Virus record (IMG/VR): IMGVR_UViG_3300017971_000201 | Span: 95,665-159,664 of that record | DNA: 64,000 nucleotides | From: a virus | Direction: 5' to 3' (one strand) | In this document: piece after piece, positions 1 to 64,000 of the stretch | Numbering within the stretch: the stretch's first letter is position 1 | Layout of the letters: every line of letters starts with the position of its first letter | Notes under the pieces: model-generated | Told to the model about the DNA's origin: nothing | What the model saw: only the letters and a program-made list of their open reading frames with translations | The model's database searches: none | Translations under genes and position numbers: made by a program

Positions 1-3
1 ACC

Positions 4-933
4 ATGAGCGAGCTGGAAATCGGTACCGAGGTCTACTGGCACGACAAGAACGGCGTCCGCCAGCGCGGCCGGGTCTGCGCTGACGGCGCCTCTCAGGTGG
101 TCCGGCCCTACGACGCGATCGGCCGGCTCCAGCTCGAGAAGCACGTGCCCGTCAGCCCGCTCATGAAACTCGCGTCAGGTGTCGATCAGCTGGCGGAACT
201 GGCTCCGATCGTCATGCACCTGTCCCACCTGATCGAGCAGTACGAGGGTGGCCGTGGCGCCCCCAAGTCGACCTACTGCGGCGACTGGAAGATCGACATC
301 AGCACCAGGCCGTGGACGCTCCACAGTCCGAAGACCACCGTGGACCCGGTTCGCGTGCACCAGCGCGGGCTCTGCTCCGACGAGCTGTGGAAGAATCTGA
401 TCGAGGACACCGCGCTGGCCCTGGACCGCAGCGACCGCAGCGAGCCGCTCGCGGACCGCGAGCTGCCGGACGAAGCCTACGAGAAGGCCGCCGAGCTGAA
501 GCTGTGCCGTCGCTGCTTCCGCGCGGCGGTGATGGAGCGCACGTGGCCGCTCGAGCCGGCGCGGCTGTCCGAGGAGGCGCTACGCGAGTTCGTGCTCGGC
601 TTCCTCGACGGCAGCGTCTACTCGGATCGGCACATTCCGTCCTGGGAGATGGTGGCTCGGGCTGAATCCCCAGAAGAGATCCAGCGCGCGCAGGAGCGGT
701 GGGGACGGGACACCTCGATGGTCTTCATGTGCCTGATGCTCGGTCCGCCGCCGCCGAAGGACTACGCGGAGAAGGTCGCGGTCGTGTGGGAGTGGTTCAG
801 CAAGGCCGGCCCGCGCTCGATCAACGGAATGCCGGGGTTCTTCTCGCACCACTTCATGCACATCGACGACTGGAAGCGCGCGGCTCCCGCGATCGACCGG
901 GAGCTGGAGCGCCGGCGGGAGTTCGAGATCTAG
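4..933 (+). CDS. Hypothetical protein with SH3-like N-terminus
   Basis: 309 aa, function not recognised. Residues 5-45 (IGTEVYWHDKNGVRQRGRV) resemble the small SH3-like barrel seen in many short proteins of this window, and residues about 58-68 carry an AVDxLA-type motif (SGVDQLAELAP). The rest is a longer unknown domain with one CxxC pair (LCRRCF) and Trp/Phe-rich stretches near the C-terminus. ATG start at the window edge, so promoter and upstream neighbour are unseen. It precedes the Cas12 gene on the same strand by 40 nt, but a promoter lies between them, so a shared job is not implied. Confidence 0.75.
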   Translation: MSELEIGTEVYWHDKNGVRQRGRVCADGASQVVRPYDAIGRLQLEKHVPVSPLMKLASGVDQLAELAPIVMHLSHLIEQYEGGRGAPKSTYCGDWKIDISTRPWTLHSPKTTVDPVRVHQRGLCSDELWKNLIEDTALALDRSDRSEPLADRELPDEAYEKAAELKLCRRCFRAAVMERTWPLEPARLSEEALREFVLGFLDGSVYSDRHIPSWEMVARAESPEEIQRAQERWGRDTSMVFMCLMLGPPPPKDYAEKVAVVWEWFSKAGPRSINGMPGFFSHHFMHIDDWKRAAPAIDRELERRREFEI

Positions 934-940
934 GAGAGCC

Positions 941-949
941 GGGTAGAAC
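941..949 (+). promoter_or_regulatory. Extended -10 promoter GGGTAGAAC (cas12)
   Basis: Perfect GGGTAGAAC. Transcription about 7 nt downstream would give a short leader containing AGGAGG before the GTG start of the Cas12-like gene at 974. Confidence 0.6.
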
Positions 950-973
950 GTCGATGCGACCAGGAGGCGAAGC

Positions 974-2938
974 GTGGGAGCAGCGCGAAGACGAAACCCC
1001 AAGGTAGCCGCAGCCAGGAAAGGGAAGCCGCCGCCCAAGGCCACCGGCAACTGCCGGAACTACAGGTACGGCGCGCACGAGCCGATCGCCAATCTGGACA
1101 AGGTGCTCGATGAGATGCGCGGTGCTCACGACCTGCGCAACGTGCTGACGTGCATCAACCGAGCCCGAAGCGAGATGATCACGGCCGCGCTCGGCGAGCA
1201 CCAGTCGTACAAGAAAGCCACTGCTGATCTGGCGGCTCTGCACCAGCGGCGCGACAAACTGGAGGCGCAGATCCGGCAACAGAACAGCGCCAGCCGCAAA
1301 CGGCTGGGGCGACACTCCCCGCTGTCTTCGGAACTCGACACCGTTCGCAAGAGGATCGACGAGGGCAGGACCGCTCTCAAGAAACTCCGCAGGAAGCTCC
1401 TCAAGAAAGACCCCGCGCTGAAAGCGGTTGTCGAGGCCGCTGACGACATGGCGAAGAGGGAGACGACTCGCGCGGAAGATGCCTGCGGGCTCTACTGGTG
1501 CACCCGAAACGAGCAGACCGGCAAACGCGCCAAGCTGCGCCGCTTCAAGAAGTGGCGCGACAGCGAAGCGACCATCAGCGTTCAGATCCCAGGGGGGTTG
1601 ACCGTTGAGCAGCTGCTTGGCGGCGAGAACAACCAAGCGCGCCTGGAGCTGCGCCCGGAAGGCGTATGGGTCCAGGGGGCGAGGAAGCGCAAGGTCGAGC
1701 CGGCCGAGGCCGCGAGGAACAAACTCAGACTCGACGAAGACGGCTACCCCATGCGCAAGCTGGGGACCGCCATCCTGCATCTCCGGTGCATGTCAGACGA
1801 GGACGGCAAGCCGATTTGGGCCGAGGTGCCGATCACCTACCATCGCGAGATCCCCGCCGATGCCAAGATCAAGCGGTGCTACTTGCACCGATTCCGGGTC
1901 GGCAACCGCTACCACTGGTCTGTACGCTTCTCGCTGGAGCGGGGGAAGAAAGGCGACGACTCCTGGCTGCACCCGCGCGTCGCCACGACCGGCACGGCCG
2001 CGATCGACATCGGCTGGCGATGGTTCCCCGATCGCCTACGCGTCGCCGTGTGGGCCGGATCGGACGGAGCCGAGGGCGAGCTGTGCTTGCCCAAGTGGTG
2101 GCTGGACGAGATGTACTCCGTCCGGCTCGACCAGCGGGAGCGCGACGTGCTGTTCAACGAGATCGTATCCCTGGTCCTGCCGTGGTTCCGATCGCGGCGC
2201 GGGGAGCTGTCCGACTACGTCGTACAGGCGATCAAGACGATGCACTCGTGGCGCGACAAGGGAAGGCTGGCCGCGCTCTCCATGCGCTGGCGCGATGATC
2301 TGGCCGCCGATCCGGGCGCCAACCCGGCTCACGTCGCCATGTCCATCCGCCTGGAGGAGTGGCGTAAGCGCGACAAGCACATCTGGTGCGAGGAGGTGAA
2401 CCTCCGCAGCCAGCTCCAGGGCTCGCGCAAGGATCTCTACCGGCGATTTGCCGCGATGCTCACCAGCCGCTACGGCCGAATCGTGGTCGAGGAGTTTGAC
2501 CTGAGTGCGGTCCAGAAGCTCCCGCCGGCCTCGATCGATGACGGCACCTACTCCAGGGTCAAGAGGCACAAGGGAGACGCGGCGTGCTCGCACCTGGTCG
2601 GCGCGCTCAAGGATGCGGCGCGGCAGCTGGACAAGAAGAACCCGAAGTGGACGACCAAGCGGTGCCACGTCTGCGGGAAGACCGAGAGGAAGTGGGAGAA
2701 CCCCGGTGAGCTGGAGCACACGTGCAAGCACTGCGGAGTGCTCTGGGATCGGGACGTGAACGCGGCCCGGAACATTCTCGCCGCGAGCGGCGTGGCGGTT
2801 GACTGGACCCGGCCACCGCTCGCGCCAGCCGCCCGAATGACTTATCCACAGGTAGAGAACCGCGAGATGCGTCGATCGCGGCGCAGGAAGGAGGCGCTCG
2901 AAACGACGCGTGCAAGCGGTGATCGACAGACGGCTTAG
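974..2938 (+). CDS. cas12m: Cas12-family (Cas12m-like) CRISPR effector
   Basis: 654 aa, GTG start with AGGAGG 6 nt upstream. RNA-guided type V effector with a split RuvC domain: RuvC-I TAAIDIGWRW (D345), RuvC-II IVVEEFD (E506), RuvC-III WDRDVNAARN (D592/D594), with a zinc ribbon C564-C567/C584-C587 between II and III. The N-terminal half (GLYWCTRNE, then SVQIPGGLTVEQLLGG at 202-217) recalls Cas12m (type V-M, formerly V-U1/c2c4), as does the length. That subtype call is from family memory, not a search. Studied Cas12m proteins bind DNA and block expression without cutting it. Here the acidic triad looks complete, so cleavage cannot be excluded. The array starts 10 nt after the stop on the same strand. 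No cas1, cas2 or tnpA is present. Confidence 0.85.
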   Translation: MGAARRRNPKVAAARKGKPPPKATGNCRNYRYGAHEPIANLDKVLDEMRGAHDLRNVLTCINRARSEMITAALGEHQSYKKATADLAALHQRRDKLEAQIRQQNSASRKRLGRHSPLSSELDTVRKRIDEGRTALKKLRRKLLKKDPALKAVVEAADDMAKRETTRAEDACGLYWCTRNEQTGKRAKLRRFKKWRDSEATISVQIPGGLTVEQLLGGENNQARLELRPEGVWVQGARKRKVEPAEAARNKLRLDEDGYPMRKLGTAILHLRCMSDEDGKPIWAEVPITYHREIPADAKIKRCYLHRFRVGNRYHWSVRFSLERGKKGDDSWLHPRVATTGTAAIDIGWRWFPDRLRVAVWAGSDGAEGELCLPKWWLDEMYSVRLDQRERDVLFNEIVSLVLPWFRSRRGELSDYVVQAIKTMHSWRDKGRLAALSMRWRDDLAADPGANPAHVAMSIRLEEWRKRDKHIWCEEVNLRSQLQGSRKDLYRRFAAMLTSRYGRIVVEEFDLSAVQKLPPASIDDGTYSRVKRHKGDAACSHLVGALKDAARQLDKKNPKWTTKRCHVCGKTERKWENPGELEHTCKHCGVLWDRDVNAARNILAASGVAVDWTRPPLAPAARMTYPQVENREMRRSRRRKEALETTRASGDRQTA

Positions 2939-2948
2939 GAGAGATGCT

Positions 2949-3335
2949 CTCGCGGTCCCATCGGAACGGGTTGTGGTTCCGACAACGTGGACTGGGAACG
3001 CTTCTACAGAGCCTTCGCTCTCGCGGTCCCATCGGAACGGGTTGTGGTTCCGACACGCACCAGAGTCCCTTCCCGGCCCGCCGCGCTCCACTCGCGGTCC
3101 CATCGGAACGGGTTTGTGGTTCCGACACAGGTAAATGCAGGTCCCCAGGTGCTTGTGGCTCGCGGTCCCATCGGAACGGGTTGTGGTTCCGACACAGGTA
3201 AATGCAGGTCCCCAGGTGCTTGTGGCTCGCGGTCCCATCGGAACGGGTTGTGGTTCCGACGTAGCAGAAGTAGTCGCCGATCTCGACCTCCACCACGTCC
3301 TCGCGGTCCCATCGGAACGGGTTTGTGGTTCCGAC
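2949..3335 (+). CRISPR. CRISPR array, 6 repeats and 5 spacers
   Basis: Repeats of 35-36 nt start at 2949, 3020, 3091, 3159, 3226 and 3300; spacers are 36, 36, 32, 32 and 39 nt. Repeats begin CTCGCGGTCCC and end GTTCCGAC. Their 3' half folds as TCGGAAC-loop-GTTCCGA directly beside the spacer, as in type V crRNA handles, so transcription with the effector gene is favoured. The only variation, an extra T in repeats 3 and 6, lies in the loop. Spacers 3 and 4 are identical. No leader or adaptation genes are visible; the effector stop lies 10 nt upstream. Confidence 0.97.
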
Positions 3336-3416
3336 AGATTCATGTAGGCGGGCGGTAAGGCGGCTACCTCCGCATCGCCGCCGCCCGCTTCGGAACCCGC
3401 GCCCTGATGCAGAAAG

Positions 3417-3435
3417 GGCGACGACCGAAGTCGCC
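3417..3435 (-). terminator. Hairpin between array and capsid gene
   Basis: GGCGAC-7 nt-GTCGCC stem. Read on the minus strand it is followed by CCTTTCT, a weak T tract, so it probably ends the capsid operon. It lies between the convergent array and capsid gene. Confidence 0.45.
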
Positions 3436-3469
3436 GCCCCCTCCGCTGACAGCTGGTCTAGCCCGAGGG

Positions 3470-4903
3470 CTAGAGCAAATTGTCCACTTCCACGCGCGCG
3501 AAGAACTCCGCCCGGGTGAGCGTGATCTTGTGGCGCGTACGGACCGCGCGACGGAGGCTCAGGTCATTCGGGTCGATGAAGTTCGGGGTGATCTCCATCG
3601 GGATGTACGGGCTGTAGATGAGCCCGGTGTCGAGGATGCTCGGCCCCTGGTATCCCATGAGGATCTGGTTGGCCGGGAAGAGCGGATCGACGAAGATCAG
3701 CCACTTCCTCTTGAGCACGCCCTGCTTGAGGATCCCGCCCTGGTAGACGTGACCCTCCTCGACGGCCGAGAAGCCATCGATGTTGTCGAGGAGGCTGGCG
3801 ACCTCCGACGACGTGATCGCCCAGTTGCAGGGCGCCCGCTGCGTGCGACGGTGCACGATGTGGGAGGCGCGGGACATGCGGATCACGAGCGACTTGAGGT
3901 GCTCGGGATCGCTGACGCCCGAGGGCGTCGCCCGGTCCCACTTGACGACGGCGATCGGCTCGACGGCGTTGAGCGCGGTACCCGCGATCTCGCGGTCGAT
4001 CTCCGCCACCATCTCGTCGGACATCTGCGCGACCAGGTCGGCGTCGATGTCGCGACCCCACAGCGCGCGGAGGTCGTCCGCCGCCTCGACGCTGGCGAGG
4101 CTCTTGAGCTTGCGGCTCTCGGCCTCGATGCTCTTGATCTGGATGTCCAGCTGGACCTCCGGGATCCGAGCGTTCAGCTCGTTGTCGTAGCGGTACTCGA
4201 CCGTGATGACGTCACCGGACGCCGGCGCGGTGCCGAACGTGAGCGACATCTGGCCCGACGCGTAGTTGACCGTGCCAGCGCCGCCGGCCATCAGCGTGCC
4301 GGCGACGACGGTGAACGCGCCCGCGCCGTTGTCGGTCGCGTTGACGGTACCGTTCACCTTCACGACGACGGTGGCCTGCCGGGGGCGGGGCCACGCGAGG
4401 TTGCGGGAGAAGACGACCGTGCCGCCGTCGCCGGTCCCGAACGGCTCGCCGTCCACGAAGTTGGAGCTGTACCACTTGTTCAGCACCTTGTTCATCTCGG
4501 TCATGGCGGCGACGGAACCCTTGTCCGACGCGTACCGTGGCCGGTAGAACGCGATGCCGCCGATCGGGCCGGTCATCGGCTGGACCGACGCGATCTGCGT
4601 CGCGACCAGGCGGATGGCGGTCCTGCGGATGACGGGCAGGACGTACTTCATGAACGGCCCGACCGAGAGAGCGCGAGTCTCCTCGTTGAGCCGCTTGAGG
4701 TGACGAACCTCCTGCTCGATCATCAGGGCCGTCAGACCCCGCACGTAGTTGACGTGGGCCGGCGCGTAGCCCGGACCCATCTCCTCGTTGAGACCCCGGA
4801 GCATCTTGTGCCACTTGCGCACGTACCGGCTGACGGCCGGCTCGTCCGCGATGGCAGTCGACTCTCCGAGGTTCTCGGCTAACAGTCCTCGAGCCGTGAA
4901 CAT
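3470..4903 (-). CDS. Major capsid protein, T4 gp23-like
   Basis: 477 aa. Forms the head shell. Recognised from gp23-family features in order: VQPMTGPIGGIAF near residue 110, RIPEVQLDIQIKSIEAE followed by RKLKS near 270, an acidic DDLRALWGRDIDADL helix, and a C-terminal GYQGPSILDTGLIYSPY block close to gp23 KGSS...GLFYSPY. Residues about 175-260 form a Thr/Gly/Val-rich insertion that may be a surface domain. ATG start with a strong AGGAGGT site. Last gene of the minus-strand head operon (portal, scaffold-like, protease, capsid), the usual T4-type order. It converges on the CRISPR array. Confidence 0.93.
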   Translation of the reverse strand: MFTARGLLAENLGESTAIADEPAVSRYVRKWHKMLRGLNEEMGPGYAPAHVNYVRGLTALMIEQEVRHLKRLNEETRALSVGPFMKYVLPVIRRTAIRLVATQIASVQPMTGPIGGIAFYRPRYASDKGSVAAMTEMNKVLNKWYSSNFVDGEPFGTGDGGTVVFSRNLAWPRPRQATVVVKVNGTVNATDNGAGAFTVVAGTLMAGGAGTVNYASGQMSLTFGTAPASGDVITVEYRYDNELNARIPEVQLDIQIKSIEAESRKLKSLASVEAADDLRALWGRDIDADLVAQMSDEMVAEIDREIAGTALNAVEPIAVVKWDRATPSGVSDPEHLKSLVIRMSRASHIVHRRTQRAPCNWAITSSEVASLLDNIDGFSAVEEGHVYQGGILKQGVLKRKWLIFVDPLFPANQILMGYQGPSILDTGLIYSPYIPMEITPNFIDPNDLSLRRAVRTRHKITLTRAEFFARVEVDNLL

Positions 4904-4915
4904 CGGCTACCTCCT

Positions 4916-7735
4916 CTAGTGCCGGTGCATCCGCCCGGCCAGTCGCTCTTGCTCGACCAGCGACGTCCCCAGGAACGCCAAGTCCTGGGATGCTGCGTCG
5001 CCGGCGAGAAGTTCTGCTTGTTCGCTCTCCTCGAACGCTCGCCGCTCGTCCTCGGTGATGTGCTCGCGGCCGGCGCTCATGGACCTGCGCACGCGCTCCA
5101 TGGGACCGCCGGGCTCCTGCGCCCGGATCTCCGACCGAGACGCGGCGGCGTCGATCTCCCTGGTGGAGGTCAGCTCGTCGTTGCGAACGTCCTCCATGAT
5201 CGACTCACGGTTCGGGTGACCGATCGTCCGGTCGCTCGCGTATGCCAGGAGCTTGGCCCTGGTGCCGGCCGTGACAGCCCGCTCGAGCATGTCGGCCTGC
5301 TCCTCGATCCGCGCCCGCGCGTCCCGGACCTCCTCGTCCTTGCTCTCGAGAGCGGACGTCAGACGCTCCTCCAGGGCCTCGAACCTCTTGGTGACCTCGG
5401 ACCGGTAGCGCTTCTCACGCGCCTCTGCCTGGGCGAGCGCGTACTCGGCCTCGGACGCCCTCTCCTCCGCGAGGCGGATCGCGGTCCCGGCCTCCTCGTT
5501 CGCGGCGGTCTTCGCCGACATCTGTGCTTCCTCGATCGAGGTCAGCGCTGACTCGACTCTTGTCTTCAGCTCCTCGGCGGTGTTGCACGCAGCGATGTCG
5601 CCGATCAGGTCGCGGACGCTCTCTCGATCCTCGCGTCCGCCGATCATCTGCTCCACGTAGAGCTGGAACGCCAGCTGGCGTGTCTTCTCCTCGACGTGCA
5701 CGACGCGAGACTCCGCGTCCTTGGCCTTCTGCTCCTGCTCGTCCGCTGCCCGGGACAGCTCCTCGATCTTGGCATCCTTCTCGTCCAAGACCTTCTTCTC
5801 GTCGGGCGACGGGGCGTAGGGGTTGACCATCTCGGCGATCTTCTTGAGCGCCAGCTTCGCGCCGGCCGTCTCGGGATCGCTCGCGAAGTCGCTGCGGACC
5901 TCCTCCTCGACCTTCGTGCGCATCTCGGCCAGCGCGCGGACGAGCTTGGCCGCGAAGTCCTCGCGCAGCTCGTCGATCGCCTTCTTGTAGATCTCCTCCT
6001 TTTGGGACTCGACCTCACCGTTGATCCGGTCGTCGGTGTCCTCGGCCGCAGTCTCCGAGGCCACCCGCATCGCGTGCTGCTCGATCACGCGAACCGCGTC
6101 CGGGAAGTGCTGGCGCAGCATCGTCTCGGTGACCTCCTTCGGGTCCACCACGAGCTTGCCGGTGGGCTTGCCCTCGCCGTCCGTGTCCTCGGAGATCACG
6201 GACGGATAGGCGTCGTGGCAGGCCGGATCGGCCACGAAGTCCCACGTGTTGAGCTTGAAGTCCTCGCCGACCATGTCCCAGCCCCGGGGGCCGGTGGACG
6301 TGGAGCCCATGCCCCGGCTGGACATGCCGATGGCCGCACCCCGCCGCAGGAACGCGGCGAGGTTGCGACCCGCGTCGGCCTCCTCGACGACCTCGAACTT
6401 GCCGTTGATCGTCCCGTCGTCCTCGATCCAGAGACCGCGAACGATGCAGCCGCCCTCCCGGATCCGGCTGTTGTGGTTGACGGTGAAGTCGCCCAGCAGG
6501 AACCGGCCGTCGCCGTCCAGCTCGAATCCGGCGTAGTCGCCAGTTCCGATGGACGTGACGATGAACCCGGTCCTGAGCGCATCCTTTCGCTGCTCGCGCG
6601 GCTCGGCCTTCTTGCGCTCCAGACGGGTCGGGATCTGCTCCACGTCGCCCCAGATGGTGAGCGTGTGGTAGTCGTCGCTGTAGCCCTGCACCTTGCGCGT
6701 GGAGAGCACGGCCTGGAGGCCGAGCGACTTGGCGATCCGGTGCGCGGCCTGCGCATAGTCGGCGCGCTTCTGGGTGATGTAGAAGCAGTTGTGCTGGAGA
6801 TGACCGTCGGTGTCGATCAGCCCAGCAAGGAACTGGAGACGGGTCTCGCGGCTCCCGCGCACAATCGCGGTCGGGATCTCCACGTTGGTACCCACCATGT
6901 CGCGCATCGCGCGCAGCAGCCGGTTGTCTTGGCCGCGACCGGCGGTCAGGTGGATCGTGACGGCCTCGGTCCCGGTGGTCTTGCGCCACTCGTTCGTGGA
7001 CAGCTCCCACCGTGCGGCGGTGTCCTCGCAGAGCTGCTTGATCTCGTCATCGATGGTCGTGATCGAGATGTCACCAATCCTGGGCGCACCGGCCTTGTTC
7101 TCGCGCAGGGTCTTGCCACCGTCACCGAACCAGACGCCGAGGAAGTAGGGATCGACCTTCGGTTCGGGCAGCTCGTCCTCGAACCGCTCGACGCCGGTGC
7201 TGAACAGCTTGTAGCGGCTCTTGTAGTAGATGCTCTTGTCGAGATAGTCCTCGACCGGGATGTCCACGATCTCGCCGCTGGACGTGTGAACCAGCGTCAG
7301 TACGTGCTTGTCGTTGCAGACCCACGGATCGCCCTTCGCCGGGTCGATCCGGTAGAGCTGGCCGGTGCCGGAGGTTGTCGCCAGCACCGTGCGCGCCTTG
7401 CCGTCCGGCCCCATGAGTCGGTCGCCAGCGACGATCTGCTCGACCGGGAGCACGCGACCGTCGGCCATGAGGACCGGAGTCCCCAGGCCGAGGCACTTGC
7501 CGTCCCCGGGATGGTCGACCGCGCCGATGACGCTCCCCTGCTCGATCCGGGGCTGGAGTCTTCCGATCTCCCTCTCCATGACCGAGCGGGGGTAGACGCG
7601 GTTGTTGGCCGTCGGCTTGTCCACGTGGCCGATCTTGCCTTCGACCACGAGCTTGCCACCGTCCCTCCCTTCGAGGATCTGCATCCTCATGGGCGGACCG
7701 TAGTGGTCGACCAGCACGCGCCTGTTCGTCGTCAT
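4916..7735 (-). CDS. Prohead protease fused to coiled-coil scaffold-like domain, intein-containing
   Basis: 939 aa precursor. After removal of a 342-aa intein (residues 81-422) the mature protein would be 597 aa, well over twice T4 gp21 (about 210 aa). The protease part has GAVDHPGDG (H75, catalytic His candidate) and AAIGMSSRGMGS (S472/S473, catalytic Ser region), as in gp21-type serine proteases that mature the prohead. From about residue 560 a long Glu/Lys/Arg-rich coiled-coil follows, as expected of a scaffold, so protease and scaffold appear fused. It sits between the acidic scaffold-like gene and the capsid gene. ATG start with CGGAG upstream. Confidence 0.9.
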   Translation of the reverse strand: MTTNRRVLVDHYGPPMRMQILEGRDGGKLVVEGKIGHVDKPTANNRVYPRSVMEREIGRLQPRIEQGSVIGAVDHPGDGKCLGLGTPVLMADGRVLPVEQIVAGDRLMGPDGKARTVLATTSGTGQLYRIDPAKGDPWVCNDKHVLTLVHTSSGEIVDIPVEDYLDKSIYYKSRYKLFSTGVERFEDELPEPKVDPYFLGVWFGDGGKTLRENKAGAPRIGDISITTIDDEIKQLCEDTAARWELSTNEWRKTTGTEAVTIHLTAGRGQDNRLLRAMRDMVGTNVEIPTAIVRGSRETRLQFLAGLIDTDGHLQHNCFYITQKRADYAQAAHRIAKSLGLQAVLSTRKVQGYSDDYHTLTIWGDVEQIPTRLERKKAEPREQRKDALRTGFIVTSIGTGDYAGFELDGDGRFLLGDFTVNHNSRIREGGCIVRGLWIEDDGTINGKFEVVEEADAGRNLAAFLRRGAAIGMSSRGMGSTSTGPRGWDMVGEDFKLNTWDFVADPACHDAYPSVISEDTDGEGKPTGKLVVDPKEVTETMLRQHFPDAVRVIEQHAMRVASETAAEDTDDRINGEVESQKEEIYKKAIDELREDFAAKLVRALAEMRTKVEEEVRSDFASDPETAGAKLALKKIAEMVNPYAPSPDEKKVLDEKDAKIEELSRAADEQEQKAKDAESRVVHVEEKTRQLAFQLYVEQMIGGREDRESVRDLIGDIAACNTAEELKTRVESALTSIEEAQMSAKTAANEEAGTAIRLAEERASEAEYALAQAEAREKRYRSEVTKRFEALEERLTSALESKDEEVRDARARIEEQADMLERAVTAGTRAKLLAYASDRTIGHPNRESIMEDVRNDELTSTREIDAAASRSEIRAQEPGGPMERVRRSMSAGREHITEDERRAFEESEQAELLAGDAASQDLAFLGTSLVEQERLAGRMHRH
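6470..7495 (-). mobile_element. Intein with LAGLIDADG endonuclease in the protease gene
   Basis: 342 residues. Starts at C81 (CLGLGTPVLMADGRVLPVEQ) and ends DFTVNHN followed by Ser423 as +1 nucleophile, all standard for a class 1 intein. Endonuclease motifs are YFLGVWFGDGG and FLAGLIDTDGH. Insertion falls directly after HPGDGK, close to the catalytic His, so the protease should be inactive until splicing. The ends look intact, and splicing is expected. Confidence 0.93.
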
Positions 7736-7802
7736 CGGTGTCTCCGTAAGGCTGGATGGTTGGGTGAGTAATCTACCGGTTCAGCTGAGTGGGCCGGGTA
7801 GC

Positions 7803-9056
7803 CTACTCGATCCCCTTCATCGCCTCCATCGCGTCGTCCAGGTCTGCCGCGAGCGCCCGCAGGTCGTCGGCCGCGTCGTTGATGTCCGCCTCGCCCTCGG
7901 CGATCCGCTGGGCGACGGCCGCCGAGTCCTCGGCGATCGACTCGAGGTGCCGGCCCATCGCCACGCGGGGGTCGTCCTCCTTGTCCTCCTCGTCGAGCGT
8001 CTCGTCCTCGTTGACCTCCTCAGCGATCCGCTCGTAGAAGGTCGTGGACGTCTCGTAGATGCTCCTGAGACCGTCGATCAGCTCCTCGGCGGCCGAGTCG
8101 TCGCTCTGGACGGCCTCGCGCAGGTCGTTGAGGTTCTGGACCAGCTCGGAGATCGGGTTGCCCTGGGTCTCCACGTCGGCGGCCATCTTCTTGCCCTTGA
8201 TCCTGGCCTTGACGTCCATCGCCGTCACGCCCTGCTGCGCCTTGAGCCGCTTCTTGAGCGCCTTGCGCATCCTGGGGCTCGCCGACCGCATCTTCTTGCG
8301 GAACTCGGCCCTGGCCTGGGCGCCGGCCTTGAACTCGTGGCCGCCGATCATCATCCGACCACGCTTGGCTGCCTTGAAGGTCGACTTCTTCATCTTGCCG
8401 CGCTTGAGCAGCCGGCCCTTCTTGCGCCGGGCCTTCCTGAGCGCTCTCAGCGCACCGGCCCGCTTGGACGCCTCGTCGAGGACCCCGTCGGTGATGCACT
8501 CGTACGCCTCGATCACGCCGACCAGGTCGTCGTAGGACGGCGCGTCGTCGTCCTCGGTCATCGCCTGGAGGCCGTCGTAGAAGAACCCGAGCACCTCGGC
8601 GGCGGCCTCCATCTTGGGGTCGTCGATCTCCTCGTCCTCGTCCTTCTCCTCCTCGTCCTCGTCCTCGTCCTCGTCCTCTTCCTCGTCCACGCTCGACTCG
8701 AGCGCCTCGATGAAGACGTCCACGAACTCGTCGCTCTCGAGCGCCTCGTCGACCTGGTCCTCGTCCAGCTCGAGCGTCTCCATGAACTCGCCGACCGCCT
8801 CGAAGAACTCGTCCTCGTCGATCTCGATCTCCTCGTCCTCGTCCTCGGCGCGGACGTCGACCTCGGTCCTGGGAGTCTCATCGTCGTACTCCCGACCCTC
8901 GGTCTGCTCCTCCTGGCCCTCGTCCTCGTCCTCGTCCTCGTCGTCACCGCCCTTGGACGACGGGCAAGCATCGGCCTCGGCGAGAAGGTGGCCCATTCCG
9001 AGAGCCTGGAGATCCTCCTCGATCGTGGTCTGGGGTCCGTGGTCTCCCAGCATCAT
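7803..9056 (-). CDS. Acidic scaffold-like head protein
   Basis: 417 aa. Residues about 35-150 are extremely Asp/Glu-rich with repeated EDEDEDE runs, a Lys/Arg-rich centre follows (about 190-280), then a helical C-terminus rich in Ala/Glu/Asp. No catalytic motif is seen. Charge segregation and position between portal and protease suggest a prohead core or scaffold component, cleaved or expelled during maturation. That is inference from context. ATG start, second ATG immediately after, GGAG site upstream. Confidence 0.75.
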   Translation of the reverse strand: MMLGDHGPQTTIEEDLQALGMGHLLAEADACPSSKGGDDEDEDEDEGQEEQTEGREYDDETPRTEVDVRAEDEDEEIEIDEDEFFEAVGEFMETLELDEDQVDEALESDEFVDVFIEALESSVDEEEDEDEDEDEEEKDEDEEIDDPKMEAAAEVLGFFYDGLQAMTEDDDAPSYDDLVGVIEAYECITDGVLDEASKRAGALRALRKARRKKGRLLKRGKMKKSTFKAAKRGRMMIGGHEFKAGAQARAEFRKKMRSASPRMRKALKKRLKAQQGVTAMDVKARIKGKKMAADVETQGNPISELVQNLNDLREAVQSDDSAAEELIDGLRSIYETSTTFYERIAEEVNEDETLDEEDKEDDPRVAMGRHLESIAEDSAAVAQRIAEGEADINDAADDLRALAADLDDAMEAMKGIE

Positions 9057-9060
9057 GGTC

Positions 9061-9897
9061 CTACTCCTTCGTTTCGTTCGCGTTGTCTTGCTCGGCCAGG
9101 CTCGAGAGGAACTTGGCTCCCATCAGAAGGTGGCTCGCCATACTGGACACGCCCTCGTAGACGCCGGCCAGCTCGGCCTCGTCATCGCGGCTCGCAGCAT
9201 CGAGCGCCTGGATGGCGTACTTCATGTCCGCCGCGATGTCCCGAGCGGCCTCCTCGATCTCCTTCGAGGTACCCTCGGCCTTGGAGAGCAGCTGGATCGA
9301 CTCGGCCGTGCTCTTGGCGGCCGTGGTCAGCGCTGCCCGGAGATCATCGACGCTCCCCGGCAGGTCGTGAGCGCGAGGGGCGGGGATCTCGATCTGTGCG
9401 TCCTCGCCGACTCCCTCGCGCACGACCTTGTGCCACCAGGCGTCCCGCTGGATGGAACGCTTGGACACCTCGGTCGCGACCTGCTCGCCGAGATCGCCTT
9501 TGTAGTTGAGCGCATTGGCGATGCCCGCAACCAGCGGTATCGCCGCGTCGTAGTCGTCCGCCAGGATCATGGAGACAGCCGCCTTGGCCGTTTCCATGAC
9601 CTCGGCTCCGACGTCCCCCACCTTGTCGGGGATGTCGAAGACCTCCACCTCGCCCAACTCGATCTTGCCGTCCTCTTCCTCGATCCGCACGCGCATCAGG
9701 ATGCCGTTCTTCTCGGCGAGCGCGTGGTGAGGATACGTCGCGAGGAGCTGAGCCGGTCCGGCTGCCCACTCGGAGCTGGCTAACGCCTCCGCAATACGAT
9801 CACGTCGGAACTCGAGCGACCCCTCTCGCAGATGGGAGAGAACATCCTCGGCCTGCCTCACGTTCCGCAGGAGACTGATGATGGCTGCATCCTTCAC
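9061..9897 (-). CDS. Hypothetical head-module protein
   Basis: 278 aa, mostly helical, function not recognised. It lies between portal and scaffold-like genes, so a structural or assembly role is likely. GTG start with GGGAGGGAG upstream and its own TAGAAA promoter candidate in the 60-nt gap behind the portal gene. Confidence 0.7.
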   Translation of the reverse strand: MKDAAIISLLRNVRQAEDVLSHLREGSLEFRRDRIAEALASSEWAAGPAQLLATYPHHALAEKNGILMRVRIEEEDGKIELGEVEVFDIPDKVGDVGAEVMETAKAAVSMILADDYDAAIPLVAGIANALNYKGDLGEQVATEVSKRSIQRDAWWHKVVREGVGEDAQIEIPAPRAHDLPGSVDDLRAALTTAAKSTAESIQLLSKAEGTSKEIEEAARDIAADMKYAIQALDAASRDDEAELAGVYEGVSSMASHLLMGAKFLSSLAEQDNANETKE

Positions 9898-9918
9898 GGC
9901 GGGATCTCCCTCCCTAAC

Positions 9919-9924
9919 TTTCTA
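9919..9924 (-). promoter_or_regulatory. -10 candidate TAGAAA
   Basis: TAGAAA, then 6 nt, then a short leader with GGGAGGGAG before the GTG at 9897. Variant of the recurring TAGAAC element, inside the head operon. Confidence 0.4.
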
Positions 9925-9959
9925 CGGTCTACATCTATCCTGCGCAACTAGGTTTGCGC

Positions 9960-12900
9960 CTACTGACCGTGGAATCTTCGGGTCATCGCGAGCAGCTCCT
10001 TCCGGGAGAACTTCCCGGATGGCGGAGCGGACATGCTGCCGCCGTTGGTTCGGCGCAGCAGGCCACGGACCTCCTCGAAGAACGCGCGCCGCTCGTGCTC
10101 GCGCCTGGCGAAGCCTTTGTCGCCCTCCAACAGACGATTGAGCTTGTCCGAGATCTCGGAGTGCCGGCGGCTCGACTCCCTGTACTTCCATTCCTCGAGA
10201 CGTCGCTCGTAGTCGTAGCGCTTCCACTCCTCTGGCGTCGGTTTCTTCCCCTTGCCGACCGCCGGGGCCTTGGGCTTGGGCGACGGCTTGGGCGCCGGCT
10301 TAGGGGTTCCCTCCTCCTCCTCCGGCGGCGCTTTCTCTGGCGCCTCCTCCGGCGGAGCCTCCTCCGGCTCTTCCTCCCCGCCCGGCGGCGGGGCCTCTGG
10401 CGGCCCGCCCTGGCCGCCGCCCATCGCGTAGCTGGGCAGATCGCCGGCCTGCTCCTCCTCGGAGTCCTTCTTCTGTTGCTTCTCGATCTCCTTGATCTCC
10501 TCCTCGGAGAACTTGAGGATGTTCTCCTGGATCCAGCGGGTGCTCACCCACGGCTGAATCCGGCTCGCGTAGTCAGCTGCCGCGTTCATGGTCTCGTAGG
10601 CCGCCAGCTCCCAGATCCCCGAGGGCACGGTCATCTCGATCGTGAACTCGGGCTTCCAGGGATCGCGCACGCCGCGAGCGGCCAGGTGCGTGCGAATGAC
10701 CCTCTCCCAGCCGATCTTCAGCTCGCGCTGGAGATTCAGGGTCACCCGGGCCGCGCGAACGTCGTCGTTCGACAGAATCGACTTCGACGGCGGGGCCTCG
10801 TCCTTGCCCAGGTAGGCGCGCGGGACCTTCAGTGTCGCGTGGAGCATCTGCTTGAAGTACTCGACATCATCGACGGCCTGGTAGTCCGGGCCGGAGAGGA
10901 CGTCCACCCTGGCCAGCTCGCGGCCCTCGCGAACGGCGATGAAGAAGTCCTCGTCACGGGCGAGAGGGTTGTAGCGGAGATCCAGCCGGCCGGATCGGGG
11001 GTTGACCATCCGCTTCTTCTTGAGGTCCCGCTTCGCCTTCTGAAGGAATGCGCCGACCTGGTCGGACGGGATGTCGGTCGTGTCGATGTAGTAGGCGTAA
11101 CGAGCTGGCGCGCGCGTGTTGTGCACCACGCACCCGTCCGCGACGAAGTTGTGCTCGTCGGCCTCGACACCGATGTCATAGATGTCATCTGTCTCGATTT
11201 CCTCGACGCCGCGAATCACCTCTGTCTTCGCCTGGGGCTTGAAGGAGACGTCCAAGCAATAGGACGTGCTGGTCGGAAGCGGCTTGCTGGAGCCTTTGAT
11301 CGTTCGACCGCCCGCTCGCGTACGAGACCAAACGAAGGTGGCGACCAGCCCGAGTTGCATGGCCAGCTCGCGCACATCCTCCAACAGCTGCTTGTTGCAC
11401 ATCTCGAAGCGAGCGCGCTCGTAGCGCGTCTTCCTTCCCTCCTTGCGGGGCTTGATGTGTGCGTCCGCGTCGGCAAGCCCTCGGATCATGGCCAGCTTGA
11501 GCTTGGGATGCGCTCGGAAGATCCACTCCGGCAGACGCTTGTGGTGGGCGCCGGGGACGAACCCGTTGAGCGTCATGAACTCAGCGAACTTGCCGGAAAC
11601 GATCGTGTAGGCGCCTAGCCGGTGGCCGGTATCGCCGACCAGCTTGACTGGCGCATATTTCTCGAAGAGAGCCTTGTACTGCTCGTTGATGTCCTGGTGC
11701 GCCCCAAGCGCGAACCCGGTCTCGTTCTGAGCAACGTGAGCCTCAGAGTGACCTGGGCGCAGCTTATGAGTGCGGGTGGCGACGAACCCGTCCCCGAGCA
11801 TGAACCCCCACCACCGCGCGAAATCCGCGTCGGCGGTTTCCGGGACCGTGATCCCTGTAACAGGAGTGCCGCGCTCACCGCCCCAGTGCTCCTCGATCTC
11901 CAGATGCTCTGGGCCGTGACCGTTGGCTTCCAGCAACGCTACGGCAGTATCGGTCTTGAGGTCATAGTCGCCGGCGAAGAAGTCGCGTGCCCGGCAGTGA
12001 TGCACACCGACCTGCTTCGCAATCTTGGGGTAGGGCATGGTCCGCTCGACAGCCCCGACGAGTCGCGCCTTGCTGTGGAGCTGCGGCCTTTCGAGGTAGA
12101 TCTCCTCCCAGTCGTCTTCGTTCTTGGAAGGGGTGACGAACCTGTGCACGCCAGGCTCAAGGTTCTGGACCTCCACGTAGTCCAGCCGGCGGATCTGGGG
12201 AATACCCTTGCCCCGGCCGACAACCGTCTCGACCAGAACAGGGTGCGTCCTGTTGGCGAAGATCTCCCTGTGGTCGCTGAAGACGCGGAAGATCTTGTCC
12301 TGGCCGTTGTGCTTCTTGTAGACGACCTTCGTCTTCTTCAGCCGGTGATCGTTGCCCGGATCGGTGTAGGAGTAGACCTCATCTCCCTCCTGTAGATCCT
12401 TGATTGCCTTACGGCCGTCTGGCGTCCAGATCTGAGAGTCTCCGCGCAAGCAGAGCTTGTAGATCAAGACCGAGTCCTCGAGCATCACCAGCCGCTTCCA
12501 GATCCAGCGAGCGCCCTCAGCGACCGAGACGCCGTAAGGCGACCGCCGCCGCGTCGCGCGCAGGCGGAAGTGGGCAACCTGCCAGTCCTCGAACAGGGCG
12601 AGACTCCTGGGGATCTCGACGTTGCCGGCGAGCATCCGCCGCAGCTCTTGGCTGTTCGCGGTGAACTGGCCGGTGACGTCCTGCACGAAGCCGATCAGAC
12701 CGCCGTCCAGACGCTCGACCCGGCGCATCGTGGGAACCGGGAGCGTATTGGTCCCGACGATCCCGTTCTCGGTAATGAGCAGCTCGAGGTAGTCGTTGCC
12801 CATCATCCCGAGGCCGTAAGCCTGTGGCCAGATCTCGTCCTCGACCCGCAGGATCCGGTGCATCAGGTCATTGCCCAGGCCCTTGAGAGCGTCGTCCTCC

Positions 12901-13202
12901 GACATGACCCAGATGCAGCGGCCGTCCTTGACCGAAGGCTGGGTCGCGTCGTTGGCAAAGTAGTGGAAGGCGCTGTTGATGTCCGGGTACTCCTCCATCG
13001 CCTCGTAGTCGGCAAACCGATCCATGAGCGACTGGGAGACGGTGAGCAGACCGCCGATGTCCTCGCGCCCCCAGACCGTGAACATGCTCGGCACGTGGTG
13101 ACGCATCGCCGCGACAGACGGAGAGTCGGCCTTGGCCCGCTCCTCCTGTGGAGCGCCGAATACGTTTCGGAGCGCCTTGACCGCCCTATCACGGAGGGCC
13201 AT
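9960..13202 (-). CDS. Portal protein, T4 gp20-like, intein-containing
   Basis: 1,080 aa precursor containing a 445-aa intein (residues 251-695); mature length 635 aa. Forms the dodecameric DNA-entry ring at the head vertex. The join YKL/TRAPARYAYYIDT restores the gp20-family segment (RAPxxRxFYID) with IPSDQVGAFLQKAKRDLKKK and the PRSGRLDLRYNPLARDEDFF block. The C-terminal 150 residues are Pro/Glu-rich (EEPEEAPPEEAPEKAPPEE) and then basic, a long tail compared with T4. ATG start; overlaps the Hint-HNH gene by 14 nt. Confidence 0.93.
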   Translation of the reverse strand: MALRDRAVKALRNVFGAPQEERAKADSPSVAAMRHHVPSMFTVWGREDIGGLLTVSQSLMDRFADYEAMEEYPDINSAFHYFANDATQPSVKDGRCIWVMSEDDALKGLGNDLMHRILRVEDEIWPQAYGLGMMGNDYLELLITENGIVGTNTLPVPTMRRVERLDGGLIGFVQDVTGQFTANSQELRRMLAGNVEIPRSLALFEDWQVAHFRLRATRRRSPYGVSVAEGARWIWKRLVMLEDSVLIYKLCLRGDSQIWTPDGRKAIKDLQEGDEVYSYTDPGNDHRLKKTKVVYKKHNGQDKIFRVFSDHREIFANRTHPVLVETVVGRGKGIPQIRRLDYVEVQNLEPGVHRFVTPSKNEDDWEEIYLERPQLHSKARLVGAVERTMPYPKIAKQVGVHHCRARDFFAGDYDLKTDTAVALLEANGHGPEHLEIEEHWGGERGTPVTGITVPETADADFARWWGFMLGDGFVATRTHKLRPGHSEAHVAQNETGFALGAHQDINEQYKALFEKYAPVKLVGDTGHRLGAYTIVSGKFAEFMTLNGFVPGAHHKRLPEWIFRAHPKLKLAMIRGLADADAHIKPRKEGRKTRYERARFEMCNKQLLEDVRELAMQLGLVATFVWSRTRAGGRTIKGSSKPLPTSTSYCLDVSFKPQAKTEVIRGVEEIETDDIYDIGVEADEHNFVADGCVVHNTRAPARYAYYIDTTDIPSDQVGAFLQKAKRDLKKKRMVNPRSGRLDLRYNPLARDEDFFIAVREGRELARVDVLSGPDYQAVDDVEYFKQMLHATLKVPRAYLGKDEAPPSKSILSNDDVRAARVTLNLQRELKIGWERVIRTHLAARGVRDPWKPEFTIEMTVPSGIWELAAYETMNAAADYASRIQPWVSTRWIQENILKFSEEEIKEIEKQQKKDSEEEQAGDLPSYAMGGGQGGPPEAPPPGGEEEPEEAPPEEAPEKAPPEEEEGTPKPAPKPSPKPKAPAVGKGKKPTPEEWKRYDYERRLEEWKYRESSRRHSEISDKLNRLLEGDKGFARREHERRAFFEEVRGLLRRTNGGSMSAPPSGKFSRKELLAMTRRFHGQ
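11118..12452 (-). mobile_element. Intein with LAGLIDADG endonuclease in the portal gene
   Basis: 445 residues from C251 (CLRGDSQIWTPDGRKAIKDL) to CVVHN, followed by Thr as +1 residue. Block B is NRTHPVLV; endonuclease motifs are WWGFMLGDGFVA and IRGLADADAH; the block F region is IYDIGVEADEHNFVADG. All splice-junction residues are present, so it should splice. Confidence 0.94.
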
Positions 13203-13923
13203 CTAGTTCTCCAGTCTCGTCGCCGACGTCCAGGAAGATCTCGGTCGCCGAAACGCTCGAGCAGTCTTGCGGCAGGACGTCATATACATCTTCCTCTTCG
13301 ATCCATGGCTCGCAACCGGCAACCTTGTGATTGCCAGGCATGATCTGTCGCTGGAGATCGAGAAGTCGATGCAGTTTGCTCCGGTTCCCCTTCCGTGGGG
13401 TACCGTCGATGTAGAGGTTGTCCGGGTGGCAGTTGTCAGGGTTGCCGTCCTTATGCTTCACCCGAAGCCCAGGAACGAGGGCATCGCCGGAGGCCCATTC
13501 ATACACCATTCTGGCGACGCTCCGCCATCTTTTCCGGTCGCTCGCGCAAGCCGCGTGCTTCCAGTGATCGGTCACCTGCCTGAAGGTCGGGTAGCCGCCC
13601 TGCTTGATACGACCGAGGTAGAGCGGAACCAGGCTCGTGCACGGCTTGAGATCGGCCGCCCGAACGGTCTCGACTCTCCTCGGCTCCCAGTTGGTGAACA
13701 CCAGGAAGCGCTGGTCGGCGCTGACCCGCAAGCTGCGGCCGTTGTCGAGAACGACGCGGTATGTCTGTGCGCGGGTGGGCGTGTGCGGAATGTAGACCCG
13801 GCCAGCGGCGATCTTCGCACCGTTCCAGGAGAAGACGTAGACGGGCTCGTCGGCGTTAGCGATGCGGACGGCGGTCTGGGGACCGCTCATGGTGTGGATG
13901 ATCGTGTCGCCGGCGATACTCAC
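13189..13923 (-). CDS. Free-standing Hint-domain protein with HNH motif
   Basis: 244 aa. GTG start in GTGA overlap with the upstream gene. The N-terminus (SIAGDTIIHTMSGPQ) resembles intein block A, with Ser in place of Cys directly after the initiator Met; RVSADQRFLVFTNWEP resembles block B. Residues about 150-185 (VKHKDGNPDNCHPDNLYIDG) match the HNH nuclease core. The C-terminal block F is degenerate (VYDVLPQDCSSVSATE) and the terminal His-Asn is missing, with no host protein around it. Probably a homing nuclease derived from an intein, not able to splice. It sits directly before the portal gene. Confidence 0.75.
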   Translation of the reverse strand: MSIAGDTIIHTMSGPQTAVRIANADEPVYVFSWNGAKIAAGRVYIPHTPTRAQTYRVVLDNGRSLRVSADQRFLVFTNWEPRRVETVRAADLKPCTSLVPLYLGRIKQGGYPTFRQVTDHWKHAACASDRKRWRSVARMVYEWASGDALVPGLRVKHKDGNPDNCHPDNLYIDGTPRKGNRSKLHRLLDLQRQIMPGNHKVAGCEPWIEEEDVYDVLPQDCSSVSATEIFLDVGDETGELDGPP

Positions 13924-14405
13924 TGCGCCTCCTCGTCTGCCGAGACGACAACTCCCTCGCAAACGAGGTTATGCGCATCGGTGGCGACGTGAAAGACTCG
14001 CGCTCTGCCAGCTGGAATGGGGTCGCCCGCAACCATCACGTGACCGGTCGAGAAGGCTGTGAGCATGAACTGGTCGGAAACGCCAGTACCGGCGGAGGGG
14101 CTGACGATCTTGTCACCTTCCTTCAGGTCACGGGCCTCGGCGTAGCCGACCGTCGTGAGCACCTTGTACTCCGGCGTGCAGCGGATCTTGCGGAGGTTGG
14201 AGAGCAGCACCTCGACGACCTCGACCTCACCGGTCAGGCGGGGGTGCTGAGCCGCGACCTTGACGATCCGCCTCTTCTTCGTGTCGTAGGCGAGGATCTG
14301 CGGCTGCTCTCCCGTTTGCGCGAGCCTCTCGATCGGGGTCCGCGAGATGATCGAACCGTCGGCCGTGTAGATGAGAACGCCTTCAGCCAGACCCCGCTGA
14401 TTCAC
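13920..14405 (-). CDS. Free-standing Hint-domain protein without nuclease
   Basis: 161 aa, GTG start. Intein-like blocks are visible: TADGSIISRTPIERLA (A-like), IRCTPEYKVLTTVGYAEARD (B), VFHVATDAHNLVCEGVVV (F). Cys1 and the terminal HN plus nucleophile are absent and there are no flanking exteins, so it resembles a mini-intein stripped of splicing residues. Downstream overlap (GTGA) with the Hint-HNH gene indicates the two are translated together. Role unknown. Confidence 0.7.
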   Translation of the reverse strand: MNQRGLAEGVLIYTADGSIISRTPIERLAQTGEQPQILAYDTKKRRIVKVAAQHPRLTGEVEVVEVLLSNLRKIRCTPEYKVLTTVGYAEARDLKEGDKIVSPSAGTGVSDQFMLTAFSTGHVMVAGDPIPAGRARVFHVATDAHNLVCEGVVVSADEEAQ

Positions 14406-14959
14406 TACTTTCCCTTCGCGTGCCTGTACGCTCGCGCCTCGTCCTTCGTCGGCAGCTTGAAGGACGGCAGCGCAGCCAACTTGACAACGTCGGGGATCGA
14501 CATCTTGACGATGACATTCGGCTCGCCGCTGTAGCCTCTGGTACTCTCCACGCTCGCCGACTTGATGCCTGCCGCCTTGAGCTTCTTCTCCAGCAGCCGC
14601 TTGTAGCCGCCAGCCTTGATGGTCGTCGCCGACTGCGTGGTCACACGTGTGTGAACGAGACTCTTGCCGGCCTTCTCCGACCAGGTCTCCCCAGTGTGCC
14701 GGCCAAGCAGACCCCTCTTCTCCAGGCGCGCCAGCGTCTTTTCGACCTGCTTCTTGCCGGCCTCCGCCTTCACGGTCAGCCCTTGCCGGCGCATGGTCTT
14801 GATGATCGCAGCCACGGTCTTGCCATAGAACCCGCGCGGTCCATAGCCGGACGCGCCTTTCGTCGCCCGCGCAGCGTCAAGCACCTGTCGCTCGAACTCG
14901 GTGAGGTCTGGCGGATCGTCGTACCCGCCGCCTTCCATGATCCGGTCGTAGAGACTCAC
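14405..14959 (-). CDS. Hypothetical protein, possible winged helix
   Basis: 184 aa. GTG start chosen for its GTGA overlap with the upstream stop. Residues about 15-85 (TEFERQVLDAARATKG...QVEKTLARLEKRGLLGR) look like a winged-helix DNA-binding unit. The C-terminal half is basic, ending RAYRHAKGK. No family recognised. Member of the small-gene cluster just upstream of the head operon. Confidence 0.6.
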   Translation of the reverse strand: MSLYDRIMEGGGYDDPPDLTEFERQVLDAARATKGASGYGPRGFYGKTVAAIIKTMRRQGLTVKAEAGKKQVEKTLARLEKRGLLGRHTGETWSEKAGKSLVHTRVTTQSATTIKAGGYKRLLEKKLKAAGIKSASVESTRGYSGEPNVIVKMSIPDVVKLAALPSFKLPTKDEARAYRHAKGK

Positions 14960-15321
14960 GTTGACTGTCCTCCTATCGCCGCCTTGAGACGATCGCGAAA
15001 GATGTTCAGCGATCGGTAGAGGTAAGGCCACAGCCGATTCAACCTGGCTTCGAGATCGGACTCCGAAACATCCGGGTCATCGCTGACCCGCTTCCTGAGA
15101 TCCTTCACGAAGTCGTCGGCCACGCGCTGGGCGAGCAGCTTATCTCCCGCGAGCACCGGTGAGAGATCGAAGTCGATCGCAGACTCGCGGATCATCTCGT
15201 CGACCAGCTCGGCCTCTGTCGTCTCCGGCGCCGGCGGACCCATCGCCTTTCGGCGAATGTAGACCAGACGCTTTCTGATCTCCGGCCGCCGGGCCATCGT
15301 CTCGTCGAGCGGCTCCCCCAT
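14956..15321 (-). CDS. Hypothetical helical protein
   Basis: 121 aa; ATG at 15321 in ATGA overlap with the upstream gene. Helical and charged (RVADDFVKDLRKRVSDDPD). No family recognised. Translationally coupled on both sides. Confidence 0.6.
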   Translation of the reverse strand: MGEPLDETMARRPEIRKRLVYIRRKAMGPPAPETTEAELVDEMIRESAIDFDLSPVLAGDKLLAQRVADDFVKDLRKRVSDDPDVSESDLEARLNRLWPYLYRSLNIFRDRLKAAIGGQST

Positions 15322-15644
15322 CACTTCACCTTCCCGGCCGGAGGTACCGTGCGGACGATCTTCCAGGTCTTCTTGCTGTAGCGGGTCTTCTTCCAGGCGG
15401 CGCGCTCTGCCATTCGCTCCGCGCTCGCCTTCACCTTGATCGGCTTCTTCACGATGCCGTTGGTGAAGATCACGGTCCACTCGCCCGTGCGAGCCATGCG
15501 CTGGAGTCGAGAGCGCATCCCCAGCTCGGAGTACGAGAACTTGTCGCGCTCTCCAGGGAGCAGCGGGAAGCGGGGAGACGGCATCGGCTCCATGCGCGTT
15601 TCGTCGATCCAGCTGAGCGTCTTCAGCGGTCGGCGCTTCATCAC
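15321..15644 (-). CDS. Hypothetical small basic protein
   Basis: 107 aa, strongly basic (KKPIKVKASAERMAERAAWK, then KTRYSKKTWK). GTG or the next ATG may start it; GGAG lies just upstream. Function unknown. Confidence 0.55.
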   Translation of the reverse strand: MMKRRPLKTLSWIDETRMEPMPSPRFPLLPGERDKFSYSELGMRSRLQRMARTGEWTVIFTNGIVKKPIKVKASAERMAERAAWKKTRYSKKTWKIVRTVPPAGKVK

Positions 15645-15687
15645 CAGGTCATCTCCAGGCAGCGAGGATAGCAGATCAGCTCGACCG

Positions 15688-16134
15688 CTACTCCTCTCCG
15701 GCCTCCGTCTGGTTGTGGTACTCCTCCCAGTTGTCCGGCTTCTTCTCCCCGTAGGGGATCGCCAGCCGCTCTTCGATGAGCACCTCGTTGATCGTCCTCG
15801 GCGGCGAGCTGGCCGGTAGGAAGATGTCAGCGATCCATCGGCCGAAGTTGCCGGTCTTGTAGGTGCGGATCATGCACTCGCGGCCCTCGACCAGCTCGAT
15901 CACGCGTTCCTTGGCCTCGTTCGCCAGGGCACGTTCGGCCTCCTTCTGCTCGGGCGACCCACGGCGCGGCCGGATCTCGGGCGCGTCTACCCGCGCGAGC
16001 CGGAGTCGCTCGGTCCGATAGTTCCCAAAGCCCGCGTCCGCCATCACTTCGACAGTGTCGCCATCGATCACACGTGTCACTATCGCCCGGTAGTGCCACA
16101 GGCGCGAATCCGACAGAGAGAACTTAGGCCGCAT
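15688..16134 (-). CDS. Thermonuclease (staphylococcal nuclease-like)
   Basis: 148 aa; ATG at 16134 chosen because AAGGGA precedes it and an upstream extension would run far into the HNH gene. SNase-fold signature in order: RVIDGDTVEVMAD (calcium-binding Asp), ERLRLARVDAPEIRPRRG (Arg and Glu of the active site) and GNFGRWIADIFL (second Arg). Hydrolyses DNA or RNA to 3'-phosphates. No signal peptide, so it would act in the infected cell, for example on host DNA; that role is inference. Overlaps the broken HNH gene by 11 nt. Confidence 0.88.
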   Translation of the reverse strand: MRPKFSLSDSRLWHYRAIVTRVIDGDTVEVMADAGFGNYRTERLRLARVDAPEIRPRRGSPEQKEAERALANEAKERVIELVEGRECMIRTYKTGNFGRWIADIFLPASSPPRTINEVLIEERLAIPYGEKKPDNWEEYHNQTEAGEE

Positions 16135-16503
16135 CTTGGTCCCTTTCCCACGAAACGACGTCCTTACGCCTGCCACAGTGCAGTACATCATGGCACGGCT
16201 CGCACAACGTGACCCCATTGGCCACATCGTTGATCGCCGCGTGCGCTCGCAGAAAAGCTACGGCCCGCGTCCGATCGTCCTCTGTTTCAAGCGCCCGCCT
16301 GGTCAGCAACTCATCCACAATCGCGCCGAGCCTCCTGATGTGGTGAGCGCGAAGATTCCCTCCGCACGGGCAACCTCTCTTAGCGACAGGCCGTCGACCA
16401 CGTACCGCTGGCGGAACCACGACCGATTGGCGATCGGGCCTCCCTTCCACGCCGGATTCAACTCACCGGCCGGATTCCACGTGTGCCCGCCGTGTCCGGT
16501 CAC
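16124..16503 (-). pseudogene. HNH homing endonuclease, frameshifted
   Basis: Two frames together make a typical short phage HNH protein. The first (from GTG at 16503) reads HTWNPAGELNPAWKGGP and then GLSLREVARAEG, a NUMOD-like start and helix-turn-helix. The second reads CPCGGNLRAHHIRRLG and NGVTLCEPCHDVLHCG, the HNH core. The switch falls near 16355-16375 and needs an indel. Either a decayed homing nuclease or a sequence error. The complete protein would be about 125 aa. Confidence 0.65.
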
Positions 16504-16544
16504 CTAGTCGCCTAAGTCCAGCATCGTCGTAACCCCCATAGTCA

Positions 16545-16566
16545 CGTAGGACCATGACATCCTACG
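16545..16566. terminator. Stem-loop in divergent intergenic region
   Basis: CGTAGGA-8 nt-TCCTACG, 7-bp stem without a T tract, in the 178-nt gap between the minus-strand HNH gene and the plus-strand operon. Confidence 0.3.
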
Positions 16567-16610
16567 GCTAGAGGCCATTCATGGCGAGCACAAGTCCAGT
16601 CGGTGGAGCT

Positions 16611-16619
16611 GGGTAGAAC
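16611..16619 (+). promoter_or_regulatory. Extended -10 promoter GGGTAGAAC
   Basis: Perfect copy about 60 nt before the GTG at 16682; expected to drive the plus-strand operon 16682-19406, which has GGAAGGAG before its first gene. The implied leader is long for this genome. Confidence 0.55.
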
Positions 16620-16681
16620 ATCCAGAGAAAAGTCGTGAGAACCAGGGCCGAGGTTGTTGAGAGGGTTGGAAGGAGTCAACC

Positions 16682-17728
16682 GTGGCACTCAGCAAGAAGA
16701 CGATCAACAAGCACAACTTGAAGAGGGCCGAGGTGTTCGCAGCCAACGGCCTCGGCGACCACGACGTCGCGTTCGCTCACCCCCGGTTCCTCGGCTACGA
16801 CGAGGCCGAGAACGAGTGCGCGCTCTGCGAGCACAAGCACATCAAGTGGCTGTTCGCCATTCACTTCGACAAGCCCGACACGACCACCATGCTCGGAAAG
16901 GTCGCGACCGGCTTCGTGCGCACCGAGGAGGTCACCCTCTCCCCGGTCGGCAGCAAGTGCATCACCGACTGGCTCGACGCGGTGCCCGAGTCGGCCGAGA
17001 AGCTCGAGGCGCTCAAGCGCTGGGCCAAGGAGATGGACAAGTGCAAGGCAGCCATGAAGCTGAAGGTCTGCGAGGATCTCTGCCTCGAGCTGCTCGAGAC
17101 GCGCGGTGTCCCGGTCACGGAGAACCAGACGGCCCGCGAGACCGTCTACAGCCTCTACGCCAAGACCGGCTACAAGGCCCGCTCGGTGCTCTCCTGGTAC
17201 GATCGCAAGGCGCTCGCGAAGAACGCATACAACGTGGTCCAGGGAACCTGCGTGCGGAAGACCGCGCAGGACTGGATCAAGCGGCTGGAGCCGGTGCTCG
17301 ACAGGCAGGCCGAGCTGGACGCGCAGAAGGCGAACGAGCCGGAGCCGGCTTCGGTGATCCAGATGGTCGAGAAGGCCGCGCCGACCCCCGCGCCGACCCC
17401 CGCGCCGACCACCGCGCCGGTCCTCGACGACGACCTGGCCGAGCTGGCGGCCGACGACGCCGAGCTGATCAACCGCTCCCGGAAGGCGTGGGACGCGGGC
17501 GCCGGCAAGCTCGACGACTACGAGCGCAACGCGATCAAGGACATCGCGCAGAAGGTCGTCAAGTTCGGCTCGTTCGCGACCGACAAGCAGCGCGGATTCT
17601 TCGAAAAGCTCGTCAAGAAGCTCGAGGCGGCGGCCAACGGGACCGCCGAGACGGAGCCGGTCGCGGCCGTGCTCCCCGGCGAGCCCGGCTACGTGAGCGC
17701 GAGCGGAGTCGACGGGGCGCGCTACTAA
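16682..17728 (+). CDS. Hypothetical protein with zinc-finger-like motif and Pro-rich linker
   Basis: 348 aa, GTG start with GGAAGGAG upstream. An early CALCEHKHIKWLF segment (about residue 45) could bind zinc. A helical middle follows, then a linker (PTPAPTPAPTTAP, about 235-250) and a C-terminal helical domain ending DKQRGFFEKLVKKLEAAANG. The two-domain layout with a flexible linker is reminiscent of nucleic-acid-binding phage proteins, but no family is recognised. First gene of a plus-strand operon. Confidence 0.7.
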   Translation: MALSKKTINKHNLKRAEVFAANGLGDHDVAFAHPRFLGYDEAENECALCEHKHIKWLFAIHFDKPDTTTMLGKVATGFVRTEEVTLSPVGSKCITDWLDAVPESAEKLEALKRWAKEMDKCKAAMKLKVCEDLCLELLETRGVPVTENQTARETVYSLYAKTGYKARSVLSWYDRKALAKNAYNVVQGTCVRKTAQDWIKRLEPVLDRQAELDAQKANEPEPASVIQMVEKAAPTPAPTPAPTTAPVLDDDLAELAADDAELINRSRKAWDAGAGKLDDYERNAIKDIAQKVVKFGSFATDKQRGFFEKLVKKLEAAANGTAETEPVAAVLPGEPGYVSASGVDGARY

Positions 17729-17748
17729 GCGCGCTCCGAGGAGCAAGA

Positions 17749-18606
17749 GTGAGCTACAGGCGACAACGATACGTGAAGATCCCCGAAGGGTCAGACACTC
17801 CCCTGACGAAGGCGGAGTTTCTGGCCCACGTATCGCGCCTGGGCACTGATCTGGCGCTCGCGCGCTACCGCTACGAGCACACCATCTGCAAGGATCTGCC
17901 GAACCGGCAGTGCCTCGACGAGGAAGAGCACCAGCTCTGGCAGCTCGCGCACGAGTCCGCGAAGCGGCTGTGCGACCGCCACGACATGAGCGCGATCGAG
18001 AAGCTGGCCGAGATCGCGAAGCGGGAAGAGGCCGAGGCGATGGCGGAAGCCAAGCGCGAGGTCGTCTACTCCTCGGCCGTGGACAAGCTGCTCGAGGATC
18101 ACAATGCGCCGGTCCGCAAGTTCGCCCTCGAGCAGCCGTCGCACGAGGTAGTTCGCCTCGCCATGGCGCTGCTGGACTACGCGGGATGCGAGGAGCGTGT
18201 TCCGGCCATCCTGAGAGAGCTGGACGACGCCCGCGATTCGCAGCGCTACTACAACAATCGGCTGAAGACCTGGGCCAGCTGCGCCCACGCTCCACCAGTC
18301 TGGAAGTGCCCCCGGTGCGAAGGCGAGGGGCACATGGGCGGCACCAAGTATGCGAAAGACCCATGCAAGCTCTGCGACGGACGCGGCTTCGTGCTCGCCG
18401 ACGCAGACAGCAAGTACGACCAGTCGCACGACTACGACGAGTTGGACCTGACATACGAGGGTCGCCAGGCGATCAACAGAGGAGACGCCTGGACGCCGGA
18501 AGACGAAGCCAACGCCGCTGGCTACGAGTCGATCGAGGACGCCGAAGAGGACGGTTGGCAGTTACCCGACTGGTTCAATCCGACGGCTGAAGAGAAGGCA
18601 GCGTGA
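17749..18606 (+). CDS. Hypothetical protein with DnaJ-type zinc motif and AVDxLA motif
   Basis: 285 aa, GTG start with GAGGAG 5 nt upstream. Contains MSAIEKLAEIAKREE and SSAVDKLLEDH, two AVDxLA-like segments, then a CPRCEGEGHMGG...CKLCDGRG zinc motif like the Cys-rich repeats of DnaJ. The C-terminus is acidic. Function unknown. Its stop overlaps the next start. Confidence 0.7.
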   Translation: MSYRRQRYVKIPEGSDTPLTKAEFLAHVSRLGTDLALARYRYEHTICKDLPNRQCLDEEEHQLWQLAHESAKRLCDRHDMSAIEKLAEIAKREEAEAMAEAKREVVYSSAVDKLLEDHNAPVRKFALEQPSHEVVRLAMALLDYAGCEERVPAILRELDDARDSQRYYNNRLKTWASCAHAPPVWKCPRCEGEGHMGGTKYAKDPCKLCDGRGFVLADADSKYDQSHDYDELDLTYEGRQAINRGDAWTPEDEANAAGYESIEDAEEDGWQLPDWFNPTAEEKAA

Positions 18607-19406
18607 CCGAAGAGAACGACAAGCCAGCGATCACCGCAGCTACCCGCACCCAGGGCCGGCTCACGTTCCAGTACTACGGCCTCCGCCGGCACTGGACATG
18701 GACGCTCTCTCACAAGACCCGGGATCTCGTCTCCGCGATGCGCGGCGCATGGGGCAGTGACGTGGACATCGTGACGATGCTCGGCGCCGGCCCGCGCGCG
18801 CCCTATCAGGACTGGCAGCGATTCGACTCCACGTACGAGGTCGTGGATCTCGGCCGGAACAGGAAGAAGGCCGAGGAGATCATCGCCGAGCTGAAGCGGG
18901 AGGCGAGCGCAGAGAAAGATCTCCGTGCTCACGTGGCCCGAGACCTCGCGCATGAGACCAGAGAGTCTGTGGAGGGTTTCGTGCAGCGTTGCAAGGATCT
19001 CCAGGAGTCAGTCGGTCAATCGATCTCGCGGCGCGGTCTCCTGTGGACGGCGTACGAGAAGGATCTCAACAGCGTGGCCACCACCGACTTCCAGAGAGAG
19101 TGGGCCGAGAAGCTACTCAAGGAGAAACCAGAGGGTCCGCTGATCAGCGCCCTCCGCATGGCGCTGGCCGAAGCGAAGAAGGAGCTGCTCGCTGGTGATA
19201 CCGTGGGACGCAAGACCTGGAACGCGAAGGACGTCGAGCACGCCATCGCGGCCACCAAGGGTTGCGCGCTCGTCGCTTGGGTCGGGAAGCTCTCCGACTG
19301 GATCAGGGAGTGGATGAGCTGGGAAGAGGCCAAGCAGAGGGTGTCCGACCGCAAACTCGGCGTCTTAGCCAACAGGATCATCGAGAAGACCGGCGAGATC
19401 AGCTGA
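18603..19406 (+). CDS. Hypothetical helical protein
   Basis: 267 aa, GTG start overlapping the previous stop. Long helical stretches (KAEEIIAELKREASAEKDLR) and an amphipathic C-terminus. No catalytic motif or family recognised. Third gene of the plus-strand operon. Confidence 0.65.
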   Translation: MTEENDKPAITAATRTQGRLTFQYYGLRRHWTWTLSHKTRDLVSAMRGAWGSDVDIVTMLGAGPRAPYQDWQRFDSTYEVVDLGRNRKKAEEIIAELKREASAEKDLRAHVARDLAHETRESVEGFVQRCKDLQESVGQSISRRGLLWTAYEKDLNSVATTDFQREWAEKLLKEKPEGPLISALRMALAEAKKELLAGDTVGRKTWNAKDVEHAIAATKGCALVAWVGKLSDWIREWMSWEEAKQRVSDRKLGVLANRIIEKTGEIS

Positions 19407-19412
19407 GGCCGG

Positions 19413-19421
19413 TGGTAGAAC
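19413..19421 (+). promoter_or_regulatory. Promoter element TGGTAGAAC
   Basis: TAGAAC followed 5-6 nt later by GTAGGAGAG and the ATG at 19437; short leader with a ribosome site. Confidence 0.5.
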
Positions 19422-19436
19422 TCGGTAGGAGAGCAG

Positions 19437-19829
19437 ATGGGTAGGGACAAGAACTGGAGCGAGGCCAACGAGTTTGAGGCTGCCCCGTGCCCGATGCCGG
19501 CATGCGATGGCCATCTGGCCGCGCTCTACAGCGTCACCATGTCGGCGCCCTACCCATGGGAGCAGGTCGGCTTCACGAAGTCGTCGATCAAGACCTCTCG
19601 CGTGCAGATCGTGGCCGCCGCCTGGGAGCTGGCCCAGCCCTTCTGCCCGAGCTGCGGCTGGCGCGAGCGCGAGCGGCGGGAGAGCGCCAAGAGCGAGGCG
19701 ATCTTGCGGTTGATGCGGGCGCTCATCCTGCGTGGCGTGAGCGCGGCCGAGATCCAGGCGATCGTCGGCGATTCGACCAGCACGATCGACGTGATGGCCG
19801 CGACTCACCCCGATCCGAGCGACGACTAG
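19437..19829 (+). CDS. Zinc-ribbon and HTH-like small protein
   Basis: 130 aa. Cys pairs CPMPAC and CPSCGW could hold one zinc; the C-terminal third (GVSAAEIQAIVGDSTSTIDVM) resembles a helix-turn-helix. Possibly a small regulator. Converges on and overlaps the Nudix gene by 4 nt. Confidence 0.65.
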   Translation: MGRDKNWSEANEFEAAPCPMPACDGHLAALYSVTMSAPYPWEQVGFTKSSIKTSRVQIVAAAWELAQPFCPSCGWRERERRESAKSEAILRLMRALILRGVSAAEIQAIVGDSTSTIDVMAATHPDPSDD

Positions 19830-21301
19830 CTGCCTCCGTAGAGCTTCCAGATCGGGTAGCTCTTGTAGCTGGTCTGCTTCTTCTGCGGCGGCCACTGCTT
19901 CAGCGGCTCGTGCTTCGTCGGCTTCTTGGGGACCGGCGAGATGACGATCCGGCTCGGGCCGACTGACGCGCCTGACTTCCCGATGGGCACCGTCTTCGGC
20001 TTGACCGGCGTCCGCAGCGCCGAGATCGGAAGCGGCTTCTTCACATCGCCGACCGGCTTCCACATCCGCTTGATGACTGGGAGCAGCTTCTCGACAACCT
20101 CTTCCATCCGGTAGCTCCGCTTGATCGCGGCACGCAGTGGGATCCACTCGGAGCGCGCCATCTCATGGTCGGTCCCCGCGCCGGGTTTCCCGCCAGTGCG
20201 CCTCATCACGAAGTAGTGCGTCGTGTTCTCCCAGCGGAAGGCCATCGTCCTGATCTCATCGGCCTGGGAGTCGATGAACTTGGCCTCCTTCGGATACTGC
20301 TCCTTCAGCAGCTTCAGGACGAGTGGCAGGTCGTACTTGCCGAGATCACCGAACTTGCTCTTGGTGACGTGCGCCTTGCTGTTCGCGACCTTCGCGTGAA
20401 CACCGCTCTCCTCCTTGACCTCGCGGGACGCGCCTTTGGTCAGACCCTCGCCGATGTCGAGGCCCCCCTTCGGAAACACCCAGTAGGTGCCGTACTTGGG
20501 AGCGACCTGGCAGGCCAGGACTGGCAGCTCCCAGAGATCTGGACCCTCGAGCGTCCTGAAGACGATCCCACCGGCCGCGACGCGTGGGATGTACGACACC
20601 TTCTTCTTGAAGCCGTCCACCAGATCGCGGAGCTTCTGCTGCTCGGGCGAGAGCTTCGTCTTCTTCGGTGGCAGATTCCTCGACGACTTCTTGCCGCCGC
20701 CCACGCCCCACCAGCCGGTCTGCTGAATGTCCTCGTCGCCCCAGCTGACTCCGGCGAACGGGTCGTCTGCGATGGCCTTCTTCCACGCCTTCGATGACAG
20801 CTTGCTGCCACCGCCCCGGCCCTTCTGCTTCTCCTTCGACTTCTGGCCCTTCCTCCGGTAGTGGGCCACGCCCAGCTTGACCAGGAGCTTCATCCGCTCC
20901 TCGTCGTTGCCCACCCAGGCGGCTGTGTGCGGCAGGTCTCCCTTGCGGCCGGCGCGCTCGAGGTGGCGCTTGAGGTTGCCGTCGGTGATGTAGATCCGAT
21001 CGAGCGCCCAGCGGCCGACCTCGGTCTCGACGAAGCTCGGCACACGGAGCTTCTTCGGCCTCGCCTTCTTGCCGGCACCTCCACCGAACTTGCCTCCGGC
21101 CTCGAGCCACGCCTTCCAGGTGACGCCGGGCGGCTTGACGCCCTTCTTGAGCGCCTCCTTGGTGATCTCACCCGACTTGCCGGCCGGCGTCTTGTGACGT
21201 GGCACCGGCTTGAGCGGCTTGAGAGGGCGGCGGCGGCCGGAGCGACCAGTCTTTCCCCGGTAAGCCTCGAGCAGCGTGGTCAGCGTGGTCAGCGTGGTCA
21301 T
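19826..21301 (-). CDS. Nudix hydrolase domain protein
   Basis: 491 aa, about three times a minimal Nudix enzyme. Residues 279-301 match the Nudix box exactly (GX5EX7REUXEEXGU: GLDIGE, REVKEESGV). Nudix enzymes hydrolyse nucleoside diphosphates linked to another group. The N-terminal 235 residues are Lys/Arg/Gly-rich and unknown; the C-terminal 100 are basic and Pro-rich. The start encodes MTTLTTLTTL from a 9-bp tandem repeat. A TAGAAT element lies 7 nt before the ATG, so it may be leaderless. With MazG-like and NDP kinase genes nearby it suggests nucleotide-pool control. Confidence 0.85.
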   Translation of the reverse strand: MTTLTTLTTLLEAYRGKTGRSGRRRPLKPLKPVPRHKTPAGKSGEITKEALKKGVKPPGVTWKAWLEAGGKFGGGAGKKARPKKLRVPSFVETEVGRWALDRIYITDGNLKRHLERAGRKGDLPHTAAWVGNDEERMKLLVKLGVAHYRRKGQKSKEKQKGRGGGSKLSSKAWKKAIADDPFAGVSWGDEDIQQTGWWGVGGGKKSSRNLPPKKTKLSPEQQKLRDLVDGFKKKVSYIPRVAAGGIVFRTLEGPDLWELPVLACQVAPKYGTYWVFPKGGLDIGEGLTKGASREVKEESGVHAKVANSKAHVTKSKFGDLGKYDLPLVLKLLKEQYPKEAKFIDSQADEIRTMAFRWENTTHYFVMRRTGGKPGAGTDHEMARSEWIPLRAAIKRSYRMEEVVEKLLPVIKRMWKPVGDVKKPLPISALRTPVKPKTVPIGKSGASVGPSRIVISPVPKKPTKHEPLKQWPPQKKQTSYKSYPIWKLYGGS

Positions 21302-21308
21302 GCTCGCG

Positions 21309-21314
21309 ATTCTA
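21309..21314 (-). promoter_or_regulatory. -10 candidate TAGAAT
   Basis: TAGAAT 7 nt before the ATG of the Nudix gene; no ribosome site between them. Confidence 0.45.
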
Positions 21315-21341
21315 ACGATCGGCGGGCTCGCGTGCGATCGT

Positions 21342-21857
21342 CTAGCCCCACCGCTTCTTCAGCTTGGCGTTCATCGGGTGCTCGATCGAGGTCTTCAGGA
21401 GACGGCTCACGCCGCTCCCGTCCCACTTGGAGCCCCGGCGCGTGCGGAGGAGCCGACCGTTCAGGTCGGCAGCGATCTGCTCGTGGGTCCATCCCTTCTT
21501 CTTCCCCTTGAGGATCCACCGCATGACGTCCTGCTCTTCCTTGGCGACCACGACACGCTCGCCGTGACGTCGCCAACCGAAGGGCGGTGTCCCGAAGGGA
21601 ACGTAGCCCTCCGGCCAAGGACGATCGTCATTCTTCTTTTCCTTCTCCTTCGGGCCGGCCTCCGGTGCGCTACCGGCGTCCTCACTCGCCAGCGCCTCGT
21701 GCTCGTCCGGGGCAGCGATCACGAAGTTCTCGGGCAGGTGCGGCACCATCGGCAGGACGGTGCTGAGACGAATGCGAAGATCGTGGCAGCAGTCATCGTC
21801 GGGCAGATGCAGAAGGATCAGCTCCATCTCGTCTGCGTCGAGCTTCAGGAAAGGCAT
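21342..21857 (-). CDS. Protein with serine-recombinase-type DNA-binding segment
   Basis: 171 aa; ATG at 21857 chosen for the AGGAGG site. The N-terminus is acidic and unknown. Residues about 88-160 (PFGWRRHGERVVVAKEEQDV, then EQIAADLNGRLLRTRRGSKW) match the recombinase domain that follows the catalytic domain in large serine recombinases, but the catalytic domain itself is absent. Could be a DNA-binding regulator built from an integrase piece. Confidence 0.65.
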   Translation of the reverse strand: MPFLKLDADEMELILLHLPDDDCCHDLRIRLSTVLPMVPHLPENFVIAAPDEHEALASEDAGSAPEAGPKEKEKKNDDRPWPEGYVPFGTPPFGWRRHGERVVVAKEEQDVMRWILKGKKKGWTHEQIAADLNGRLLRTRRGSKWDGSGVSRLLKTSIEHPMNAKLKKRWG

Positions 21858-21877
21858 GGGTCGAACCTCCTGGTGTG

Positions 21878-21886
21878 GTTCTACCC
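21878..21886 (-). promoter_or_regulatory. Extended -10 promoter GGGTAGAAC
   Basis: Perfect copy. A short leader with CCAGGAGG precedes the ATG at 21857. Confidence 0.55.
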
Positions 21887-22084
21887 GGCGTTTCCACACT
21901 CCCGGACGTCGATCAGCTTCCTCAGCGCGCGGAAGGACTCGCGGCGAGGGTTGATGCCGAGGCGCAGAACCGATCGCGCGACGGCCATCATCTTGGTGCT
22001 CCCGTGAGCGAAGACCTCGTCCCGGAAGAACTGGGGCGTCTTCTCGTCGAGGTGCGTCAGGGCGATCAGGTAGTCCGGCTGCAT
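21881..22084 (-). CDS. Hypothetical small protein
   Basis: 67 aa, GGAGAA before the ATG and a GGGTAAGAG promoter-like string upstream. Charged, with FRALRKLIDVRECG at the end. No family recognised. Confidence 0.55.
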   Translation of the reverse strand: MQPDYLIALTHLDEKTPQFFRDEVFAHGSTKMMAVARSVLRLGINPRRESFRALRKLIDVRECGNAG

Positions 22085-22173
22085 GGTTCTCCTGCTCTTA
22101 CCCTAGACACCCGACACCAGACGTGCCCGTCACCCGATCGCAAGTTGCCTACAAGTCGGCTTGTGACAAGGAC

Positions 22174-22572
22174 TTACGTCTCAGATTCGCCGGACAGCCC
22201 ACGGCGCGGCCACGGCCGGCGGAGCGCGTCGAGTATCTGCTGCCGGCCGGTCAGCGGCCCCTCGTGTTCCGGCTCGTGCTCGGGCTCCGGCTCGGGCTCC
22301 GGCTCGGGCTCTGGGACCGGCCGCCTCCGACGACGTCTACAAGCCGGAGGACTCAGCTTGGGCAGCTCCCTGGGATGTTCCTTGTGGATCGGAAGCACCG
22401 CCGACTCGTACTCCTCCCACGTGTGACCGCCCGTGTGGATTACCCGCAGGAAGTCGGTGTAGATCGAACGCTCTTTGCGTCGGTACTTCTCCCAGATCCG
22501 CGTACAGTGCTCGTTAACGGCGTACTCGCCGTAGGCCCGGCGGGCAACCAGCTCCTTCTCGTGGTCGGTCAT
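22174..22572 (-). CDS. Hypothetical protein with Glu-Pro repeat tail
   Basis: 132 aa; ATG at 22572 in ATGA overlap with the upstream stop. Helical start, a basic RRRRRRPVPEP junction, then an EPEPEPEPEPEH repeat near residue 100. Function unknown. The 89-nt gap after it holds one AAGGACTTACG copy. Confidence 0.6.
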   Translation of the reverse strand: MTDHEKELVARRAYGEYAVNEHCTRIWEKYRRKERSIYTDFLRVIHTGGHTWEEYESAVLPIHKEHPRELPKLSPPACRRRRRRPVPEPEPEPEPEPEHEPEHEGPLTGRQQILDALRRPWPRRGLSGESET

Positions 22573-22940
22573 CGGTAAGGATCGATCCCGACCTCGCCGT
22601 AGCGCGTGCTGACGAACCCGTCGCGCCCGCACGTGAGCGACTCTCGCTCCGCGCGTCTGAGGAGATCGCCGAGCCGGTCGACGACGCTCGCGTTCGGATC
22701 AGGGATGATGGTGAGGCCGAGCTGGAGGAAGATCTCGCCGCCCTCGCGCTCGTCAACCGAACCGCACTGCAAGTAGACCTCGCCCTCCGGCTTGACCACC
22801 GAGCCAAACAGCGTTCGCACCAGGTCGCGGATCGTGCGATCCGGCGAGAACGACTTCGGCTTAGGCTCCGGCTGCGTCAGAGGAGTCTGCTGCCTCACCC
22901 CCTTCTTCCGCCTCGCCTTCTTCCGCTTCTTCCGCGCCAT
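22569..22940 (-). CDS. Small protein with AVDxLA-type motif
   Basis: 123 aa. N-terminus is a run of Lys/Arg (MARKKRKKARRKKG). Carries NASVVDRLGDLLRRAERES in its second half. Overlaps the upstream gene by 80 nt in another frame. Unknown function. Confidence 0.6.
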   Translation of the reverse strand: MARKKRKKARRKKGVRQQTPLTQPEPKPKSFSPDRTIRDLVRTLFGSVVKPEGEVYLQCGSVDEREGGEIFLQLGLTIIPDPNASVVDRLGDLLRRAERESLTCGRDGFVSTRYGEVGIDPYR

Positions 22941-23379
22941 CGAGGTAGACCGCCTTTCGAGCCCTCGCCACCGCCGCCTCGGCCACGCGGAGAGCCTGTT
23001 CCATGTTCAGCACGGCCGCTTCGGCCTGCTTCACACGTCGGTCGATATAGAGAACCGTCGCCATCTCCTTGGCCGACATGATCTCAGCTGAGAACAAGCC
23101 GGCCGCAGCTATCCGATCTGGGTTCATGCCCTTCCATCGCCGGAGACGGTCGATCTCTTCCAGCATGATCAGCCATCCGTGGACCGTCAACGAGCGCGTT
23201 TTCCCCTTCTGCTGTCCGACTGCGGCCATCGAATCGAACATGACCTTCTTCTGGATCGCGTAGTCGTCGCCGCTCCAGCCGCGAGGTGGAGCGTAGTGCT
23301 GGTAGGCCGCGTGAAACAGGTCGTCGAGCAGCAGTCGCCAGGTCTTGATGCCGAGTGTGATCGCAACGGTCACGGTCAC
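22861..23379 (-). CDS. Hypothetical helical protein with acidic tail
   Basis: 172 aa, start overlaps the previous stop by 4 nt. Long helix (KQAEAAVLNMEQALRVAEAA) and an EEAEEGEAEEGGEA tail. No family recognised. Confidence 0.6.
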   Translation of the reverse strand: MTVTVAITLGIKTWRLLLDDLFHAAYQHYAPPRGWSGDDYAIQKKVMFDSMAAVGQQKGKTRSLTVHGWLIMLEEIDRLRRWKGMNPDRIAAAGLFSAEIMSAKEMATVLYIDRRVKQAEAAVLNMEQALRVAEAAVARARKAVYLDGAEEAEEGEAEEGGEAADSSDAAGA

Positions 23380-23963
23380 GCGTCATCGCCCTCGGTCTCG
23401 GTCTCGGTCTCGCCGAGCTGCTCGCGGATGGCCTTCATGTACCAGATGTTCTTGATCTCGTCGTCGGTGATCTCACGCACATCGTCAGGCGACTTGATCG
23501 GTCCCCAGAAGGAGCCACATCCGAAGAAGATCTTGCCGAGCGACGGTACGAAGATCGCCGGGTTGCCGTGTCCCAGGCTGATCTGAAGGAGTCCGGTGAC
23601 GTCGTCGTGCCGGAGGCTCATGCCGATCGGCAGATCGCCCAGGAGGATGCCGAAGAAGGTCTTGCCCTCGTACTCCTTTCGACACGACCGGACACTGACG
23701 AAAGTCCCCGGCTTGCGGAGGCCGCGCCCATGCTCGTCCAGCCACTCCATCAGCAAGTTCTCGGCCATGATCCCGGTAACCTCGATGGGGAACCGGAACT
23801 CCTGGGACGGGCGGCTGCCGACCTCGGCCATCTCGCCTTCGATGGTCTCGGGATCGACCTCGCCGAGGAGGCTCTCGCAGAGCACGCGGTGCGCCTCCTC
23901 AGCCTGCTGGATTCGGTAGAGGCTGGCCATGATCCGCTCGCGGGGAGAGAGTTCGTCCGACAT
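23376..23963 (-). CDS. Hypothetical protein
   Basis: 195 aa; ATG at 23963 preceded by TAGGAGG. Mixed alpha/beta, no motif recognised; ends in an acidic ETETETEGDD tail. First gene of a short coupled run (23963 to 22174) driven by the promoter at 23996. Confidence 0.65.
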   Translation of the reverse strand: MSDELSPRERIMASLYRIQQAEEAHRVLCESLLGEVDPETIEGEMAEVGSRPSQEFRFPIEVTGIMAENLLMEWLDEHGRGLRKPGTFVSVRSCRKEYEGKTFFGILLGDLPIGMSLRHDDVTGLLQISLGHGNPAIFVPSLGKIFFGCGSFWGPIKSPDDVREITDDEIKNIWYMKAIREQLGETETETEGDDA

Positions 23964-23995
23964 CGATCCTCCTAGAGCGCCTCGCTCACGGTGGC

Positions 23996-24004
23996 GTTCT
24001 ACCC
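23996..24004 (-). promoter_or_regulatory. Extended -10 promoter GGGTAGAAC
   Basis: Perfect copy; leader of about 25 nt with TAGGAGG before the ATG at 23963. Confidence 0.55.
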
Positions 24005-24012
24005 TCGTTCGC

Positions 24013-24363
24013 CTATCGGTTGTCACCCTCGCCGTGTAGCACGCCACGGTCTTTTCGATCGGACAGCTTGGCGACATTGGCCTCCAGCACCTCGTTGACG
24101 CTGAAGCCAAGCTCGGTGCAGACCTGGGAGAAGTACCAGGCGATGTCGCCTAGCTCGCCCTTGATCGCCGGGTCTTCGCAGAGCGTCATCAGGTTCTCGC
24201 CGCCCCGGAGCCGCTTCTTGAGCTTCTCGGCGAACTCGCCGAGTTCGCCCATCAGGCCGAGGACCGTGTAGACGATCCGAACGTCGTCCTTGTCCATCGG
24301 CGGTACCGAGTCCACGTAGATCGCGGTGCCCCGCGCCCTCGCCTGGTAGATGTCTCCGTCCAT
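24013..24363 (-). CDS. MazG-like nucleotide pyrophosphohydrolase
   Basis: 116 aa. LGLMGELGEFAEKLKKRL and IKGELGDIAWYFSQVCTELG give the paired acidic helices of the all-alpha NTP pyrophosphatase (MazG/dUTPase-like) superfamily, which removes pyrophosphate from NTPs with Mg2+. Length fits the short phage type. ATG at 24363 chosen for the AGGAG site over an upstream TTG. In phages such enzymes are linked to nucleotide pools or alarmone levels; here that is inference. Confidence 0.82.
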   Translation of the reverse strand: MDGDIYQARARGTAIYVDSVPPMDKDDVRIVYTVLGLMGELGEFAEKLKKRLRGGENLMTLCEDPAIKGELGDIAWYFSQVCTELGFSVNEVLEANVAKLSDRKDRGVLHGEGDNR

Positions 24364-24365
24364 GC

Positions 24366-24830
24366 TCAATCTCCTGGTGGTGTCAGAGCGCCCAGCGCGT
24401 CGATCGCATCCAGGTGCTCGGTGAGTCCGAGCTGGAGAACGCGTTCCAGCTCGTCGGCGAACTCGCCACGATACCGCATGGAAAAGAATCGGAACGCGTC
24501 GAGCGTCGCCGTCATACAGATACTCAGCTGGGCCACCGATCGCCGTTGGATCTCCTCGGTACTAAGGTCCAAGGAGGCGAACCTGGGCCGAGTCGGGTGG
24601 TAGCCACCGCGCACTCGTACAGTCTTCGGCTCCGCAGCCGTCCGCATCGAGTGTAGAGCGGTGCTCACCTGAGCTGCACTCCGCCGAACATCGTCGTATC
24701 CAGGCTCTCGGCCGCGCGCGTTCAGGTAGCCGCCGACGCCATCGAAGACGGCTGCGAGCTTCTTCCAGCTCACGCCTCGCGCGATGCACTTGTCGAAGAG
24801 GCCCTGTAGGCCGACGATGCGGTCTTCCAC
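24366..24830 (-). CDS. Small protein with C-terminal AVDxLA motif
   Basis: 154 aa, GTG start placed 6 nt after GGGTAGAAC with no ribosome site, so probably leaderless. Ends HLDAIDALGALTPPGD. A basic centre (KTVRVRGGYHPTRPRF) may bind nucleic acid. Family unknown. Adjacent to the MazG-like gene. Confidence 0.65.
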   Translation of the reverse strand: MEDRIVGLQGLFDKCIARGVSWKKLAAVFDGVGGYLNARGREPGYDDVRRSAAQVSTALHSMRTAAEPKTVRVRGGYHPTRPRFASLDLSTEEIQRRSVAQLSICMTATLDAFRFFSMRYRGEFADELERVLQLGLTEHLDAIDALGALTPPGD

Positions 24831-24836
24831 AATGAG

Positions 24837-24845
24837 GTTCTACCC
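24837..24845 (-). promoter_or_regulatory. Leaderless promoter GGGTAGAAC
   Basis: Perfect copy exactly 6 nt before the GTG at 24830. Confidence 0.65.
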
Positions 24846-24906
24846 AGCGCAGCGGACACCGGAACCGAGCTGAGCATCTCGACACGGTTGCCGAGATCTA
24901 AACGAC

Positions 24907-27900
24907 TTACGATCGCGTCGTCTTCAGCTTCCGCCGCCTCGCGGGCGGCGTCAGCGCAGACCTCGGATCCTCCACGGGAGCGGTTCCCACGCCCGTGCGC
25001 GACGAGCCCTGGACCGGTGAGCTGTAGCGGCTCGGGAAGTCCACCGACTCCTGCTTCGCGACGTGGGCGTAGATGACCTCCTCGGCGTCATGCGGATCCA
25101 GCCCGAGCTTCTCGGCGTAGGCGTGGAACTTGTCATCGTCGAGACCAGGGTTCGCCTTCACGAAGGCGACCAGCTTCGCCTTCTGCTTCGCCGTCGGATC
25201 GTCCTCCTCCTCGACGCCGGCCTCCTTCTCCATCCTCTTCAGTCTGGTGTAGTAGTCCGGGATCTCCGCGAGGTGGTCCATCGCGATCTCTTGGGCCTTG
25301 GCCCGCATCTCCGCCTTGGAGTAGCCGCCACCGACCAGGTGCTCCTTCTCGACCTCGATCCCCATCGCCAGCTCTTTGGCGTCGAAGTCGCTCGGCTTCT
25401 TTCCCTTGGCCTTGCCGCCAGGAATCTCCTCGGCCTCGCAGAGCGCGCAGCGAACACCGAGCGTCACCAGCTCGCGGCGCTCGAGCACGGACGACAGGCT
25501 GTCACCGAACAGATCCTCGTCCTCACGCAGGTCCACCCGCTTGTCAGGCGCCATGAACGTGCGGAAGCGGTCCATGATGTCCTTCGTGAGCTTGTAGCGG
25601 CTCTGGATCTGGTGCCCCTTGCCGATGTAGGCCGCGAAGATCTCGGCGAAGTCCTCGTAGCGCTTCGACGCGCCGTAGACGCTGGGGAAGTCGCCGGTCT
25701 CCTTCCCCTTCTCGGTCGGCTGCTTCGCCAGACCGAAGTACCAGGCGTAGGTCTTCCGGCGCGCGCGCGGGATCTCTCGGTAGTAGTAGTGGTGGCCCAG
25801 CTCGTGGACCATCGTGGTCATGATCTTGGCCGGCTCCTTCTTCGCGCCGATCGAGTTGACGAAGATCTCGACAATCTTCGTCTTCATGTCGTAGTTGCCG
25901 AGCACCCCGGGATGGCCGGCCCGCAGGTGCATCGTCACGTTCGGCAGCATGAAGCCGAAACCGCGCTTCTTGAGCAGGCCCACAGCATCCTTGCAGGCCA
26001 CCGCGTATCGGTCCCAGGTCTCCTGGTCGACCCCGAGATCGTTGAACAGCATGATGCCATTCACCTTCGCCTGCTTGGGACCTGGCTCGCCGGTCGCCCA
26101 CGGCAGTTTCGCTGGCTTCTTCGCGGCCTTCGCGATCTGCACGAGCGGAGATGGCGGCTTCTTCCCCTTCTTCTTCTCCGACTTCATCGAGGCCAGCGCG
26201 CCCTTGAGCGTCGCGCCGTCGCCCCGGTAACGGTAGTGCGGCTTCGGCTGGCCCTGGAGCTTGACCGTGAACGAACCATCCGAGCGCGGACGGACCTTGA
26301 ACTTGCCACCACCCTTGAACGAGAAGTCGAAGCCCTTGGGTGATGCCGAGTACTTGTCGACCTTGAGCGACTTGCCGGCCAGCTTGCTCGAGACCGACTC
26401 CACATCCTTGACCAGCGCCTTGGCATCCTTGGGACCGGCCTTGCTCTTGGTAGCCGTCGCCTCGGTCAGCCCATCGGACACGGTTGCACCGAGCGGAACC
26501 TGGTACTTCTCGTGGCCCCACAACTCCAGGTCAGTCACCTTCCAGCTCCCTTCGGGCCGGTAGCCGGTGTAAGCCGGCTCGCCCGGGTTGATGTAGGCCA
26601 GCGTCGCGTGTGCCTTGAACTGCTCGGCATAGCCCTTCTTCGGGTCCTCGTCCGGCCCGTAAGTGTGCGCGATCGGAATACCCGCCTGCTCGGCCGCCTT
26701 ACGAAGAGCCTCGTGCAGGCTGTTGAGACTCGACTGCTCCGGCCAGGCGGAGCCGATCATGTGTGGGATCGTCTGGCCGTCGTTGTTCGTGAACTCTCCG
26801 TAACCGCCCATCCGCATCAGGAACGGCTCATGGGAGCGCGCGACCCTGCCGACCGCGTCGACCAGTTTCCCGTAGTCAGCTGGGGAGAGGTCGCCGGCGT
26901 AGAGCACCGTGAAGTGAGGAACCGAGTCGTCCTCCTCGCTCTTGTCCGGGAAGTAGCGGGCCAAGTTCGACGGAACCGGAAGGAAGACGCCGCAGGACAT
27001 CGTCCCGTCCCTGTTGACCTCACGCTCCTCGGTCCGCACGCCGTCTGGGTGCCCGTGAATCCGCCTACGGACCTCCTGCCACATCTCGTCGTCGACCGGC
27101 CGCTCGTGCGCGGCGACGATCTCGTCAGCGAGCCTCTGGTCCTCGGCGCTGAGATCTTCTGTCAGAGACCCGACAACCCGCTCGAACAGCGTTGCCCCGT
27201 CCGGGTCGATCGACTCGCCCCAGTCGGCCATCGTGGACGTGTCGGGGATCATGGCCATCAGCTTGGCGATGTCGGCCTTCGTGACGCCCTTCTTCTTGGC
27301 CGCCTTCTTCTTGGCCGCCTTCTTCTTGGTGGTCTTCTTCTTGGTGGTCTTCTTCTTGGTGGTCTTCTTCTTGGTGGTCTTCTTCGCCTTCGGCTTCTCC
27401 GGCTCGGGGGCCGGCGGCGGCACAGGCTTGGGTTCTGGGGGAGGCTTGGGCAGCGGGGCCGGCGGACCTTCCTCTTCGCCCTCCTTCGGCGGCGGCAGGA
27501 CCCACGTCAACGCCTTCTTCGCGCGCGTGATCGCCACGTACTTCAGGTTCTCTTCCTGCTGGATCTGAACCGGGTCCTCCGACTTCAGCGCCATCGGCAG
27601 CGGCAGCAGGTCGGGCCGCTGGATGAAGACGTTGTCCGCCTCGAGCCCCTTCGCCTTGTGCACCGAGGAGAAGTTGATGGCCGGTGTCGGGTCCGACACG
27701 AACAACTGCTGGACCACCTTGACCAGATCGCCGGCGACCTTCACATCGCCCTTCGACATAAGCGCCTGGAGGCAGTCGCGCTTGTCGTCGAGACCCTGGA
27801 GCAGGTGCTCCTTCTTCTCGGCCGTGAGCCGCTTCGTCTCCTTCATGTGCCAGTCCTGCACCTTCGCAGCGAACTGGTCAATTGGCATGGTCTTGTGGCC

Positions 27901-29871
27901 CTTCTTGCCGCCGATCCTCTCGACCAGCCGGCTCAGGGACTTGCCGATGTCGCGGCCGACGACGTTCGCCTTCTTGCCCTGGGCGATCAGGCCCAGCGCA
28001 GCGGCCACGTTCGGAGCGTTGGTGCGGCAGAGCACGAAGTCGCCCGGCTTGAGCGTCTCGTAGAACTCTCCGTGCTTGATGGTCTTGACCGAGCCCTCGG
28101 GAGCGCCCGGAGCTGCCTCGATCGTGGGAACAATGGCCTGGGCCTCGGTGATGACCTTCTGCGGGCAGCGGTAGCAGATAGAGAGTGGCTTCTCCTCGGC
28201 GCCCAGCTCTTTCTGCATCTTCTCCATCGAGTCTGGGTCCGACCCCTTGAAGGCGTAGATCGACTGGTTGGGGTCTCCCACCAGCATGTGGCGCGGGGCG
28301 AGCCGCTTGGCGAACTCGCGCTCGAGCGGGCAGAGATCCTGGACCTCGTCGACCATCGCCCAGTCGAGGCTCGCCTTCTTCCCGGTCGCGCGGCTGATGA
28401 TCGGCAGGTCGTGCATCACCGGCCAGAGCACCTGGTCGGCGTACTCCATCGTCGTCTTGTCATCGACGCTCTGCTGGAACGCGGCGTCCAGCACCTCGGT
28501 GACCTGCTGCGGCGTGATGTACTCGTCTGTTGGAACCGAGGAAGTCGGCAGGTCGATCTCGAACTTGTCCAAGACCTCCTTCCAGGGCGGGAACTTCATC
28601 TCGCCCTTCTCGTCCAGCTGGCCCATCATCTTCCGCTTGGTGATGACCTCGCCCATGTCGTAGCCGTAGTTCGACTCGTACTTGTCGGCCACCTTCTCGT
28701 TGGGAGCGAGCTTCTTCACCAGCTCGTCGCAGATGAGCCGGTTCTTGTTCTTCACCAGCTCGGGCGGCTTGCCGCCCTTCTTGAACGCCTTGACCACCGA
28801 CGCGCGCCCGTAGGCGTTGATCGTCGCGGCCTCGACGTTCTTCAGATCCTTGACGCGCTCGGCCAGCGCGTTGGCGATGTCGGTGTTGAACGCGAGGAAC
28901 ACGGCCTTCTGCCCTGGAGGCACGAACTCGAGCGCCTGCTCCATCGTCGTGGACTTCCCGGCGCCAGCCTTCGCGTCCACGACCAGCGCGGCCTTGTCCT
29001 TCTTCGACGCCTCGGCGACCCAGTCGAAGATCGCCTGCTGGTAGTGGCTGGGCTTGAACTTCTTCTTCTTCTTCGGAGGAGGAGGCGGAGCGCCACCGGC
29101 CTTTGCTGCCTTCTCGAGTTCCTCCAGGCCCGTCTTGTACCACTTCGCCTGGCCCTTGCTGGCTAGCCATCCCTTGGCCTTCTTCGGGATGTTGTCGTCC
29201 ATGAACTTGCGGAGCCAGTCGCCGAGCGTGTGACCGTGGTCCTTGAACAGCTTCTCGTCTTGCGAGACTGGTCCTCCCGGCCACTGCTCGCTGAACTTGT
29301 CCTTCCACGATCCCTCGGCGAGCCGGCCGTCAGTGCGCTCGTCATCGAGTACCTCAGCCTGCTCGGCCACTTCCGCAGCGCCTTTGGCCGTGCCCCCTGG
29401 ACCGTGCGCGTCCAGTCCGGCGCGCTCGTTGTAGCGGCTGGCGTAGCCGTACACCCACTTGAGATAGTCCTCGTCGGCCTCGCGGTTCAGCAGCGCGAGA
29501 GCCTTGTAAGCCGAGAGCTTCTCCTCTTCCCGGCGGCGCTTCGCCTCATCCAGGAAACTCAGCGTCTCGTCGAGGTCGCGCGCGGGCTGATCGGACTCGG
29601 TCTTCACCATGCTGCTTGCCTTTTCGATCAGGCCCATGATCGGAACTGAGTAGGAGGGGTCGGCCATGTAGCGCGTCCGGTGCTTGCGGATCTCGGCCGC
29701 GAGCTTCGGGAAGTCCTTGCAGCACTCGTCGGCCGCTTCGCCCATATGGCCAATCGCCAGCCACCTGTGCTCCGGGTAACCCTGGACCGCCTCGCCCATT
29801 AGCACCTCGGCCTGACTGAGATGTTTGCGAACGCAGTTCAGGCAAGAGTCCCTAAGCTCGGTCAGGTTCAT
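24907..29871 (-). CDS. Giant fusion: SF1 helicase, 2H phosphoesterase, HExxH protease, DUF5661-like
   Basis: 1,654 aa. ATG at 29871 chosen (a TTG 48 nt upstream is possible). Residues about 295-795: UvrD/Rep-type helicase with Walker A AKAGAGKST (about 300), DEVQD (508), LVGDPNQSIYAFKGSD, ICYRCP, FSSVHKAKGLE and YVAITRAKKAL. Residues 795-865: Pro-rich then (KKTTK)n linker. Residues about 975-1125: two H-x-T motifs (PHFTVLYAG, KAHATLAYI) of a 2H phosphoesterase or 2'-5' RNA ligase fold. About 1270-1430: zinc metallopeptidase HELGHH. About 1490-1560: DUF5661-like (VEKEHLVGG, AMDHLAEIPDYYTRL). The N-terminal 290 residues are unknown. No stop or frameshift interrupts it. Possibly cut into parts, perhaps by its own protease. 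Confidence 0.88.
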   Translation of the reverse strand: MNLTELRDSCLNCVRKHLSQAEVLMGEAVQGYPEHRWLAIGHMGEAADECCKDFPKLAAEIRKHRTRYMADPSYSVPIMGLIEKASSMVKTESDQPARDLDETLSFLDEAKRRREEEKLSAYKALALLNREADEDYLKWVYGYASRYNERAGLDAHGPGGTAKGAAEVAEQAEVLDDERTDGRLAEGSWKDKFSEQWPGGPVSQDEKLFKDHGHTLGDWLRKFMDDNIPKKAKGWLASKGQAKWYKTGLEELEKAAKAGGAPPPPPKKKKKFKPSHYQQAIFDWVAEASKKDKAALVVDAKAGAGKSTTMEQALEFVPPGQKAVFLAFNTDIANALAERVKDLKNVEAATINAYGRASVVKAFKKGGKPPELVKNKNRLICDELVKKLAPNEKVADKYESNYGYDMGEVITKRKMMGQLDEKGEMKFPPWKEVLDKFEIDLPTSSVPTDEYITPQQVTEVLDAAFQQSVDDKTTMEYADQVLWPVMHDLPIISRATGKKASLDWAMVDEVQDLCPLEREFAKRLAPRHMLVGDPNQSIYAFKGSDPDSMEKMQKELGAEEKPLSICYRCPQKVITEAQAIVPTIEAAPGAPEGSVKTIKHGEFYETLKPGDFVLCRTNAPNVAAALGLIAQGKKANVVGRDIGKSLSRLVERIGGKKGHKTMPIDQFAAKVQDWHMKETKRLTAEKKEHLLQGLDDKRDCLQALMSKGDVKVAGDLVKVVQQLFVSDPTPAINFSSVHKAKGLEADNVFIQRPDLLPLPMALKSEDPVQIQQEENLKYVAITRAKKALTWVLPPPKEGEEEGPPAPLPKPPPEPKPVPPPAPEPEKPKAKKTTKKKTTKKKTTKKKTTKKKAAKKKAAKKKGVTKADIAKLMAMIPDTSTMADWGESIDPDGATLFERVVGSLTEDLSAEDQRLADEIVAAHERPVDDEMWQEVRRRIHGHPDGVRTEEREVNRDGTMSCGVFLPVPSNLARYFPDKSEEDDSVPHFTVLYAGDLSPADYGKLVDAVGRVARSHEPFLMRMGGYGEFTNNDGQTIPHMIGSAWPEQSSLNSLHEALRKAAEQAGIPIAHTYGPDEDPKKGYAEQFKAHATLAYINPGEPAYTGYRPEGSWKVTDLELWGHEKYQVPLGATVSDGLTEATATKSKAGPKDAKALVKDVESVSSKLAGKSLKVDKYSASPKGFDFSFKGGGKFKVRPRSDGSFTVKLQGQPKPHYRYRGDGATLKGALASMKSEKKKGKKPPSPLVQIAKAAKKPAKLPWATGEPGPKQAKVNGIMLFNDLGVDQETWDRYAVACKDAVGLLKKRGFGFMLPNVTMHLRAGHPGVLGNYDMKTKIVEIFVNSIGAKKEPAKIMTTMVHELGHHYYYREIPRARRKTYAWYFGLAKQPTEKGKETGDFPSVYGASKRYEDFAEIFAAYIGKGHQIQSRYKLTKDIMDRFRTFMAPDKRVDLREDEDLFGDSLSSVLERRELVTLGVRCALCEAEEIPGGKAKGKKPSDFDAKELAMGIEVEKEHLVGGGYSKAEMRAKAQEIAMDHLAEIPDYYTRLKRMEKEAGVEEEDDPTAKQKAKLVAFVKANPGLDDDKFHAYAEKLGLDPHDAEEVIYAHVAKQESVDFPSRYSSPVQGSSRTGVGTAPVEDPRSALTPPARRRKLKTTRS
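27290..27385 (-). repeat. 15-bp tandem repeats encoding a Lys-rich linker
   Basis: About six units of TTCTTCTTGGTGGTC or TTCTTCTTGGCCGCC encode KKTTK and KKAAK repeats inside the fusion protein. Likely to vary in copy number by slippage. Confidence 0.85.
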
Positions 29872-29925
29872 GGCGCCCCCGGGATCCCCTATGATCCCGT
29901 CCGAGGAGGCCGGAGGCAAGGAGAG

Positions 29926-29935
29926 GTTCTACTCC
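29926..29935 (-). promoter_or_regulatory. Promoter element GGAGTAGAAC
   Basis: TAGAAC with GGAG in place of GGG, about 55 nt before the ATG of the giant fusion gene. Confidence 0.4.
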
Positions 29936-30261
29936 CGGAGATCGATCAGGAGCGGCATCAGCTCCACGACGCTCATCTGCTGAAGCTCGAGAAGCCGGTC
30001 CGCGATCTCGTCGCGCGCTAGCCGCGCGGCCCTGCCCATGTGTTGCGCCTTGAGCGTCGTCGGTGTGCAGGCGTCGATCAGAAAGATGAGATGCTCCGCG
30101 TTCCTCTGGTCCTTGGGGGCAGTCCGCCAGGCGACCCACCGATCCCTGTGCCGCCTGATCACTCGCCGCACTCGTCGTGCGAACGGCCGCATCTTGAACT
30201 TGGGGTGACTACTTGACCGACCGGCCGGCCACCGGCCGGACCGGGTGCCGCTCAGGCTCAC
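29929..30261 (-). CDS. Small basic protein with C-terminal AVDxLA-like motif
   Basis: 110 aa; GTG at 30261 chosen for GTGA overlap (an internal ATG at 30192 is the alternative). Arg-rich centre (RPFARRVRRVIRRHRDRW), helical end terminating MSVVELMPLLIDLRE, a divergent copy of the motif. Function unknown. Confidence 0.6.
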   Translation of the reverse strand: MSLSGTRSGRWPAGRSSSHPKFKMRPFARRVRRVIRRHRDRWVAWRTAPKDQRNAEHLIFLIDACTPTTLKAQHMGRAARLARDEIADRLLELQQMSVVELMPLLIDLRE

Positions 30262-30638
30262 GAAGCTACCCTCAGCTGGACGATGTTGCCGAGCCGCTCG
30301 ACGGCCGAGACCTCGGCGTAGTCCTCGATCGCCGCGATCCGCTTGAGGATCGCCCGGCGAACCTGCATCTGGGTGCACTCCTCCATCAGCGCGAAGAGCA
30401 ACTCGCGGAGAACGAGGAGCGCCTGCTTGTTCCAGAGAGGCATGTTGATCATGACGCCGCCGCGAACGGTCTCGCGATCGAGGGTCTCGGCGACCTTCCT
30501 GTAGTGCGTGTAAGCTGCCGCTCGCTCGCGCTCGCTGGTCTGGTACACGAGCAGCGCATCAGTCTTCCGCCGGAGCACAATCCGAAGATCGCTACAGATG
30601 CGGCGGGTGAGGCGAATGCTCTTGCCGGACTTGCTCAT
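30258..30638 (-). CDS. Small protein with C-terminal AVDxLA motif
   Basis: 126 aa; ATG at 30638 lies 6 nt after TATGAT, a consensus -10, and lacks a ribosome site, so leaderless. Basic, helical; ends EVSAVERLGNIVQLRVAS. First of two coupled genes. Confidence 0.68.
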   Translation of the reverse strand: MSKSGKSIRLTRRICSDLRIVLRRKTDALLVYQTSERERAAAYTHYRKVAETLDRETVRGGVMINMPLWNKQALLVLRELLFALMEECTQMQVRRAILKRIAAIEDYAEVSAVERLGNIVQLRVAS

Positions 30639-30644
30639 GCCGGC

Positions 30645-30650
30645 ATCATA
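30645..30650 (-). promoter_or_regulatory. Leaderless promoter, -10 TATGAT
   Basis: Consensus-like TATGAT exactly 6 nt before the ATG at 30638. This copy shows that the recurrent element sits at the -10 position. Confidence 0.6.
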
Positions 30651-31188
30651 CCGGCGGCAGCGGCGGAGCAACGGCCGGCGGACCCCCGAAGATCCGACCG
30701 AGCAGATTGTCGTCGTCGTCGTCGTCGTCATCGGCGTCGTCTTCGTCGTGCTCGACGTCGATCAGCTCCCCGATCCAGCGACAGGTCCACTCCCGGCCCT
30801 CGGGAACTCCCAGCTCGCGCTTGCGCGCGGTGATCCGGCGCTGACGGGCCTCGATCTCGTCCTTGTCGGCGAGGTTCGACAAGAGCGTGATCGGATCCAC
30901 GCGATCGAGAGGCGCCCAGTCATCGTCCTCGCGCCTCCGCGCGTGGGCAAGCGAGATCGGCTGCCCCTGAGACGTGTAGACCCTGGTCTCGTAGATCGGA
31001 TCCCCGGTACGCTCATCGAACTTGACCAGGTTCTTCGTGGCAACGAAAGGCAGCTCCCAGACCCGGACCTTTCGAGCTTCCTCTGACAGCCGCCTTCGCC
31101 AGCCGAAGGAGTCCATCACCAGCTTGACGAGGCTCTGCCGAACCGCGACGCGGATGCCGCTAGACCTGATCGCCGAATCCAAGTTCAT
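30646..31188 (-). CDS. Hypothetical protein with AVDxLA-like motif and Asp run
   Basis: 180 aa, ATG with GGAGGAG upstream. Contains RVDPITLLSNLADKDEIE, a divergent motif copy, then a run of eight Asp (DDADDDDDDDDN) from a GTC repeat, and a Pro-rich end. Function unknown. Confidence 0.62.
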   Translation of the reverse strand: MNLDSAIRSSGIRVAVRQSLVKLVMDSFGWRRRLSEEARKVRVWELPFVATKNLVKFDERTGDPIYETRVYTSQGQPISLAHARRREDDDWAPLDRVDPITLLSNLADKDEIEARQRRITARKRELGVPEGREWTCRWIGELIDVEHDEDDADDDDDDDDNLLGRIFGGPPAVAPPLPPV

Positions 31189-31393
31189 GGATCTCCTCCC
31201 ACCTCGCGATGTCTGCTAGTCGATCCACAGCCGAGCGACCTACCCCTAATGCGTCTGCCATGTCGTCACCGGTCCGACGCATCGTGATCCCGAATCGGAG
31301 CATGGCTGCGTAAGCATGGGCAGCGGATACACCGAACTTGGCAACGGCGTCTGCAATGGCGCTCACGTCCAGATCTATGCGACCGCCAGCCAC
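31160..31393 (-). CDS. Small protein with AVDxLA motif
   Basis: 77 aa, GTG start overlapping the upstream gene. Ala-rich helices then SAVDRLADIARWEEIHELG close to the end. TGDDMADALGVGRSAVDRL also looks like a helix-turn-helix, so here the motif could be part of a DNA-binding unit. Confidence 0.6.
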   Translation of the reverse strand: MAGGRIDLDVSAIADAVAKFGVSAAHAYAAMLRFGITMRRTGDDMADALGVGRSAVDRLADIARWEEIHELGFGDQV

Positions 31394-31653
31394 GCTCGCT
31401 CCTCCTTCTCCCGGACCAGGTCACCGAGCATCGTGACGATGTCCTTCGGCCGCCACGGAATCCAGTCGTTCTGGAGGCCGGCGTAACGGTAGTCCACCAG
31501 CCGTGCGGCCTGTGGACACACAGCGCGCGCGGGCTCCTTGAGGGCCGGCGTCTTCTGGACGTCCGGGTCCCAGGTCCAGTAGACAGCGACGTCACCGCTG
31601 CACCGAACAGCGATCCCGACCTCGCTGAGCTTGCACGCCTGCTGGTAGGTCAC
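31375..31653 (-). CDS. Small protein with motif-like C-terminus
   Basis: 92 aa; GTG at 31653 in GTGA overlap. Ends KDIVTMLGDLVREKEERAWL, a divergent AVDxLA copy. Central YRYAGLQNDWIPWRP. Function unknown. Confidence 0.6.
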   Translation of the reverse strand: MTYQQACKLSEVGIAVRCSGDVAVYWTWDPDVQKTPALKEPARAVCPQAARLVDYRYAGLQNDWIPWRPKDIVTMLGDLVREKEERAWLAVA

Positions 31654-31868
31654 GGGGAGGGCTCCACCAGACCGCCGAGGGCCTCGACCGCACACTCGTG
31701 CTCGATCTGGTCGACTGTCACCCAGGTGCGCCAGCTGCCGCCGTCGATCCGCACCGAGAACGGGGTCAGCTCCTTCTCATCGATCTCGATGATCCTGGCG
31801 GACATACCCTGGTTGACCTGGGCATCAGTCGCCTTGACCACGATCTTCTGGCCCACGCGGAAGTTCAC
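31650..31868 (-). CDS. SH3-like small protein with C-terminal AVDxLA motif
   Basis: 72 aa. VGQKIVVKATDAQVNQGMSA and later beta strands fit a small SH3/KOW-like barrel; ends ECAVEALGGLVEPSP. GTG start 6 nt after GGGTAGAAC, leaderless. Overlaps the gene upstream in sequence by 44 nt. Confidence 0.65.
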   Translation of the reverse strand: MNFRVGQKIVVKATDAQVNQGMSARIIEIDEKELTPFSVRIDGGSWRTWVTVDQIEHECAVEALGGLVEPSP

Positions 31869-32157
31869 ACCCCGGTTCTACCCCGGACGCCAGACGCCCC
31901 AGCTCGGAAATCGCATCACGCGCTTCCGGGAACGGCTCCCACTCGTCGCTGTTCTTGATCAACTCCGGCACCATGTCGGCCGCGTAGTGGTTGGCGTTGC
32001 AGATGGTAGGCCGGCCGAACGCGTCGAGGGTGACGTTCAACCGGCTGGAGAGGCAGAACTTGTCCTCTTCGTCCATGTCCTCGCGGTAGCCGGGCTCCTT
32101 CACCACGTAGGAGGCGACTCGCCTGATGCTCCAGTAGAGCGCATCGCGGAACCTCAC
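31825..32157 (-). CDS. Small protein with AVDxLA-like motif
   Basis: 110 aa, GTG start coupled to the preceding stop. ARDAISELGRLASGVEPG lies near the C-terminus. Its last 44 nt hold the promoter and start of the next gene. Function unknown. Confidence 0.58.
   Translation of the reverse strand: MRFRDALYWSIRRVASYVVKEPGYREDMDEEDKFCLSSRLNVTLDAFGRPTICNANHYAADMVPELIKNSDEWEPFPEARDAISELGRLASGVEPGCELPRGPEDRGQGD
31875..31883 (-). promoter_or_regulatory. Leaderless promoter GGGTAGAAC
   Basis: Perfect copy exactly 6 nt before the GTG at 31868. Confidence 0.65.
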
Positions 32158-32228
32158 AGGTTCCGTTCTAGCTCATCGGCCTCATCAGGGGCCAGGTCGC
32201 CGAGGTCGCCCTCGTCGAAGGCCGTCAC
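32154..32228 (-). CDS. Micro-protein, 24 aa
   Basis: GTG at 32228 in GTGA overlap with the upstream stop; reads MTAFDEGDLGDLAPDEADEL and ends ERNL, overlapping the next start. Acidic. Supported mainly by coupling on both sides. Confidence 0.4.
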   Translation of the reverse strand: MTAFDEGDLGDLAPDEADELERNL

Positions 32229-32575
32229 GGATCGATCGCCCCAAGGCGCTCGATACTGCTCATCGCCTCGAGCCTCTCGATCCGGCTCTCGATCGCGCCG
32301 CTGATCCCTGGCGCCTGGTGCGGGTTCGCAGCAGCGATCTTCAGGAAGCGAACGAACGAGTCCACCTTGGCGGGCGGAATCCGAATCGTGCACGAGCCGA
32401 CCGATGTGTAGCTGCGGGCCGCTTCCTCCCAGTCCGGCCGGGGCAGCCGGTCCAGCCAGCCACGGACTTCCTCGTCGTCATCGTGCTCGTAGAGGTGGTG
32501 CGCTCCCGCCATTCGCAAGGCCATCAGCACCGGTCCTGTGATCCGCATCGGGATTCCCGGCTTCTTCCTGCTCAT
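32225..32575 (-). CDS. Small protein with C-terminal AVDxLA motif
   Basis: 116 aa, ATG 6 nt after GAGGTAGAAC, leaderless. Ends EAMSSIERLGAIDP. An acidic HDDDEE patch sits near residue 30. Function unknown. Confidence 0.66.
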   Translation of the reverse strand: MSRKKPGIPMRITGPVLMALRMAGAHHLYEHDDDEEVRGWLDRLPRPDWEEAARSYTSVGSCTIRIPPAKVDSFVRFLKIAAANPHQAPGISGAIESRIERLEAMSSIERLGAIDP

Positions 32576-32843
32576 ACCCCCGTTCTACCTCGGTCGGCGG
32601 TAAGTCTCCCAGTAGAGCGAGCCGATCGATCGCGCTGAGCTTGCTGACCTCGCGCTCTATTGCCGTGAGCGCGCTGAGGTAAGGATCCTCGTGGCGGTAG
32701 GTTGCCCGGCGCCTGAGACCTCGGAGATCGACCAGCATGTTCAGCCGAGCATGCGCGTATTCGTTCGCGGCCCACGTGGTGTAGCCGCCGAGAGCGTAGA
32801 ACCCGCGAGCCGCGATCTCTCGTATGAACTCGCCCTCGGTCAC
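32478..32843 (-). CDS. Small protein with AVDxLA motif
   Basis: 121 aa, GTG start in GTGA overlap with the NDP kinase stop. KLSAIDRLALLGDLPPTEVE lies near residue 75; the remaining tail overlaps the next promoter and gene by 98 nt in another frame and may be read-through of a lost stop. Confidence 0.55.
   Translation of the reverse strand: MTEGEFIREIAARGFYALGGYTTWAANEYAHARLNMLVDLRGLRRRATYRHEDPYLSALTAIEREVSKLSAIDRLALLGDLPPTEVERGYEQEEAGNPDADHRTGADGLANGGSAPPLRAR
32582..32590 (-). promoter_or_regulatory. Leaderless promoter AGGTAGAAC
   Basis: Exactly 6 nt before the ATG at 32575; lies inside the coding region of the upstream gene. Confidence 0.6.
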
Positions 32844-33295
32844 GACTGGTCAGCGCAGACCCGGCACTCCGACGAGTAGTTCCGGTGGCCGAAGAACAGC
32901 TCGATCTCGCGCGCGGTTGCTTCAGCTGAGTCAGAGGCATGGACGAGGTTCTCGCGAACCGGGTCACCGGACGCGAAGTCGCCCCTAATCGTTCCGGGCG
33001 CGGCCGTCGATCCATCCGTCACGCCCACCATCGCACGCACGACCTGGATCGCCTTGTAGCCCTCCACGATCATCGCGATCGACGGGCCGCTCTGCATGAA
33101 CAGCGACAGCTCGGCGAAGAACGGCTTGTCCACGTGCGCAGCGTAGTGATGGCGAGCGAGATCTGCGTTGAAGCGCAGCGACTCGGCCACAACGATCTCG
33201 AGCCCTTTGCGCTCGAGCCGGGCGATGATCTCGCCGGCCAGCTCGCGCTTGACCGCGTCAGGCTTGATCAGAACCAGGGTCCGCTCTCGCTCCAC
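32840..33295 (-). CDS. ndk: Nucleoside diphosphate kinase
   Basis: 151 aa, the usual length. Transfers the gamma phosphate of ATP to NDPs through a phospho-His. TLVLIKPDAVKRELAGEII at the N-terminus, then FFAELSLFMQSGP, then RGDFASGDPVRENLVHASDS with catalytic His at 119. The C-terminal YSSECRVCADQS carries two extra Cys. Phage-encoded NDP kinases are uncommon; together with Nudix and MazG-like genes it implies control of the (d)NTP pool. GTG start overlapping the upstream gene by 38 nt. Confidence 0.93.
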   Translation of the reverse strand: MERERTLVLIKPDAVKRELAGEIIARLERKGLEIVVAESLRFNADLARHHYAAHVDKPFFAELSLFMQSGPSIAMIVEGYKAIQVVRAMVGVTDGSTAAPGTIRGDFASGDPVRENLVHASDSAEATAREIELFFGHRNYSSECRVCADQS

Positions 33296-33506
33296 ACTCT
33301 TCCTCCCTCACGACCGCCGCGAGCGCGTCGATCGCGTTGTCTAGCTCCAAGTAGCGCTCGGGCAGCCGTACCGCGAGCCAGCTTCCCAGCTCGAACTCGA
33401 CGGCCACGAACCCAGGGGCCGCGCTGAGGGCCTCGTCCCGCACGACCCGGCCGCGCCGGCCCGCGTAGCTCCCCTCGACGCAGAGCACCCGAGTCCCGAT
33501 CCTCAT
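33258..33506 (-). CDS. SH3-like small protein with AVDxLA motif
   Basis: 82 aa. IGTRVLCVEGSYAGRRGRVV opens a KOW/SH3-like barrel; ELDNAIDALAAVVREEEC follows. ATG 6 nt after GGGTAGAAC (a GTG directly after the motif is in frame but too close to the -10). Leaderless. Confidence 0.66.
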   Translation of the reverse strand: MRIGTRVLCVEGSYAGRRGRVVRDEALSAAPGFVAVEFELGSWLAVRLPERYLELDNAIDALAAVVREEECGARADPGSDQA

Positions 33507-33512
33507 GGTCAC

Positions 33513-33521
33513 GTTCTACCC
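33513..33521 (-). promoter_or_regulatory. Leaderless promoter GGGTAGAAC
   Basis: Perfect copy exactly 6 nt before the ATG at 33506. Probably also transcribes ndk. Confidence 0.65.
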
Positions 33522-33954
33522 TCGGCAGGCGTCATAACAGGCTCTTGGGAGCCAGCTCCCGGCCCTGGGAGCGCGATCTCAGCCGGCGCGGACCACGAGC
33601 CCTCGGCCAGACGATCGAACCACACGCGGGCTCTCAGGCCGCCGGAACGATACTAAAGGACTTACGACAACGCTCGGGGATCACCGCGTCCCCCAAGCGT
33701 TTACGACAGGCTCGCACGGGCTCGCGCGTGAGCCCTCCCGGGCTCCGCCGGGAGCGAAATCGGCCTCCAGGCCGATCGCCGCAGTCGCGCGCGCCGCCCC
33801 GCGCAGGCGCTCGCGCCGGCGAGGAGAAGAGATCTTCTGCTGAGACAAGAGATTGTGCGCCACAACTCCGGCGTGAGAACCGGGCGGTCGGTTGTTGGAA
33901 GGGATGGCACGAGGCGTGCGAAGGAGACTACCGCTCACCAGCCCGGAGGAAGAC
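33522..33954. other. Intergenic region rich in stem-loops
   Basis: About 430 nt between divergent genes. Contains several short palindromes (GGGCTCGCGCGTGAGCCC, CTCCCGGGCTCCGCCGGGAG, CGGCCTCCAGGCCG, GAAGAGATCTTC) and one AAGGACTTACG (33657-33667). No convincing gene and no TAGAAC promoter on the plus strand; may hold regulatory RNA or terminators. Confidence 0.5.
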
Positions 33955-34473
33955 GTGCTCTCCATGCAGCTCACCCAGACCGTTCGGCTCCGCCTCGTCC
34001 TCGGCCTCGAGATCGAGGGCGGCGCCACCAGCTCCATCTTCCCGGCCGTGGAGAAGGCCCTCCACAGCCGGAGCAAACTGGCCGCAGCCGTCGAGGCCGT
34101 GGTCGACGGGGACGACCCGGACCGCTATGAGTCCTACATCGACTACCTCGTCTGCCAGGTCTTCCCGTCGTTCGGGCCGGCCTGCTTCGCCTTCTACGCA
34201 GGTGGCGGGCTCCAGCTCCGCGAGCAGATCACGGCAGCTGGCCGCGACAAGCTCGAGGCGATCCTGCTCGCCGCCCTGTGGACGACCGAGGTGTTCTACG
34301 AGCACCAGCACCAGTGCTACTGGAACGACGTGCGCGTGCTGCTCGAGCGGAACCTCGAGCCGATCGTGGTCCGGTGGTGGCCAGCCGGCGTCCCGGTCAG
34401 CGACGACGCCATCACGTCGCTCGGCGCGCTCCTCGACGCTCGGGGAGAGGTGTTCTCACTACCGGCCGCGTAG
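33955..34473 (+). CDS. Hypothetical protein with AVDxLA-like C-terminus
   Basis: 172 aa. GTG at 33955 follows CGGAGGAAG; ATG at 33964 is the alternative. Helical; ends DDAITSLGALLDARGEVFSL, a motif variant. Function unknown. Confidence 0.65.
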   Translation: MLSMQLTQTVRLRLVLGLEIEGGATSSIFPAVEKALHSRSKLAAAVEAVVDGDDPDRYESYIDYLVCQVFPSFGPACFAFYAGGGLQLREQITAAGRDKLEAILLAALWTTEVFYEHQHQCYWNDVRVLLERNLEPIVVRWWPAGVPVSDDAITSLGALLDARGEVFSLPAA

Positions 34474-34490
34474 GTAGGATAGAGCGCGAC

Positions 34491-34706
34491 ATGCAGCTCT
34501 ACATGGCGCTACGACAAAGCGGAGTGCCGGCCGCTCGACGGGAGCCGGCAAACGACAACGAGCCGTACGCGGTCATGTGGGGCGAGCTTGGCATCTACGT
34601 GATGTACCGAGGCGACGGGCCAGAGGGTCACGACGCTCGATGGGCCGACGCGGAGTCGTTCTCCGATTGGGAAGTGGTCACCCAGCTGGAGAGTCTGCTG
34701 GAGTGA
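34491..34706 (+). CDS. Small hypothetical protein
   Basis: 71 aa, ATG. Ends SDWEVVTQLESLLE, weakly like the motif. Function unknown. Confidence 0.55.
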   Translation: MQLYMALRQSGVPAARREPANDNEPYAVMWGELGIYVMYRGDGPEGHDARWADAESFSDWEVVTQLESLLE

Positions 34707-34707
34707 G

Positions 34708-34980
34708 CTACGGCAGCGCCTCGTTGATGAAGACCTTGCCGGTCCAGAGACCGGTCTCGGAGTCCTTCTCCAGATGAAGCTCGGTGATCGTGCCGGTGGT
34801 CTCACCAATCGCGCTCATGCCGGATTCGACCTTCGTGTAGGCCGCATCTCGTCTCGCCTCACCAGCCGTCAGGTTGGGCTGGTAGACGTTGATGACGGCG
34901 TTCTGCTCCGTCTCAGCCTTCTCCAGGGCTTCCTTCAGGGCGTCCTGCTGTGCCTGCGTCAGTGTGATCTGGGCCATCAT
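34708..34980 (-). CDS. Hypothetical protein near fibre genes
   Basis: 90 aa, two successive ATGs, AGGAGGAG upstream. Helical N-terminus (TQAQQDALKEALEKAETEQN) then a beta-rich end (TITELHLEKDSETGLWTGKV). May be a fibre-assembly or virion accessory protein, by context only. Confidence 0.6.
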   Translation of the reverse strand: MMAQITLTQAQQDALKEALEKAETEQNAVINVYQPNLTAGEARRDAAYTKVESGMSAIGETTGTITELHLEKDSETGLWTGKVFINEALP

Positions 34981-35209
34981 TCTCCTCCTTGGGCACCCAT
35001 TCTAAGAAGTGCTTGCCCCCCACATCTCTAAGACCGATTTCCGTACCAGGCCACTCGTGACCGTGGGCTGTCAGCACGTCCTTTATTCCGTCGTTGGTTC
35101 TCTTCTTCGCTTCCGCGATTGCCCTCTGCTCCGTTTCGGCGAGAAGGGCGACGTAGTCGGCCTCGACCTTGCTGACCTCTACGCTGATCTTCTTAGGCTC
35201 GTCTGACAT
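34913..35209 (-). CDS. Hypothetical protein near fibre genes
   Basis: 98 aa, overlapping the next gene by 68 nt. N-terminal helix KVEADYVALLAETEQRAIAE. ATG start directly after the fibre-like gene stop. Function unknown. Confidence 0.55.
   Translation of the reverse strand: MSDEPKKISVEVSKVEADYVALLAETEQRAIAEAKKRTNDGIKDVLTAHGHEWPGTEIGLRDVGGKHFLEWVPKEENDGPDHTDAGTAGRPEGSPGEG
34999..35004 (-). promoter_or_regulatory. -10 candidate TAGAAT
   Basis: TTAGAAT, 6 nt, then a short leader with AGGAGGAG before the ATG at 34980. Inside the upstream gene. Confidence 0.35.
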
Positions 35210-36244
35210 CTAGCCCCACAGCGGAACGTAGCGCGTGTTTCCGTTGACGATGAGTTCCAGCCAGCCAAGCTGCGCGATACCCGCACCGGCTGGAACATTG
35301 CCCAGCACCGCACCACTGGAACCGAGCGCCGTAGCGCCACCGAGAGCCAGCTTTCCGTAGCCGGTCCCACCATCCGTAACTCTGACAACGCCGGCCGAAT
35401 CTCGCTTGACCCCAGCGTCAGGCGACCCGCTTGGCGACGATGTGGCGCTCCACACCATGTCCAGGTCGTTGCGGAAGATGACGATCTTCCTCTCCCCATC
35501 GAACCGAAGACGTTCGGAGGCCCCGAACCAATAACGGACGGATCCCAGGCCGGTGCTGGAAAGGATAGTGCGTCCAGCGCTGATGGTGACGTCCCCGCCA
35601 GGCCCGGACCCTCGCCCGTTACCAGCGGTAATGCCGACGGAGCCGCCCCGACCACTGGTGCCCGCCTCGCCACCCTGCACGGCCGCTCTGCCGCCGTTTC
35701 CGCCAGCATTGTAGGCGTAGCCGCCTAAAAGCTCGGCCTCACCTGCCTCACCGCCGGCCGACACGCCTCCCTGCATCTGGACCCTAGCGCCATCGAACCC
35801 GCTCGTGGTATCTCCAGGACGCAGGTAGATGCCACCGGCGCCGTAGTTCGGGGCAGCCGCCGTCCTGATGTATACGGTGTAACCTTCGAGCGGGCTGTAA
35901 AGCCCAGCACTGCTCACGCCGGGCACCGCCGGAGAGAGCGTGACCGTCCTAGAGCCATTAGTAGCAGAGACCTCGTACGCCTCCAGATCTCCACGGCCTG
36001 TCCCGCCGTCAGTGACCTTGACGACACCGGCGGCTTCGCGGGTGAGCCCGACGTCTGGTGAGGTTCCGAAGACCACCTGGTCGCCGTCGGAAACGACAAT
36101 GTTCCGACCACCGGTGGTCTGCCCCTCAACCAGAGTGTCTTGCAGAGTGCCGGCGCCGCCCGTGTTCAGCTTCGTCTGAACAGACGAATCGAGCTTGGCC
36201 TCGGAGATCGTTCCGTCGTTAAGCTGTGGTCCAAAGATTCCCAC
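35210..36244 (-). CDS. Tail-fibre-like virion protein
   Basis: 344 aa. The start (MGIFGPQLNDGTISEAKLDS) and two GVVKVTDGGTG / GVVRVTDGGTG repeats are typical of phage tail-fibre and receptor-binding proteins. The centre is Gly-rich (GGNGGRAAVQGGEAGTSGRG), suggesting a collagen-like or beta-helical shaft. Would act at the virion surface in host recognition. Adhesin specificity cannot be read from the sequence. Confidence 0.78.
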   Translation of the reverse strand: MGIFGPQLNDGTISEAKLDSSVQTKLNTGGAGTLQDTLVEGQTTGGRNIVVSDGDQVVFGTSPDVGLTREAAGVVKVTDGGTGRGDLEAYEVSATNGSRTVTLSPAVPGVSSAGLYSPLEGYTVYIRTAAAPNYGAGGIYLRPGDTTSGFDGARVQMQGGVSAGGEAGEAELLGGYAYNAGGNGGRAAVQGGEAGTSGRGGSVGITAGNGRGSGPGGDVTISAGRTILSSTGLGSVRYWFGASERLRFDGERKIVIFRNDLDMVWSATSSPSGSPDAGVKRDSAGVVRVTDGGTGYGKLALGGATALGSSGAVLGNVPAGAGIAQLGWLELIVNGNTRYVPLWG

Positions 36245-36253
36245 GGTGACCTC

Positions 36254-36886
36254 CTATTCGTAGTAGAACGTGACCCGCGCTCCCGCAGGCAACGTGAACG
36301 GTACGTCGAGCCAGGTGAGGGTGGTACCACTGACAGTGAAGAAGGTCGGGGAGTCGTACTCGACGCCCTCGATGAAGAGCGGCCACACGTCCGCCTCCTC
36401 GGGCTCGCGCGTGAGAGTGAAGACCGTCTGCCCAGCCGTGGCCGTGAACTTGTCCACCACTCGGCCGATCGCTCCGCCGCTTCCAGGATCAGGCAGCGTG
36501 GTGGCGCCGATGATCTTGTTGATGAACGCCTTGACCTCGCCGACCTGGCCGGGCAGGGCAGAGAACTCCATCTTCCTGATCTCGGGCAGGCCGGAGAACG
36601 TCATGATCCCGTTGGCGTGCATACTGAACGTCAGGTCGGTGTTGTCGTTCAGGCGCACCTGGATGTCGCCGTCGGTTCGCAGCATGAAGAACGTCTGCTT
36701 CGCGCCTGACTCGGCCGGCTGAACAGGCAGGGTCACCGGCTTGAGGACATCGCCCGGCTCGATCGTGACGCTCAGCTGGTTGTGCTGATCCTGATCGTCG
36801 AGATAGAAGTCGTAAGCCTTCGAGGCTAACGCGCCGCCCTCGGTGGACCCGCCGATCGTAGCTCGAACCGATGTGCGAACAGCCAT
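36254..36886 (-). CDS. Virion-associated beta-rich protein
   Basis: 210 aa. Beta-strand rich with FTLTREPEEADVWPLFIEGV and TLTWLDVPFTLPAGARVTFY, patterns common in phage tail or decoration proteins. Precedes the fibre-like gene by 9 nt. ATG with GAGGAGG upstream. Confidence 0.68.
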   Translation of the reverse strand: MAVRTSVRATIGGSTEGGALASKAYDFYLDDQDQHNQLSVTIEPGDVLKPVTLPVQPAESGAKQTFFMLRTDGDIQVRLNDNTDLTFSMHANGIMTFSGLPEIRKMEFSALPGQVGEVKAFINKIIGATTLPDPGSGGAIGRVVDKFTATAGQTVFTLTREPEEADVWPLFIEGVEYDSPTFFTVSGTTLTWLDVPFTLPAGARVTFYYE

Positions 36887-36910
36887 GCGCAGACCCTCCT
36901 CGCAGGAGGC

Positions 36911-36916
36911 ATTCTA
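36911..36916 (-). promoter_or_regulatory. -10 candidate TAGAAT
   Basis: TTGTAGAAT, then a short leader with GAGGAGG before the ATG at 36886; probably drives the fibre operon. The GGG of the accessory-gene promoters is absent. Confidence 0.45.
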
Positions 36917-37222
36917 CAAGGCAGCCCTGGAGGAGTCCCGTGCTAGTAGGCCCAGGCGTCTCGCTGGTGCTTGAAGCGGGCAGGCCCAGGCGTCTCGCTG
37001 GTGCTTGAAGCGGGCCGGGCCACCCAGGAGGGTCACAGCATCGAGCGGCAGTGGAACCGAGACGTAGAGCCCTTCCAGGTCCCGGAACACCCGGCGGCGG
37101 GCGCTCTCGAGCCACGCGAAGCCGCACTGGTGGCAGTAGGATCCATGGTGCTCCTCGACGTGGTTCTGCCAGCAGGCGACCGCCTGCCGGAGCGTGACCC
37201 GGACTCGGATCGGTGGGTTCAC
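36914..37222 (-). CDS. Small zinc-ribbon-like protein with AVDxLA-like motif
   Basis: 102 aa; GTG at 37222 lies 6 nt after GGGTAGAAC. CHQCG could bind zinc; LPLDAVTLLGGPARF is a motif variant. A 34-bp duplication at the 3' end shifts the frame and replaces a short DAWAY ending by about 20 extra residues. Confidence 0.6.
   Translation of the reverse strand: MNPPIRVRVTLRQAVACWQNHVEEHHGSYCHQCGFAWLESARRRVFRDLEGLYVSVPLPLDAVTLLGGPARFKHQRDAWACPLQAPARRLGLLARDSSRAAL
36948..37015. repeat. Perfect 34-bp tandem duplication
   Basis: 36948-36981 and 36982-37015 are identical (AGGCCCAGGCGTCTCGCTGG...). The length is not a multiple of three, so it alters the C-terminus of the gene it lies in. Probably recent. 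Confidence 0.95.
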
Positions 37223-37228
37223 AGCCAC

Positions 37229-37237
37229 GTTCTACCC
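37229..37237 (-). promoter_or_regulatory. Leaderless promoter GGGTAGAAC (divergent pair)
   Basis: Perfect copy 6 nt before the GTG at 37222; only 9 bp from the oppositely oriented copy at 37247. Confidence 0.7.
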
Positions 37238-37246
37238 GGCGGTCCG

Positions 37247-37255
37247 GGGTAGAAC
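37247..37255 (+). promoter_or_regulatory. Leaderless promoter GGGTAGAAC (divergent pair)
   Basis: Perfect copy 6 nt before the ATG at 37262. No room for an independent -35 element, because the opposite promoter and gene occupy it. Confidence 0.7.
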
Positions 37256-37261
37256 GATGGC

Positions 37262-37597
37262 ATGATGAAGCTGGTGATGACCTGCGGATGGTGCGGGAAG
37301 CGCGAGGAGCGCATGGTCATCCCCCAGGCGAGGATTGAGCTGCCGGACGGATGGGTGACTCGACCCACCTCACCGGTAGCCGGGTTCCTTCTGGCCGGCC
37401 TGGAGGACGAGCGCGTCTTCTGCTCTCAAGAGTGCCGTCTCAATCGAATCGACACCGAGAAGGACATCGCGAAGAAGGCCCAGAGGGAGGGCGAGCGAGT
37501 CGCGCGGGAACTCTTCCAGAGGGAGCTGCGGGCCGAGCTTCATCGCGCGCGAGGAGCGGTCATCGCGCTGGCGGAGATAGTCGAAGACGAACCGTGA
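37262..37597 (+). CDS. Zinc-ribbon small protein
   Basis: 111 aa, leaderless ATG. CGWCGK at residues 8-13 and CSQEC in the middle could form a treble-clef-like site, followed by a long basic helix (KKAQREGERVARELFQREL). Starts a plus-strand run of four overlapping genes. Function unknown. Confidence 0.68.
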   Translation: MMKLVMTCGWCGKREERMVIPQARIELPDGWVTRPTSPVAGFLLAGLEDERVFCSQECRLNRIDTEKDIAKKAQREGERVARELFQRELRAELHRARGAVIALAEIVEDEP

Positions 37598-38106
37598 GCC
37601 GCACGATCGAGGACATCTTCGACCTGCTCGAGCGACACGACGGCAAGAACATCAGCGCTCACGCCATGGGCGGCTTCCTCCTTCGCCACTTCGCCGAGAT
37701 CCTCTCCAACGTGGGCGATCGGAAGCGGCACGCCGGTCGCGAGCCCTACAACCTGGCCTGCGAGTGGCACGCCATCGCCAGACCGCTCTACACCGACGTT
37801 GCCGACTTCAACATCAGCGCCGAAGCACCTGACGCCCTCATCGAAGCGCACGCGGACGGTGTAGACCTATCCGAGTGGATCAGGTGTCGCTGCAAGGAGC
37901 AGCCCGAGGGAATGCTGGCCGCGAAGATCAACGTCCACGCCACCGTGCTGATGCTGTGCTCGCTCAACCAGGAGGGCCGGCGCCCCGATGACCCGGCCGA
38001 CCTGAGCAGCGACGACGCCGTCCGAGTGATCAAGTTCATCCACGAGATGATCTGCGCGCAGATCCCAGCCGTGGACCTGCTGGGAGCGCTGGCCGATGGC
38101 GAGTGA
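37594..38106 (+). CDS. Hypothetical protein with C-terminal AVDxLA motif
   Basis: 170 aa, GTG start overlapping the previous stop. Ends CAQIPAVDLLGALADGE. Contains NVHATVLMLCSLNQEGR. Function unknown. Confidence 0.66.
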   Translation: MSRTIEDIFDLLERHDGKNISAHAMGGFLLRHFAEILSNVGDRKRHAGREPYNLACEWHAIARPLYTDVADFNISAEAPDALIEAHADGVDLSEWIRCRCKEQPEGMLAAKINVHATVLMLCSLNQEGRRPDDPADLSSDDAVRVIKFIHEMICAQIPAVDLLGALADGE

Positions 38107-38353
38107 CGGCGAGCTGTGGGAGTGCGCGCTGGTGGTCGAGACCATCTCCAAGAATCGGACGCCGGGCGTCGTCCTGTCGGCTGACGAATCTGTGATCCGA
38201 TCCGTCCTCCGGTCCAGGCCGCCGTGCCCATGCGGGAACTGCGCCGAGCTGTGGATCTTCTCCCCCGATGGACATTCGTTCGACGGCAGACTCGTCTGGC
38301 CCTGCCAGGTCGAGCTGAGAAACGCCGTCGATCAGCTGGGCAAGCTCGCATGA
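38096..38353 (+). CDS. Small protein with C-terminal AVDxLA motif
   Basis: 85 aa; overlaps neighbours on both sides. CPCGNC could bind metal; the protein ends exactly with the motif, LRNAVDQLGKLA. Confidence 0.66.
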   Translation: MASDGELWECALVVETISKNRTPGVVLSADESVIRSVLRSRPPCPCGNCAELWIFSPDGHSFDGRLVWPCQVELRNAVDQLGKLA

Positions 38354-38715
38354 TCGACCCCGACTACCACACGCCCGAGAACGCCGAGGTTCGGCTGAAC
38401 AAGCTGCTCGAGAACTATCTCCGCCGCGAGCCTTACCGGCCGGTCGTTCTGCACGCGCTGCGGGAGACGTTCAAGGAGAGGTTCCCGAACCTGGCCGAGA
38501 ACTACGACATCCGTATCAAGTGGTACTGGCAGCCCGGCGATGCCGAGGAGCCATCCATCGGCAAGGTGACAGTCTTCGAGCTGTCAGCCGTGGATCGACT
38601 CGCGCGAGTGGCTAACCCGCGAGACGAGGTCCGCGACTGCGTCGAGGCTTGCCCTTCCGGGCCTCGAGCCCGAAGAACATCCGGGGGTGGTGGTTCCAGC
38701 CGCCGATCGCCTTGA
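38350..38715 (+). CDS. Small protein with AVDxLA motif
   Basis: 121 aa, ATG overlapping the previous stop. ELSAVDRLARVANPRDEV sits near residue 80; the low-complexity tail beyond it overlaps the convergent gene by about 100 nt and may be spurious extension. Confidence 0.6.
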   Translation: MIDPDYHTPENAEVRLNKLLENYLRREPYRPVVLHALRETFKERFPNLAENYDIRIKWYWQPGDAEEPSIGKVTVFELSAVDRLARVANPRDEVRDCVEACPSGPRARRTSGGGGSSRRSP

Positions 38716-39103
38716 ACACGGCCCGGCCCGACATCCCGCAGCCCTCCCACCACTCGATCGTGCCCTTCGGTCCGGTCATCTCGGCGATGTAGCCGGCCTC
38801 GTTGTCGGCTCGCCGTACCCGGCACATGTAGTGGCCGCCGTGCTTGGTCGCGGCCCCGTTACGCTCCTCGGAGACGTAGGCCCGCGTCGTGATCCCGATG
38901 ACCGACGTCCACTCGCGCGGCGGCGGCGGCAGCGCGAGCACCTCCTTGCGCCGCTTCTTCAGCGACGAGCACAGGCCGCTGACGCCGAGCCCGTGCCCCG
39001 TCTTCGCCGCGTCCTCCAGGAGTTGTGCGGTCGCCCGCTGCTTCCCCTTGAACCTCGCGAGCGCTTGCCGGTAGAGATTGCCGTAGAACGTCTTGCCGGA
39101 CAT
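38612..39103 (-). CDS. Hypothetical basic protein
   Basis: 163 aa; ATG at 39103 with GAGGAGG upstream, behind a GGGTAGAAC promoter. Basic N-terminus (YRQALARFKGKQRATAQLL), Trp/Gly-rich middle. No family recognised. Confidence 0.62.
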   Translation of the reverse strand: MSGKTFYGNLYRQALARFKGKQRATAQLLEDAAKTGHGLGVSGLCSSLKKRRKEVLALPPPPREWTSVIGITTRAYVSEERNGAATKHGGHYMCRVRRADNEAGYIAEMTGPKGTIEWWEGCGMSGRAVFKAIGGWNHHPRMFFGLEARKGKPRRSRGPRLAG

Positions 39104-39124
39104 CAGAACCTCCTCATCCAAGAG

Positions 39125-39133
39125 GTTCTACCC
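39125..39133 (-). promoter_or_regulatory. Extended -10 promoter GGGTAGAAC
   Basis: Perfect copy with a short leader carrying GAGGAGG before the ATG at 39103. Overlaps the end of the gene upstream. Confidence 0.55.
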
Positions 39134-39418
39134 AGGTTCGTCGCCGTCCAGCGCGCCCAATCGGGTAACCGCATCCACGCCCATCAGCTCGTCGAGCTGC
39201 CGGAGCCGGATCTTGACCGCCCGCCGCGTGCTGGGATGCAGGTGCTTGCGGGACAGACCGGCTCGCAGACCATCTCGGACAGCTTCGAGAAAGAACCGAT
39301 CGGCCACCGTCGCCCGGCCCCTGTGCATGACGTAGCTGCCCACGATCCGTGTCCTGTTGCCGCCCACGTGCCAGCAGTGGTCAGTGTTCGCCCCTGGCCA
39401 GCGTGGTCTGAACGCCAT
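39128..39418 (-). CDS. Small basic protein with C-terminal AVDxLA motif
   Basis: 96 aa; ATG at 39418 in a palindromic CATG shared with the divergent gene. Ends MGVDAVTRLGALDGDEPG. Basic helix KHLHPSTRRAVKIRLRQLDE before it. Confidence 0.62.
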   Translation of the reverse strand: MAFRPRWPGANTDHCWHVGGNRTRIVGSYVMHRGRATVADRFFLEAVRDGLRAGLSRKHLHPSTRRAVKIRLRQLDELMGVDAVTRLGALDGDEPG

Positions 39419-39650
39419 GGTCAGCGCTGACTGGATCATCCGCACCATCCTGGACGTGAACTCGATCGTGATCGCCCGCTTCCACGAAGGCGAACTCGTG
39501 CGCTGGCGTCACGGATCAGAGCGCGGAACGCTCTGCATGGTCGAGCGCGTGTTCATGGGGCAAATACTCGCCCGGCCCGTGAACGACCTAGACGTGATCT
39601 GGGTCGCCGGGCCGGACGATCTGCGCCACGAGTGGGAGCCCGAGGACTAG
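39417..39650 (+). CDS. SH3-like small protein without motif
   Basis: 77 aa. FHEGELVRWRHGSERGTLCM resembles the barrel of its many neighbours, but the AVDxLA motif is missing. The start codon abuts the palindrome GGTCAGCGCTGACT. Confidence 0.58.
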   Translation: MVSADWIIRTILDVNSIVIARFHEGELVRWRHGSERGTLCMVERVFMGQILARPVNDLDVIWVAGPDDLRHEWEPED

Positions 39651-40669
39651 AGGAGCTTGTAGGAGATGCCGATGTCGTCGAGGTTCCACTCCGCCGTGTA
39701 GGCTCCTGCCATCGTGGCAGCGCGCAGTCTGAAATCCGCGTAGCTCGGCGCGAACAGCCTGGAGTTGGCGGCGAACACCACCGTTGCCTTCACCCCATCG
39801 ACGGCCAACTCGGCCTCGACGGTCGGAATCGTCGTCCCAACCTGGCGCCCGTAGAACGATGCGGTATGCCACGCACCATCCACGGGTAGCGCCAGACCAG
39901 CGGGGAGGCCGCCGGGAAGAATCGGGGCGATCTCGTGCAGGGGCATCGTGGCGGGCGGCGTCACCGTGTCGACCGTCTCCAGCCACCGAATCACCAGGTC
40001 TTGGCCCGACATGAGCCCGTTGCAGAGCAGCCTGATCTCGACGGGAGTCCCGGTTGTCCCGACCCCCAGCAGGTTGGAGGGGAGCATGAACCTGAAGCGG
40101 GCGTAAAACTCGGAAGCCTCCGACTCTGTTCCACCGCCGCCGCCAGGGAGCCCCTGTTGGTTGACGACGTAGCCGAAAGCGTAACCGGAGGAAGAACCGC
40201 CGGGCACCGCGAGCTTCTGCTCCAGCGAGTTCGGCGAAGAGACGCCGTTCGCCTCGACCGTCAAGGAGGCAGCACCAGCAGACCCGTAAGCCGAAACGAT
40301 GGAGTTCAGGTTCGTGTTGTAGGTGTGACGGTTCGGCTCCGCCGGGGTGACATCCGGCAACAGCCCGGCCGCGAATGCATCGAACGCTTGACTGTAGACC
40401 AGTACGGGCTCGGTCTGCACGGTCGCGACACCGTTGTTGCGGGCGATGGCCTCTTCGGCCGCGCGCTTGTCGCTGGCCGGCACGTCCTTGAAGTCGATGA
40501 TCACCGAGAGCAGCTTCCCGTTGGCGTCCCTGACGTGCTCGACGGTGGTCTTCTCCTTGTCTGCGCCGGTGAGCGCGGACGTCATCACATCTGTGATCTC
40601 CGCAGCCGTCTGGTCGGCGAGGAGACAGCACTCGGGATCCGTTGTCAGGTCGACCTTGGTAGCTGCCAT
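39647..40669 (-). CDS. Virion protein with lectin-like C-terminal domain
   Basis: 340 aa. The C-terminal half (FYARFRFMLPSN, GAWHTASFYGRQVG, AEWNLDDIGISYKLL) has the beta-sandwich pattern of LamG/concanavalin-type domains used in phage fibres. The N-terminal 110 residues look like a virion-attachment region. GGGAGG site before ATG. No AVDxLA motif, as in other structural proteins. Confidence 0.66.
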   Translation of the reverse strand: MAATKVDLTTDPECCLLADQTAAEITDVMTSALTGADKEKTTVEHVRDANGKLLSVIIDFKDVPASDKRAAEEAIARNNGVATVQTEPVLVYSQAFDAFAAGLLPDVTPAEPNRHTYNTNLNSIVSAYGSAGAASLTVEANGVSSPNSLEQKLAVPGGSSSGYAFGYVVNQQGLPGGGGGTESEASEFYARFRFMLPSNLLGVGTTGTPVEIRLLCNGLMSGQDLVIRWLETVDTVTPPATMPLHEIAPILPGGLPAGLALPVDGAWHTASFYGRQVGTTIPTVEAELAVDGVKATVVFAANSRLFAPSYADFRLRAATMAGAYTAEWNLDDIGISYKLL

Positions 40670-40736
40670 TGGTCCATTCCTCCCTGTAGTTGAGCCCCAT
40701 CATCCTACGAAGGGGAGCCCATCCGCGCCAGCGGAG

Positions 40737-40979
40737 TTAGCCGAGATCGGCGGCCAGTTCTCCGAGCCGCTCGACGACGCTGATTGGCCCTATGCGCGGG
40801 CCGGCATTGAGCTTGTGCATCCGCTGCGACCGCTCAGATGAGTCCTGGCTCACGAGCACGCACGGCCGGCCACCCTCCCAGCCGATCGACCGCACGGTCC
40901 CCCTCACCGGACCCTCCTCATCGGCCAGGCGCAGCCACACGTGGTCGCCGATGTCGTATGGGTGACGGTTCCAGATCAC
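40737..40979 (-). CDS. SH3-like small protein with C-terminal AVDxLA motif
   Basis: 80 aa, GTG start in GTGA overlap. IGDHVWLRLADEEGPVRGTV gives the barrel; ends IGPISVVERLGELAADLG. Last of seven overlapping genes running from 43386. Confidence 0.68.
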   Translation of the reverse strand: MIWNRHPYDIGDHVWLRLADEEGPVRGTVRSIGWEGGRPCVLVSQDSSERSQRMHKLNAGPRIGPISVVERLGELAADLG

Positions 40980-41230
40980 CGAGTCAGGTCCCCCAACCGC
41001 TCCACGGCCGGCACCGGGAGCACGTGTTGCGAGGGGATTTCCTTGAGCAGTCCTCGTAACCGACCGCCATTGTCCGTGAAGAGCACGTCGTAGCACACGC
41101 GCCCGGTCTTGTGATTCACCCGAACGTGGCAGACACGGCCGCGCGCTCGGAGGCCGACATTCGGCACGTAGTGGATGACATCGTCGCCGACCTCGAACTC
41201 GACCTCGAACCCGGGCTCCTCGTCGCTCAC
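40976..41230 (-). CDS. SH3-like small protein with C-terminal AVDxLA motif
   Basis: 84 aa, GTG start overlapping the previous stop. VGDDVIHYVPNVGLRARGRV barrel; ends PVPAVERLGDLTR. Close in plan to its downstream neighbour, suggesting duplication. Confidence 0.68.
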   Translation of the reverse strand: MSDEEPGFEVEFEVGDDVIHYVPNVGLRARGRVCHVRVNHKTGRVCYDVLFTDNGGRLRGLLKEIPSQHVLPVPAVERLGDLTR

Positions 41231-41781
41231 AGCAGGATCCAGTCGCTCGGGAAGCCGTAGTCCTCGGGGCGCGGGCGCGGCTCTTTTTCTGATGGCGCCC
41301 TTTTCTGCGCATCTGAGCGCCCCTCGGCTGCCTTATCCGGCGGGAGATAGAGCACTTCCCGCTTGGAGAACTCCCGGAACGCCGCGAACGGGTCGTCAGC
41401 GCTGACCTCGGGCTTGCGTTCCTCCTCGAGCATCAGCTCGCGCTCGCGCCGGATTGTGCCCCAGCCTTCCTCGATGATCCCCCGAAACAGACGCTCGAAG
41501 AGCGGCTGCTCTTCGGCCATCACGTGGGCCTTGATCACCTTCATGGCCTCGGTCAGCTGGGGAACGAAGCCGGAGCGCTTCAGCTCGCGGTAGCGCTTCC
41601 GGTCTGCCCGGCCGCCAAGAGGGGTCTCGCCGGCGATCTCGTCGATGATCCCGAGGCCGCGCAGCTCGTCGATCGCCCCCATCACCCACAGCGCGGTCTG
41701 GGGGTCGTAGGGCGCCGGGCTGCGGCCGAAGTCTCCGTAGCCGTCGTCGTAGCCGTGGCCGGGATAGAACTCAGGAGCCAT
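41227..41781 (-). CDS. Hypothetical protein
   Basis: 184 aa, ATG inside the end of the upstream gene. An internal MGAIDELRGLGIIDEI is weakly motif-like. Charged helical centre; EVSADDPF encoded across a TCAGCGCTGA palindrome. Function unknown. Confidence 0.6.
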   Translation of the reverse strand: MAPEFYPGHGYDDGYGDFGRSPAPYDPQTALWVMGAIDELRGLGIIDEIAGETPLGGRADRKRYRELKRSGFVPQLTEAMKVIKAHVMAEEQPLFERLFRGIIEEGWGTIRRERELMLEEERKPEVSADDPFAAFREFSKREVLYLPPDKAAEGRSDAQKRAPSEKEPRPRPEDYGFPSDWILL

Positions 41782-42190
41782 CTCTGCTCTCCTCTTCCTC
41801 AACACGCGAGGCCACCGTCCCGAGCAGGTCTACCGCACTGATGTGCTCCTTGCAGTACTGATACTCGTTCAGGATCGCGGTTCGTCTGCACAGCCCTTCC
41901 CAGGTCTCCCCATCCGCGTAGTTGTTGATCGCCCTGTTGAGCACCATCGCGAACCCGTCCGTGTGCTTGACCGTGACGCGGACCGTCCCTTGTGTCTTGT
42001 TCTCAGCAACCTCGGCAAACTCGCACGCGATCTCCTCGAAGGCCGCGCTCTCAGGATCCTCGTCACAGAGATCACCGGCGGCCCAGTTGATCGCCTCGAT
42101 CATCTTCGCGGTGAACGTCAGCTTCCACTCGCCGCTCACGATCAGACCGGCGTCGATCCACGGCTTGTCGAACCCCTCGGTCTCGCTCAC
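41771..42190 (-). CDS. Small protein with AVDxLA motif near C-terminus
   Basis: 139 aa, GTG start overlapping the upstream stop. Ends HISAVDLLGTVASRVEEEES plus four residues. Mixed alpha/beta; function unknown. Confidence 0.66.
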   Translation of the reverse strand: MSETEGFDKPWIDAGLIVSGEWKLTFTAKMIEAINWAAGDLCDEDPESAAFEEIACEFAEVAENKTQGTVRVTVKHTDGFAMVLNRAINNYADGETWEGLCRRTAILNEYQYCKEHISAVDLLGTVASRVEEEESRDGS

Positions 42191-42441
42191 AGTGCCCCCA
42201 CGTCGATCTTGAAGCTGAACCGGACCGGCGCGAGCGTTAGCCTATTGACGATCTCGCGGTTCTTCCGCATCCGCTCGACGTGCTCATCCCACTCCCGAAC
42301 GCGGTGGGCCGCGCGCTTGTCAGCAACAGCCGCCAGGCGGTCGATCGCGGAAGGCTCGGTCGGCGCGCGGCGGAAGATGGCCTTGCTGAGGATCGACTCG
42401 CCGTACTGGTCCATCTCCGCGTAGTCGTCGTAGCGGTTCAT
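42187..42441 (-). CDS. AVDxLA-motif protein of the long-motif subfamily
   Basis: 84 aa, ATGA overlap at both ends. PSAIDRLAAVADKRAAHRVR extends into a basic helix (EWDEHVERMRKNREIVNRL). The same long form occurs at 48324, 54889, 55128 and 55703. Confidence 0.66.
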   Translation of the reverse strand: MNRYDDYAEMDQYGESILSKAIFRRAPTEPSAIDRLAAVADKRAAHRVREWDEHVERMRKNREIVNRLTLAPVRFSFKIDVGAL

Positions 42442-42566
42442 TCGACGCACCGTCCCAGCGCATCGACGGCCGAGGCCAGATCCATCTCGTCCAGCGGCAC
42501 CTCGATACCGTCCTGCGCCGGGCTGTTGCTGTAGGCGTAGTGGCGGAGGACGACGAAGACGGTCAC
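42438..42566 (-). CDS. Micro-protein ending in AVDxLA motif
   Basis: 42 aa. GTG start in GTGA overlap and ATGA overlap at its end. Reads MTVFVVLRHYAY... and ends DLASAVDALGRCVE. Short but supported by coupling on both sides and by the motif. Confidence 0.62.
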   Translation of the reverse strand: MTVFVVLRHYAYSNSPAQDGIEVPLDEMDLASAVDALGRCVE

Positions 42567-42811
42567 ACCAGCCCCGCCAGACGGTCGACGGCGCTCATGG
42601 TCTTACGGTACGCCTGCACCAGGTGAATAGCGGTGAGCTGACGCCGGTAGACGTCAACCGCGCTCGGGATGCCGAAGTTCTCTGCATGGTATAGCGAGCT
42701 GAACACGATCTCTTCTTCGTTGGCCAGCGCCCCATCACTCATGTGGCCGAGCCACGGCCAGCGGTCGATGAGGGCTTGGATCGACTGGCTCACGTGTCGT
42801 GCCGGGCTCAC
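42563..42811 (-). CDS. Small protein with C-terminal AVDxLA motif
   Basis: 82 aa; GTG at 42811 in GTGA overlap, or GTG at 42793 inside an 18-bp tandem duplication. Ends RKTMSAVDRLAGLV, with a second partial copy (IPSAVDVYRRQL) 25 residues earlier. Confidence 0.63.
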   Translation of the reverse strand: MSPARHVSQSIQALIDRWPWLGHMSDGALANEEEIVFSSLYHAENFGIPSAVDVYRRQLTAIHLVQAYRKTMSAVDRLAGLV

Positions 42812-42821
42812 GTGTCGTGCC
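42789..42821. repeat. 18-bp tandem duplication at overlapping start/stop
   Basis: CTCACGTGTCGTGCC occurs at 42789-42803 and 42807-42821; it duplicates the GTG start and its overlap. Confidence 0.85.
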
Positions 42822-43386
42822 TGCCCTCCCGCCAGGCCAGGATGCCGGCGTTGGCGAACTCTCGCCCGAGAGATTCGCCGCCGTAGGCCGCCGTGAAGGC
42901 CGAGAAGATCTGCTCGCGGATACCGGCTAGCGCAGCCTCGTGCTCGTCCATCTCCTCGGGCGACCACACGGACTCGAGACCAGACTGCTTGCCCCGCTGG
43001 TAGCCGCGCACGCCGAGCGTGTCGAAGATCCAGGTCGCGATGGCGCAGTGGACGCTCTCGTCGGTCGTGAAGCTGTGCGGATCGCCGGTGGAATACTCGC
43101 CTGGTCCCCAGCGATCATAGTCGAGGTGGCGCAGCCCTTCGACTCGCTGCGCCGCTCCGAGGAGCGACAGGGCGATCCGGTCGCGCACCATGTCGACCTG
43201 CCGCTCCATGTCGTGGAGCCAATCGGGATGGCCGGACGCGTCGGCGATGTCCCAGATCGCGCGCGCGGCCTCGTGGAGCTTCTTGTCGGCTCTGTACGCG
43301 AGCTGCTCCGCCTTCGTCCGCCGAGCCTCAGCCTTGGCCTTCTCGAGCGCGCCCTCGGCCGCCTTCACCTTCTCGTCGGGGGTCAC
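42808..43386 (-). CDS. Hypothetical helical protein
   Basis: 192 aa; GTG at 43386 with TGGAGG upstream. Long Ala/Lys/Glu helix at the start, then WIFDTLGVRGYQRGKQSG and FTAAYGGESLGREF. First gene of the overlapping series. No family recognised. Confidence 0.62.
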   Translation of the reverse strand: MTPDEKVKAAEGALEKAKAEARRTKAEQLAYRADKKLHEAARAIWDIADASGHPDWLHDMERQVDMVRDRIALSLLGAAQRVEGLRHLDYDRWGPGEYSTGDPHSFTTDESVHCAIATWIFDTLGVRGYQRGKQSGLESVWSPEEMDEHEAALAGIREQIFSAFTAAYGGESLGREFANAGILAWREGRHDT

Positions 43387-43405
43387 GTCGGTCCTCCATA
43401 CCGAC

Positions 43406-43414
43406 GTTCTACCC
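43406..43414 (-). promoter_or_regulatory. Extended -10 promoter GGGTAGAAC
   Basis: Perfect copy; leader of about 14 nt with TGGAGG before the GTG at 43386. Overlaps the end of the gene upstream. Confidence 0.55.
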
Positions 43415-43783
43415 GGGTCTGATCTTCTCGATCGACTCCAGGGAGCGGCGGCACATCTCATCGTCGAACATCGCGATGTGACAATCACTTAGATCGATCT
43501 CGAGGGCCGCCGCGAGCTTCAGATACCAGCGGAGCCGAGCCCCTCGCGGCTCGGGATCCCGCTTCCAGAGCGGATCGAAGGCTTCATGCACCTTCATCCT
43601 GAGCGCCCGCAGCGGAGCGTCGGCGAGTGTCCCGAGCGGCGTCTGGCCATCGTGCTTGTGGGTTCCCACGCGCGCGCCACACGGCCGGCAGAGCCAGATG
43701 TTGCCGTAGGAGACGCCGCCGTAGACCTCGGCCGAGTCAGTCAGCTGGGCGGGCTGGCCGCAGTATGGGCAGATGACGTTCAC
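43409..43783 (-). CDS. DUF3268-like zinc-finger protein
   Basis: 124 aa. CPYCGQPA and CRPCGARVGTH, then TPLGTLADAPLRALRMKVH and FDPLWK, match my memory of the DUF3268 zinc-finger family common in phages, function unknown. GTG at 43783 is 7 nt after GGGTAGAAC, leaderless. Confidence 0.78.
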   Translation of the reverse strand: MNVICPYCGQPAQLTDSAEVYGGVSYGNIWLCRPCGARVGTHKHDGQTPLGTLADAPLRALRMKVHEAFDPLWKRDPEPRGARLRWYLKLAAALEIDLSDCHIAMFDDEMCRRSLESIEKIRPG

Positions 43784-43790
43784 GAACCAG

Positions 43791-43799
43791 GTTCTACCC
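43791..43799 (-). promoter_or_regulatory. Leaderless promoter GGGTAGAAC
   Basis: Perfect copy 7 nt before the GTG at 43783. Its TAG is also the stop codon of the DUF6527-like gene. Confidence 0.6.
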
Positions 43800-44111
43800 G
43801 CAGTCGAACCTCGGATCCTCGACCGGGAGCGTTTGGCCGGCCAGCTCGTGCGTACAGTCGCCGAGGAACTGGACCATCCCCTCTCGCAGGAACAGGTGGC
43901 AGCGGTGGACGCCGCGCTCAGGCTCAGCGTGGTCTCGGTTGCACAGCAGGGACGGTGAGAACGTCGGCTTGTCGATGTTGCCGTTGAACGTCCAGACCGG
44001 GCCGGACTCATTCGTACCGAGCTTGGTGGTGAATCGATGATGGATCTCGCAGCCGGGACAGAAAAACCACCACGATTCACCGCCAGCCTGGGTCATTGTT
44101 CTCTGAATCAT
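43794..44111 (-). CDS. DUF6527-like protein
   Basis: 105 aa. SWWFFCPGCEIHHRF, VWTFNGNIDKPTFSPSLL, and CHLFLREGMVQFLGDCTHEL followed by AGQT are the signature blocks of DUF6527, a family frequent in phages and, as I recall, also found in bacterial ubiquitin-like (Bub) operons as a presumed peptidase. Activity here is unproven. ATG at 44111 in ATGA overlap. A 29-aa relative of its N-terminus lies at 44650. Confidence 0.82.
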   Translation of the reverse strand: MIQRTMTQAGGESWWFFCPGCEIHHRFTTKLGTNESGPVWTFNGNIDKPTFSPSLLCNRDHAEPERGVHRCHLFLREGMVQFLGDCTHELAGQTLPVEDPRFDCG

Positions 44112-44632
44112 GTGGGGATAACTTCCATGTTCTTCTGCCCGGACGCGGCCACCTCGCACGGCCAACGGCCCTCTTCCACCAACGCTCTCCTGTGCGCGAG
44201 AATCATGGCCGGCGCGTTCTTGCCGAGGCGCCTGTTGAGAGCAATTAGGGACGGGTAAACACCATCCGCAACCAGCGTGTGTGCTGCATCCAGAATGCGC
44301 TCACGCATCGCCGCCGATACGGTCAGCTTCGGCTGAATCTGGGATGACGAGGTGTGAGGGCAGTAGCCAAACGCGCCGATGGAGCAATTACAGTTCGCGC
44401 ACAGAACACGAAAGCCCGGCGGAAATCCGTGTTTCTTCACCCACAGATAAGTTCGCTTGCCGGCTCCGCCAGTTACTCTGCGGTGCGAGGCCCCATCACC
44501 GTCAACGTGATCCAGGCACAGAAACTCCAGGTGGTCCTCGCCGCAGCACGCGCATCGCGGCGTGGCGTCGTCGCTGTAGCGGGATAACACCTCGAATCGT
44601 AGGCGGTGGTTGTAGCGGCTCGCGCTGGTCAT
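44108..44632 (-). CDS. HNH endonuclease
   Basis: 174 aa. CACCGEDHLEFLCLDHVDGD and GFPPGFRVLCANCNCSIG form the zinc-bound HNH fold used by phage homing and packaging-linked nucleases. The C-terminal half is helical, perhaps DNA-binding. Coupled to the DUF6527-like gene. Confidence 0.82.
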   Translation of the reverse strand: MTSASRYNHRLRFEVLSRYSDDATPRCACCGEDHLEFLCLDHVDGDGASHRRVTGGAGKRTYLWVKKHGFPPGFRVLCANCNCSIGAFGYCPHTSSSQIQPKLTVSAAMRERILDAAHTLVADGVYPSLIALNRRLGKNAPAMILAHRRALVEEGRWPCEVAASGQKNMEVIPT

Positions 44633-44649
44633 ACAGCCTCCGATACCGC

Positions 44650-44739
44650 TTATAGCACCAGCGCGACAAGATCGATAGGCTTTAGCGACCAGAACCAGTA
44701 TCCCTCGCCGCCCGCCTTGGTCGTCACTCGTTGGATCAT
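44650..44739 (-). CDS. 29-aa relative of the DUF6527-like N-terminus
   Basis: MIQRVTTKAGGEGYWFW then a hydrophobic end. The first 17 residues match MIQRTMTQAGGESWWFF of the gene at 44111. TAGAAT lies 7 nt before the ATG, so it looks expressed. A truncated duplicate, decoy or remnant. Confidence 0.55.
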   Translation of the reverse strand: MIQRVTTKAGGEGYWFWSLKPIDLVALVL

Positions 44740-44746
44740 GGCCTCG

Positions 44747-44752
44747 ATTCTA
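44747..44752 (-). promoter_or_regulatory. -10 candidate TAGAAT
   Basis: GTAGAAT 7 nt before the ATG at 44739; leaderless arrangement. Confidence 0.45.
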
Positions 44753-44763
44753 CACGAGCCATC

Positions 44764-45396
44764 TCACCCGCCGATCCACTTCGCGATTGCGCTGATGAGT
44801 CCGAGCAAGACCGCGACAACGAGCGTGAGCACGAGGCGGCGCTGCTTGCTGCGTCGGTTCGCCTCGGTGTGCCGCTTCACATCCTCGAAGAAGTCCGCGA
44901 TTCGCTCGTCAGCGCTGGCCGCTCTCTGCTTCGGCGGACCGTCCTGCCAGATGTCGTCTACGTCCCGGTGGCAGTAGACGCACCGTTGATCCTTGCCGAA
45001 CTTGTGCCGGCAGGCCGGCTCCTCCTTCGGCCCCTTCTCGGCTCGCCGATACGCCAGCCAGTCCTTGAGTCTTCCGCGCACGCTCGGCGGCGGCTCCGCG
45101 AGAGGGTCCCGCTCGTCGCAGCCTGGGGTCGGACAGGAACCGGCCCCCAGGAGGCACTGGGCGTGCGTCAGCGCGCCGCAGCCCCGGCAGATGACCAATC
45201 CGTCAGGCCCATCGTGGCAGAGCACACAGCGCTCGTCCTTGCGCCGGCCGCTCGGCCGGAGCTTGAACAGCGGCGGCTCGGGCGGCTTCGTGTGATAGGA
45301 GCGCGGACGAGGGGGCGGCGAAACCGGCCTGATCGGCCTGGCCGGCCCCGTAGGCGGCTTCTCACCCGGCGGGATGTCTCGACCCCACCGCCCCAC
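44764..45396 (-). CDS. Tail-anchored RING-finger-like protein
   Basis: 210 aa. Pro-rich N-terminus; CVLCHDGPDGLVICRGCG and THAQCLLGAGSCPTPGC give eight Cys/His ligands in prokaryotic-RING order. A second Cys pair CVYC lies near 145. The C-terminus is one transmembrane helix (LVLTLVVAVLLGLISAIAKW), so the RING-like part would face the cytoplasm. GTG start with GGGAGG upstream. RING folds in bacteria are often protein-interaction modules; ligase activity is not implied. Confidence 0.75.
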   Translation of the reverse strand: MGRWGRDIPPGEKPPTGPARPIRPVSPPPRPRSYHTKPPEPPLFKLRPSGRRKDERCVLCHDGPDGLVICRGCGALTHAQCLLGAGSCPTPGCDERDPLAEPPPSVRGRLKDWLAYRRAEKGPKEEPACRHKFGKDQRCVYCHRDVDDIWQDGPPKQRAASADERIADFFEDVKRHTEANRRSKQRRLVLTLVVAVLLGLISAIAKWIGG

Positions 45397-45416
45397 GCTA
45401 GTCCTCCCTCATGGGC

Positions 45417-45725
45417 TCAGCCATCGGAGATCCTCGTAGCGCGTCGCCTTGCCAGAAGCACCAGGATGCTGGCCCGCGCAGAGGAGAAGCCCACGAGTGG
45501 AACTTGGCGATGCGGGCTGAACTCGCCGGCATCTGTCTCGCGCACCCTGCTCGGAATCAGTCGATCAGAGCTGGTATAGATCCGGTTGTCCTTCATGTAC
45601 TCGAAGGCGAGCCTTCTGGCGGCAGCCCTGGCCGATCCGTCCGACAGCCATACACCGTGGTAGACGTTGGTGTGATTGCGTCGCCGCCGGTACTCGTTGG
45701 ACAGCACCACGAACACGGTCTTCAC
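45417..45725 (-). CDS. Hypothetical small protein
   Basis: 102 aa; GTG at 45725 in GTGA overlap with the DUF4326-like gene. KTVFVVLSNEYRRRRNHTNV then GVWLSDGSARAAARRLAFEY. No family recognised. Confidence 0.6.
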   Translation of the reverse strand: MKTVFVVLSNEYRRRRNHTNVYHGVWLSDGSARAAARRLAFEYMKDNRIYTSSDRLIPSRVRETDAGEFSPHRQVPLVGFSSARASILVLLARRRATRISDG

Positions 45726-46014
45726 GGGTCGGGCTCCGAATCGGCGATCTCGGCCAGAATGTCGCCGTGACACGCCTTCGGCTTGCAGTGGCAGCCGAGG
45801 ATCTTGCCGCGCAGCTCCCGCCGGGCCGCCTCAACCATCTCTGGGCGCGCGAGGACCCACTCGCGGTAGCGGTCGAGCGCCTCCTCGCGCGTGGCGACCC
45901 TGTACTCGGCCAGCGTTCCCGGCCGGTGGCTGAACGGGTTCCCCGCTTCGACGGCCGGCCGATGTAGACGTGGTTCCTCGATCCACGGTGGATGTTGACG
46001 ACCCTGGTCTTCAT
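45722..46014 (-). pseudogene. DUF4326-like gene with single-base frameshift
   Basis: Frame 1 from the leaderless ATG reads VVNIHRGSRNHVYIGRPSKR; frame 2 continues NPFSHRPGTLAEYRVATREE through LRGKILGCHCKPKACHGDIL. Joined they are a normal DUF4326 protein (YIGRPSKxGNPF). The break sits in a run of four C at 45941-45944; one more base would restore it. Either a real mutation or a homopolymer error. Confidence 0.75.
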
Positions 46015-46020
46015 GCCCCC

Positions 46021-46029
46021 GTTCTACCC
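46021..46029 (-). promoter_or_regulatory. Leaderless promoter GGGTAGAAC
   Basis: Perfect copy 6 nt before the ATG at 46014. Confidence 0.65.
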
Positions 46030-46062
46030 GGGGTAGGTAGATTGACCACGCTGATGAATAGA

Positions 46063-46092
46063 ACGACCGGGGGCGCTCTCGCCCCCGGTCGT
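46063..46092 (-). terminator. Strong GC hairpin
   Basis: Perfect 13-bp stem (ACGACCGGGGGCG / complement) with a 4-nt loop; on the minus strand followed by TCTATT. Likely ends the gene at 46121-46592. Confidence 0.65.
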
Positions 46093-46120
46093 GCTTCCCA
46101 ATCGTGCTGCTTGTAGGCGG

Positions 46121-46592
46121 TTAGGCGCCCTTCTTCCCCTTATTCTCGGAGTCGTCCTTCTCCTCCTCATCGGGGTCCTTCAGCAGACCACGGTACCGGA
46201 GCTGGTCCGACCATCGGGCTCGCTCATCGTCCTCGTCTAGGATGAAGCCCATGCGAATGTTGACGGCTCCACCGTACCAGGGAGGCAGGCAGACAACATT
46301 CTTGACATTGCGATGCTCGGACTTGACCCGGTCGGAGACCATCCGACGCACGCCGGTCTCGTAGAGGTTGGGGACGGAATTAGGATCGAGACCGTGAACG
46401 GCCGTCACATAAGGAGGCATCTGCTTCCCGTCAGGCGCCGTAACGACCGATACCGATGACATCGGCTGCGCGTTCCACCACGCGTCTGCCTCCTCCGAGA
46501 ACTTCGGGGGGTCTGTTTTTTTCTACGCGAGGGTCGTAAACATCGGGATGTCTGGAAACCGAGGGTTCCTGACAGGTAGACACGTCACCCAT
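46121..46592 (-). pseudogene. Hypothetical gene with homopolymer frameshift
   Basis: The upstream frame from ATG 46592 reads MGDVSTCQEPSVSRHPDVYD then PRVEK; after a run of seven A (46516-46522) the other frame reads TDPPKFSEEADAWWNAQP and continues to a Lys/Glu-rich end. Together about 155 aa. A one-base change in the A7 run joins them. Otherwise only the part from ATG 46462 (113 aa) is made. Function unknown. Confidence 0.5.
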
Positions 46593-46697
46593 TGGAGTTA
46601 CGCGCTGGATGCACCCTGAGCGACGCGGCCGGGCCAACCGGATGGAGCGCGGCCCCTGGAACGAGAAGTGGGATGGCCACCGCCAGCGCGGTCCAGG

Positions 46698-46706
46698 GGG
46701 TAGAAC
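46698..46706 (+). promoter_or_regulatory. Extended -10 promoter GGGTAGAAC
   Basis: Perfect copy; short leader with CGGAGG before the GTG at 46727. Drives the five overlapping plus-strand genes to 48051. Confidence 0.6.
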
Positions 46707-46726
46707 GGAGAGCGGAGGCAAGAACC

Positions 46727-46948
46727 GTGCAGATCAGACTCGAGACCAGTCAGTTGGAGCAGGCGTTCGCCGAGTGCGACGACATCTACGTCTGGGTCGA
46801 CGACCTGTTCGGCGAGATGGGCGCCTACGTCCGCGTGGACAAGGAGCACTTCCTGGGCACCCTGAAGGCCGAGACCAAGAAGGGCTGGCGGCTCTACTAC
46901 GACGTCATCCTGAAGGGCGCCGACCTCTGGATCGGCGGCGGCGGATGA
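46727..46948 (+). CDS. Small hypothetical protein
   Basis: 73 aa, GTG start with CGGAGG. Acidic helix DDIYVWVDDLFGEMGAYVRV then beta strands. No motif. First gene of the series. Confidence 0.6.
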   Translation: MQIRLETSQLEQAFAECDDIYVWVDDLFGEMGAYVRVDKEHFLGTLKAETKKGWRLYYDVILKGADLWIGGGG

Positions 46949-47175
46949 AGCGCGGCGACCGGGTAGAGATCTTCGAGGGTCTCCCGAGCACACGCGGCCT
47001 GCGCGGGACGGTCTTCGGGGTCGGCCCCATGGGCACGTTCGTGAACATCCTGCCGGACCAGTGGGACCGGAAGCTGTGCGGCATCCCGATCGATCACGTT
47101 CGCGCGATCTCGGCCGTCGAGCAGCTCGGTGACCTGGCGCGCAGTAGCATCCGGCTGGGAGGGCAACCGTGCTGA
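46945..47175 (+). CDS. SH3-like small protein with AVDxLA motif
   Basis: 76 aa, ATGA overlap. RGDRVEIFEGLPSTRGLRGT barrel; AISAVEQLGDLARSS near the end. Confidence 0.68.
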   Translation: MKRGDRVEIFEGLPSTRGLRGTVFGVGPMGTFVNILPDQWDRKLCGIPIDHVRAISAVEQLGDLARSSIRLGGQPC

Positions 47176-47387
47176 GCATCCTGATCAGGTTCATCTTCTC
47201 CCGCCTCGCGCGCCTCCACTGCTGCGCGTGCGTAGCCCTCGGGAGGCCGGGCGGCGGCCTCACACCGGGCGAGCAAGATCTGATCGCCGGCGGCTACAGC
47301 CACCTCGCGATCGAGTCGGTGAGCTTCCGCCTCGATGTCACCTATGAGGAGGCCAGGGACCGCATCTACCGCTGGCTGGCGCCGTGA
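47169..47387 (+). CDS. Small hypothetical protein with hydrophobic N-terminus
   Basis: 72 aa, GTG start overlapping the previous gene. MLSILIRFIFSRLARLHCCA is hydrophobic enough for membrane contact. No motif. Confidence 0.52.
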   Translation: MLSILIRFIFSRLARLHCCACVALGRPGGGLTPGEQDLIAGGYSHLAIESVSFRLDVTYEEARDRIYRWLAP

Positions 47388-47671
47388 GTCCAGCTGACGC
47401 GATCAAGGCCAGCCGGATCGGCCTCGCGATCGACGAGAGCTACGAGCCGCTGGTCTTCTACTGCTCGCGCGATTCGATCTCCACGGTCCGTACCCACCTC
47501 TGCCGGATAGGCCAAACGGCCCGCGCCCGCGCGCTTAGGCTCCTCGGAGAACACGAAGCCGGGACCATCCGCATCCAGCTCGTTCCCATGAGTGACGCCG
47601 AGAAGACCAAGACCTGGGAGCCGGTCGCGCCCAAGACCGCGATCGACGACCTGGCGGACCTGGCACGCTGA
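47384..47671 (+). CDS. Small protein with C-terminal AVDxLA motif
   Basis: 95 aa, GTG start in GTGA overlap. Ends exactly with PKTAIDDLADLAR. Preceded by helix GQTARARALRLLGEHEAG. Function unknown. Confidence 0.66.
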   Translation: MSPADAIKASRIGLAIDESYEPLVFYCSRDSISTVRTHLCRIGQTARARALRLLGEHEAGTIRIQLVPMSDAEKTKTWEPVAPKTAIDDLADLAR

Positions 47672-48051
47672 TGAGCGGCACATCCGGCAGCGGCGGCACC
47701 CACACCGGCAAGCTGTCCGGCGGCCCAACCCCTCTCTACTCCTCCGACCAGATCACAGACAGGATCATCCGCCCAGAGGAGCCCTCAGCAGTCGAGCTGC
47801 TCGGCGACGTAGCGACTGGTCAGCGCAGACCCGCCCGCTATCGCCTGCCCCACCTCCCCGTGAAGCCTGGCTCCGTCGTGCTCATGCCCCTGGACCCGGA
47901 CGCGCCGGTGCCGTTCATGACCGATGACAGCAACGGCAACCTCGGCGGCGACATCGCCACGATCGACTACAAGACTGGCATCATCGAAACACACGACCCG
48001 CTGCCGCGCGTCCCGCTCAAGGCCGGCTGGATCTTCTGTACAGAGACCTAG
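47671..48051 (+). CDS. Protein with internal AVDxLA motif and beta-rich C-terminus
   Basis: 126 aa, ATGA overlap. EEPSAVELLGDVATGQRR lies at about residues 36-53; then a beta-rich part (GNLGGDIATIDYKTGIIETH) like those of phage virion proteins. If so it may link the motif to the particle. Confidence 0.62.
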   Translation: MSGTSGSGGTHTGKLSGGPTPLYSSDQITDRIIRPEEPSAVELLGDVATGQRRPARYRLPHLPVKPGSVVLMPLDPDAPVPFMTDDSNGNLGGDIATIDYKTGIIETHDPLPRVPLKAGWIFCTET

Positions 48052-48053
48052 CC

Positions 48054-48302
48054 TCAGCAGCCGACTGACAAGCCGTCCGCGTCGCCCTCGATCCGGCGGA
48101 GCTTCGGGTGCTTCACGAGCTTCTGGGGCGTCGACTTGTCGAGACGCACCCCACCGATCTTGTGCTTCGCCTCGAAGTCGATGATGTAGCCGTGGACTCC
48201 CTCGTGCGCGCTCACCGGCTTCAGGTACGGCAGCAGTCGAATGATCTCGGCCTGTGCCTTCGGCAGCGCACTCACGTCGATCCGGGTCGCCTCGGTCAGC
48301 AC
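48054..48302 (-). CDS. Small hypothetical protein
   Basis: 82 aa, ATG. PKAQAEIIRLLPYLKPVSAH then a basic end (HPKLRRIEGDADGLSVGC). No family recognised. Confidence 0.52.
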   Translation of the reverse strand: MLTEATRIDVSALPKAQAEIIRLLPYLKPVSAHEGVHGYIIDFEAKHKIGGVRLDKSTPQKLVKHPKLRRIEGDADGLSVGC

Positions 48303-48323
48303 GCGATCGTCGGCGGCCCGGGG

Positions 48324-48707
48324 TTACGCGCGGGCGCGCTCTTCCTTCTTATGAACCCCTTCCCGCGCAATTTTAGCCCCCAACGGATTGTCCACCGCCG
48401 GCCCCTCGAGCGGATCCCTGTAGACCCTCCACCGCTGATTGATCAGAGACCTCCACTCCCGCCACTCCCTCCACTCGCGCACGCGTCTGGCCGCCTCGCC
48501 CTCCGGGTCCGCGATGGCGGCGAGCTGATCGACCGCGCTCGGCTCCTCGAATCGGCGGGCGTGCCTGGACATGATGCTCTTGCGCAGGGAGAAGTCGTTC
48601 GGATCGACTGTGGTCGCGGGAACCTCGGGGATGTAGGGCGCGAAGATGTAGCCGGGGCTCAGTCCGGTCTCTCCATCGGCCGGTCGTCCGTTCTGGTCCG
48701 CGATCAC
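48324..48707 (-). CDS. AVDxLA-motif protein of the long-motif subfamily
   Basis: 127 aa, leaderless GTG 6 nt after AGGTAGAAC. Residues about 20-45 (YIPEVPATTVDPNDFSLRKS) resemble the C-terminal end of the capsid protein here (YIPMEITPNFIDPNDLSLRR). Then PSAVDQLAAIAD continues into REWREWREW. The capsid-like segment beside the motif is intriguing. Confidence 0.66.
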   Translation of the reverse strand: MIADQNGRPADGETGLSPGYIFAPYIPEVPATTVDPNDFSLRKSIMSRHARRFEEPSAVDQLAAIADPEGEAARRVREWREWREWRSLINQRWRVYRDPLEGPAVDNPLGAKIAREGVHKKEERARA

Positions 48708-48713
48708 ACCTCT

Positions 48714-48722
48714 GTTCTACCT
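48714..48722 (-). promoter_or_regulatory. Leaderless promoter AGGTAGAAC
   Basis: Exactly 6 nt before the GTG at 48707. Confidence 0.6.
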
Positions 48723-48938
48723 GAACCTGAGCCCGGGCGCCGGCTGCGGAGCCGTGAGCGCCGGTTCCGGTGACGTGCTTGTGCTGTGAGCTGGCGCACC
48801 CTGGCGTAGCCGTGGGGCAGGAGCCCTCGGGTTGCGCGGGCTGCACCCTACGTGGTGAGTTTCCAAGGGGAGTGATCGATAGTCCCCTCCCATTCCATCG
48901 CCCGTGCGCTTGAGGGGGCTTCAGTGGCGCAGGAACCG
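48723..48938. other. Intergenic region with imperfect repeat
   Basis: 216 nt, no gene. Contains ATAGTCCCCT...CGCAGGAACCGC (48885-48940), which recurs imperfectly at 49683-49746 on the other side of the endonuclease gene. Confidence 0.5.
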
Positions 48939-49637
48939 CTACAGAAGAGCGAGCACCTCCGCCGGATCGATGACGGTCTTGGGTACAGTCACCAAGCGGA
49001 CCACGCGCCAGCCGGACCTCTCGGCCGCAGCGTCCTTCTGGGCGTCGTAGAATCTCCACCCGTCCTCCTGGTGGAACGGCTCGTCGAACTCGACGAGCAG
49101 CTTCTCCTCATGCAGCGCAAGATCGAAGATGTAACGGCCAATGGGCAGCTCGAACGTGATCTTCCTCCCCTTGAGGGCCTCCTCAAGCCGCTTGTACCTG
49201 TAGCCCTCACGCTTCCTGGCGAGAGCCGCGATGGCGTTCATGCTCCCGCCGTAGCACTTCCCTGACGACCGTCTTCCCTCGATGTCGCCCTTGGACAGGG
49301 GCTTGCCGATGGAGCACTGGGGGCCGCAGTAGAGGTTGTGCCCTCGCCGCCGCGAACGCTCGACCTCGACCGCATCACGCGAAGCCGTCCTACCGCACCG
49401 ATGGCACGTGAACGTAAGCTGCTTGCGCTTGAACGTCCTCCTCGCACCACCGTTGTAGACGAGCTTCTCGCACTCGGGACACCACACACGGCCGCGCCCC
49501 CGCAGCTTGTAAGCCTGCACGACTACCGCACCGCCGCACTCGCACGTCGCTCGCACGAACCCGCCCGCGATGTGCTCCTCGACGGTGAGCTTGCCGAGCA
49601 CCTGGCCGGTCAGATCGATGCGCGGTCGCCCTGCCAT
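48939..49637 (-). CDS. Zinc-ribbon plus PD-(D/E)xK-like endonuclease
   Basis: 232 aa, ATG 6 nt after TAGAAT (leaderless). Three Cys-rich zinc ribbons (CECGG...CPEC; CHRCG; CGPQC), then a C-terminal fold (RYIFDLALHEEKLLVEFDEP, then QKDAAAERSGWRVVRL) like DUF559/Vsr-type nucleases. Imperfect repeats flank it, so probably a free-standing homing or mobile nuclease. Confidence 0.75.
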   Translation of the reverse strand: MAGRPRIDLTGQVLGKLTVEEHIAGGFVRATCECGGAVVVQAYKLRGRGRVWCPECEKLVYNGGARRTFKRKQLTFTCHRCGRTASRDAVEVERSRRRGHNLYCGPQCSIGKPLSKGDIEGRRSSGKCYGGSMNAIAALARKREGYRYKRLEEALKGRKITFELPIGRYIFDLALHEEKLLVEFDEPFHQEDGWRFYDAQKDAAAERSGWRVVRLVTVPKTVIDPAEVLALL

Positions 49638-49876
49638 GCCGCCATTCTACTATGCAGGAACGGATCTCGAAACCTCGTAGGCATAGTCCCCTTCAGTTCC
49701 GCCCGTTATGCGCTCTGAGACCATCCATCGCACGCAGGAACCGCCCGGGGGAGACCCTGCTGCCCGCTAGGGGGTCGCGTCAGGGGGGTGGGGTGTGTCA
49801 CCCCTCCCGCTAGGGGGCCTGTGGAGTGGGGGCGCCGGGGGCCGGCGGCACGGTGCGTACCGACCGGCGGCAGCTG
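49638..49876. other. Intergenic region with recurrent motifs
   Basis: 239 nt. Holds the TAGAAT promoter of the endonuclease gene (49644-49649), the second imperfect flanking repeat, and two copies of CCCGCTAGGGGG (about 49764 and 49804). No gene seen. Confidence 0.5.
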
Positions 49877-50041
49877 TCAGCGACGCTCGCGGAGCCGGCG
49901 CGGAACAGGCCAGCCGCGCAGCCGGCACCAGCACGAGATATGGAAGACGCGGCAGCGCTCGGTGTCGATCGCGATGCGATGGTGCTGGTCGATGATCTTG
50001 CGGCAGATCCAGCACCGTAGGCTGAAGGCGGGCGGCGTCAC
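49877..50041 (-). CDS. Cys-rich zinc-finger micro-protein
   Basis: 54 aa, GTG start. LRCWICRKIIDQHH and RVFHISCWCRLRG supply four or five Cys and several His in zinc-finger spacing; basic end RRLRERR. TAGACT lies 7 nt before the GTG. Likely nucleic-acid or protein binder; no family named. Confidence 0.58.
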   Translation of the reverse strand: MTPPAFSLRCWICRKIIDQHHRIAIDTERCRVFHISCWCRLRGWPVPRRLRERR

Positions 50042-50116
50042 GTGCACCAGTCTACGCGGTCAGCGCTGACCATGCGCGCGAGTGTCAGTCGGCCGGGGTC
50101 TGCCCGTCAGGCTGGT

Positions 50117-50488
50117 ATGAGCGACCGACGGATACGGGAGCTGGAGCGGGTGGCGGCCACGGGTGACGCGTGGGCCGGCCTGCGCTTCCTGGTAGAGCTG
50201 CAACGGGCCGGGCTTTGGGGCGGGCCGCGTGAGCTGCACGCTCGCCGGCTCGGCCGCTCCCCTCGCTCGGTCCGGGCGGACTGGGCTGGCATCGCCGGCG
50301 GTGGGGAGGGCCGCCGCTGCTTCGAGTGCGGCGCGCTCCTGGGGCTCGGGGAGGTACCGGAGTGGTGGGCCGGGGCACCGTGTTGTCCACGGCCGCCGAT
50401 CCCAGGCGCAGAGGGCTGCGTCGATGGAGCCCGTAGCCGCGAGGCGTTCTGGCTCGAGGTCGACGCCGACCTGCCCGGCGTTCCGTAG
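50117..50488 (+). CDS. Hypothetical protein with RRIRELER motif and Cys pairs
   Basis: 123 aa, ATG at 50117 without a ribosome site. SDRRIRELERVAATGDAWAG resembles short helical proteins widespread in high-GC phages; CFECG and a later Cys may bind zinc. Function unknown. Confidence 0.6.
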   Translation: MSDRRIRELERVAATGDAWAGLRFLVELQRAGLWGGPRELHARRLGRSPRSVRADWAGIAGGGEGRRCFECGALLGLGEVPEWWAGAPCCPRPPIPGAEGCVDGARSREAFWLEVDADLPGVP

Positions 50489-50509
50489 CCGGGTCGGCGC
50501 TGACCTGCG

Positions 50510-51058
50510 CTAGTGGAGGTAGCCGAGCTGCTGCACCATCTGCTGGAGGCCGCGCTTCGCGGCGCGGGCCGCGTCCTGGTACTTCTCGCCGTGGTCGCCG
50601 GCCCAGGTCAGCCGCTTGGTGTGGCTCAGAGCCATGGCCCGGAGCTTCTTGATCATGGTCAGCACCTCGCCCTGCGCAGCGGTGACGCTGCCGGACTCGG
50701 TCAGCCCCTCGTCCTCCATGCGGAGCGACCGGAACGTCGCCGCGTTGTGCGCGTCCTTGGCCGCGCGCTTGAGGTCGAACGACATGGAGTCGGCGGTGCT
50801 CGCCGTCATCCCGTGGTCCTTGCCGTCGAGCGTGAGCGTCACCTTGTCGGGCGCGGTCATGCGGGCCTTGTAGCGCTTGACCATCTTGCCGTAGCCGTAG
50901 CCCTTGGCCGGCTTGGTCTCGTCCAGCGCGTCCTCTTCCATCTCGTCGCCGGCCGGCTCTCCGATCGGACCCTCGCCCTTCCCTCGGGCCAGGCCGCGAC
51001 CCTTGCCCTTGCTGCGGATCTTCATCCCGGGCGTCGCGCATCGCTCGAACAGGCTCAT
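50510..51058 (-). CDS. Hypothetical basic protein
   Basis: 182 aa; ATG at 51058 with GAGGAG upstream. Basic (MKIRSKGKGRGLARGKGEGP) then helical (AARAAKRGLQQMVQQLGYLH at the end). The terminal QQMVQQLGYL is only faintly motif-like. No family recognised. Confidence 0.62.
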   Translation of the reverse strand: MSLFERCATPGMKIRSKGKGRGLARGKGEGPIGEPAGDEMEEDALDETKPAKGYGYGKMVKRYKARMTAPDKVTLTLDGKDHGMTASTADSMSFDLKRAAKDAHNAATFRSLRMEDEGLTESGSVTAAQGEVLTMIKKLRAMALSHTKRLTWAGDHGEKYQDAARAAKRGLQQMVQQLGYLH

Positions 51059-51280
51059 GGGTGTGCTCCTCGCCGGCCGATGATACCCGGTCGGTGGCCA
51101 GGGGTCACTGAGCTGCCCGCTAGGGGGCCTGCCGGCCGCCCGGCGCGCGCGGACCTGGGGCACGGTGCGTGCCACCAGCTGCGGTGGCCGCCGCTCTCGA
51201 GCAGCAGGGTCGGCGCTGACCTCCCGTAGTTGTCGGAGGGCTCGTGTAGAGTGGAAGCAGAAAGGACGGGGATCACAACC
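51059..51280. other. Divergent intergenic region
   Basis: 222 nt. Contains CCCGCTAGGGGGCCTG (51117-51132), GGCACGGTGCGTGCC (also near 49850) and GGTCGGCGCTGACC (51208-51221), then TAGAGT before the plus-strand gene. Confidence 0.5.
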
Positions 51281-51787
51281 ATGTCGCTCTCTTACCCTGA
51301 ACCGGTCCGCGTGACCGCCTGCTCTTCCACCGTGCCGCGCCTCTGCTTCGGCTGCGGCCAGTACCACATCGGCCTCGGTGACCCTTACTGGTGGCACCAC
51401 GACTCGGGCAAGCTCGTGCACGACGAGTGCTACGACGACCAGGTACGCGAGCAGCTGCTCGCGCTCTCCGACATCGTGCAGACCACTTCGCCGCCGGCCG
51501 ATCCGATCACCGTCGCCGACGAGCTGCTGCCCGCAGAGGAGCCCGCGCTGCGTGTCGTGTGCGCGTGGTGCAAGACCACGCTTCGCGAGGGCGTCGAACC
51601 CGCCTCGCACGGGATCTGCGACTCCTGCAAGCGCAGCCTCAGCCGGCTCACCGTCGATGTGGACGGTCACGAGCGGTCGCTCGAGGACGCGCTCGAGGAC
51701 GAGCGCTGGGCCGAGGAGTGGGAACGCTTCGTCAGCGACGACGACGACACGCCGCCGGCTGGGCTCCCTCGGCCGGCGCTCGACTAG
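51281..51787 (+). CDS. Zinc-binding hypothetical protein
   Basis: 168 aa; ATG at 51281. CFGCGQYHIG with later HDEC, and CAWC with CDSC, form two likely zinc sites. The second half is acidic. Function unknown. Stop overlaps the convergent receiver-like gene. Confidence 0.66.
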   Translation: MSLSYPEPVRVTACSSTVPRLCFGCGQYHIGLGDPYWWHHDSGKLVHDECYDDQVREQLLALSDIVQTTSPPADPITVADELLPAEEPALRVVCAWCKTTLREGVEPASHGICDSCKRSLSRLTVDVDGHERSLEDALEDERWAEEWERFVSDDDDTPPAGLPRPALD

Positions 51788-52137
51788 CTCCCGGGGATCA
51801 CGATCTCGCCGAGCCGAGCAAGCTCGGCCGGCGTCACCCACGCGTCAGCTCGCGCGGCCGTCGCGATCACGCTCGCGATCGGCGTCTCCTCGATGAAGAG
51901 CACGACCCGGAGCTGCGGCCCGTAGACCTTCCTGAGCACGGACACCAGGAGCCCGGTCCGCAGGCCGGGCGTCTGGCCGATCACCACAGCATCGGGCTTC
52001 CACTGGCCGCCGTTGACCGTGGCCGCGACCTCCACCCAGTCGCCGGCCGTCCGTACATCGTGAGCTTGCAGGTTGGAGACCAGCAGGGCGCGCTCGAGCA
52101 GCCGGTCCTCGATCACCATGATGCTCAGCCTGGCCAT
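51784..52137 (-). CDS. Degenerate response-regulator receiver
   Basis: 117 aa. MARLSIMVIEDRLLERALLV and PDAVVIGQTPGLRTGLLVSV then RVVLFIEETP have the fold pattern of CheY-like receivers, but the phospho-acceptor Asp is replaced by Gly in VVIGQ. It may bind partners without phosphorylation. Ends AELARLGEIVIPGS, weakly motif-like. TATGCT sits 6 nt before the ATG, leaderless. Confidence 0.68.
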   Translation of the reverse strand: MARLSIMVIEDRLLERALLVSNLQAHDVRTAGDWVEVAATVNGGQWKPDAVVIGQTPGLRTGLLVSVLRKVYGPQLRVVLFIEETPIASVIATAARADAWVTPAELARLGEIVIPGS

Positions 52138-52143
52138 CCACCC

Positions 52144-52149
52144 AGCATA
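52144..52149 (-). promoter_or_regulatory. Leaderless promoter, -10 TATGCT
   Basis: TATGCT exactly 6 nt before the ATG at 52137. Confidence 0.55.
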
Positions 52150-52763
52150 CGAAGTGGGCTCGTGGGGACTTGCCCGCTAGGGGGTTAGTAACCCCTGGCC
52201 CGGCAGGGGCCGGCGGGCTACGATGATGGCGCTTCTCCCCAAGCACGAAGCCTCGGCGCCCGACCCCGCTTGTGCCCATCCCACCTCGAGCGGGGTCGCG
52301 GCCTGTACAGACCACAAGCCCGGCCGTAGGGACCGGGCTTGCAGCCGTGAGACCGGGCAGCTCCAACCGTGGAGCTGCCGCAGTTCTACCACAAGCCACG
52401 AGCCCGGCCGTGCGGTATCGCGACCGGGCTCGGGTGGAAAAAGTGGTGCCCCGTTCTATCACGACGACCATGGCGCGCAACAGACCGCGAGCCCGGCCAG
52501 ATGGGGACCGGGCTCAGCGGCGGACCCCAATCGAGAGTGCGAGAGTCGGCTGGGGTAGCCGTAGGCTACCCCAGTGTTCACGGCCGCGCCAGCCGCCGGA
52601 CCGAGAAATCCGTGTGAGAATGGCTGGCGGAGTTGTTGAGAGAGGCAGAGAGGAGGGACAAGCAAGTTCCTGGTGTTCGCCTTCCCCGACCCCGGCGCTG
52701 GTCACCGCCGGGGTCGCGGTCTGTACAGAGAGCGAGCCGGCCAGTGGTGGCCGGCTCCTCTCA
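52150..52763. other. Stem-loop cluster, possible small RNAs
   Basis: Eight strong hairpins in 500 nt: near 52262-52299, 52319-52340, 52357-52378, 52399-52430, 52489-52515, 52550-52574, 52688-52717 and 52731-52754. Several share GAGCCCGGCC...ACCGGGCTC arms; CTGTACAGA follows two of them. Minus-strand TAGAAC elements at about 52384 and 52451 could start short RNAs. No convincing protein gene. Confidence 0.6.
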
Positions 52764-53435
52764 TCAAGGGCCGCCTCCAGGCGGCTCCTGTGGGCCGGTG
52801 TAGCCGAACTCGGGCGTGTAGTCGGGCACCTGCTCGTCCACGGCCCGGCGCTTCCCACGATCACCTCGCCGGTTCGGCCCGTAGGTACGCTCGTCTTCAT
52901 CGGCCGGCGCTCGGCCGGGCGGAGGGCCGCCGTCGCCGGCGAAACCCGCATCATCGTCCTCCTCGGCCGGCGGCGGCGGCTCCTCCTCGGGCTCCTCGAG
53001 CGAGGGGTTGATCCCTCGGTCGGGGAACACGAGGTAGCCCGATGGGGTCTGGAAGAACTCGTCGCAGCCCTCGTCCTCCTCGACCTCCTCGATCACGGCC
53101 CCCTCGACCTCCTCGATCACGGCCTCGTCGCGATCACCAGCCGGCGCTGGGCTGAACTCTCGGGGTACCCGCGCGGGGTCGGCGCTGACCTCGGCCTTCA
53201 GGAGCGCGATCTTCGCCTTCAGGGGTTCGAGCACGCCGTGATGCGCGGCCAGGATCTCGACCGACTCGGCCGGCAGCTCCTTGATCACCACCATCAGGGA
53301 AGTTACGGCCTTGGTCATGCGCTTCTTGCCGCTCGCCCAGTGGCCGATCTGGGCCGGGTCGACGCCGATGATGGCCGCGAACTCACGCTGCGTAAGCCCG
53401 GTCGCAGCACGGGCTTCTGACACAAGGGTCATCAC
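52764..53435 (-). CDS. XRE-family regulator with acidic C-terminal tail
   Basis: 223 aa. Residues 5-50 form the helix-turn-helix (TGLTQREFAAIIGVDPAQIG then WASGKKRM). The rest is acidic and disordered (EEPEEEPPPPAEEDDDAG). CAGGAGG precedes GTG 53435 or ATG 53432. A perfect inverted repeat upstream (53479-53501) is a plausible self-operator. Likely a transcriptional switch protein. Confidence 0.78.
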   Translation of the reverse strand: MMTLVSEARAATGLTQREFAAIIGVDPAQIGHWASGKKRMTKAVTSLMVVIKELPAESVEILAAHHGVLEPLKAKIALLKAEVSADPARVPREFSPAPAGDRDEAVIEEVEGAVIEEVEEDEGCDEFFQTPSGYLVFPDRGINPSLEEPEEEPPPPAEEDDDAGFAGDGGPPPGRAPADEDERTYGPNRRGDRGKRRAVDEQVPDYTPEFGYTGPQEPPGGGP

Positions 53436-53478
53436 GCTTGGACCTCCTGATGTGCCCGGATCATCGCCAACAGCCTAC

Positions 53479-53501
53479 CTTGATGAGACGGGGTCATCAA
53501 G
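53479..53501. promoter_or_regulatory. Candidate operator CTTGATGA-7-TCATCAAG
   Basis: Perfect 8-bp inverted repeat with a 7-nt centre, 45 nt upstream of the XRE gene and just behind the second XRE gene. Confidence 0.6.
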
Positions 53502-53505
53502 ATCG

Positions 53506-53534
53506 GGCTCTCACGATGACCTCCGATCATCGCC
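53506..53534 (-). repeat. Repeat containing GATGATCGGAGGTCATCG
   Basis: About 29 nt that recur in inverted orientation at 54838-54868 with a 2-nt indel. Overlaps the 3' end of the small XRE gene. Confidence 0.75.
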
Positions 53535-53750
53535 GGCGGCTCCCGGACCGTTCTTCTCCAACTCGTCGAGCACGAACTGCGGGTGTAACTCGATCAGCCT
53601 GAGCAGGTTGCAGGCCATGACCGACGGCTCGCGCCCCATCTCCCAACGCTCGTACGTCGCGCGGCTCACCCCCAGCCGGCGGGCCATGACCCGTTGGCTA
53701 AGTCCTGTAGCCATACGTGCGCGCTGCGCCAGGTTCAAGGAAGCCCCCAT
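53511..53750 (-). CDS. Small XRE-family regulator
   Basis: 79 aa; ATG at 53750 about 17 nt after a GGGTAGAAC promoter. ARMATGLSQRVMARRLGVSR then ATYERWEMG is a complete XRE helix-turn-helix, followed by an LxxLIELHPQFVLDEL dimer-like helix. Cro- or antitoxin-sized; no toxin partner adjacent. May bind the palindromes upstream. Confidence 0.8.
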   Translation of the reverse strand: MGASLNLAQRARMATGLSQRVMARRLGVSRATYERWEMGREPSVMACNLLRLIELHPQFVLDELEKNGPGAAGDDRRSS

Positions 53751-53767
53751 CCGGCTCGACCTCCACC

Positions 53768-53776
53768 GTTCTACCC
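53768..53776 (-). promoter_or_regulatory. Extended -10 promoter GGGTAGAAC
   Basis: Perfect copy; short leader to the ATG at 53750. The first palindrome of the array (53778-53796) overlaps the likely -35 region. Confidence 0.55.
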
Positions 53777-53777
53777 C

Positions 53778-54615
53778 GCGCCACCGTCGTGGTGGCACCG
53801 ACCTCGAAAAGCAGTGCTCAAGCAGCTCGGCCTGGCCGGTCCTGGCGCCCTAACGTCTTGGCCCCCAATGCAACTGCCACCATGATGGTGGCACCGGACG
53901 GGACCTCGACCAGTCGACGGGACCTGGTCGCGGGGGGTATCAGCTCGCTCGAGTACCCGGCGGCCGGTGCCACCATGATGGTGGCACTGGGCACAGATCG
54001 TCGACCTAGAGTCGCCCACCTCGGCCGGCCGGCGGCGGGCTGCCCGCTAGGGGCCTGCGTAACCCCCGCCGGGCCAGGCCGCCTGCCACCACGATGGTGG
54101 CACCGGAGATCGATGTGACCTGATTGGTGGTAGGCCGTGGATACGGCCCCATGGCTACTAGCTCTGCACGATGAAGCACCAACGGCCGACGTGAAACCCG
54201 CTTGGTTGCTGGCCTCCAGCCGTGTCACATCTTCGGCCGGCCGACATGGTCGTTAGCGCACCCGCCAACGGCAATCGGATCCCAGTGCCACCACGATGGT
54301 GGCAGCGGCCGGCGCGGCGAAGCTCACTAGTTCGTACTCGACCGACCGGCAGCACCCGCCACTGAGCGGGCTCGGGGCCGCGTCGCACCACGGGGCTGTA
54401 CGGGCCTCCTCGAGCCGATTCGGATGGGCAGGTATCAGGCATCGAGTTTTGAAAATGGGGCCGCCAGAGTGCCCGCTAGAAGCATGTATGGGGGCGCGGA
54501 GGGGGCGCGGAGGGGGCGTGTGGGCCATAAGTCATAATCAGACCGTGCGGGTGCCACCACCATGCTGGCATCCGTGCGGGTTCCGTTAGGCTCCGGTGCC
54601 ACCACCATGGTGGCA
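53778..54615. repeat. Array of seven TGCCACCA-3-TGGTGGCA palindromes
   Basis: Copies at 53778-53796, 53875-53893, 53968-53986, 54084-54102, 54286-54304, 54552-54570 and 54597-54615. Arms are 8 bp; the centre varies (TGA, CGA, CCA). Copies 1 and 6 carry mismatches. All are outside genes. Probable binding sites of one dimeric protein. Confidence 0.9.
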
Positions 54616-54837
54616 ACCCTAAGTCCTTATGGGAAGATGAGCCGTCATATGTCCTTTTGCGTCGGTATGTGTGTCCGGTCGAGGGCTCGGTGGCAGGGCT
54701 TCGAGGTGCCGCATCGACCAGAGTGAGGCGACCACGGCCTCCTCGGCCTGCGGCAGCCAGGGAGGTCGTCCTCTCCTACATAGAGTCCCGATAGCTATAC
54801 CGGCCGCGACCGTTTTTCAAGGACTTACGTCGAGGGG

Positions 54838-54868
54838 GGCGATGATCGGAGGTCATCGCGTGAGAGCC
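54838..54868 (+). repeat. Second copy of the GATGATCGGAGGTCATCG repeat, inverted
   Basis: Inverted partner of 53506-53534. The two copies bracket the palindrome array and the small XRE gene. Confidence 0.75.
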
Positions 54869-54888
54869 GATCGCTACTGAAGGGCCTG

Positions 54889-55131
54889 TCATTCGCCCGG
54901 CGGAGGCAGCCCCTCCTCGAAGAATTCCTCCAGCTCCCGCCGCCGCGCCTCGTAGACGGCCAGGCGGGCCGCGATCGTGAGGTCGGAGACGGCCGCCAGC
55001 CGCTCGATCGCCGAGGGCGTCTGGTACCCCTGCCGGGCCAGGTGAGCATCCACGGCGCGCGCGATCTTCTCCGCCCGCTCCTCCGGGGTCCGGGAGAACA
55101 TGGGGGCGGTGGGCGGCTGGCGCGTCTTCAT
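54889..55131 (-). CDS. AVDxLA-motif protein of the long-motif subfamily
   Basis: 80 aa, ATGA overlap. TPSAIERLAAVSD then LAVYEARRRELEEFFEEG. Last gene of the long minus-strand series that begins at 60930. Very similar plan to the next two genes upstream. Confidence 0.66.
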   Translation of the reverse strand: MKTRQPPTAPMFSRTPEERAEKIARAVDAHLARQGYQTPSAIERLAAVSDLTIAARLAVYEARRRELEEFFEEGLPPPGE

Positions 55132-55442
55132 CGGCCGGCCGCCTTGTCGATCTCGCTCCTGAGCGTGCGGATCGCGCGCTCTCGGGCGGGGCCGCCGCCG
55201 TCCGCCTCGAAGAACTTGGTCAGCCCACTCACCAGGGCGTCGTACGCCTCGACCCGCTCCCGGGCCGCTGGGTCTGCCACGGCCGCGAGGCGCTCGACCG
55301 CGCTCGGGGGCTCGCCGCACTTCTGTCGGATGAGCTGCTTGGCGATCGGGCCGGCGTTCAGGACCGGGCCTGGCTCCCATGGCCGGCGTGGGTCCGGCGG
55401 GCCGATGAACAGGGGCGGTCGGTCAGCGCCGCCCCCGCTCAT
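55128..55442 (-). CDS. AVDxLA-motif protein of the long-motif subfamily
   Basis: 104 aa; ATG at 55442 in ATGA overlap with the natural stop of the gene upstream. PPSAVERLAAVADPAARERV then EAYDALVSGLTKFFEADG. Pro-rich N-terminus. Confidence 0.66.
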   Translation of the reverse strand: MSGGGADRPPLFIGPPDPRRPWEPGPVLNAGPIAKQLIRQKCGEPPSAVERLAAVADPAARERVEAYDALVSGLTKFFEADGGGPARERAIRTLRSEIDKAAGR

Positions 55443-55706
55443 GTGCCCTTCCAGATCACGCCGGCGTCCTCGGGAAGCAGGTCGCCCAGCCGCGCGCTCG
55501 TGGATGGCCGCGAGGGCGTCGATCGCCGAAGCGGGCTCCAGCTCCCAGGCTTGCCGGATGAGGGGATCGGACCGGGTGAGGAGCCGCACCAACACCACCC
55601 CGGTCTCGTCGAGGTCGGGCCGCCACTCCCTCTCGTCTGAGATCACGAACCCGATCGTCCCGCACCGGGTTCGGACGGCCGCGCCACGTTGGAAGTGCTC
55701 GGTCAG
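55439..55706 (-). pseudogene. SH3-like protein with AVDxLA motif, frameshifted
   Basis: From a CTG at 55706 overlapping the upstream TGA: TEHFQRGAAVRTRCGTIGFV barrel, then EPASAIDALAAIHERA. In the reading frame as given it runs into the next gene. Moving one frame near 55488-55500 (GCGCGC run) gives RLGDLLPEDAGVIWKGT and a stop in perfect ATGA overlap with the next gene, so an indel is likely. The unusual CTG start lies in GGTCAGCGCTGCCC. Confidence 0.55.
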
Positions 55707-55987
55707 CGCTGCCCCTCCTCGTGTTGGCCGAGCAAGCTATCCAGCGTCTCCATCATCGCGTCGTGAGCCACCAGATGTGCCCGGAGACCGTCGTCCGCTA
55801 CAGCCGATACACGCTCGATCGCAGACGGCTCGCTCTTCCCCATGGCCTCTCGAAGCGACAGCAGTCGGCCGAAGAAAATAGGAAACTCGGTACCGCAGAA
55901 CGGGCACGCTGTGAGGTCGTCGGTGTCCTCTGGCTCAAACGCCCTGAAGCGCTTGTTGCAGTGCGGACAGGTCACGGTGATGATCAC
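55703..55987 (-). CDS. Zinc-ribbon protein with AVDxLA motif
   Basis: 94 aa, GTG start in GTGA overlap. TVTCPHCNKRF and TACPFCGTEF form a zinc ribbon; EPSAIERVSAVADDGLRAHL is the long-form motif. A clear case of the motif joined to an unrelated domain. Confidence 0.68.
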   Translation of the reverse strand: MIITVTCPHCNKRFRAFEPEDTDDLTACPFCGTEFPIFFGRLLSLREAMGKSEPSAIERVSAVADDGLRAHLVAHDAMMETLDSLLGQHEEGQR

Positions 55988-56196
55988 GAGTCGCGCTCCT
56001 CGTGTAGCCTCGCCAGCTGGTCCACGGCCGGCTCGGGCTCCAGCCGCCACGTGTTGGTCACGAACCTGGCGCCATCATCGAGACAGACGAACCATCCCGA
56101 ACAGGTGGGGCGCGACGCGTCCGCCATGATCATGCCGGGCCGGCGCTTGCGCTTGCCGTACAGCTCCCGGTAGACGATCCGATCGCCGGGCTTCAT
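55984..56196 (-). CDS. SH3-like small protein with C-terminal AVDxLA motif
   Basis: 70 aa, ATGA overlap. PGDRIVYRELYGKRKRRPGM barrel; ends EPAVDQLARLHEERDS. Confidence 0.68.
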   Translation of the reverse strand: MKPGDRIVYRELYGKRKRRPGMIMADASRPTCSGWFVCLDDGARFVTNTWRLEPEPAVDQLARLHEERDS

Positions 56197-56450
56197 GGGC
56201 CGCTCCTCGCGATCTCGGCCAGCGCATCGACCGCCGACACCTCCCGCAGCTCGCTCTCGTAGAACCACTGGGCCTCGCCGCCGGTCAGCCGCCGCACCCA
56301 GGCCCACTTCTCGCCCGTGCCCTTCTCCCAGCCGCGATCCTCGGGCTCGTGGCCGACTCTCTCGATACGGACCAGGTTGCCGACGTAGCCGCGCACGCTC
56401 ATCGCGCTGGCGCGAACGACTCGGTAGACACGGCCCGGCTTGAGCTTCAT
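56193..56450 (-). CDS. SH3-like small protein with C-terminal AVDxLA motif
   Basis: 85 aa, ATGA overlap. PGRVYRVVRASAMSVRGYVG barrel; ends EVSAVDALAEIARSGP. Confidence 0.68.
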   Translation of the reverse strand: MKLKPGRVYRVVRASAMSVRGYVGNLVRIERVGHEPEDRGWEKGTGEKWAWVRRLTGGEAQWFYESELREVSAVDALAEIARSGP

Positions 56451-56659
56451 GGCCACCCCGCGAACACGCGCTTGACGCAGTGGTAGCAGGTCGGCCGGCC
56501 TTCCGCCGTCTCGGTGATGCGCCACACGTGGCTGCACAGGGACAGCCGCCACGTGGGGTCGGCCCGGTCCTCCTCGGTGCCCTCCCGATCGTCGGGCGGC
56601 CGGATGATGTGCCAGACGGTGCTCGTGGGGCCGCGTCCGATCACATGGCCGCCGCTCAC
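56447..56659 (-). CDS. Small protein with Cys/His pairs
   Basis: 70 aa, GTG start in GTGA overlap. LCSHVWRITETAEGRPTCYH then CVKRVF suggests one metal site. No motif. Function unknown. Confidence 0.6.
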   Translation of the reverse strand: MSGGHVIGRGPTSTVWHIIRPPDDREGTEEDRADPTWRLSLCSHVWRITETAEGRPTCYHCVKRVFAGWP

Positions 56660-57021
56660 GACAGCTCTCCCAGGTCGGTCACCACGTCGCGCATGTCGGC
56701 CAGCTCGTCGATGATCCGGCGGGCGTGCTCCTTGGTGATCTCCTCGGCGGTCAGCTCCATGAGGCGCATCTGCGCGAGGGTGTACGCCTCGGGATGACGG
56801 GCCGCGACCCAGCTGAGGATCTCGGCCAGCGAGTCCCGGCCCCGGTTGACCGCGCCGATCGCGATCTTCGTCGCCTCGTCGAGGTCGGCAGGCACGGGCA
56901 CAGGGGGGCGCTTGACCCGCGCGACTAGGACCGCGTCCTCGGCCATGCGCACGACGAATGACAGGTTCACCACCGCATCGGCGAGCCGGTCTCGGTCCTC
57001 CTCGGTCGGCCGGCGGATCAC
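56656..57021 (-). CDS. Helical protein with motif-like C-terminus
   Basis: 121 aa, GTG start overlapping the previous stop. Helical; ends MRDVVTDLGELS, a divergent motif copy. EITKEHARRIIDELADMRD before it. Confidence 0.62.
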   Translation of the reverse strand: MIRRPTEEDRDRLADAVVNLSFVVRMAEDAVLVARVKRPPVPVPADLDEATKIAIGAVNRGRDSLAEILSWVAARHPEAYTLAQMRLMELTAEEITKEHARRIIDELADMRDVVTDLGELS

Positions 57022-57314
57022 GGCGACACCAGCCGGGCGAGCTGGTCCACGGCCGACAGTCCTTGGATCTCCCGCCGCACCACCTTGTAGGTCTCGTCGT
57101 CCCGGCCGTTGCGGGTGACCGACCAGCCGTACTGGTGCCAGTGCTCCCGCACCGCCCAGTGCTCGAGCTGGCAGGCTGGGTTCTGCTTGAGGGCCGCGAC
57201 CCGGGCCTCGACGAGCTTGCGGGCCGCCTCGTGGGCCTGCTCCTGGGTCGCCCAGATCTCCACGGTCTGGAGCACCTGGTTCTGGACGGTCCAGACGACA
57301 TCGGACCGCGTCAT
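57018..57314 (-). CDS. Small protein with C-terminal AVDxLA motif
   Basis: 98 aa, ATGA overlap. Ends QGLSAVDQLARLVSP. Beta-rich middle WHQYGWSVTRNGRDDETYKV. Function unknown. Confidence 0.66.
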   Translation of the reverse strand: MTRSDVVWTVQNQVLQTVEIWATQEQAHEAARKLVEARVAALKQNPACQLEHWAVREHWHQYGWSVTRNGRDDETYKVVRREIQGLSAVDQLARLVSP

Positions 57315-57664
57315 GCGCTCCCCAGCCGCTCGGCCAGGAGGTCGATGGCAGATGGATCCGTCGTCCCGTGCACCAGGAAGTTGTAGACCGGCAGGAACGT
57401 GCTCTCGTCGGAAGACACGGCCAGCTGCAGTTCCTCGGTCTCGAGCGATGGCTGGTCCGGTGAGCTGCGGAGCACAGCCAAGATGCCGTAGTCGCGCGAG
57501 TGCAGTGCGACCGATCGATCGTTCAGGTAGACCCGGGTCACGTTGTTCCTGCCCGCGCGGATCTCTGCTACGCCGGCGCGCGGCGAGGTCGCCAGCAGCG
57601 TCCGCAGGTGGTCCAGCGCCTGTCTGACCCGCCGGTCGCGCGCGGCGAAGCGTAGCTCGATCAT
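57311..57664 (-). CDS. Small protein with C-terminal AVDxLA motif
   Basis: 117 aa, ATGA overlap with the micro-protein upstream. Ends TTDPSAIDLLAERLGSA. Function unknown. Confidence 0.66.
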   Translation of the reverse strand: MIELRFAARDRRVRQALDHLRTLLATSPRAGVAEIRAGRNNVTRVYLNDRSVALHSRDYGILAVLRSSPDQPSLETEELQLAVSSDESTFLPVYNFLVHGTTDPSAIDLLAERLGSA

Positions 57665-57828
57665 CGCTTCATCACCTGCCCGGCCCCGGCCGCACAGTCC
57701 CATTCGCACCCGGGGTCACCGCACACGCACTGGCCCCGCACCAGGTTGACCGTCAGCCAGGTGCCGCTCTCCACGATCTCTTGGAGCGTCAACGCGTCGA
57801 GATGGCCATGGTAGACAGGTCGCTTCAT
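57661..57828 (-). CDS. Cys-containing micro-protein, leaderless
   Basis: 55 aa, ATG 6 nt after GGGTAGAAC. Starts MKRPVYHGHLDALTLQEIVE; CVCGDPGCEWDC holds four Cys. First gene of a coupled run. Confidence 0.6.
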   Translation of the reverse strand: MKRPVYHGHLDALTLQEIVESGTWLTVNLVRGQCVCGDPGCEWDCAAGAGQVMKR

Positions 57829-58043
57829 GTGATCGTTCTACCCCCGTCTTCCTCGACCAGCCGGATCAGTTGGCAGTTGGCCTCGATGTTCTTCGGGTAG
57901 ACGTCGATCCAGAATGGCGCTGGCCAGCCGCTCGGGATCGACCACGTGTAGTTGGGATCGTCGCGCAGGAGGTCCATCAGCTCCCGCATGGCGTCCTTGC
58001 CGTGAAAGCGAATGGCGCCGCAGGCTAGCCGCTCCCATCTCAT
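57825..58043 (-). CDS. Small hypothetical protein
   Basis: 72 aa, ATGA overlap with the previous stop. The end of the gene contains the next GGGTAGAAC promoter. No motif or family recognised. Confidence 0.57.
   Translation of the reverse strand: MRWERLACGAIRFHGKDAMRELMDLLRDDPNYTWSIPSGWPAPFWIDVYPKNIEANCQLIRLVEEDGGRTIT
57835..57843 (-). promoter_or_regulatory. Leaderless promoter GGGTAGAAC
   Basis: Perfect copy 6 nt before the ATG at 57828; within the preceding gene. Confidence 0.65.
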
Positions 58044-58255
58044 AGCCGACGCAGATCCTTCGACACCCGGCGCGGCAGGTAGCAGTTCTCCTCGTGCTTA
58101 TTGCCGTGCTGCTCGCAGAACGGACAGGCCAACATCCGATCCTTGTGGCGCCAATCGTCGAACTTGATGTAGATCTCCGGGCTGCACTGCGTGTCGTAGT
58201 AGAACCGCCGGTACAGGTTCCGAAAGAAGCGGTAGATCCGATACACGATGCTCAT
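58040..58255 (-). CDS. Basic small protein with zinc-finger-like end
   Basis: 71 aa, leaderless ATG. MSIVYRIYRFFRNLYRRFYY is amphipathic and very basic; CPFCEQHGNKHEENC could bind zinc. Confidence 0.62.
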   Translation of the reverse strand: MSIVYRIYRFFRNLYRRFYYDTQCSPEIYIKFDDWRHKDRMLACPFCEQHGNKHEENCYLPRRVSKDLRRL

Positions 58256-58572
58256 ACTGTCGTTCTACCCAGCTCGTCGAGCGCCTCTCTCAGACCGTGT
58301 AGCATGGTCGGCTCCTTCCAGAGCGCGGCCAGCTCATCGACGGCCGAGTCCGGGTGACCAAGCACGCGGCGAAGCGCTAGCTCCTCCTTGTGGTAGGGCC
58401 GTAGGTCCCGCGCCTTGCGGATGATCGTCGTGGCGAGCGCCTCGACCATCTGCGCACGAGTCCGTCGGCTGAACTCTCCTTCCTGGGCAGGCTCGTCGAG
58501 CGGACCGTCCTTGATACCGCGCTCGCGGTCGGCGGTCAGGACGAGTTGTTGCGCTACGGTCAGCCGGGGCAT
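58252..58572 (-). CDS. Small protein with AVDxLA motif
   Basis: 106 aa. PDSAVDELAALWKEP about 25 residues from the end, which is ALDELGRTTV; the LGRT codons are the next GGGTAGAAC promoter. Function unknown. Confidence 0.62.
   Translation of the reverse strand: MPRLTVAQQLVLTADRERGIKDGPLDEPAQEGEFSRRTRAQMVEALATTIIRKARDLRPYHKEELALRRVLGHPDSAVDELAALWKEPTMLHGLREALDELGRTTV
58262..58270 (-). promoter_or_regulatory. Leaderless promoter GGGTAGAAC
   Basis: Perfect copy 6 nt before the ATG at 58255; encoded within the last codons of the upstream gene. Confidence 0.65.
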
Positions 58573-58904
58573 GTATCCGCGACCTCTCCTTCAGAACTTC
58601 CGACGCGGTTAGCTGCGCGAAAGCCCAGCACCTCGCCACAGAGCGAGATCATCACATCACATCCGACGATGGCGCGCGTCTTCGGATCGTCGCCCGCCTC
58701 CCTCATGGCCTCACGCGCCCGAAGCTGGATAGCCTCAACTTCCTCTGTGCTCAAGGTGTCGTACCACTCGTCGTTGAGCGAGATGCGGCGCACAGGGCGA
58801 CCGACATTCTCGTGAAAGCGGCAGCAGGCGCCGCAGTACTTGTTCAGGACATCGTTCGGGTTGTAGCTCGTCATCCCGCAGCGCGGGCAAGTGATCGATT
58901 CCAT
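58560..58904 (-). CDS. Zinc-ribbon hypothetical protein
   Basis: 114 aa. ITCPRCGMTS and YCGACCRFH form a zinc ribbon; helical remainder with VEAIQLRAREAMREAG. No motif. Function unknown. Confidence 0.63.
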   Translation of the reverse strand: MESITCPRCGMTSYNPNDVLNKYCGACCRFHENVGRPVRRISLNDEWYDTLSTEEVEAIQLRAREAMREAGDDPKTRAIVGCDVMISLCGEVLGFRAANRVGSSEGEVADTCPG

Positions 58905-59191
58905 CAGCTACCGGCCCTTCTCGCGGCGCGCGTCCGATGCTGCTTCGGCTGCTCGGTGCCGTCTCCTGTCTTCGGGTCGTAGTAGTGCCACACGTTCCGG
59001 CCGCTTCTCGCGCACCACCTCTTCGTTCGCGCGGCCTGATCCTTCTTGAACAGGTCGCCGAGGATCCGATGCGCCACGCGATCCGAGACCTGGGCGCGTT
59101 GCCGCAGCATCTCCACGGTCACCCCTCCGGTGATCCGCTCTCCCTCCAGCGCGGACAGGGCCAGCTCCCTTGTGTTCTTGCTGCCCGTCAC
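58904..59191 (-). CDS. Winged-helix-like small protein
   Basis: 95 aa; GTG at 59191 in GTGA overlap. VTVEMLRQRAQVSDRVAHRI then LGDLFKKDQA resembles a winged helix; basic C-terminus. Possible DNA-binding regulator. Confidence 0.6.
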   Translation of the reverse strand: MTGSKNTRELALSALEGERITGGVTVEMLRQRAQVSDRVAHRILGDLFKKDQAARTKRWCARSGRNVWHYYDPKTGDGTEQPKQHRTRAARRAGS

Positions 59192-59454
59192 CGGAACCTC
59201 TCTCGCCACAACGCGTACCACTCCGACTGCTGACACGCGATGTCTGTCTGCAAGCGCCGCTCATGGATGCACCCGCAGGCACGGCACCAGACCAAGCCGG
59301 TCACGCGAACCAGGAGCGCCTGCTTCTCGCGCCGCTTCTTCTCGGCCTCTTCCTTCCGCCGCTGCTCCCGGGCGTCGCGCTCCAGCTCTGCTCTCGGGCG
59401 ACTCGGCCAGTTGTCCATCAGGCTGCCGCTCATCCCTCCGTACCTGCCCATCAC
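59188..59454 (-). CDS. Small charged protein with Cys motif
   Basis: 88 aa; GTG at 59454 in GTGA overlap. Highly charged helix REQRRKEEAEKKRREKQ, then CRACGCIHE. Function unknown. Confidence 0.57.
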   Translation of the reverse strand: MMGRYGGMSGSLMDNWPSRPRAELERDAREQRRKEEAEKKRREKQALLVRVTGLVWCRACGCIHERRLQTDIACQQSEWYALWRERFR

Positions 59455-59783
59455 GCACCTCCCCACGGTGGTTCCTCGCGCCACGGGGCCGGATCGTCTG
59501 GCGACCCACCCAGCCGGCGCCACTCCATGTCGAGCACCCGCATCACGAACTCGGAGGCGAGCGCGCCGTGCGCGGCGAAGTCCAGCGCCTTGTGCAGGCC
59601 GCGCCGGACGCGAGCCGTCTCGTCTTCACCGGGCGGCTCGGCCACGTGACCCAGCTGATCCACGGCTGACGGCGGCAGCAACTCGCGGATCATCTCCACG
59701 AGCCGAGCGTCGAGCTGGCGGTCAGACCCTTCGCAGAGCAGGGACAGCACCTCGTAGTTTGGCTGCTGCTCCTCGTCGCTCAC
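59451..59783 (-). CDS. Protein with internal AVDxLA motif
   Basis: 110 aa; GTG at 59783 in GTGA overlap. LPPSAVDQLGHVAEPPGEDE lies centrally, followed by TARVRRGLHKALDFAAHG, close to the long form. Confidence 0.65.
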   Translation of the reverse strand: MSDEEQQPNYEVLSLLCEGSDRQLDARLVEMIRELLPPSAVDQLGHVAEPPGEDETARVRRGLHKALDFAAHGALASEFVMRVLDMEWRRLGGSPDDPAPWREEPPWGGA

Positions 59784-60037
59784 GCCAACCTCCCCAGCTC
59801 CATCACCGCATCGGGGTAGCGGTAGTCGTCTTCGTTGACCCACTGCTGGTGGCCGCCCGCCCACAGCACCTTCATGCGACGACGCGGGCTCTCTGGTCCA
59901 AACCGCATCGGCCGGTAGGGGATGGTGACGTACGCCACGTACGACTCGTCCGCGCGCAGGCACACGATGTCGCCCTCCTTGAACGAGCGCCGAGTCGGCG
60001 GCCGTTGGCGATTGGCGATGTAGAACGCCCGCTTCAA
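59780..60037 (-). CDS. SH3-like small protein with C-terminal AVDxLA-like motif
   Basis: 85 aa; TTG at 60037 in TTGA overlap. FKEGDIVCLRADESYVAYVT barrel; ends exactly YPDAVMELGRLA. Confidence 0.63.
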   Translation of the reverse strand: MKRAFYIANRQRPPTRRSFKEGDIVCLRADESYVAYVTIPYRPMRFGPESPRRRMKVLWAGGHQQWVNEDDYRYPDAVMELGRLA

Positions 60038-60516
60038 CTGGTCTCCTTCAGGGGATCCCACATGCCGCACGCGCGGCACTGCGGCGTGCCGCTCGGGTCG
60101 GCCGGGCACTTCCACCAGCCGGGCACGATGTCGGCCTTCTGCGTCGGCTCGTGCTCCCAGTGCTCGAGCCGGTGTTGGGCGTCGCCGATGATCTTCGCGT
60201 ACAGCTCGCACTTCTCGTCGTGCGCCTTGAAGCGCAGCTTGTTCAGGCGAGCGTCCAGCTCCCGCGCCTGCTCCTTCTTGTGCGTGTCCAGCTGCTCCAG
60301 CAGCCAGACGCACAGGTCGGCGTGGTCCGGCCACGTGTCGGTCGCGCCGGTCGCCTCCTGCCAGCGCTTGATCGCGCGCATGTCCGCGTCCCATCGCAGG
60401 TCAGCGCTGGCCTGGAACTCTGCGATCTCCTGGCGCAACCGCTTGATCTCCGCCGACCGCTCCTCGCACAGCCCGCGAAGAAGGTCGCTCGCGTCGGTTC
60501 GCTCATCACCGATCAT
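60034..60516 (-). CDS. Helical protein with C-terminal Cys pair
   Basis: 160 aa, ATG. MRAIKRWQEATGATDTWPDH and later long charged helices; CPADPSGTPQCRACG at the end may hold zinc. Similar sequences occur in phages as far as I recall; function unknown. Confidence 0.62.
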   Translation of the reverse strand: MIGDERTDASDLLRGLCEERSAEIKRLRQEIAEFQASADLRWDADMRAIKRWQEATGATDTWPDHADLCVWLLEQLDTHKKEQARELDARLNKLRFKAHDEKCELYAKIIGDAQHRLEHWEHEPTQKADIVPGWWKCPADPSGTPQCRACGMWDPLKETS

Positions 60517-60581
60517 GCCGTCTCCTGATTCAGGTAGATCGGCCTCAGCACCTCCTCCCGGACCGATCGCTTACTGCCCAT
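60513..60581 (-). CDS. Micro-protein, 22 aa
   Basis: MGSKRSVREEVLRPIYLNQE then TA and stop in ATGA overlap with the next gene. Overlaps the upstream gene by 11 nt. Accepted because it fills an otherwise odd gap in a coupled series. Confidence 0.42.
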   Translation of the reverse strand: MGSKRSVREEVLRPIYLNQETA

Positions 60582-60930
60582 CACTCGCTCCTCCCCAGTC
60601 GTCGGCCGTAATCTCGGCCGTAGTCGGCGCCGGCACTGGCCTCGGCGCGGCGAGCCACACGTGCTCGTGGTCCGGCACGTAGACCACCGAGCCGATGTCG
60701 CCGCTGACGACGAGCCAGCCGTGCGGCGTGGCGGTACGGCGGACCGGCTTCATCTGCATCGTGTCCACCGGCACAGACTCCCAGAGGGCGTCGATCTTCT
60801 CGGCCGGCGTACCCTTGGCCGGACCGCTCGCCGGAGGACAGCCTTGCAGTGTCCACCCGGCGACGCCACAGAGCACGACGAACGTGATCCAGAAGATGGG
60901 TTCCCGCCGCCGGTCACCGAAGACTCGCAT
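60571..60930 (-). CDS. Probable lipoprotein or membrane-anchored protein
   Basis: 119 aa. RREPIFWITFVVLCGVAGWT then LQGC is a signal/lipobox-like sequence with a candidate Cys at about 31, followed by a Pro-rich, beta-rich domain. Would act at the cell surface, for example in superinfection exclusion or lysis; that is speculation. AGGAGG site behind a GGGTAGAAC promoter. First gene of the minus-strand series. Confidence 0.66.
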   Translation of the reverse strand: MRVFGDRRREPIFWITFVVLCGVAGWTLQGCPPASGPAKGTPAEKIDALWESVPVDTMQMKPVRRTATPHGWLVVSGDIGSVVYVPDHEHVWLAAPRPVPAPTTAEITADDWGGASDGQ

Positions 60931-60947
60931 CGTTTCCTCCTGGTGAA

Positions 60948-60956
60948 GTTCTACCC
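60948..60956 (-). promoter_or_regulatory. Extended -10 promoter GGGTAGAAC
   Basis: Perfect copy, leader starting about AGGAGG, ATG at 60930. Divergent from the copy at 60975. Confidence 0.6.
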
Positions 60957-60974
60957 CGGACCGGAGACGCCGCT

Positions 60975-60983
60975 GGGTAGAAC
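60975..60983 (+). promoter_or_regulatory. Leaderless promoter GGGTAGAAC
   Basis: Perfect copy 6 nt before the ATG at 60990; back to back with the minus-strand copy 18 bp away. Confidence 0.7.
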
Positions 60984-60989
60984 CTGAGC

Positions 60990-61181
60990 ATGACCCCTAC
61001 ACAAGAATGGCGCGTGTTCCAGATGATCGTGCTTGTCGTGCTCGCCGCCTGCCTCACGACAATGGCGCTGGCCGCGCCGACGGACGGGCGCTACGCGAAC
61101 GGTAACGGGCCGATCCACTGGAGGAGCTGGGCCGAGTCCGACATCGCCTACTGGCCGGTTGAGGAAGAGGAGACCAACTGA
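60990..61181 (+). CDS. Small exported or membrane protein
   Basis: 63 aa, leaderless ATG. MIVLVVLAACLTTMALAAPT is a signal peptide with an A-x-A-like cleavage site; the short mature part is polar with Trp. Role unknown; surface or periplasmic. Confidence 0.65.
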   Translation: MTPTQEWRVFQMIVLVVLAACLTTMALAAPTDGRYANGNGPIHWRSWAESDIAYWPVEEEETN

Positions 61182-61333
61182 TGGACAAGCACGGCAACAC
61201 GACCGCCCAGGAGGGATGCGACCGCTGCCTCTGCGGCAGCAAGTACTGGGAGAACGACAAGTGCATCGGCTGCGGAGCGCGCGCCGAGGAGCGGACATCG
61301 TCGCGAGCGACAGCTGGCGAGCGATCCGGCTGA
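61181..61333 (+). CDS. Zinc-ribbon micro-protein
   Basis: 50 aa, ATG sharing one base with the previous TGA. CDRCLCGSKYWENDKCIGCG gives CxxC...CxxC. Function unknown. Confidence 0.58.
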   Translation: MDKHGNTTAQEGCDRCLCGSKYWENDKCIGCGARAEERTSSRATAGERSG

Positions 61334-61446
61334 AGCTGGCCGACATCGAAGACAACCTCTCGGATCTTCCCGAGAACCATGGACTGAGAAAGCGCTACGA
61401 GCGAGCGAGGTCGGCGCTGACCAAGGCGCTGGAGGAGATGAGCTGA
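61261..61446 (+). CDS. Small helical protein, start uncertain
   Basis: Clear coding from about residue 15 (DSWRAIRLKLADIEDNLSDL) to the end, ARSALTKALEEMS. The only common start is GTG 61261, deep in the previous gene, so a non-standard start or a frameshift linking it to that gene is possible. Confidence 0.45.
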   Translation: MHRLRSARRGADIVASDSWRAIRLKLADIEDNLSDLPENHGLRKRYERARSALTKALEEMS

Positions 61447-61922
61447 TGTGCGTCCGTCATGTGAAGATCACCGAGCACTTCTTGCAGTCCGCTCAGCAAC
61501 GGCTGGAGGAGCAGGACATTGCCCGTCTCTGGCGCGTGCTCTCCGACGGACGGCTCTTCAAGCTGGCCGAGAAGCTGCGGCCCGGAGAGAAGGGAGCGGT
61601 TGGTATCGGCTCCGGCTACGTCATCTTCTGCGAGGACAGCGAAGATGCCGGACTCCTTGCACTGCTCACGCTTCTTGGTAGGGGCTCGAGCGACAGCATC
61701 CAACGGCGACGGGACACTCGCTTGATGCGCCTGCCGTCATCGACAACCGACATGCCGAAGAGCAGCGTCGGGCAAATCTCGTCAGATCTGGAGGTCTACG
61801 AGTGGGGCAACGGCGTGGTCATCGAGCCTGCTGGTACCGACTGGCGACTCGAGCTGTCGGTCGAGGAAGCCAGGAAGCTGTCCGAGGATCTGCGAATCAT
61901 GACCGGAGAGGTAGAACCGTAG
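61446..61922 (+). CDS. Hypothetical protein
   Basis: 158 aa, ATG overlapping the previous stop. Begins MCVRHVKITEHFLQSAQQRL; C-terminal strand-rich part VEEARKLSEDLRIM. Function unknown. Confidence 0.6.
   Translation: MCVRHVKITEHFLQSAQQRLEEQDIARLWRVLSDGRLFKLAEKLRPGEKGAVGIGSGYVIFCEDSEDAGLLALLTLLGRGSSDSIQRRRDTRLMRLPSSTTDMPKSSVGQISSDLEVYEWGNGVVIEPAGTDWRLELSVEEARKLSEDLRIMTGEVEP
61908..61917 (+). promoter_or_regulatory. Leaderless promoter GAGGTAGAAC
   Basis: Exactly 6 nt before the ATG at 61924; inside the end of the preceding gene. Confidence 0.62.
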
Positions 61923-61923
61923 T

Positions 61924-62535
61924 ATGAGCGACGAGCGGCTCTACCCCGGCATCGAAGTTCACCAGGCCAACACAGCTGGTCGACGGCCGGACACGTTCCT
62001 GCTGACGCCAGAAGGATGGGTCGTTGAGATCGGCCGGGCCGCGCACACGGTTCTGCTGGAGGTCGTCAACAGCCCGGAATGGGAGATCGGCCAGCGGCAC
62101 ATGCTGAGTCGAGCGTCCGTGAAGGACGATGCGGAAGAGATGCTCTGCATTACCCAGGTGCTCCGACAAACGCCGGCGGGCTACGGAGTGCGCTTCATCA
62201 CCGGCACTGGCGGACTCGTGCTCCTGGCCGGCACCCTCTCGGCCGTCGCCGAGGAGAACGGCGTGGGCAACGACGGGAGTGGGCTGATCGAGTGGTTCGA
62301 GAAGCTGGCCGACGGCAACCGCCTCGCGTTCGGCTCCTGGTCGATGTTCTGGAACCGGGTCACGATGACCGCGCACGCCGCAACGGAGGGCAGCGTGTCT
62401 CACGACCACTATTCGAAGGTCGTGCGATCGGCATCGACCTACCGCAAGCCGGGGCAGAAGATCAAGCGCAACAGCCGGTGTCCGTGCGGCAGCCGGAGGA
62501 AGTGGAAGAAGTGCTGCGGCCGGAGAGCACCATGA
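61924..62535 (+). CDS. Protein with C-terminal SEC-C zinc motif
   Basis: 203 aa, leaderless ATG. The C-terminus RNSRCPCGSRRKWKKCCG is a SEC-C motif, the metal-binding tail of SecA that contacts SecB and ribosomes and is reused in many proteins. The rest is unknown. Confidence 0.75.
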   Translation: MSDERLYPGIEVHQANTAGRRPDTFLLTPEGWVVEIGRAAHTVLLEVVNSPEWEIGQRHMLSRASVKDDAEEMLCITQVLRQTPAGYGVRFITGTGGLVLLAGTLSAVAEENGVGNDGSGLIEWFEKLADGNRLAFGSWSMFWNRVTMTAHAATEGSVSHDHYSKVVRSASTYRKPGQKIKRNSRCPCGSRRKWKKCCGRRAP

Positions 62536-62864
62536 CTCCCGAGGAGAGACAGCTCTACGAGGCGATGAGTCTCGAGCTGGAAGAGCTGAAGGCCGAGAGC
62601 GATCGACTCGCCAACGGCTCCTGGTGGTACCGGCTGGTGCACAGCTGGGGGTACTGGCGGCGTGAGGCCGACTTCGATCGCCGTCTCGACGCTATGTGGA
62701 ACGACACCGTCGAGGGGCTCGAGAAGACGGTGGCTGATCGGGGGGCCGAACCGGACACCAGGAACCAGGCGATCACGTTCCTCGCCCAGGCCGACCAACT
62801 CAACGCTCGGAAGAAGGCGTTGAAGGAAGTGCGCGAGGGCCGGCGGAGGATCGAGGATCTATGA
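62532..62864 (+). CDS. Helical hypothetical protein
   Basis: 110 aa, ATGA overlap. Coiled-coil-like ELEELKAESDRLANGSWWYR, Trp-rich segment, and KKALKEVREGRRRIEDL end. Function unknown. Confidence 0.6.
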   Translation: MTPEERQLYEAMSLELEELKAESDRLANGSWWYRLVHSWGYWRREADFDRRLDAMWNDTVEGLEKTVADRGAEPDTRNQAITFLAQADQLNARKKALKEVREGRRRIEDL

Positions 62865-62887
62865 GCGACCAGACGATGCACCCGTGA
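62861..62887 (+). CDS. Eight-codon coupling ORF MSDQTMHP
   Basis: ATG in ATGA overlap with the previous stop, TGA in GTGA overlap with the next start. Probably bridges ribosomes between the two genes rather than making a functional peptide. Confidence 0.4.
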   Translation: MSDQTMHP

Positions 62888-63261
62888 AGCGCTACTTCCT
62901 GACGGCTCGGATGATCGAGATGAAGGTCGAGCCGCTCGACCTGGAGCCGAAGCCGCGCTTCCGTGACGGCGAGGTCGCGTGGCAGATAGGGCCTGGAGAG
63001 TTCGCCCATCGCCGGCAGCTCGTGCGAGTGCTGGAGACGAAGGTCTATCCCCGCAAGACGGAGGTCCGGCCGCACACCATCTTCGGCGAGGAGGGGCGGA
63101 TCGATTACCGCGTGGAAGCGGCCGAGCGGTGGCGGGACGCACTGGGCAACCTCCAACCAGACGGCTGGTGGTGGTTGCGAGAGGCATGGCTCGAACCGTC
63201 GTCGGCCGTCGACCGCCTCGGGTCTCTGGTCAGCGCTGACGAGGAGGAACCGTGCCGCTGA
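62884..63261 (+). CDS. SH3-like protein with C-terminal AVDxLA motif
   Basis: 125 aa, GTG start. Barrel-like FRDGEVAWQIGPGEFAHRRQ; ends EPSSAVDRLGSLVSADEEEP plus CR. The VSAD codons are the palindrome GGTCAGCGCTGACG. Confidence 0.67.
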   Translation: MKRYFLTARMIEMKVEPLDLEPKPRFRDGEVAWQIGPGEFAHRRQLVRVLETKVYPRKTEVRPHTIFGEEGRIDYRVEAAERWRDALGNLQPDGWWWLREAWLEPSSAVDRLGSLVSADEEEPCR

Positions 63262-63494
63262 CGTACCTCATCGGCGAGCAGGTCTGGGTCGCGGTCGCCA
63301 CGCAGACGGCGCCGGGAAACGTCGCGTGGTGTCGGGGCGAGGTCGTCGAGAACCGGGTGTGGCGCTTTCCTCACCGCGTGTCGGTCGTGTTCCGCTCCTA
63401 CACCGGCGAGAAGGTCCGCGCATCGTTCGGTCACGACGAGATCCGGCCGGTCTCCGCCATCGAACGGCTTGGCGAGGTCGTCCGTGAGACCTAA
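63252..63494 (+). CDS. SH3-like protein with C-terminal AVDxLA motif
   Basis: 80 aa, GTG start overlapping the previous stop. IGEQVWVAVATQTAPGNVAW barrel; ends RPVSAIERLGEVVRET. Confidence 0.68.
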   Translation: MPLTYLIGEQVWVAVATQTAPGNVAWCRGEVVENRVWRFPHRVSVVFRSYTGEKVRASFGHDEIRPVSAIERLGEVVRET

Positions 63495-63735
63495 GCGCAT
63501 CCGCTGCCATTGCTGCCAACGGCTCATGTCGTTCGTGCCCCACAAGCCTGGCGATGCGATCCGACGACAGCCCCCGAACGCCGGCCACTGCCTGGACTGC
63601 ACGCCAAGGAACAAGCGCCACCAGCCGACGCGGAGATGGCGCAACGGCGAGCCGGTGCCCACGTGTGCGCAGCGCGGATGCACGCCAGCGTCGGCCGTGG
63701 ACAAGCTCGCAGCCCTGGGTAGAACGAAGGCATGA
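63484..63735 (+). CDS. Zinc-ribbon protein with C-terminal AVDxLA motif
   Basis: 83 aa, GTG start overlapping the previous gene. CHCCQR and CLDC form a likely zinc ribbon; ends TPASAVDKLAALGRTKA, where LGRT is encoded by the next promoter GGGTAGAAC. Confidence 0.67.
   Translation: MRPKRIRCHCCQRLMSFVPHKPGDAIRRQPPNAGHCLDCTPRNKRHQPTRRWRNGEPVPTCAQRGCTPASAVDKLAALGRTKA
63717..63725 (+). promoter_or_regulatory. Leaderless promoter GGGTAGAAC
   Basis: Perfect copy 6 nt before ATG 63732; lies in the C-terminal codons of the upstream gene. Confidence 0.65.
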
Positions 63736-63752
63736 AGCGAGAGATGACATGA
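63732..63752 (+). CDS. Six-codon leaderless ORF MKREMT
   Basis: Leaderless ATG, six codons, TGA in ATGA overlap with the next gene. Likely lets 70S ribosomes on a leaderless message feed the downstream gene. Confidence 0.4.
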   Translation: MKREMT

Positions 63753-63967
63753 GAGGGCGCCGAGTGCTCATCACCTTCGACCACGAGGTCGATGCAGACG
63801 AGGTAGCCAAGGCGGTCGAGCACCTGGGCGAGATCGTGCCGCCCATCGTCGTCGTCGGCCGGAACGTGCAGATCGAGAGCCGACCGCCCGACATCTGCCT
63901 GCGCGAGGTCAAGCCAGAGGAGGAGGCGATCCGCCGGATCGTCCGAGACGAAATGAGCCGCCTGTGA
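63749..63967 (+). CDS. Small protein with motif-like segment
   Basis: 72 aa, ATG in ATGA overlap. VDADEVAKAVEHLGEIVPPI includes a weak motif. Charged helical C-terminus. Function unknown. Confidence 0.57.
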   Translation: MRGRRVLITFDHEVDADEVAKAVEHLGEIVPPIVVVGRNVQIESRPPDICLREVKPEEEAIRRIVRDEMSRL

Positions 63968-64000
63968 GTGCCACGATGAAGAAGGCGAAGAAGCGGAAGA
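63964..64000 (+). CDS. Partial gene at window edge
   Basis: GTG in GTGA overlap with the previous stop; reads MSATMKKAKKRK and continues outside the window. Confidence 0.4.
   Translation, partial: MSATMKKAKKRK

Follow-up and report, generated by a model that had tools for sequence, protein, structure and literature searches.

A palindrome array beside two XRE genes of a giant T4-like phage: a candidate self-regulated switch for phage replication

What might a 19-bp palindrome do that recurs seven times within a gene-free region, next to two genes for XRE-type regulators, in the genome of a giant phage? The phage is represented by a record of 159,664 bases (G000), of which bases 95665-159664 form the window, that is, the whole stretch of 64,000 nucleotides that was analysed and to which positions refer unless they are given as record positions; its head genes, gp23 and gp20, are T4-like. 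To our knowledge, little is known of replication timing in virulent-type giant phages. Together, the elements described below have the look of a control switch that regulates itself and governs phage replication, and the locus would provide a compact regulator with a defined candidate site and named target genes, all of which can be tested.

A search of the window at up to three mismatches retrieved seven copies of TGCCACCA-N3-TGGTGGCA, a 19-bp palindrome, at positions 53779-54615, which bears out the seven-copy array described in an earlier note on this DNA. Five copies are exact (P2, 53875-53893; P3, 53968-53986; P4, 54084-54102; P5, 54286-54304; P7, 54597-54615), one carries a single mismatch (P6, 54552-54570) and one carries two (P1, 53779-53797). 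Dinucleotide-shuffled versions of the window contained a mean of 0.23 such palindromes, at most two and never seven. Comparison of the copies also agrees with the remark in the note that the arms are constant and the centre variable. The spacing is irregular, with 96, 93, 116, 202, 266 and 45 bp from start to start. The region had been called gene-free; with genes called heuristically from GC at third positions and from conservation, the interval 53751-54888 indeed holds no conserved ORF except frames that overlap xre2. Both XRE genes that had been placed beside the array encode proteins with HTH_3 matches and lie on the minus strand: xre2 (53511-53750; 79 aa, with a possible alternative TTG start at 53738), whose product matches HTH_31 (6e-9) and HTH_3 (3.5e-8) above the Pfam cut-off, and xre1, the second regulator (52764-53435; 223 aa; HTH_3, 7e-6).

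The probable promoter element of xre2 is a GGTAGAAC box at 53768-53775 on the minus strand. This box occurs 39, 62 and 37 times in G000 and in two related phages considered below (G001 and G007), against about 5, 8 and 4 expected copies, and a start codon follows 5-7 nt after about half of the boxes, versus 11% by chance; the excess and the start-codon spacing together suggest that it is probably a promoter element of this phage group. Genome-wide, the box is likely to be a leaderless-type promoter in G000, G001 and G007. P1 lies just upstream of the xre2 box, from which 3 bp separate it, and so sits on the probable promoter, in line with the earlier statement that one copy overlaps the promoter of the small XRE gene; a palindrome of G007 is placed in the same way, by a promoter box ahead of another gene. 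No GGTAGAAC box adjoins the other six copies of the array, which are therefore not simple promoter operators.

Several further elements mark the non-coding region. The CTAGCGGGCA (CCCCTAGCGGG) element occurs within the array at 54041-54050 and 54470-54479, both times on the minus strand, the latter copy with a conserved TTTTCAAAACTCGA downstream. Exact copies of this element number five in G000 (at 49761, 51114, 52171, 54041 and 54470, all minus) and five in the matching region of G001, several of them just upstream of genes; all copies fall within a region of about 5 kb on one strand, and the variant found in G007 ends in G. A conserved non-coding block (54386-54866) is 69% identical to its counterpart in G001 over a 519-column alignment. 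Finally, P7, the outermost copy, adjoins an AT-rich 60-mer (54615-54674; 53% AT, top 0.09% of the record). The 60-bp segment beside the outermost palindrome ranks in the top 0.1% in both G000 and G001, and G007 has a comparable one next to a palindrome; each genome also has several places that are equally or more AT-rich.

The earlier note had proposed that the whole genome be searched for further copies, and had stated that a random distribution of the palindrome, coding regions included, would refute its reading. Across the rest of the 159,664 bases only two more palindromes were found at up to two mismatches, one at record position 9278 (one mismatch) and one at 7461 (two mismatches), each at replication genes and clear of any called gene, while a reversed control pattern had no match in the whole G000 record at the same threshold. 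The copies are thus not scattered over the record; the palindrome is restricted to two loci. The copy at 7461 lies directly upstream of dnaN (record 6298-7410, minus), the gene for the DnaN sliding clamp (PHROG processivity factor, 8.5e-36); at dnaN, some 35 bp separate the site from the GGTAGAAC box downstream of it in both G000 and G001. The copy at 9278, about 255 bp upstream of the nearest same-strand GGTAGAAC box, precedes a winged-helix gene followed by that of a RepO-like initiator (phrog_270, 3.9e-13); the genes further downstream in this replication operon encode a loader of the DnaC type, an intein-containing DnaB helicase and a Toprim primase. The position of the two extra copies at replication genes links the array to the replication operon.

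The array accompanies the xre2-xre1 pair in all three phages that could be compared, two of which are partial records. G001 is a record of 275,101 bases whose xre2 is 68% identical to that of G000; its right end matches G000 next to its left end, indicating that it is circularly permuted and near complete. It possesses seven sites ahead of xre2 and two in the replication operon, in places orthologous to those of G000, with the core TGCCCCCA-N3-TGGGGGCA and single base changes in some copies. Both genomes keep the order palindrome pair, CTAGCGGGCA, palindromes, CTAGCGGGCA, palindromes, xre2. Most palindrome spacings differ between them, and one pair is kept: P6 and P7 are 45 bp apart from start to start, exactly as in G001. 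G007, a 120-kb record with a capsid protein about 80% identical, has the same xre2-xre1 order as G000 and about nine TGCCCC-N7-GGGGCA sites around the two genes at 64-70 kb. Among the other records (G002-G006 and G008-G010), most of them fragments from which the locus may be missing, no array was seen. The exact palindrome was found in nine stretches of viral contigs, as an array solely in a near-identical contig (L020); by our estimate, the single matches in other viral contigs are about what chance would produce in a collection of this size. Searches with XRE2 matched only the three phages among viral contigs, gave weak matches among phage and plasmid records and none among genome contigs, and a search with DnaN matched only G001.

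Which protein reads the palindromes? The AF2 model of XRE2 (mean pLDDT 86) has the HigA2 antitoxin as its top PDB match, both by fold with Foldseek and by sequence profile. The top Foldseek matches (5j9i, 5jaa and 8a0x) have a probability of 1.00 with a modest E value (0.015), and TM-scores of about 0.65 (query) and at most 0.78 (target). HigA2 binds the operator TGTACGC-N5-GCGTACA, a palindrome of 19 bp as well; its Arg68 and Asn72 contact guanines 14 and 12 of strand 2, Glu71 contacts adenine 3, and Arg77 contacts guanines 5 and 12 (PMC11006873). When the 17-mer of that work is numbered from GTACGC, every contact falls on the stated kind of base, from which we derive that Arg68 reads base pair 5 of the 19-mer.

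This is the very position at which the sites have changed. One base pair per half-site, the same one in every copy, differs between G000 and G001: at half-site position 5, G000 has A in 17 of 18 half-sites whereas G001 has C in all 18. G007, too, has C there at all correctly registered sites, one out-of-register copy being left out. Positions 2, 3 and 6 are nearly constant across the three phages. The recognition helix of XRE2 changed in concert, residues 30-33 being RATY in G000 and HSSF in G001. Half of the 12 residues of segment 29-40 differ between the two proteins, versus 6 of 50 elsewhere (Fisher p = 0.008, for a segment picked with the HigA2 contacts in mind). HigA2 Arg68 aligns, gap-free in this stretch, with XRE2 residue 31, so that alignment to the HigA2 contacts would place residue 31 on the changing base pair; the combination is Ala with A:T in G000, and Ser with C:G in both G001 and G007. 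Among four candidate regulators, a matching change of the recognition helix is seen only in XRE2: that of RepO is identical between G000 and G001, and those of the winged-helix protein and XRE1 carry nothing beyond single conservative changes. As only three phages are compared, the evidence of co-change comes from one or two evolutionary events. One observation does not fit XRE2 as the binder: Arg35, the aligned partner of HigA2 Asn72, is invariant, yet position 7 of the G007 sites is T or G. Taken as they stand, the changes would represent a natural switch of specificity, in which a few residues of the helix and, across nine sites, one base pair in each half-site are altered together.

From these sequence comparisons we consider it reasonably probable that the palindromes are sites for XRE2 dimers, through which XRE2 autoregulates xre2-xre1 and controls the replication operon. 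On each site, a dimer would place one recognition helix per palindrome arm. Bound at P1, XRE2 would block or modulate xre2; the overlap of P1 with the probable xre2 promoter makes autorepression of the operon the most likely outcome, repression being the default for XRE proteins bound at such a promoter position. Through the two distant copies, XRE2 may control the winged-helix protein, the RepO-like initiator, DnaN, the DnaC-like loader, DnaB and the primase. For the six other array copies we infer a role as a reservoir, or as a cooperative (looping) operator over nearby promoter-like elements. XRE1 probably has palindromes of its own, confined to the xre locus: a TGATGA-N7-TCATCA palindrome in the xre1 promoter region (53481-53499) and two CGATGA-N7-TCATCG palindromes, at 53514-53532 and, on the far side of the array, at 54840-54858, are its proposed operators. 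Sites of the form [CT]GATGA-N7-TCATC[GA] occur only three times in the 160 kb of G000, all within the xre2-xre1/array locus, and the G007 counterpart consists of four ATACTC-type sites found only in this locus of that phage. The xre1 gene stands behind xre2 in all three phages (orthologues by alignment). With palindromes of its own on either side, XRE1 could add a second regulatory layer.

The co-change of site and helix, together with the resemblance to the 19-bp TG...CA palindrome of HigA2, favours the operator cluster that the earlier note had listed among its candidates. The same note had envisaged a switch of the lysis-lysogeny type. In such a switch, XRE2 and XRE1 would be a repressor/Cro-like pair of a temperate-phage immunity region and the array would hold their operators. 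Two XRE genes and two types of palindrome interleaved around one non-coding region would suit such an arrangement, but the two genes run in one direction, the head genes are T4-like, and model searches for tyrosine integrases, resolvases and ParA, run with positive controls, gave no match to Phage_integrase (PF00589), Resolvase (PF00239) or ParA in G000 or in the near-complete G001; this part of the proposal is thus unsupported and we consider it improbable. The lack of a ParA match (PF13614; the positive controls matched) likewise leaves unsupported the suggested parS-like site, here the centromere of a phage-plasmid. Clustered near-perfect palindromes in a non-coding region would agree with a centromere; the single ParB_N match, however, is found in G001 only, at 58.3 kb and far from the array, and we give this possibility hardly any credence. 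The arms could also pair in RNA, the A-to-C change having occurred on both of them in a matching way, and might then serve a long leader as terminators, processing sites or sites for protein binding; alternatively, the palindromes could be a mobile REP-like repeat. Against the RNA hairpins, a terminator scan detected no terminator-like site, no Rfam family scored above its gathering score, the neighbouring conserved block is not unusually stable when folded (z -1.7 and -1.1), and base pairs are broken in some copies; the absence of copies outside the two loci indicates that the palindrome is not a spreading repeat. We regard either form as highly improbable.

The replication origin, also among the candidates of the earlier note, calls for closer weighing. 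Under it, the palindromes would be iteron-like sites for the initiator, be it RepO or the winged-helix protein, or for XRE2 in the role of an origin-control protein; the AT-rich segment by P7 would be the unwinding element, and the sites in the operon would autoregulate initiator synthesis. The extra palindromes at the replication operon, the conserved 0.5-kb non-coding block beside the array and, among several comparable places in each genome, the AT-rich segment that abuts a palindrome in all three phages would agree with an origin, as would multiple repeated sites in one non-coding locus, which the initiator would have to bind. Conversely, the spacing of 45-266 bp is irregular and kept only for one pair, the initiator gene lies about 140 kb (G000) or 116 kb (G001) from the array on the record, and RepO has kept its recognition helix through the change of the site. 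The GC-skew check that had been proposed was run as well: skew follows gene strand, with no clean switch at the array, and does not mark it as an origin. On balance, we find the origin candidate rather unlikely. A combined scheme, in which a HigA-like protein without a toxin sits on an origin-proximal array and on the replication-operon promoters, would make the array a replication-control centre and couple initiation to replisome expression in giant T4-like phages, its specificity diverging from phage to phage by matched changes of the recognition helix and of every site; we think it unlikely.

The phage has other features of note. At 974-2938 (plus strand), the window encodes a protein of 654 aa that matches a Cas12f1-like TNB domain in Pfam (3e-13). 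Six repeats of about 36 nt (CTCGCGGTCCCATCGGAACGGGTTGTGGTTCCGAC) with spacers of roughly 30 nt come next, at about 2945-3336, so that the phage has a compact Cas12-like gene together with a CRISPR-like array. Intein or homing-endonuclease insertions occur in the genes of the prohead protease, the portal and DnaB (window 4916-7735 and 9960-13202; L010 2936-5704). Many otherwise unrelated small proteins share the motif (P)SA(V/I)(D/E)xLAxL, often near the C-terminus; of the called ORFs, 23 out of 201 carry it in G000 and 40 out of 385 in G001, whereas shuffled proteins gave 0.08 and 0.22, and the small ORFs at 55128-55646, 56193-56552 and 57018-57314 are examples.

XRE2 and its proposed sites resemble several known systems in part. 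As with the operators and stoperators of mycobacteriophage L5, one phage regulator would have many sites per genome; the L5 sites are asymmetric 13-mers distributed genome-wide and bound by a monomer (PMC9283540). Such asymmetric, orientation-dependent and dispersed sites are not what we find here, where the palindromes are symmetric and seven of nine are clustered. SPbeta similarly has a repeated site at promoters, SPBRE, read by a phage master repressor, MrpR, which differs in its recombinase-like fold and in having its sites at promoters throughout the prophage (PMC10516654). Iteron origins such as that of PLE RepA share with the array several symmetric non-coding repeats and a link to replication genes, PLE1 having three closely spaced repeats of about 30 bp (PMC8263062) and the phage seven widely and irregularly spaced 19-mers. 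MqsA has a C-terminal HTH of the same type as XRE2, whose match to the MqsA_antitoxin Pfam model is weak and below cut-off (22.2 bits versus 30; E 1.6e-4); unlike MqsA, XRE2 with its 79 aa has no room for the N-terminal zinc domain, and no MqsR was seen. HigA2 of Vibrio cholerae shares with XRE2 the XRE fold and the type of palindrome, binding as a dimer to a single 19-bp TG...CA inverted repeat that overlaps its own promoter (PMC11006873). In contrast to HigA2, XRE2 has no toxin gene at its side (the array lies upstream, xre1 downstream, and the next genes beyond the array have no Pfam match), so that an antitoxin-like DNA-binding domain appears to be in use without a toxin; it would serve at least nine sites rather than one, some of them far off at replication genes, and its host genome is that of a giant phage.
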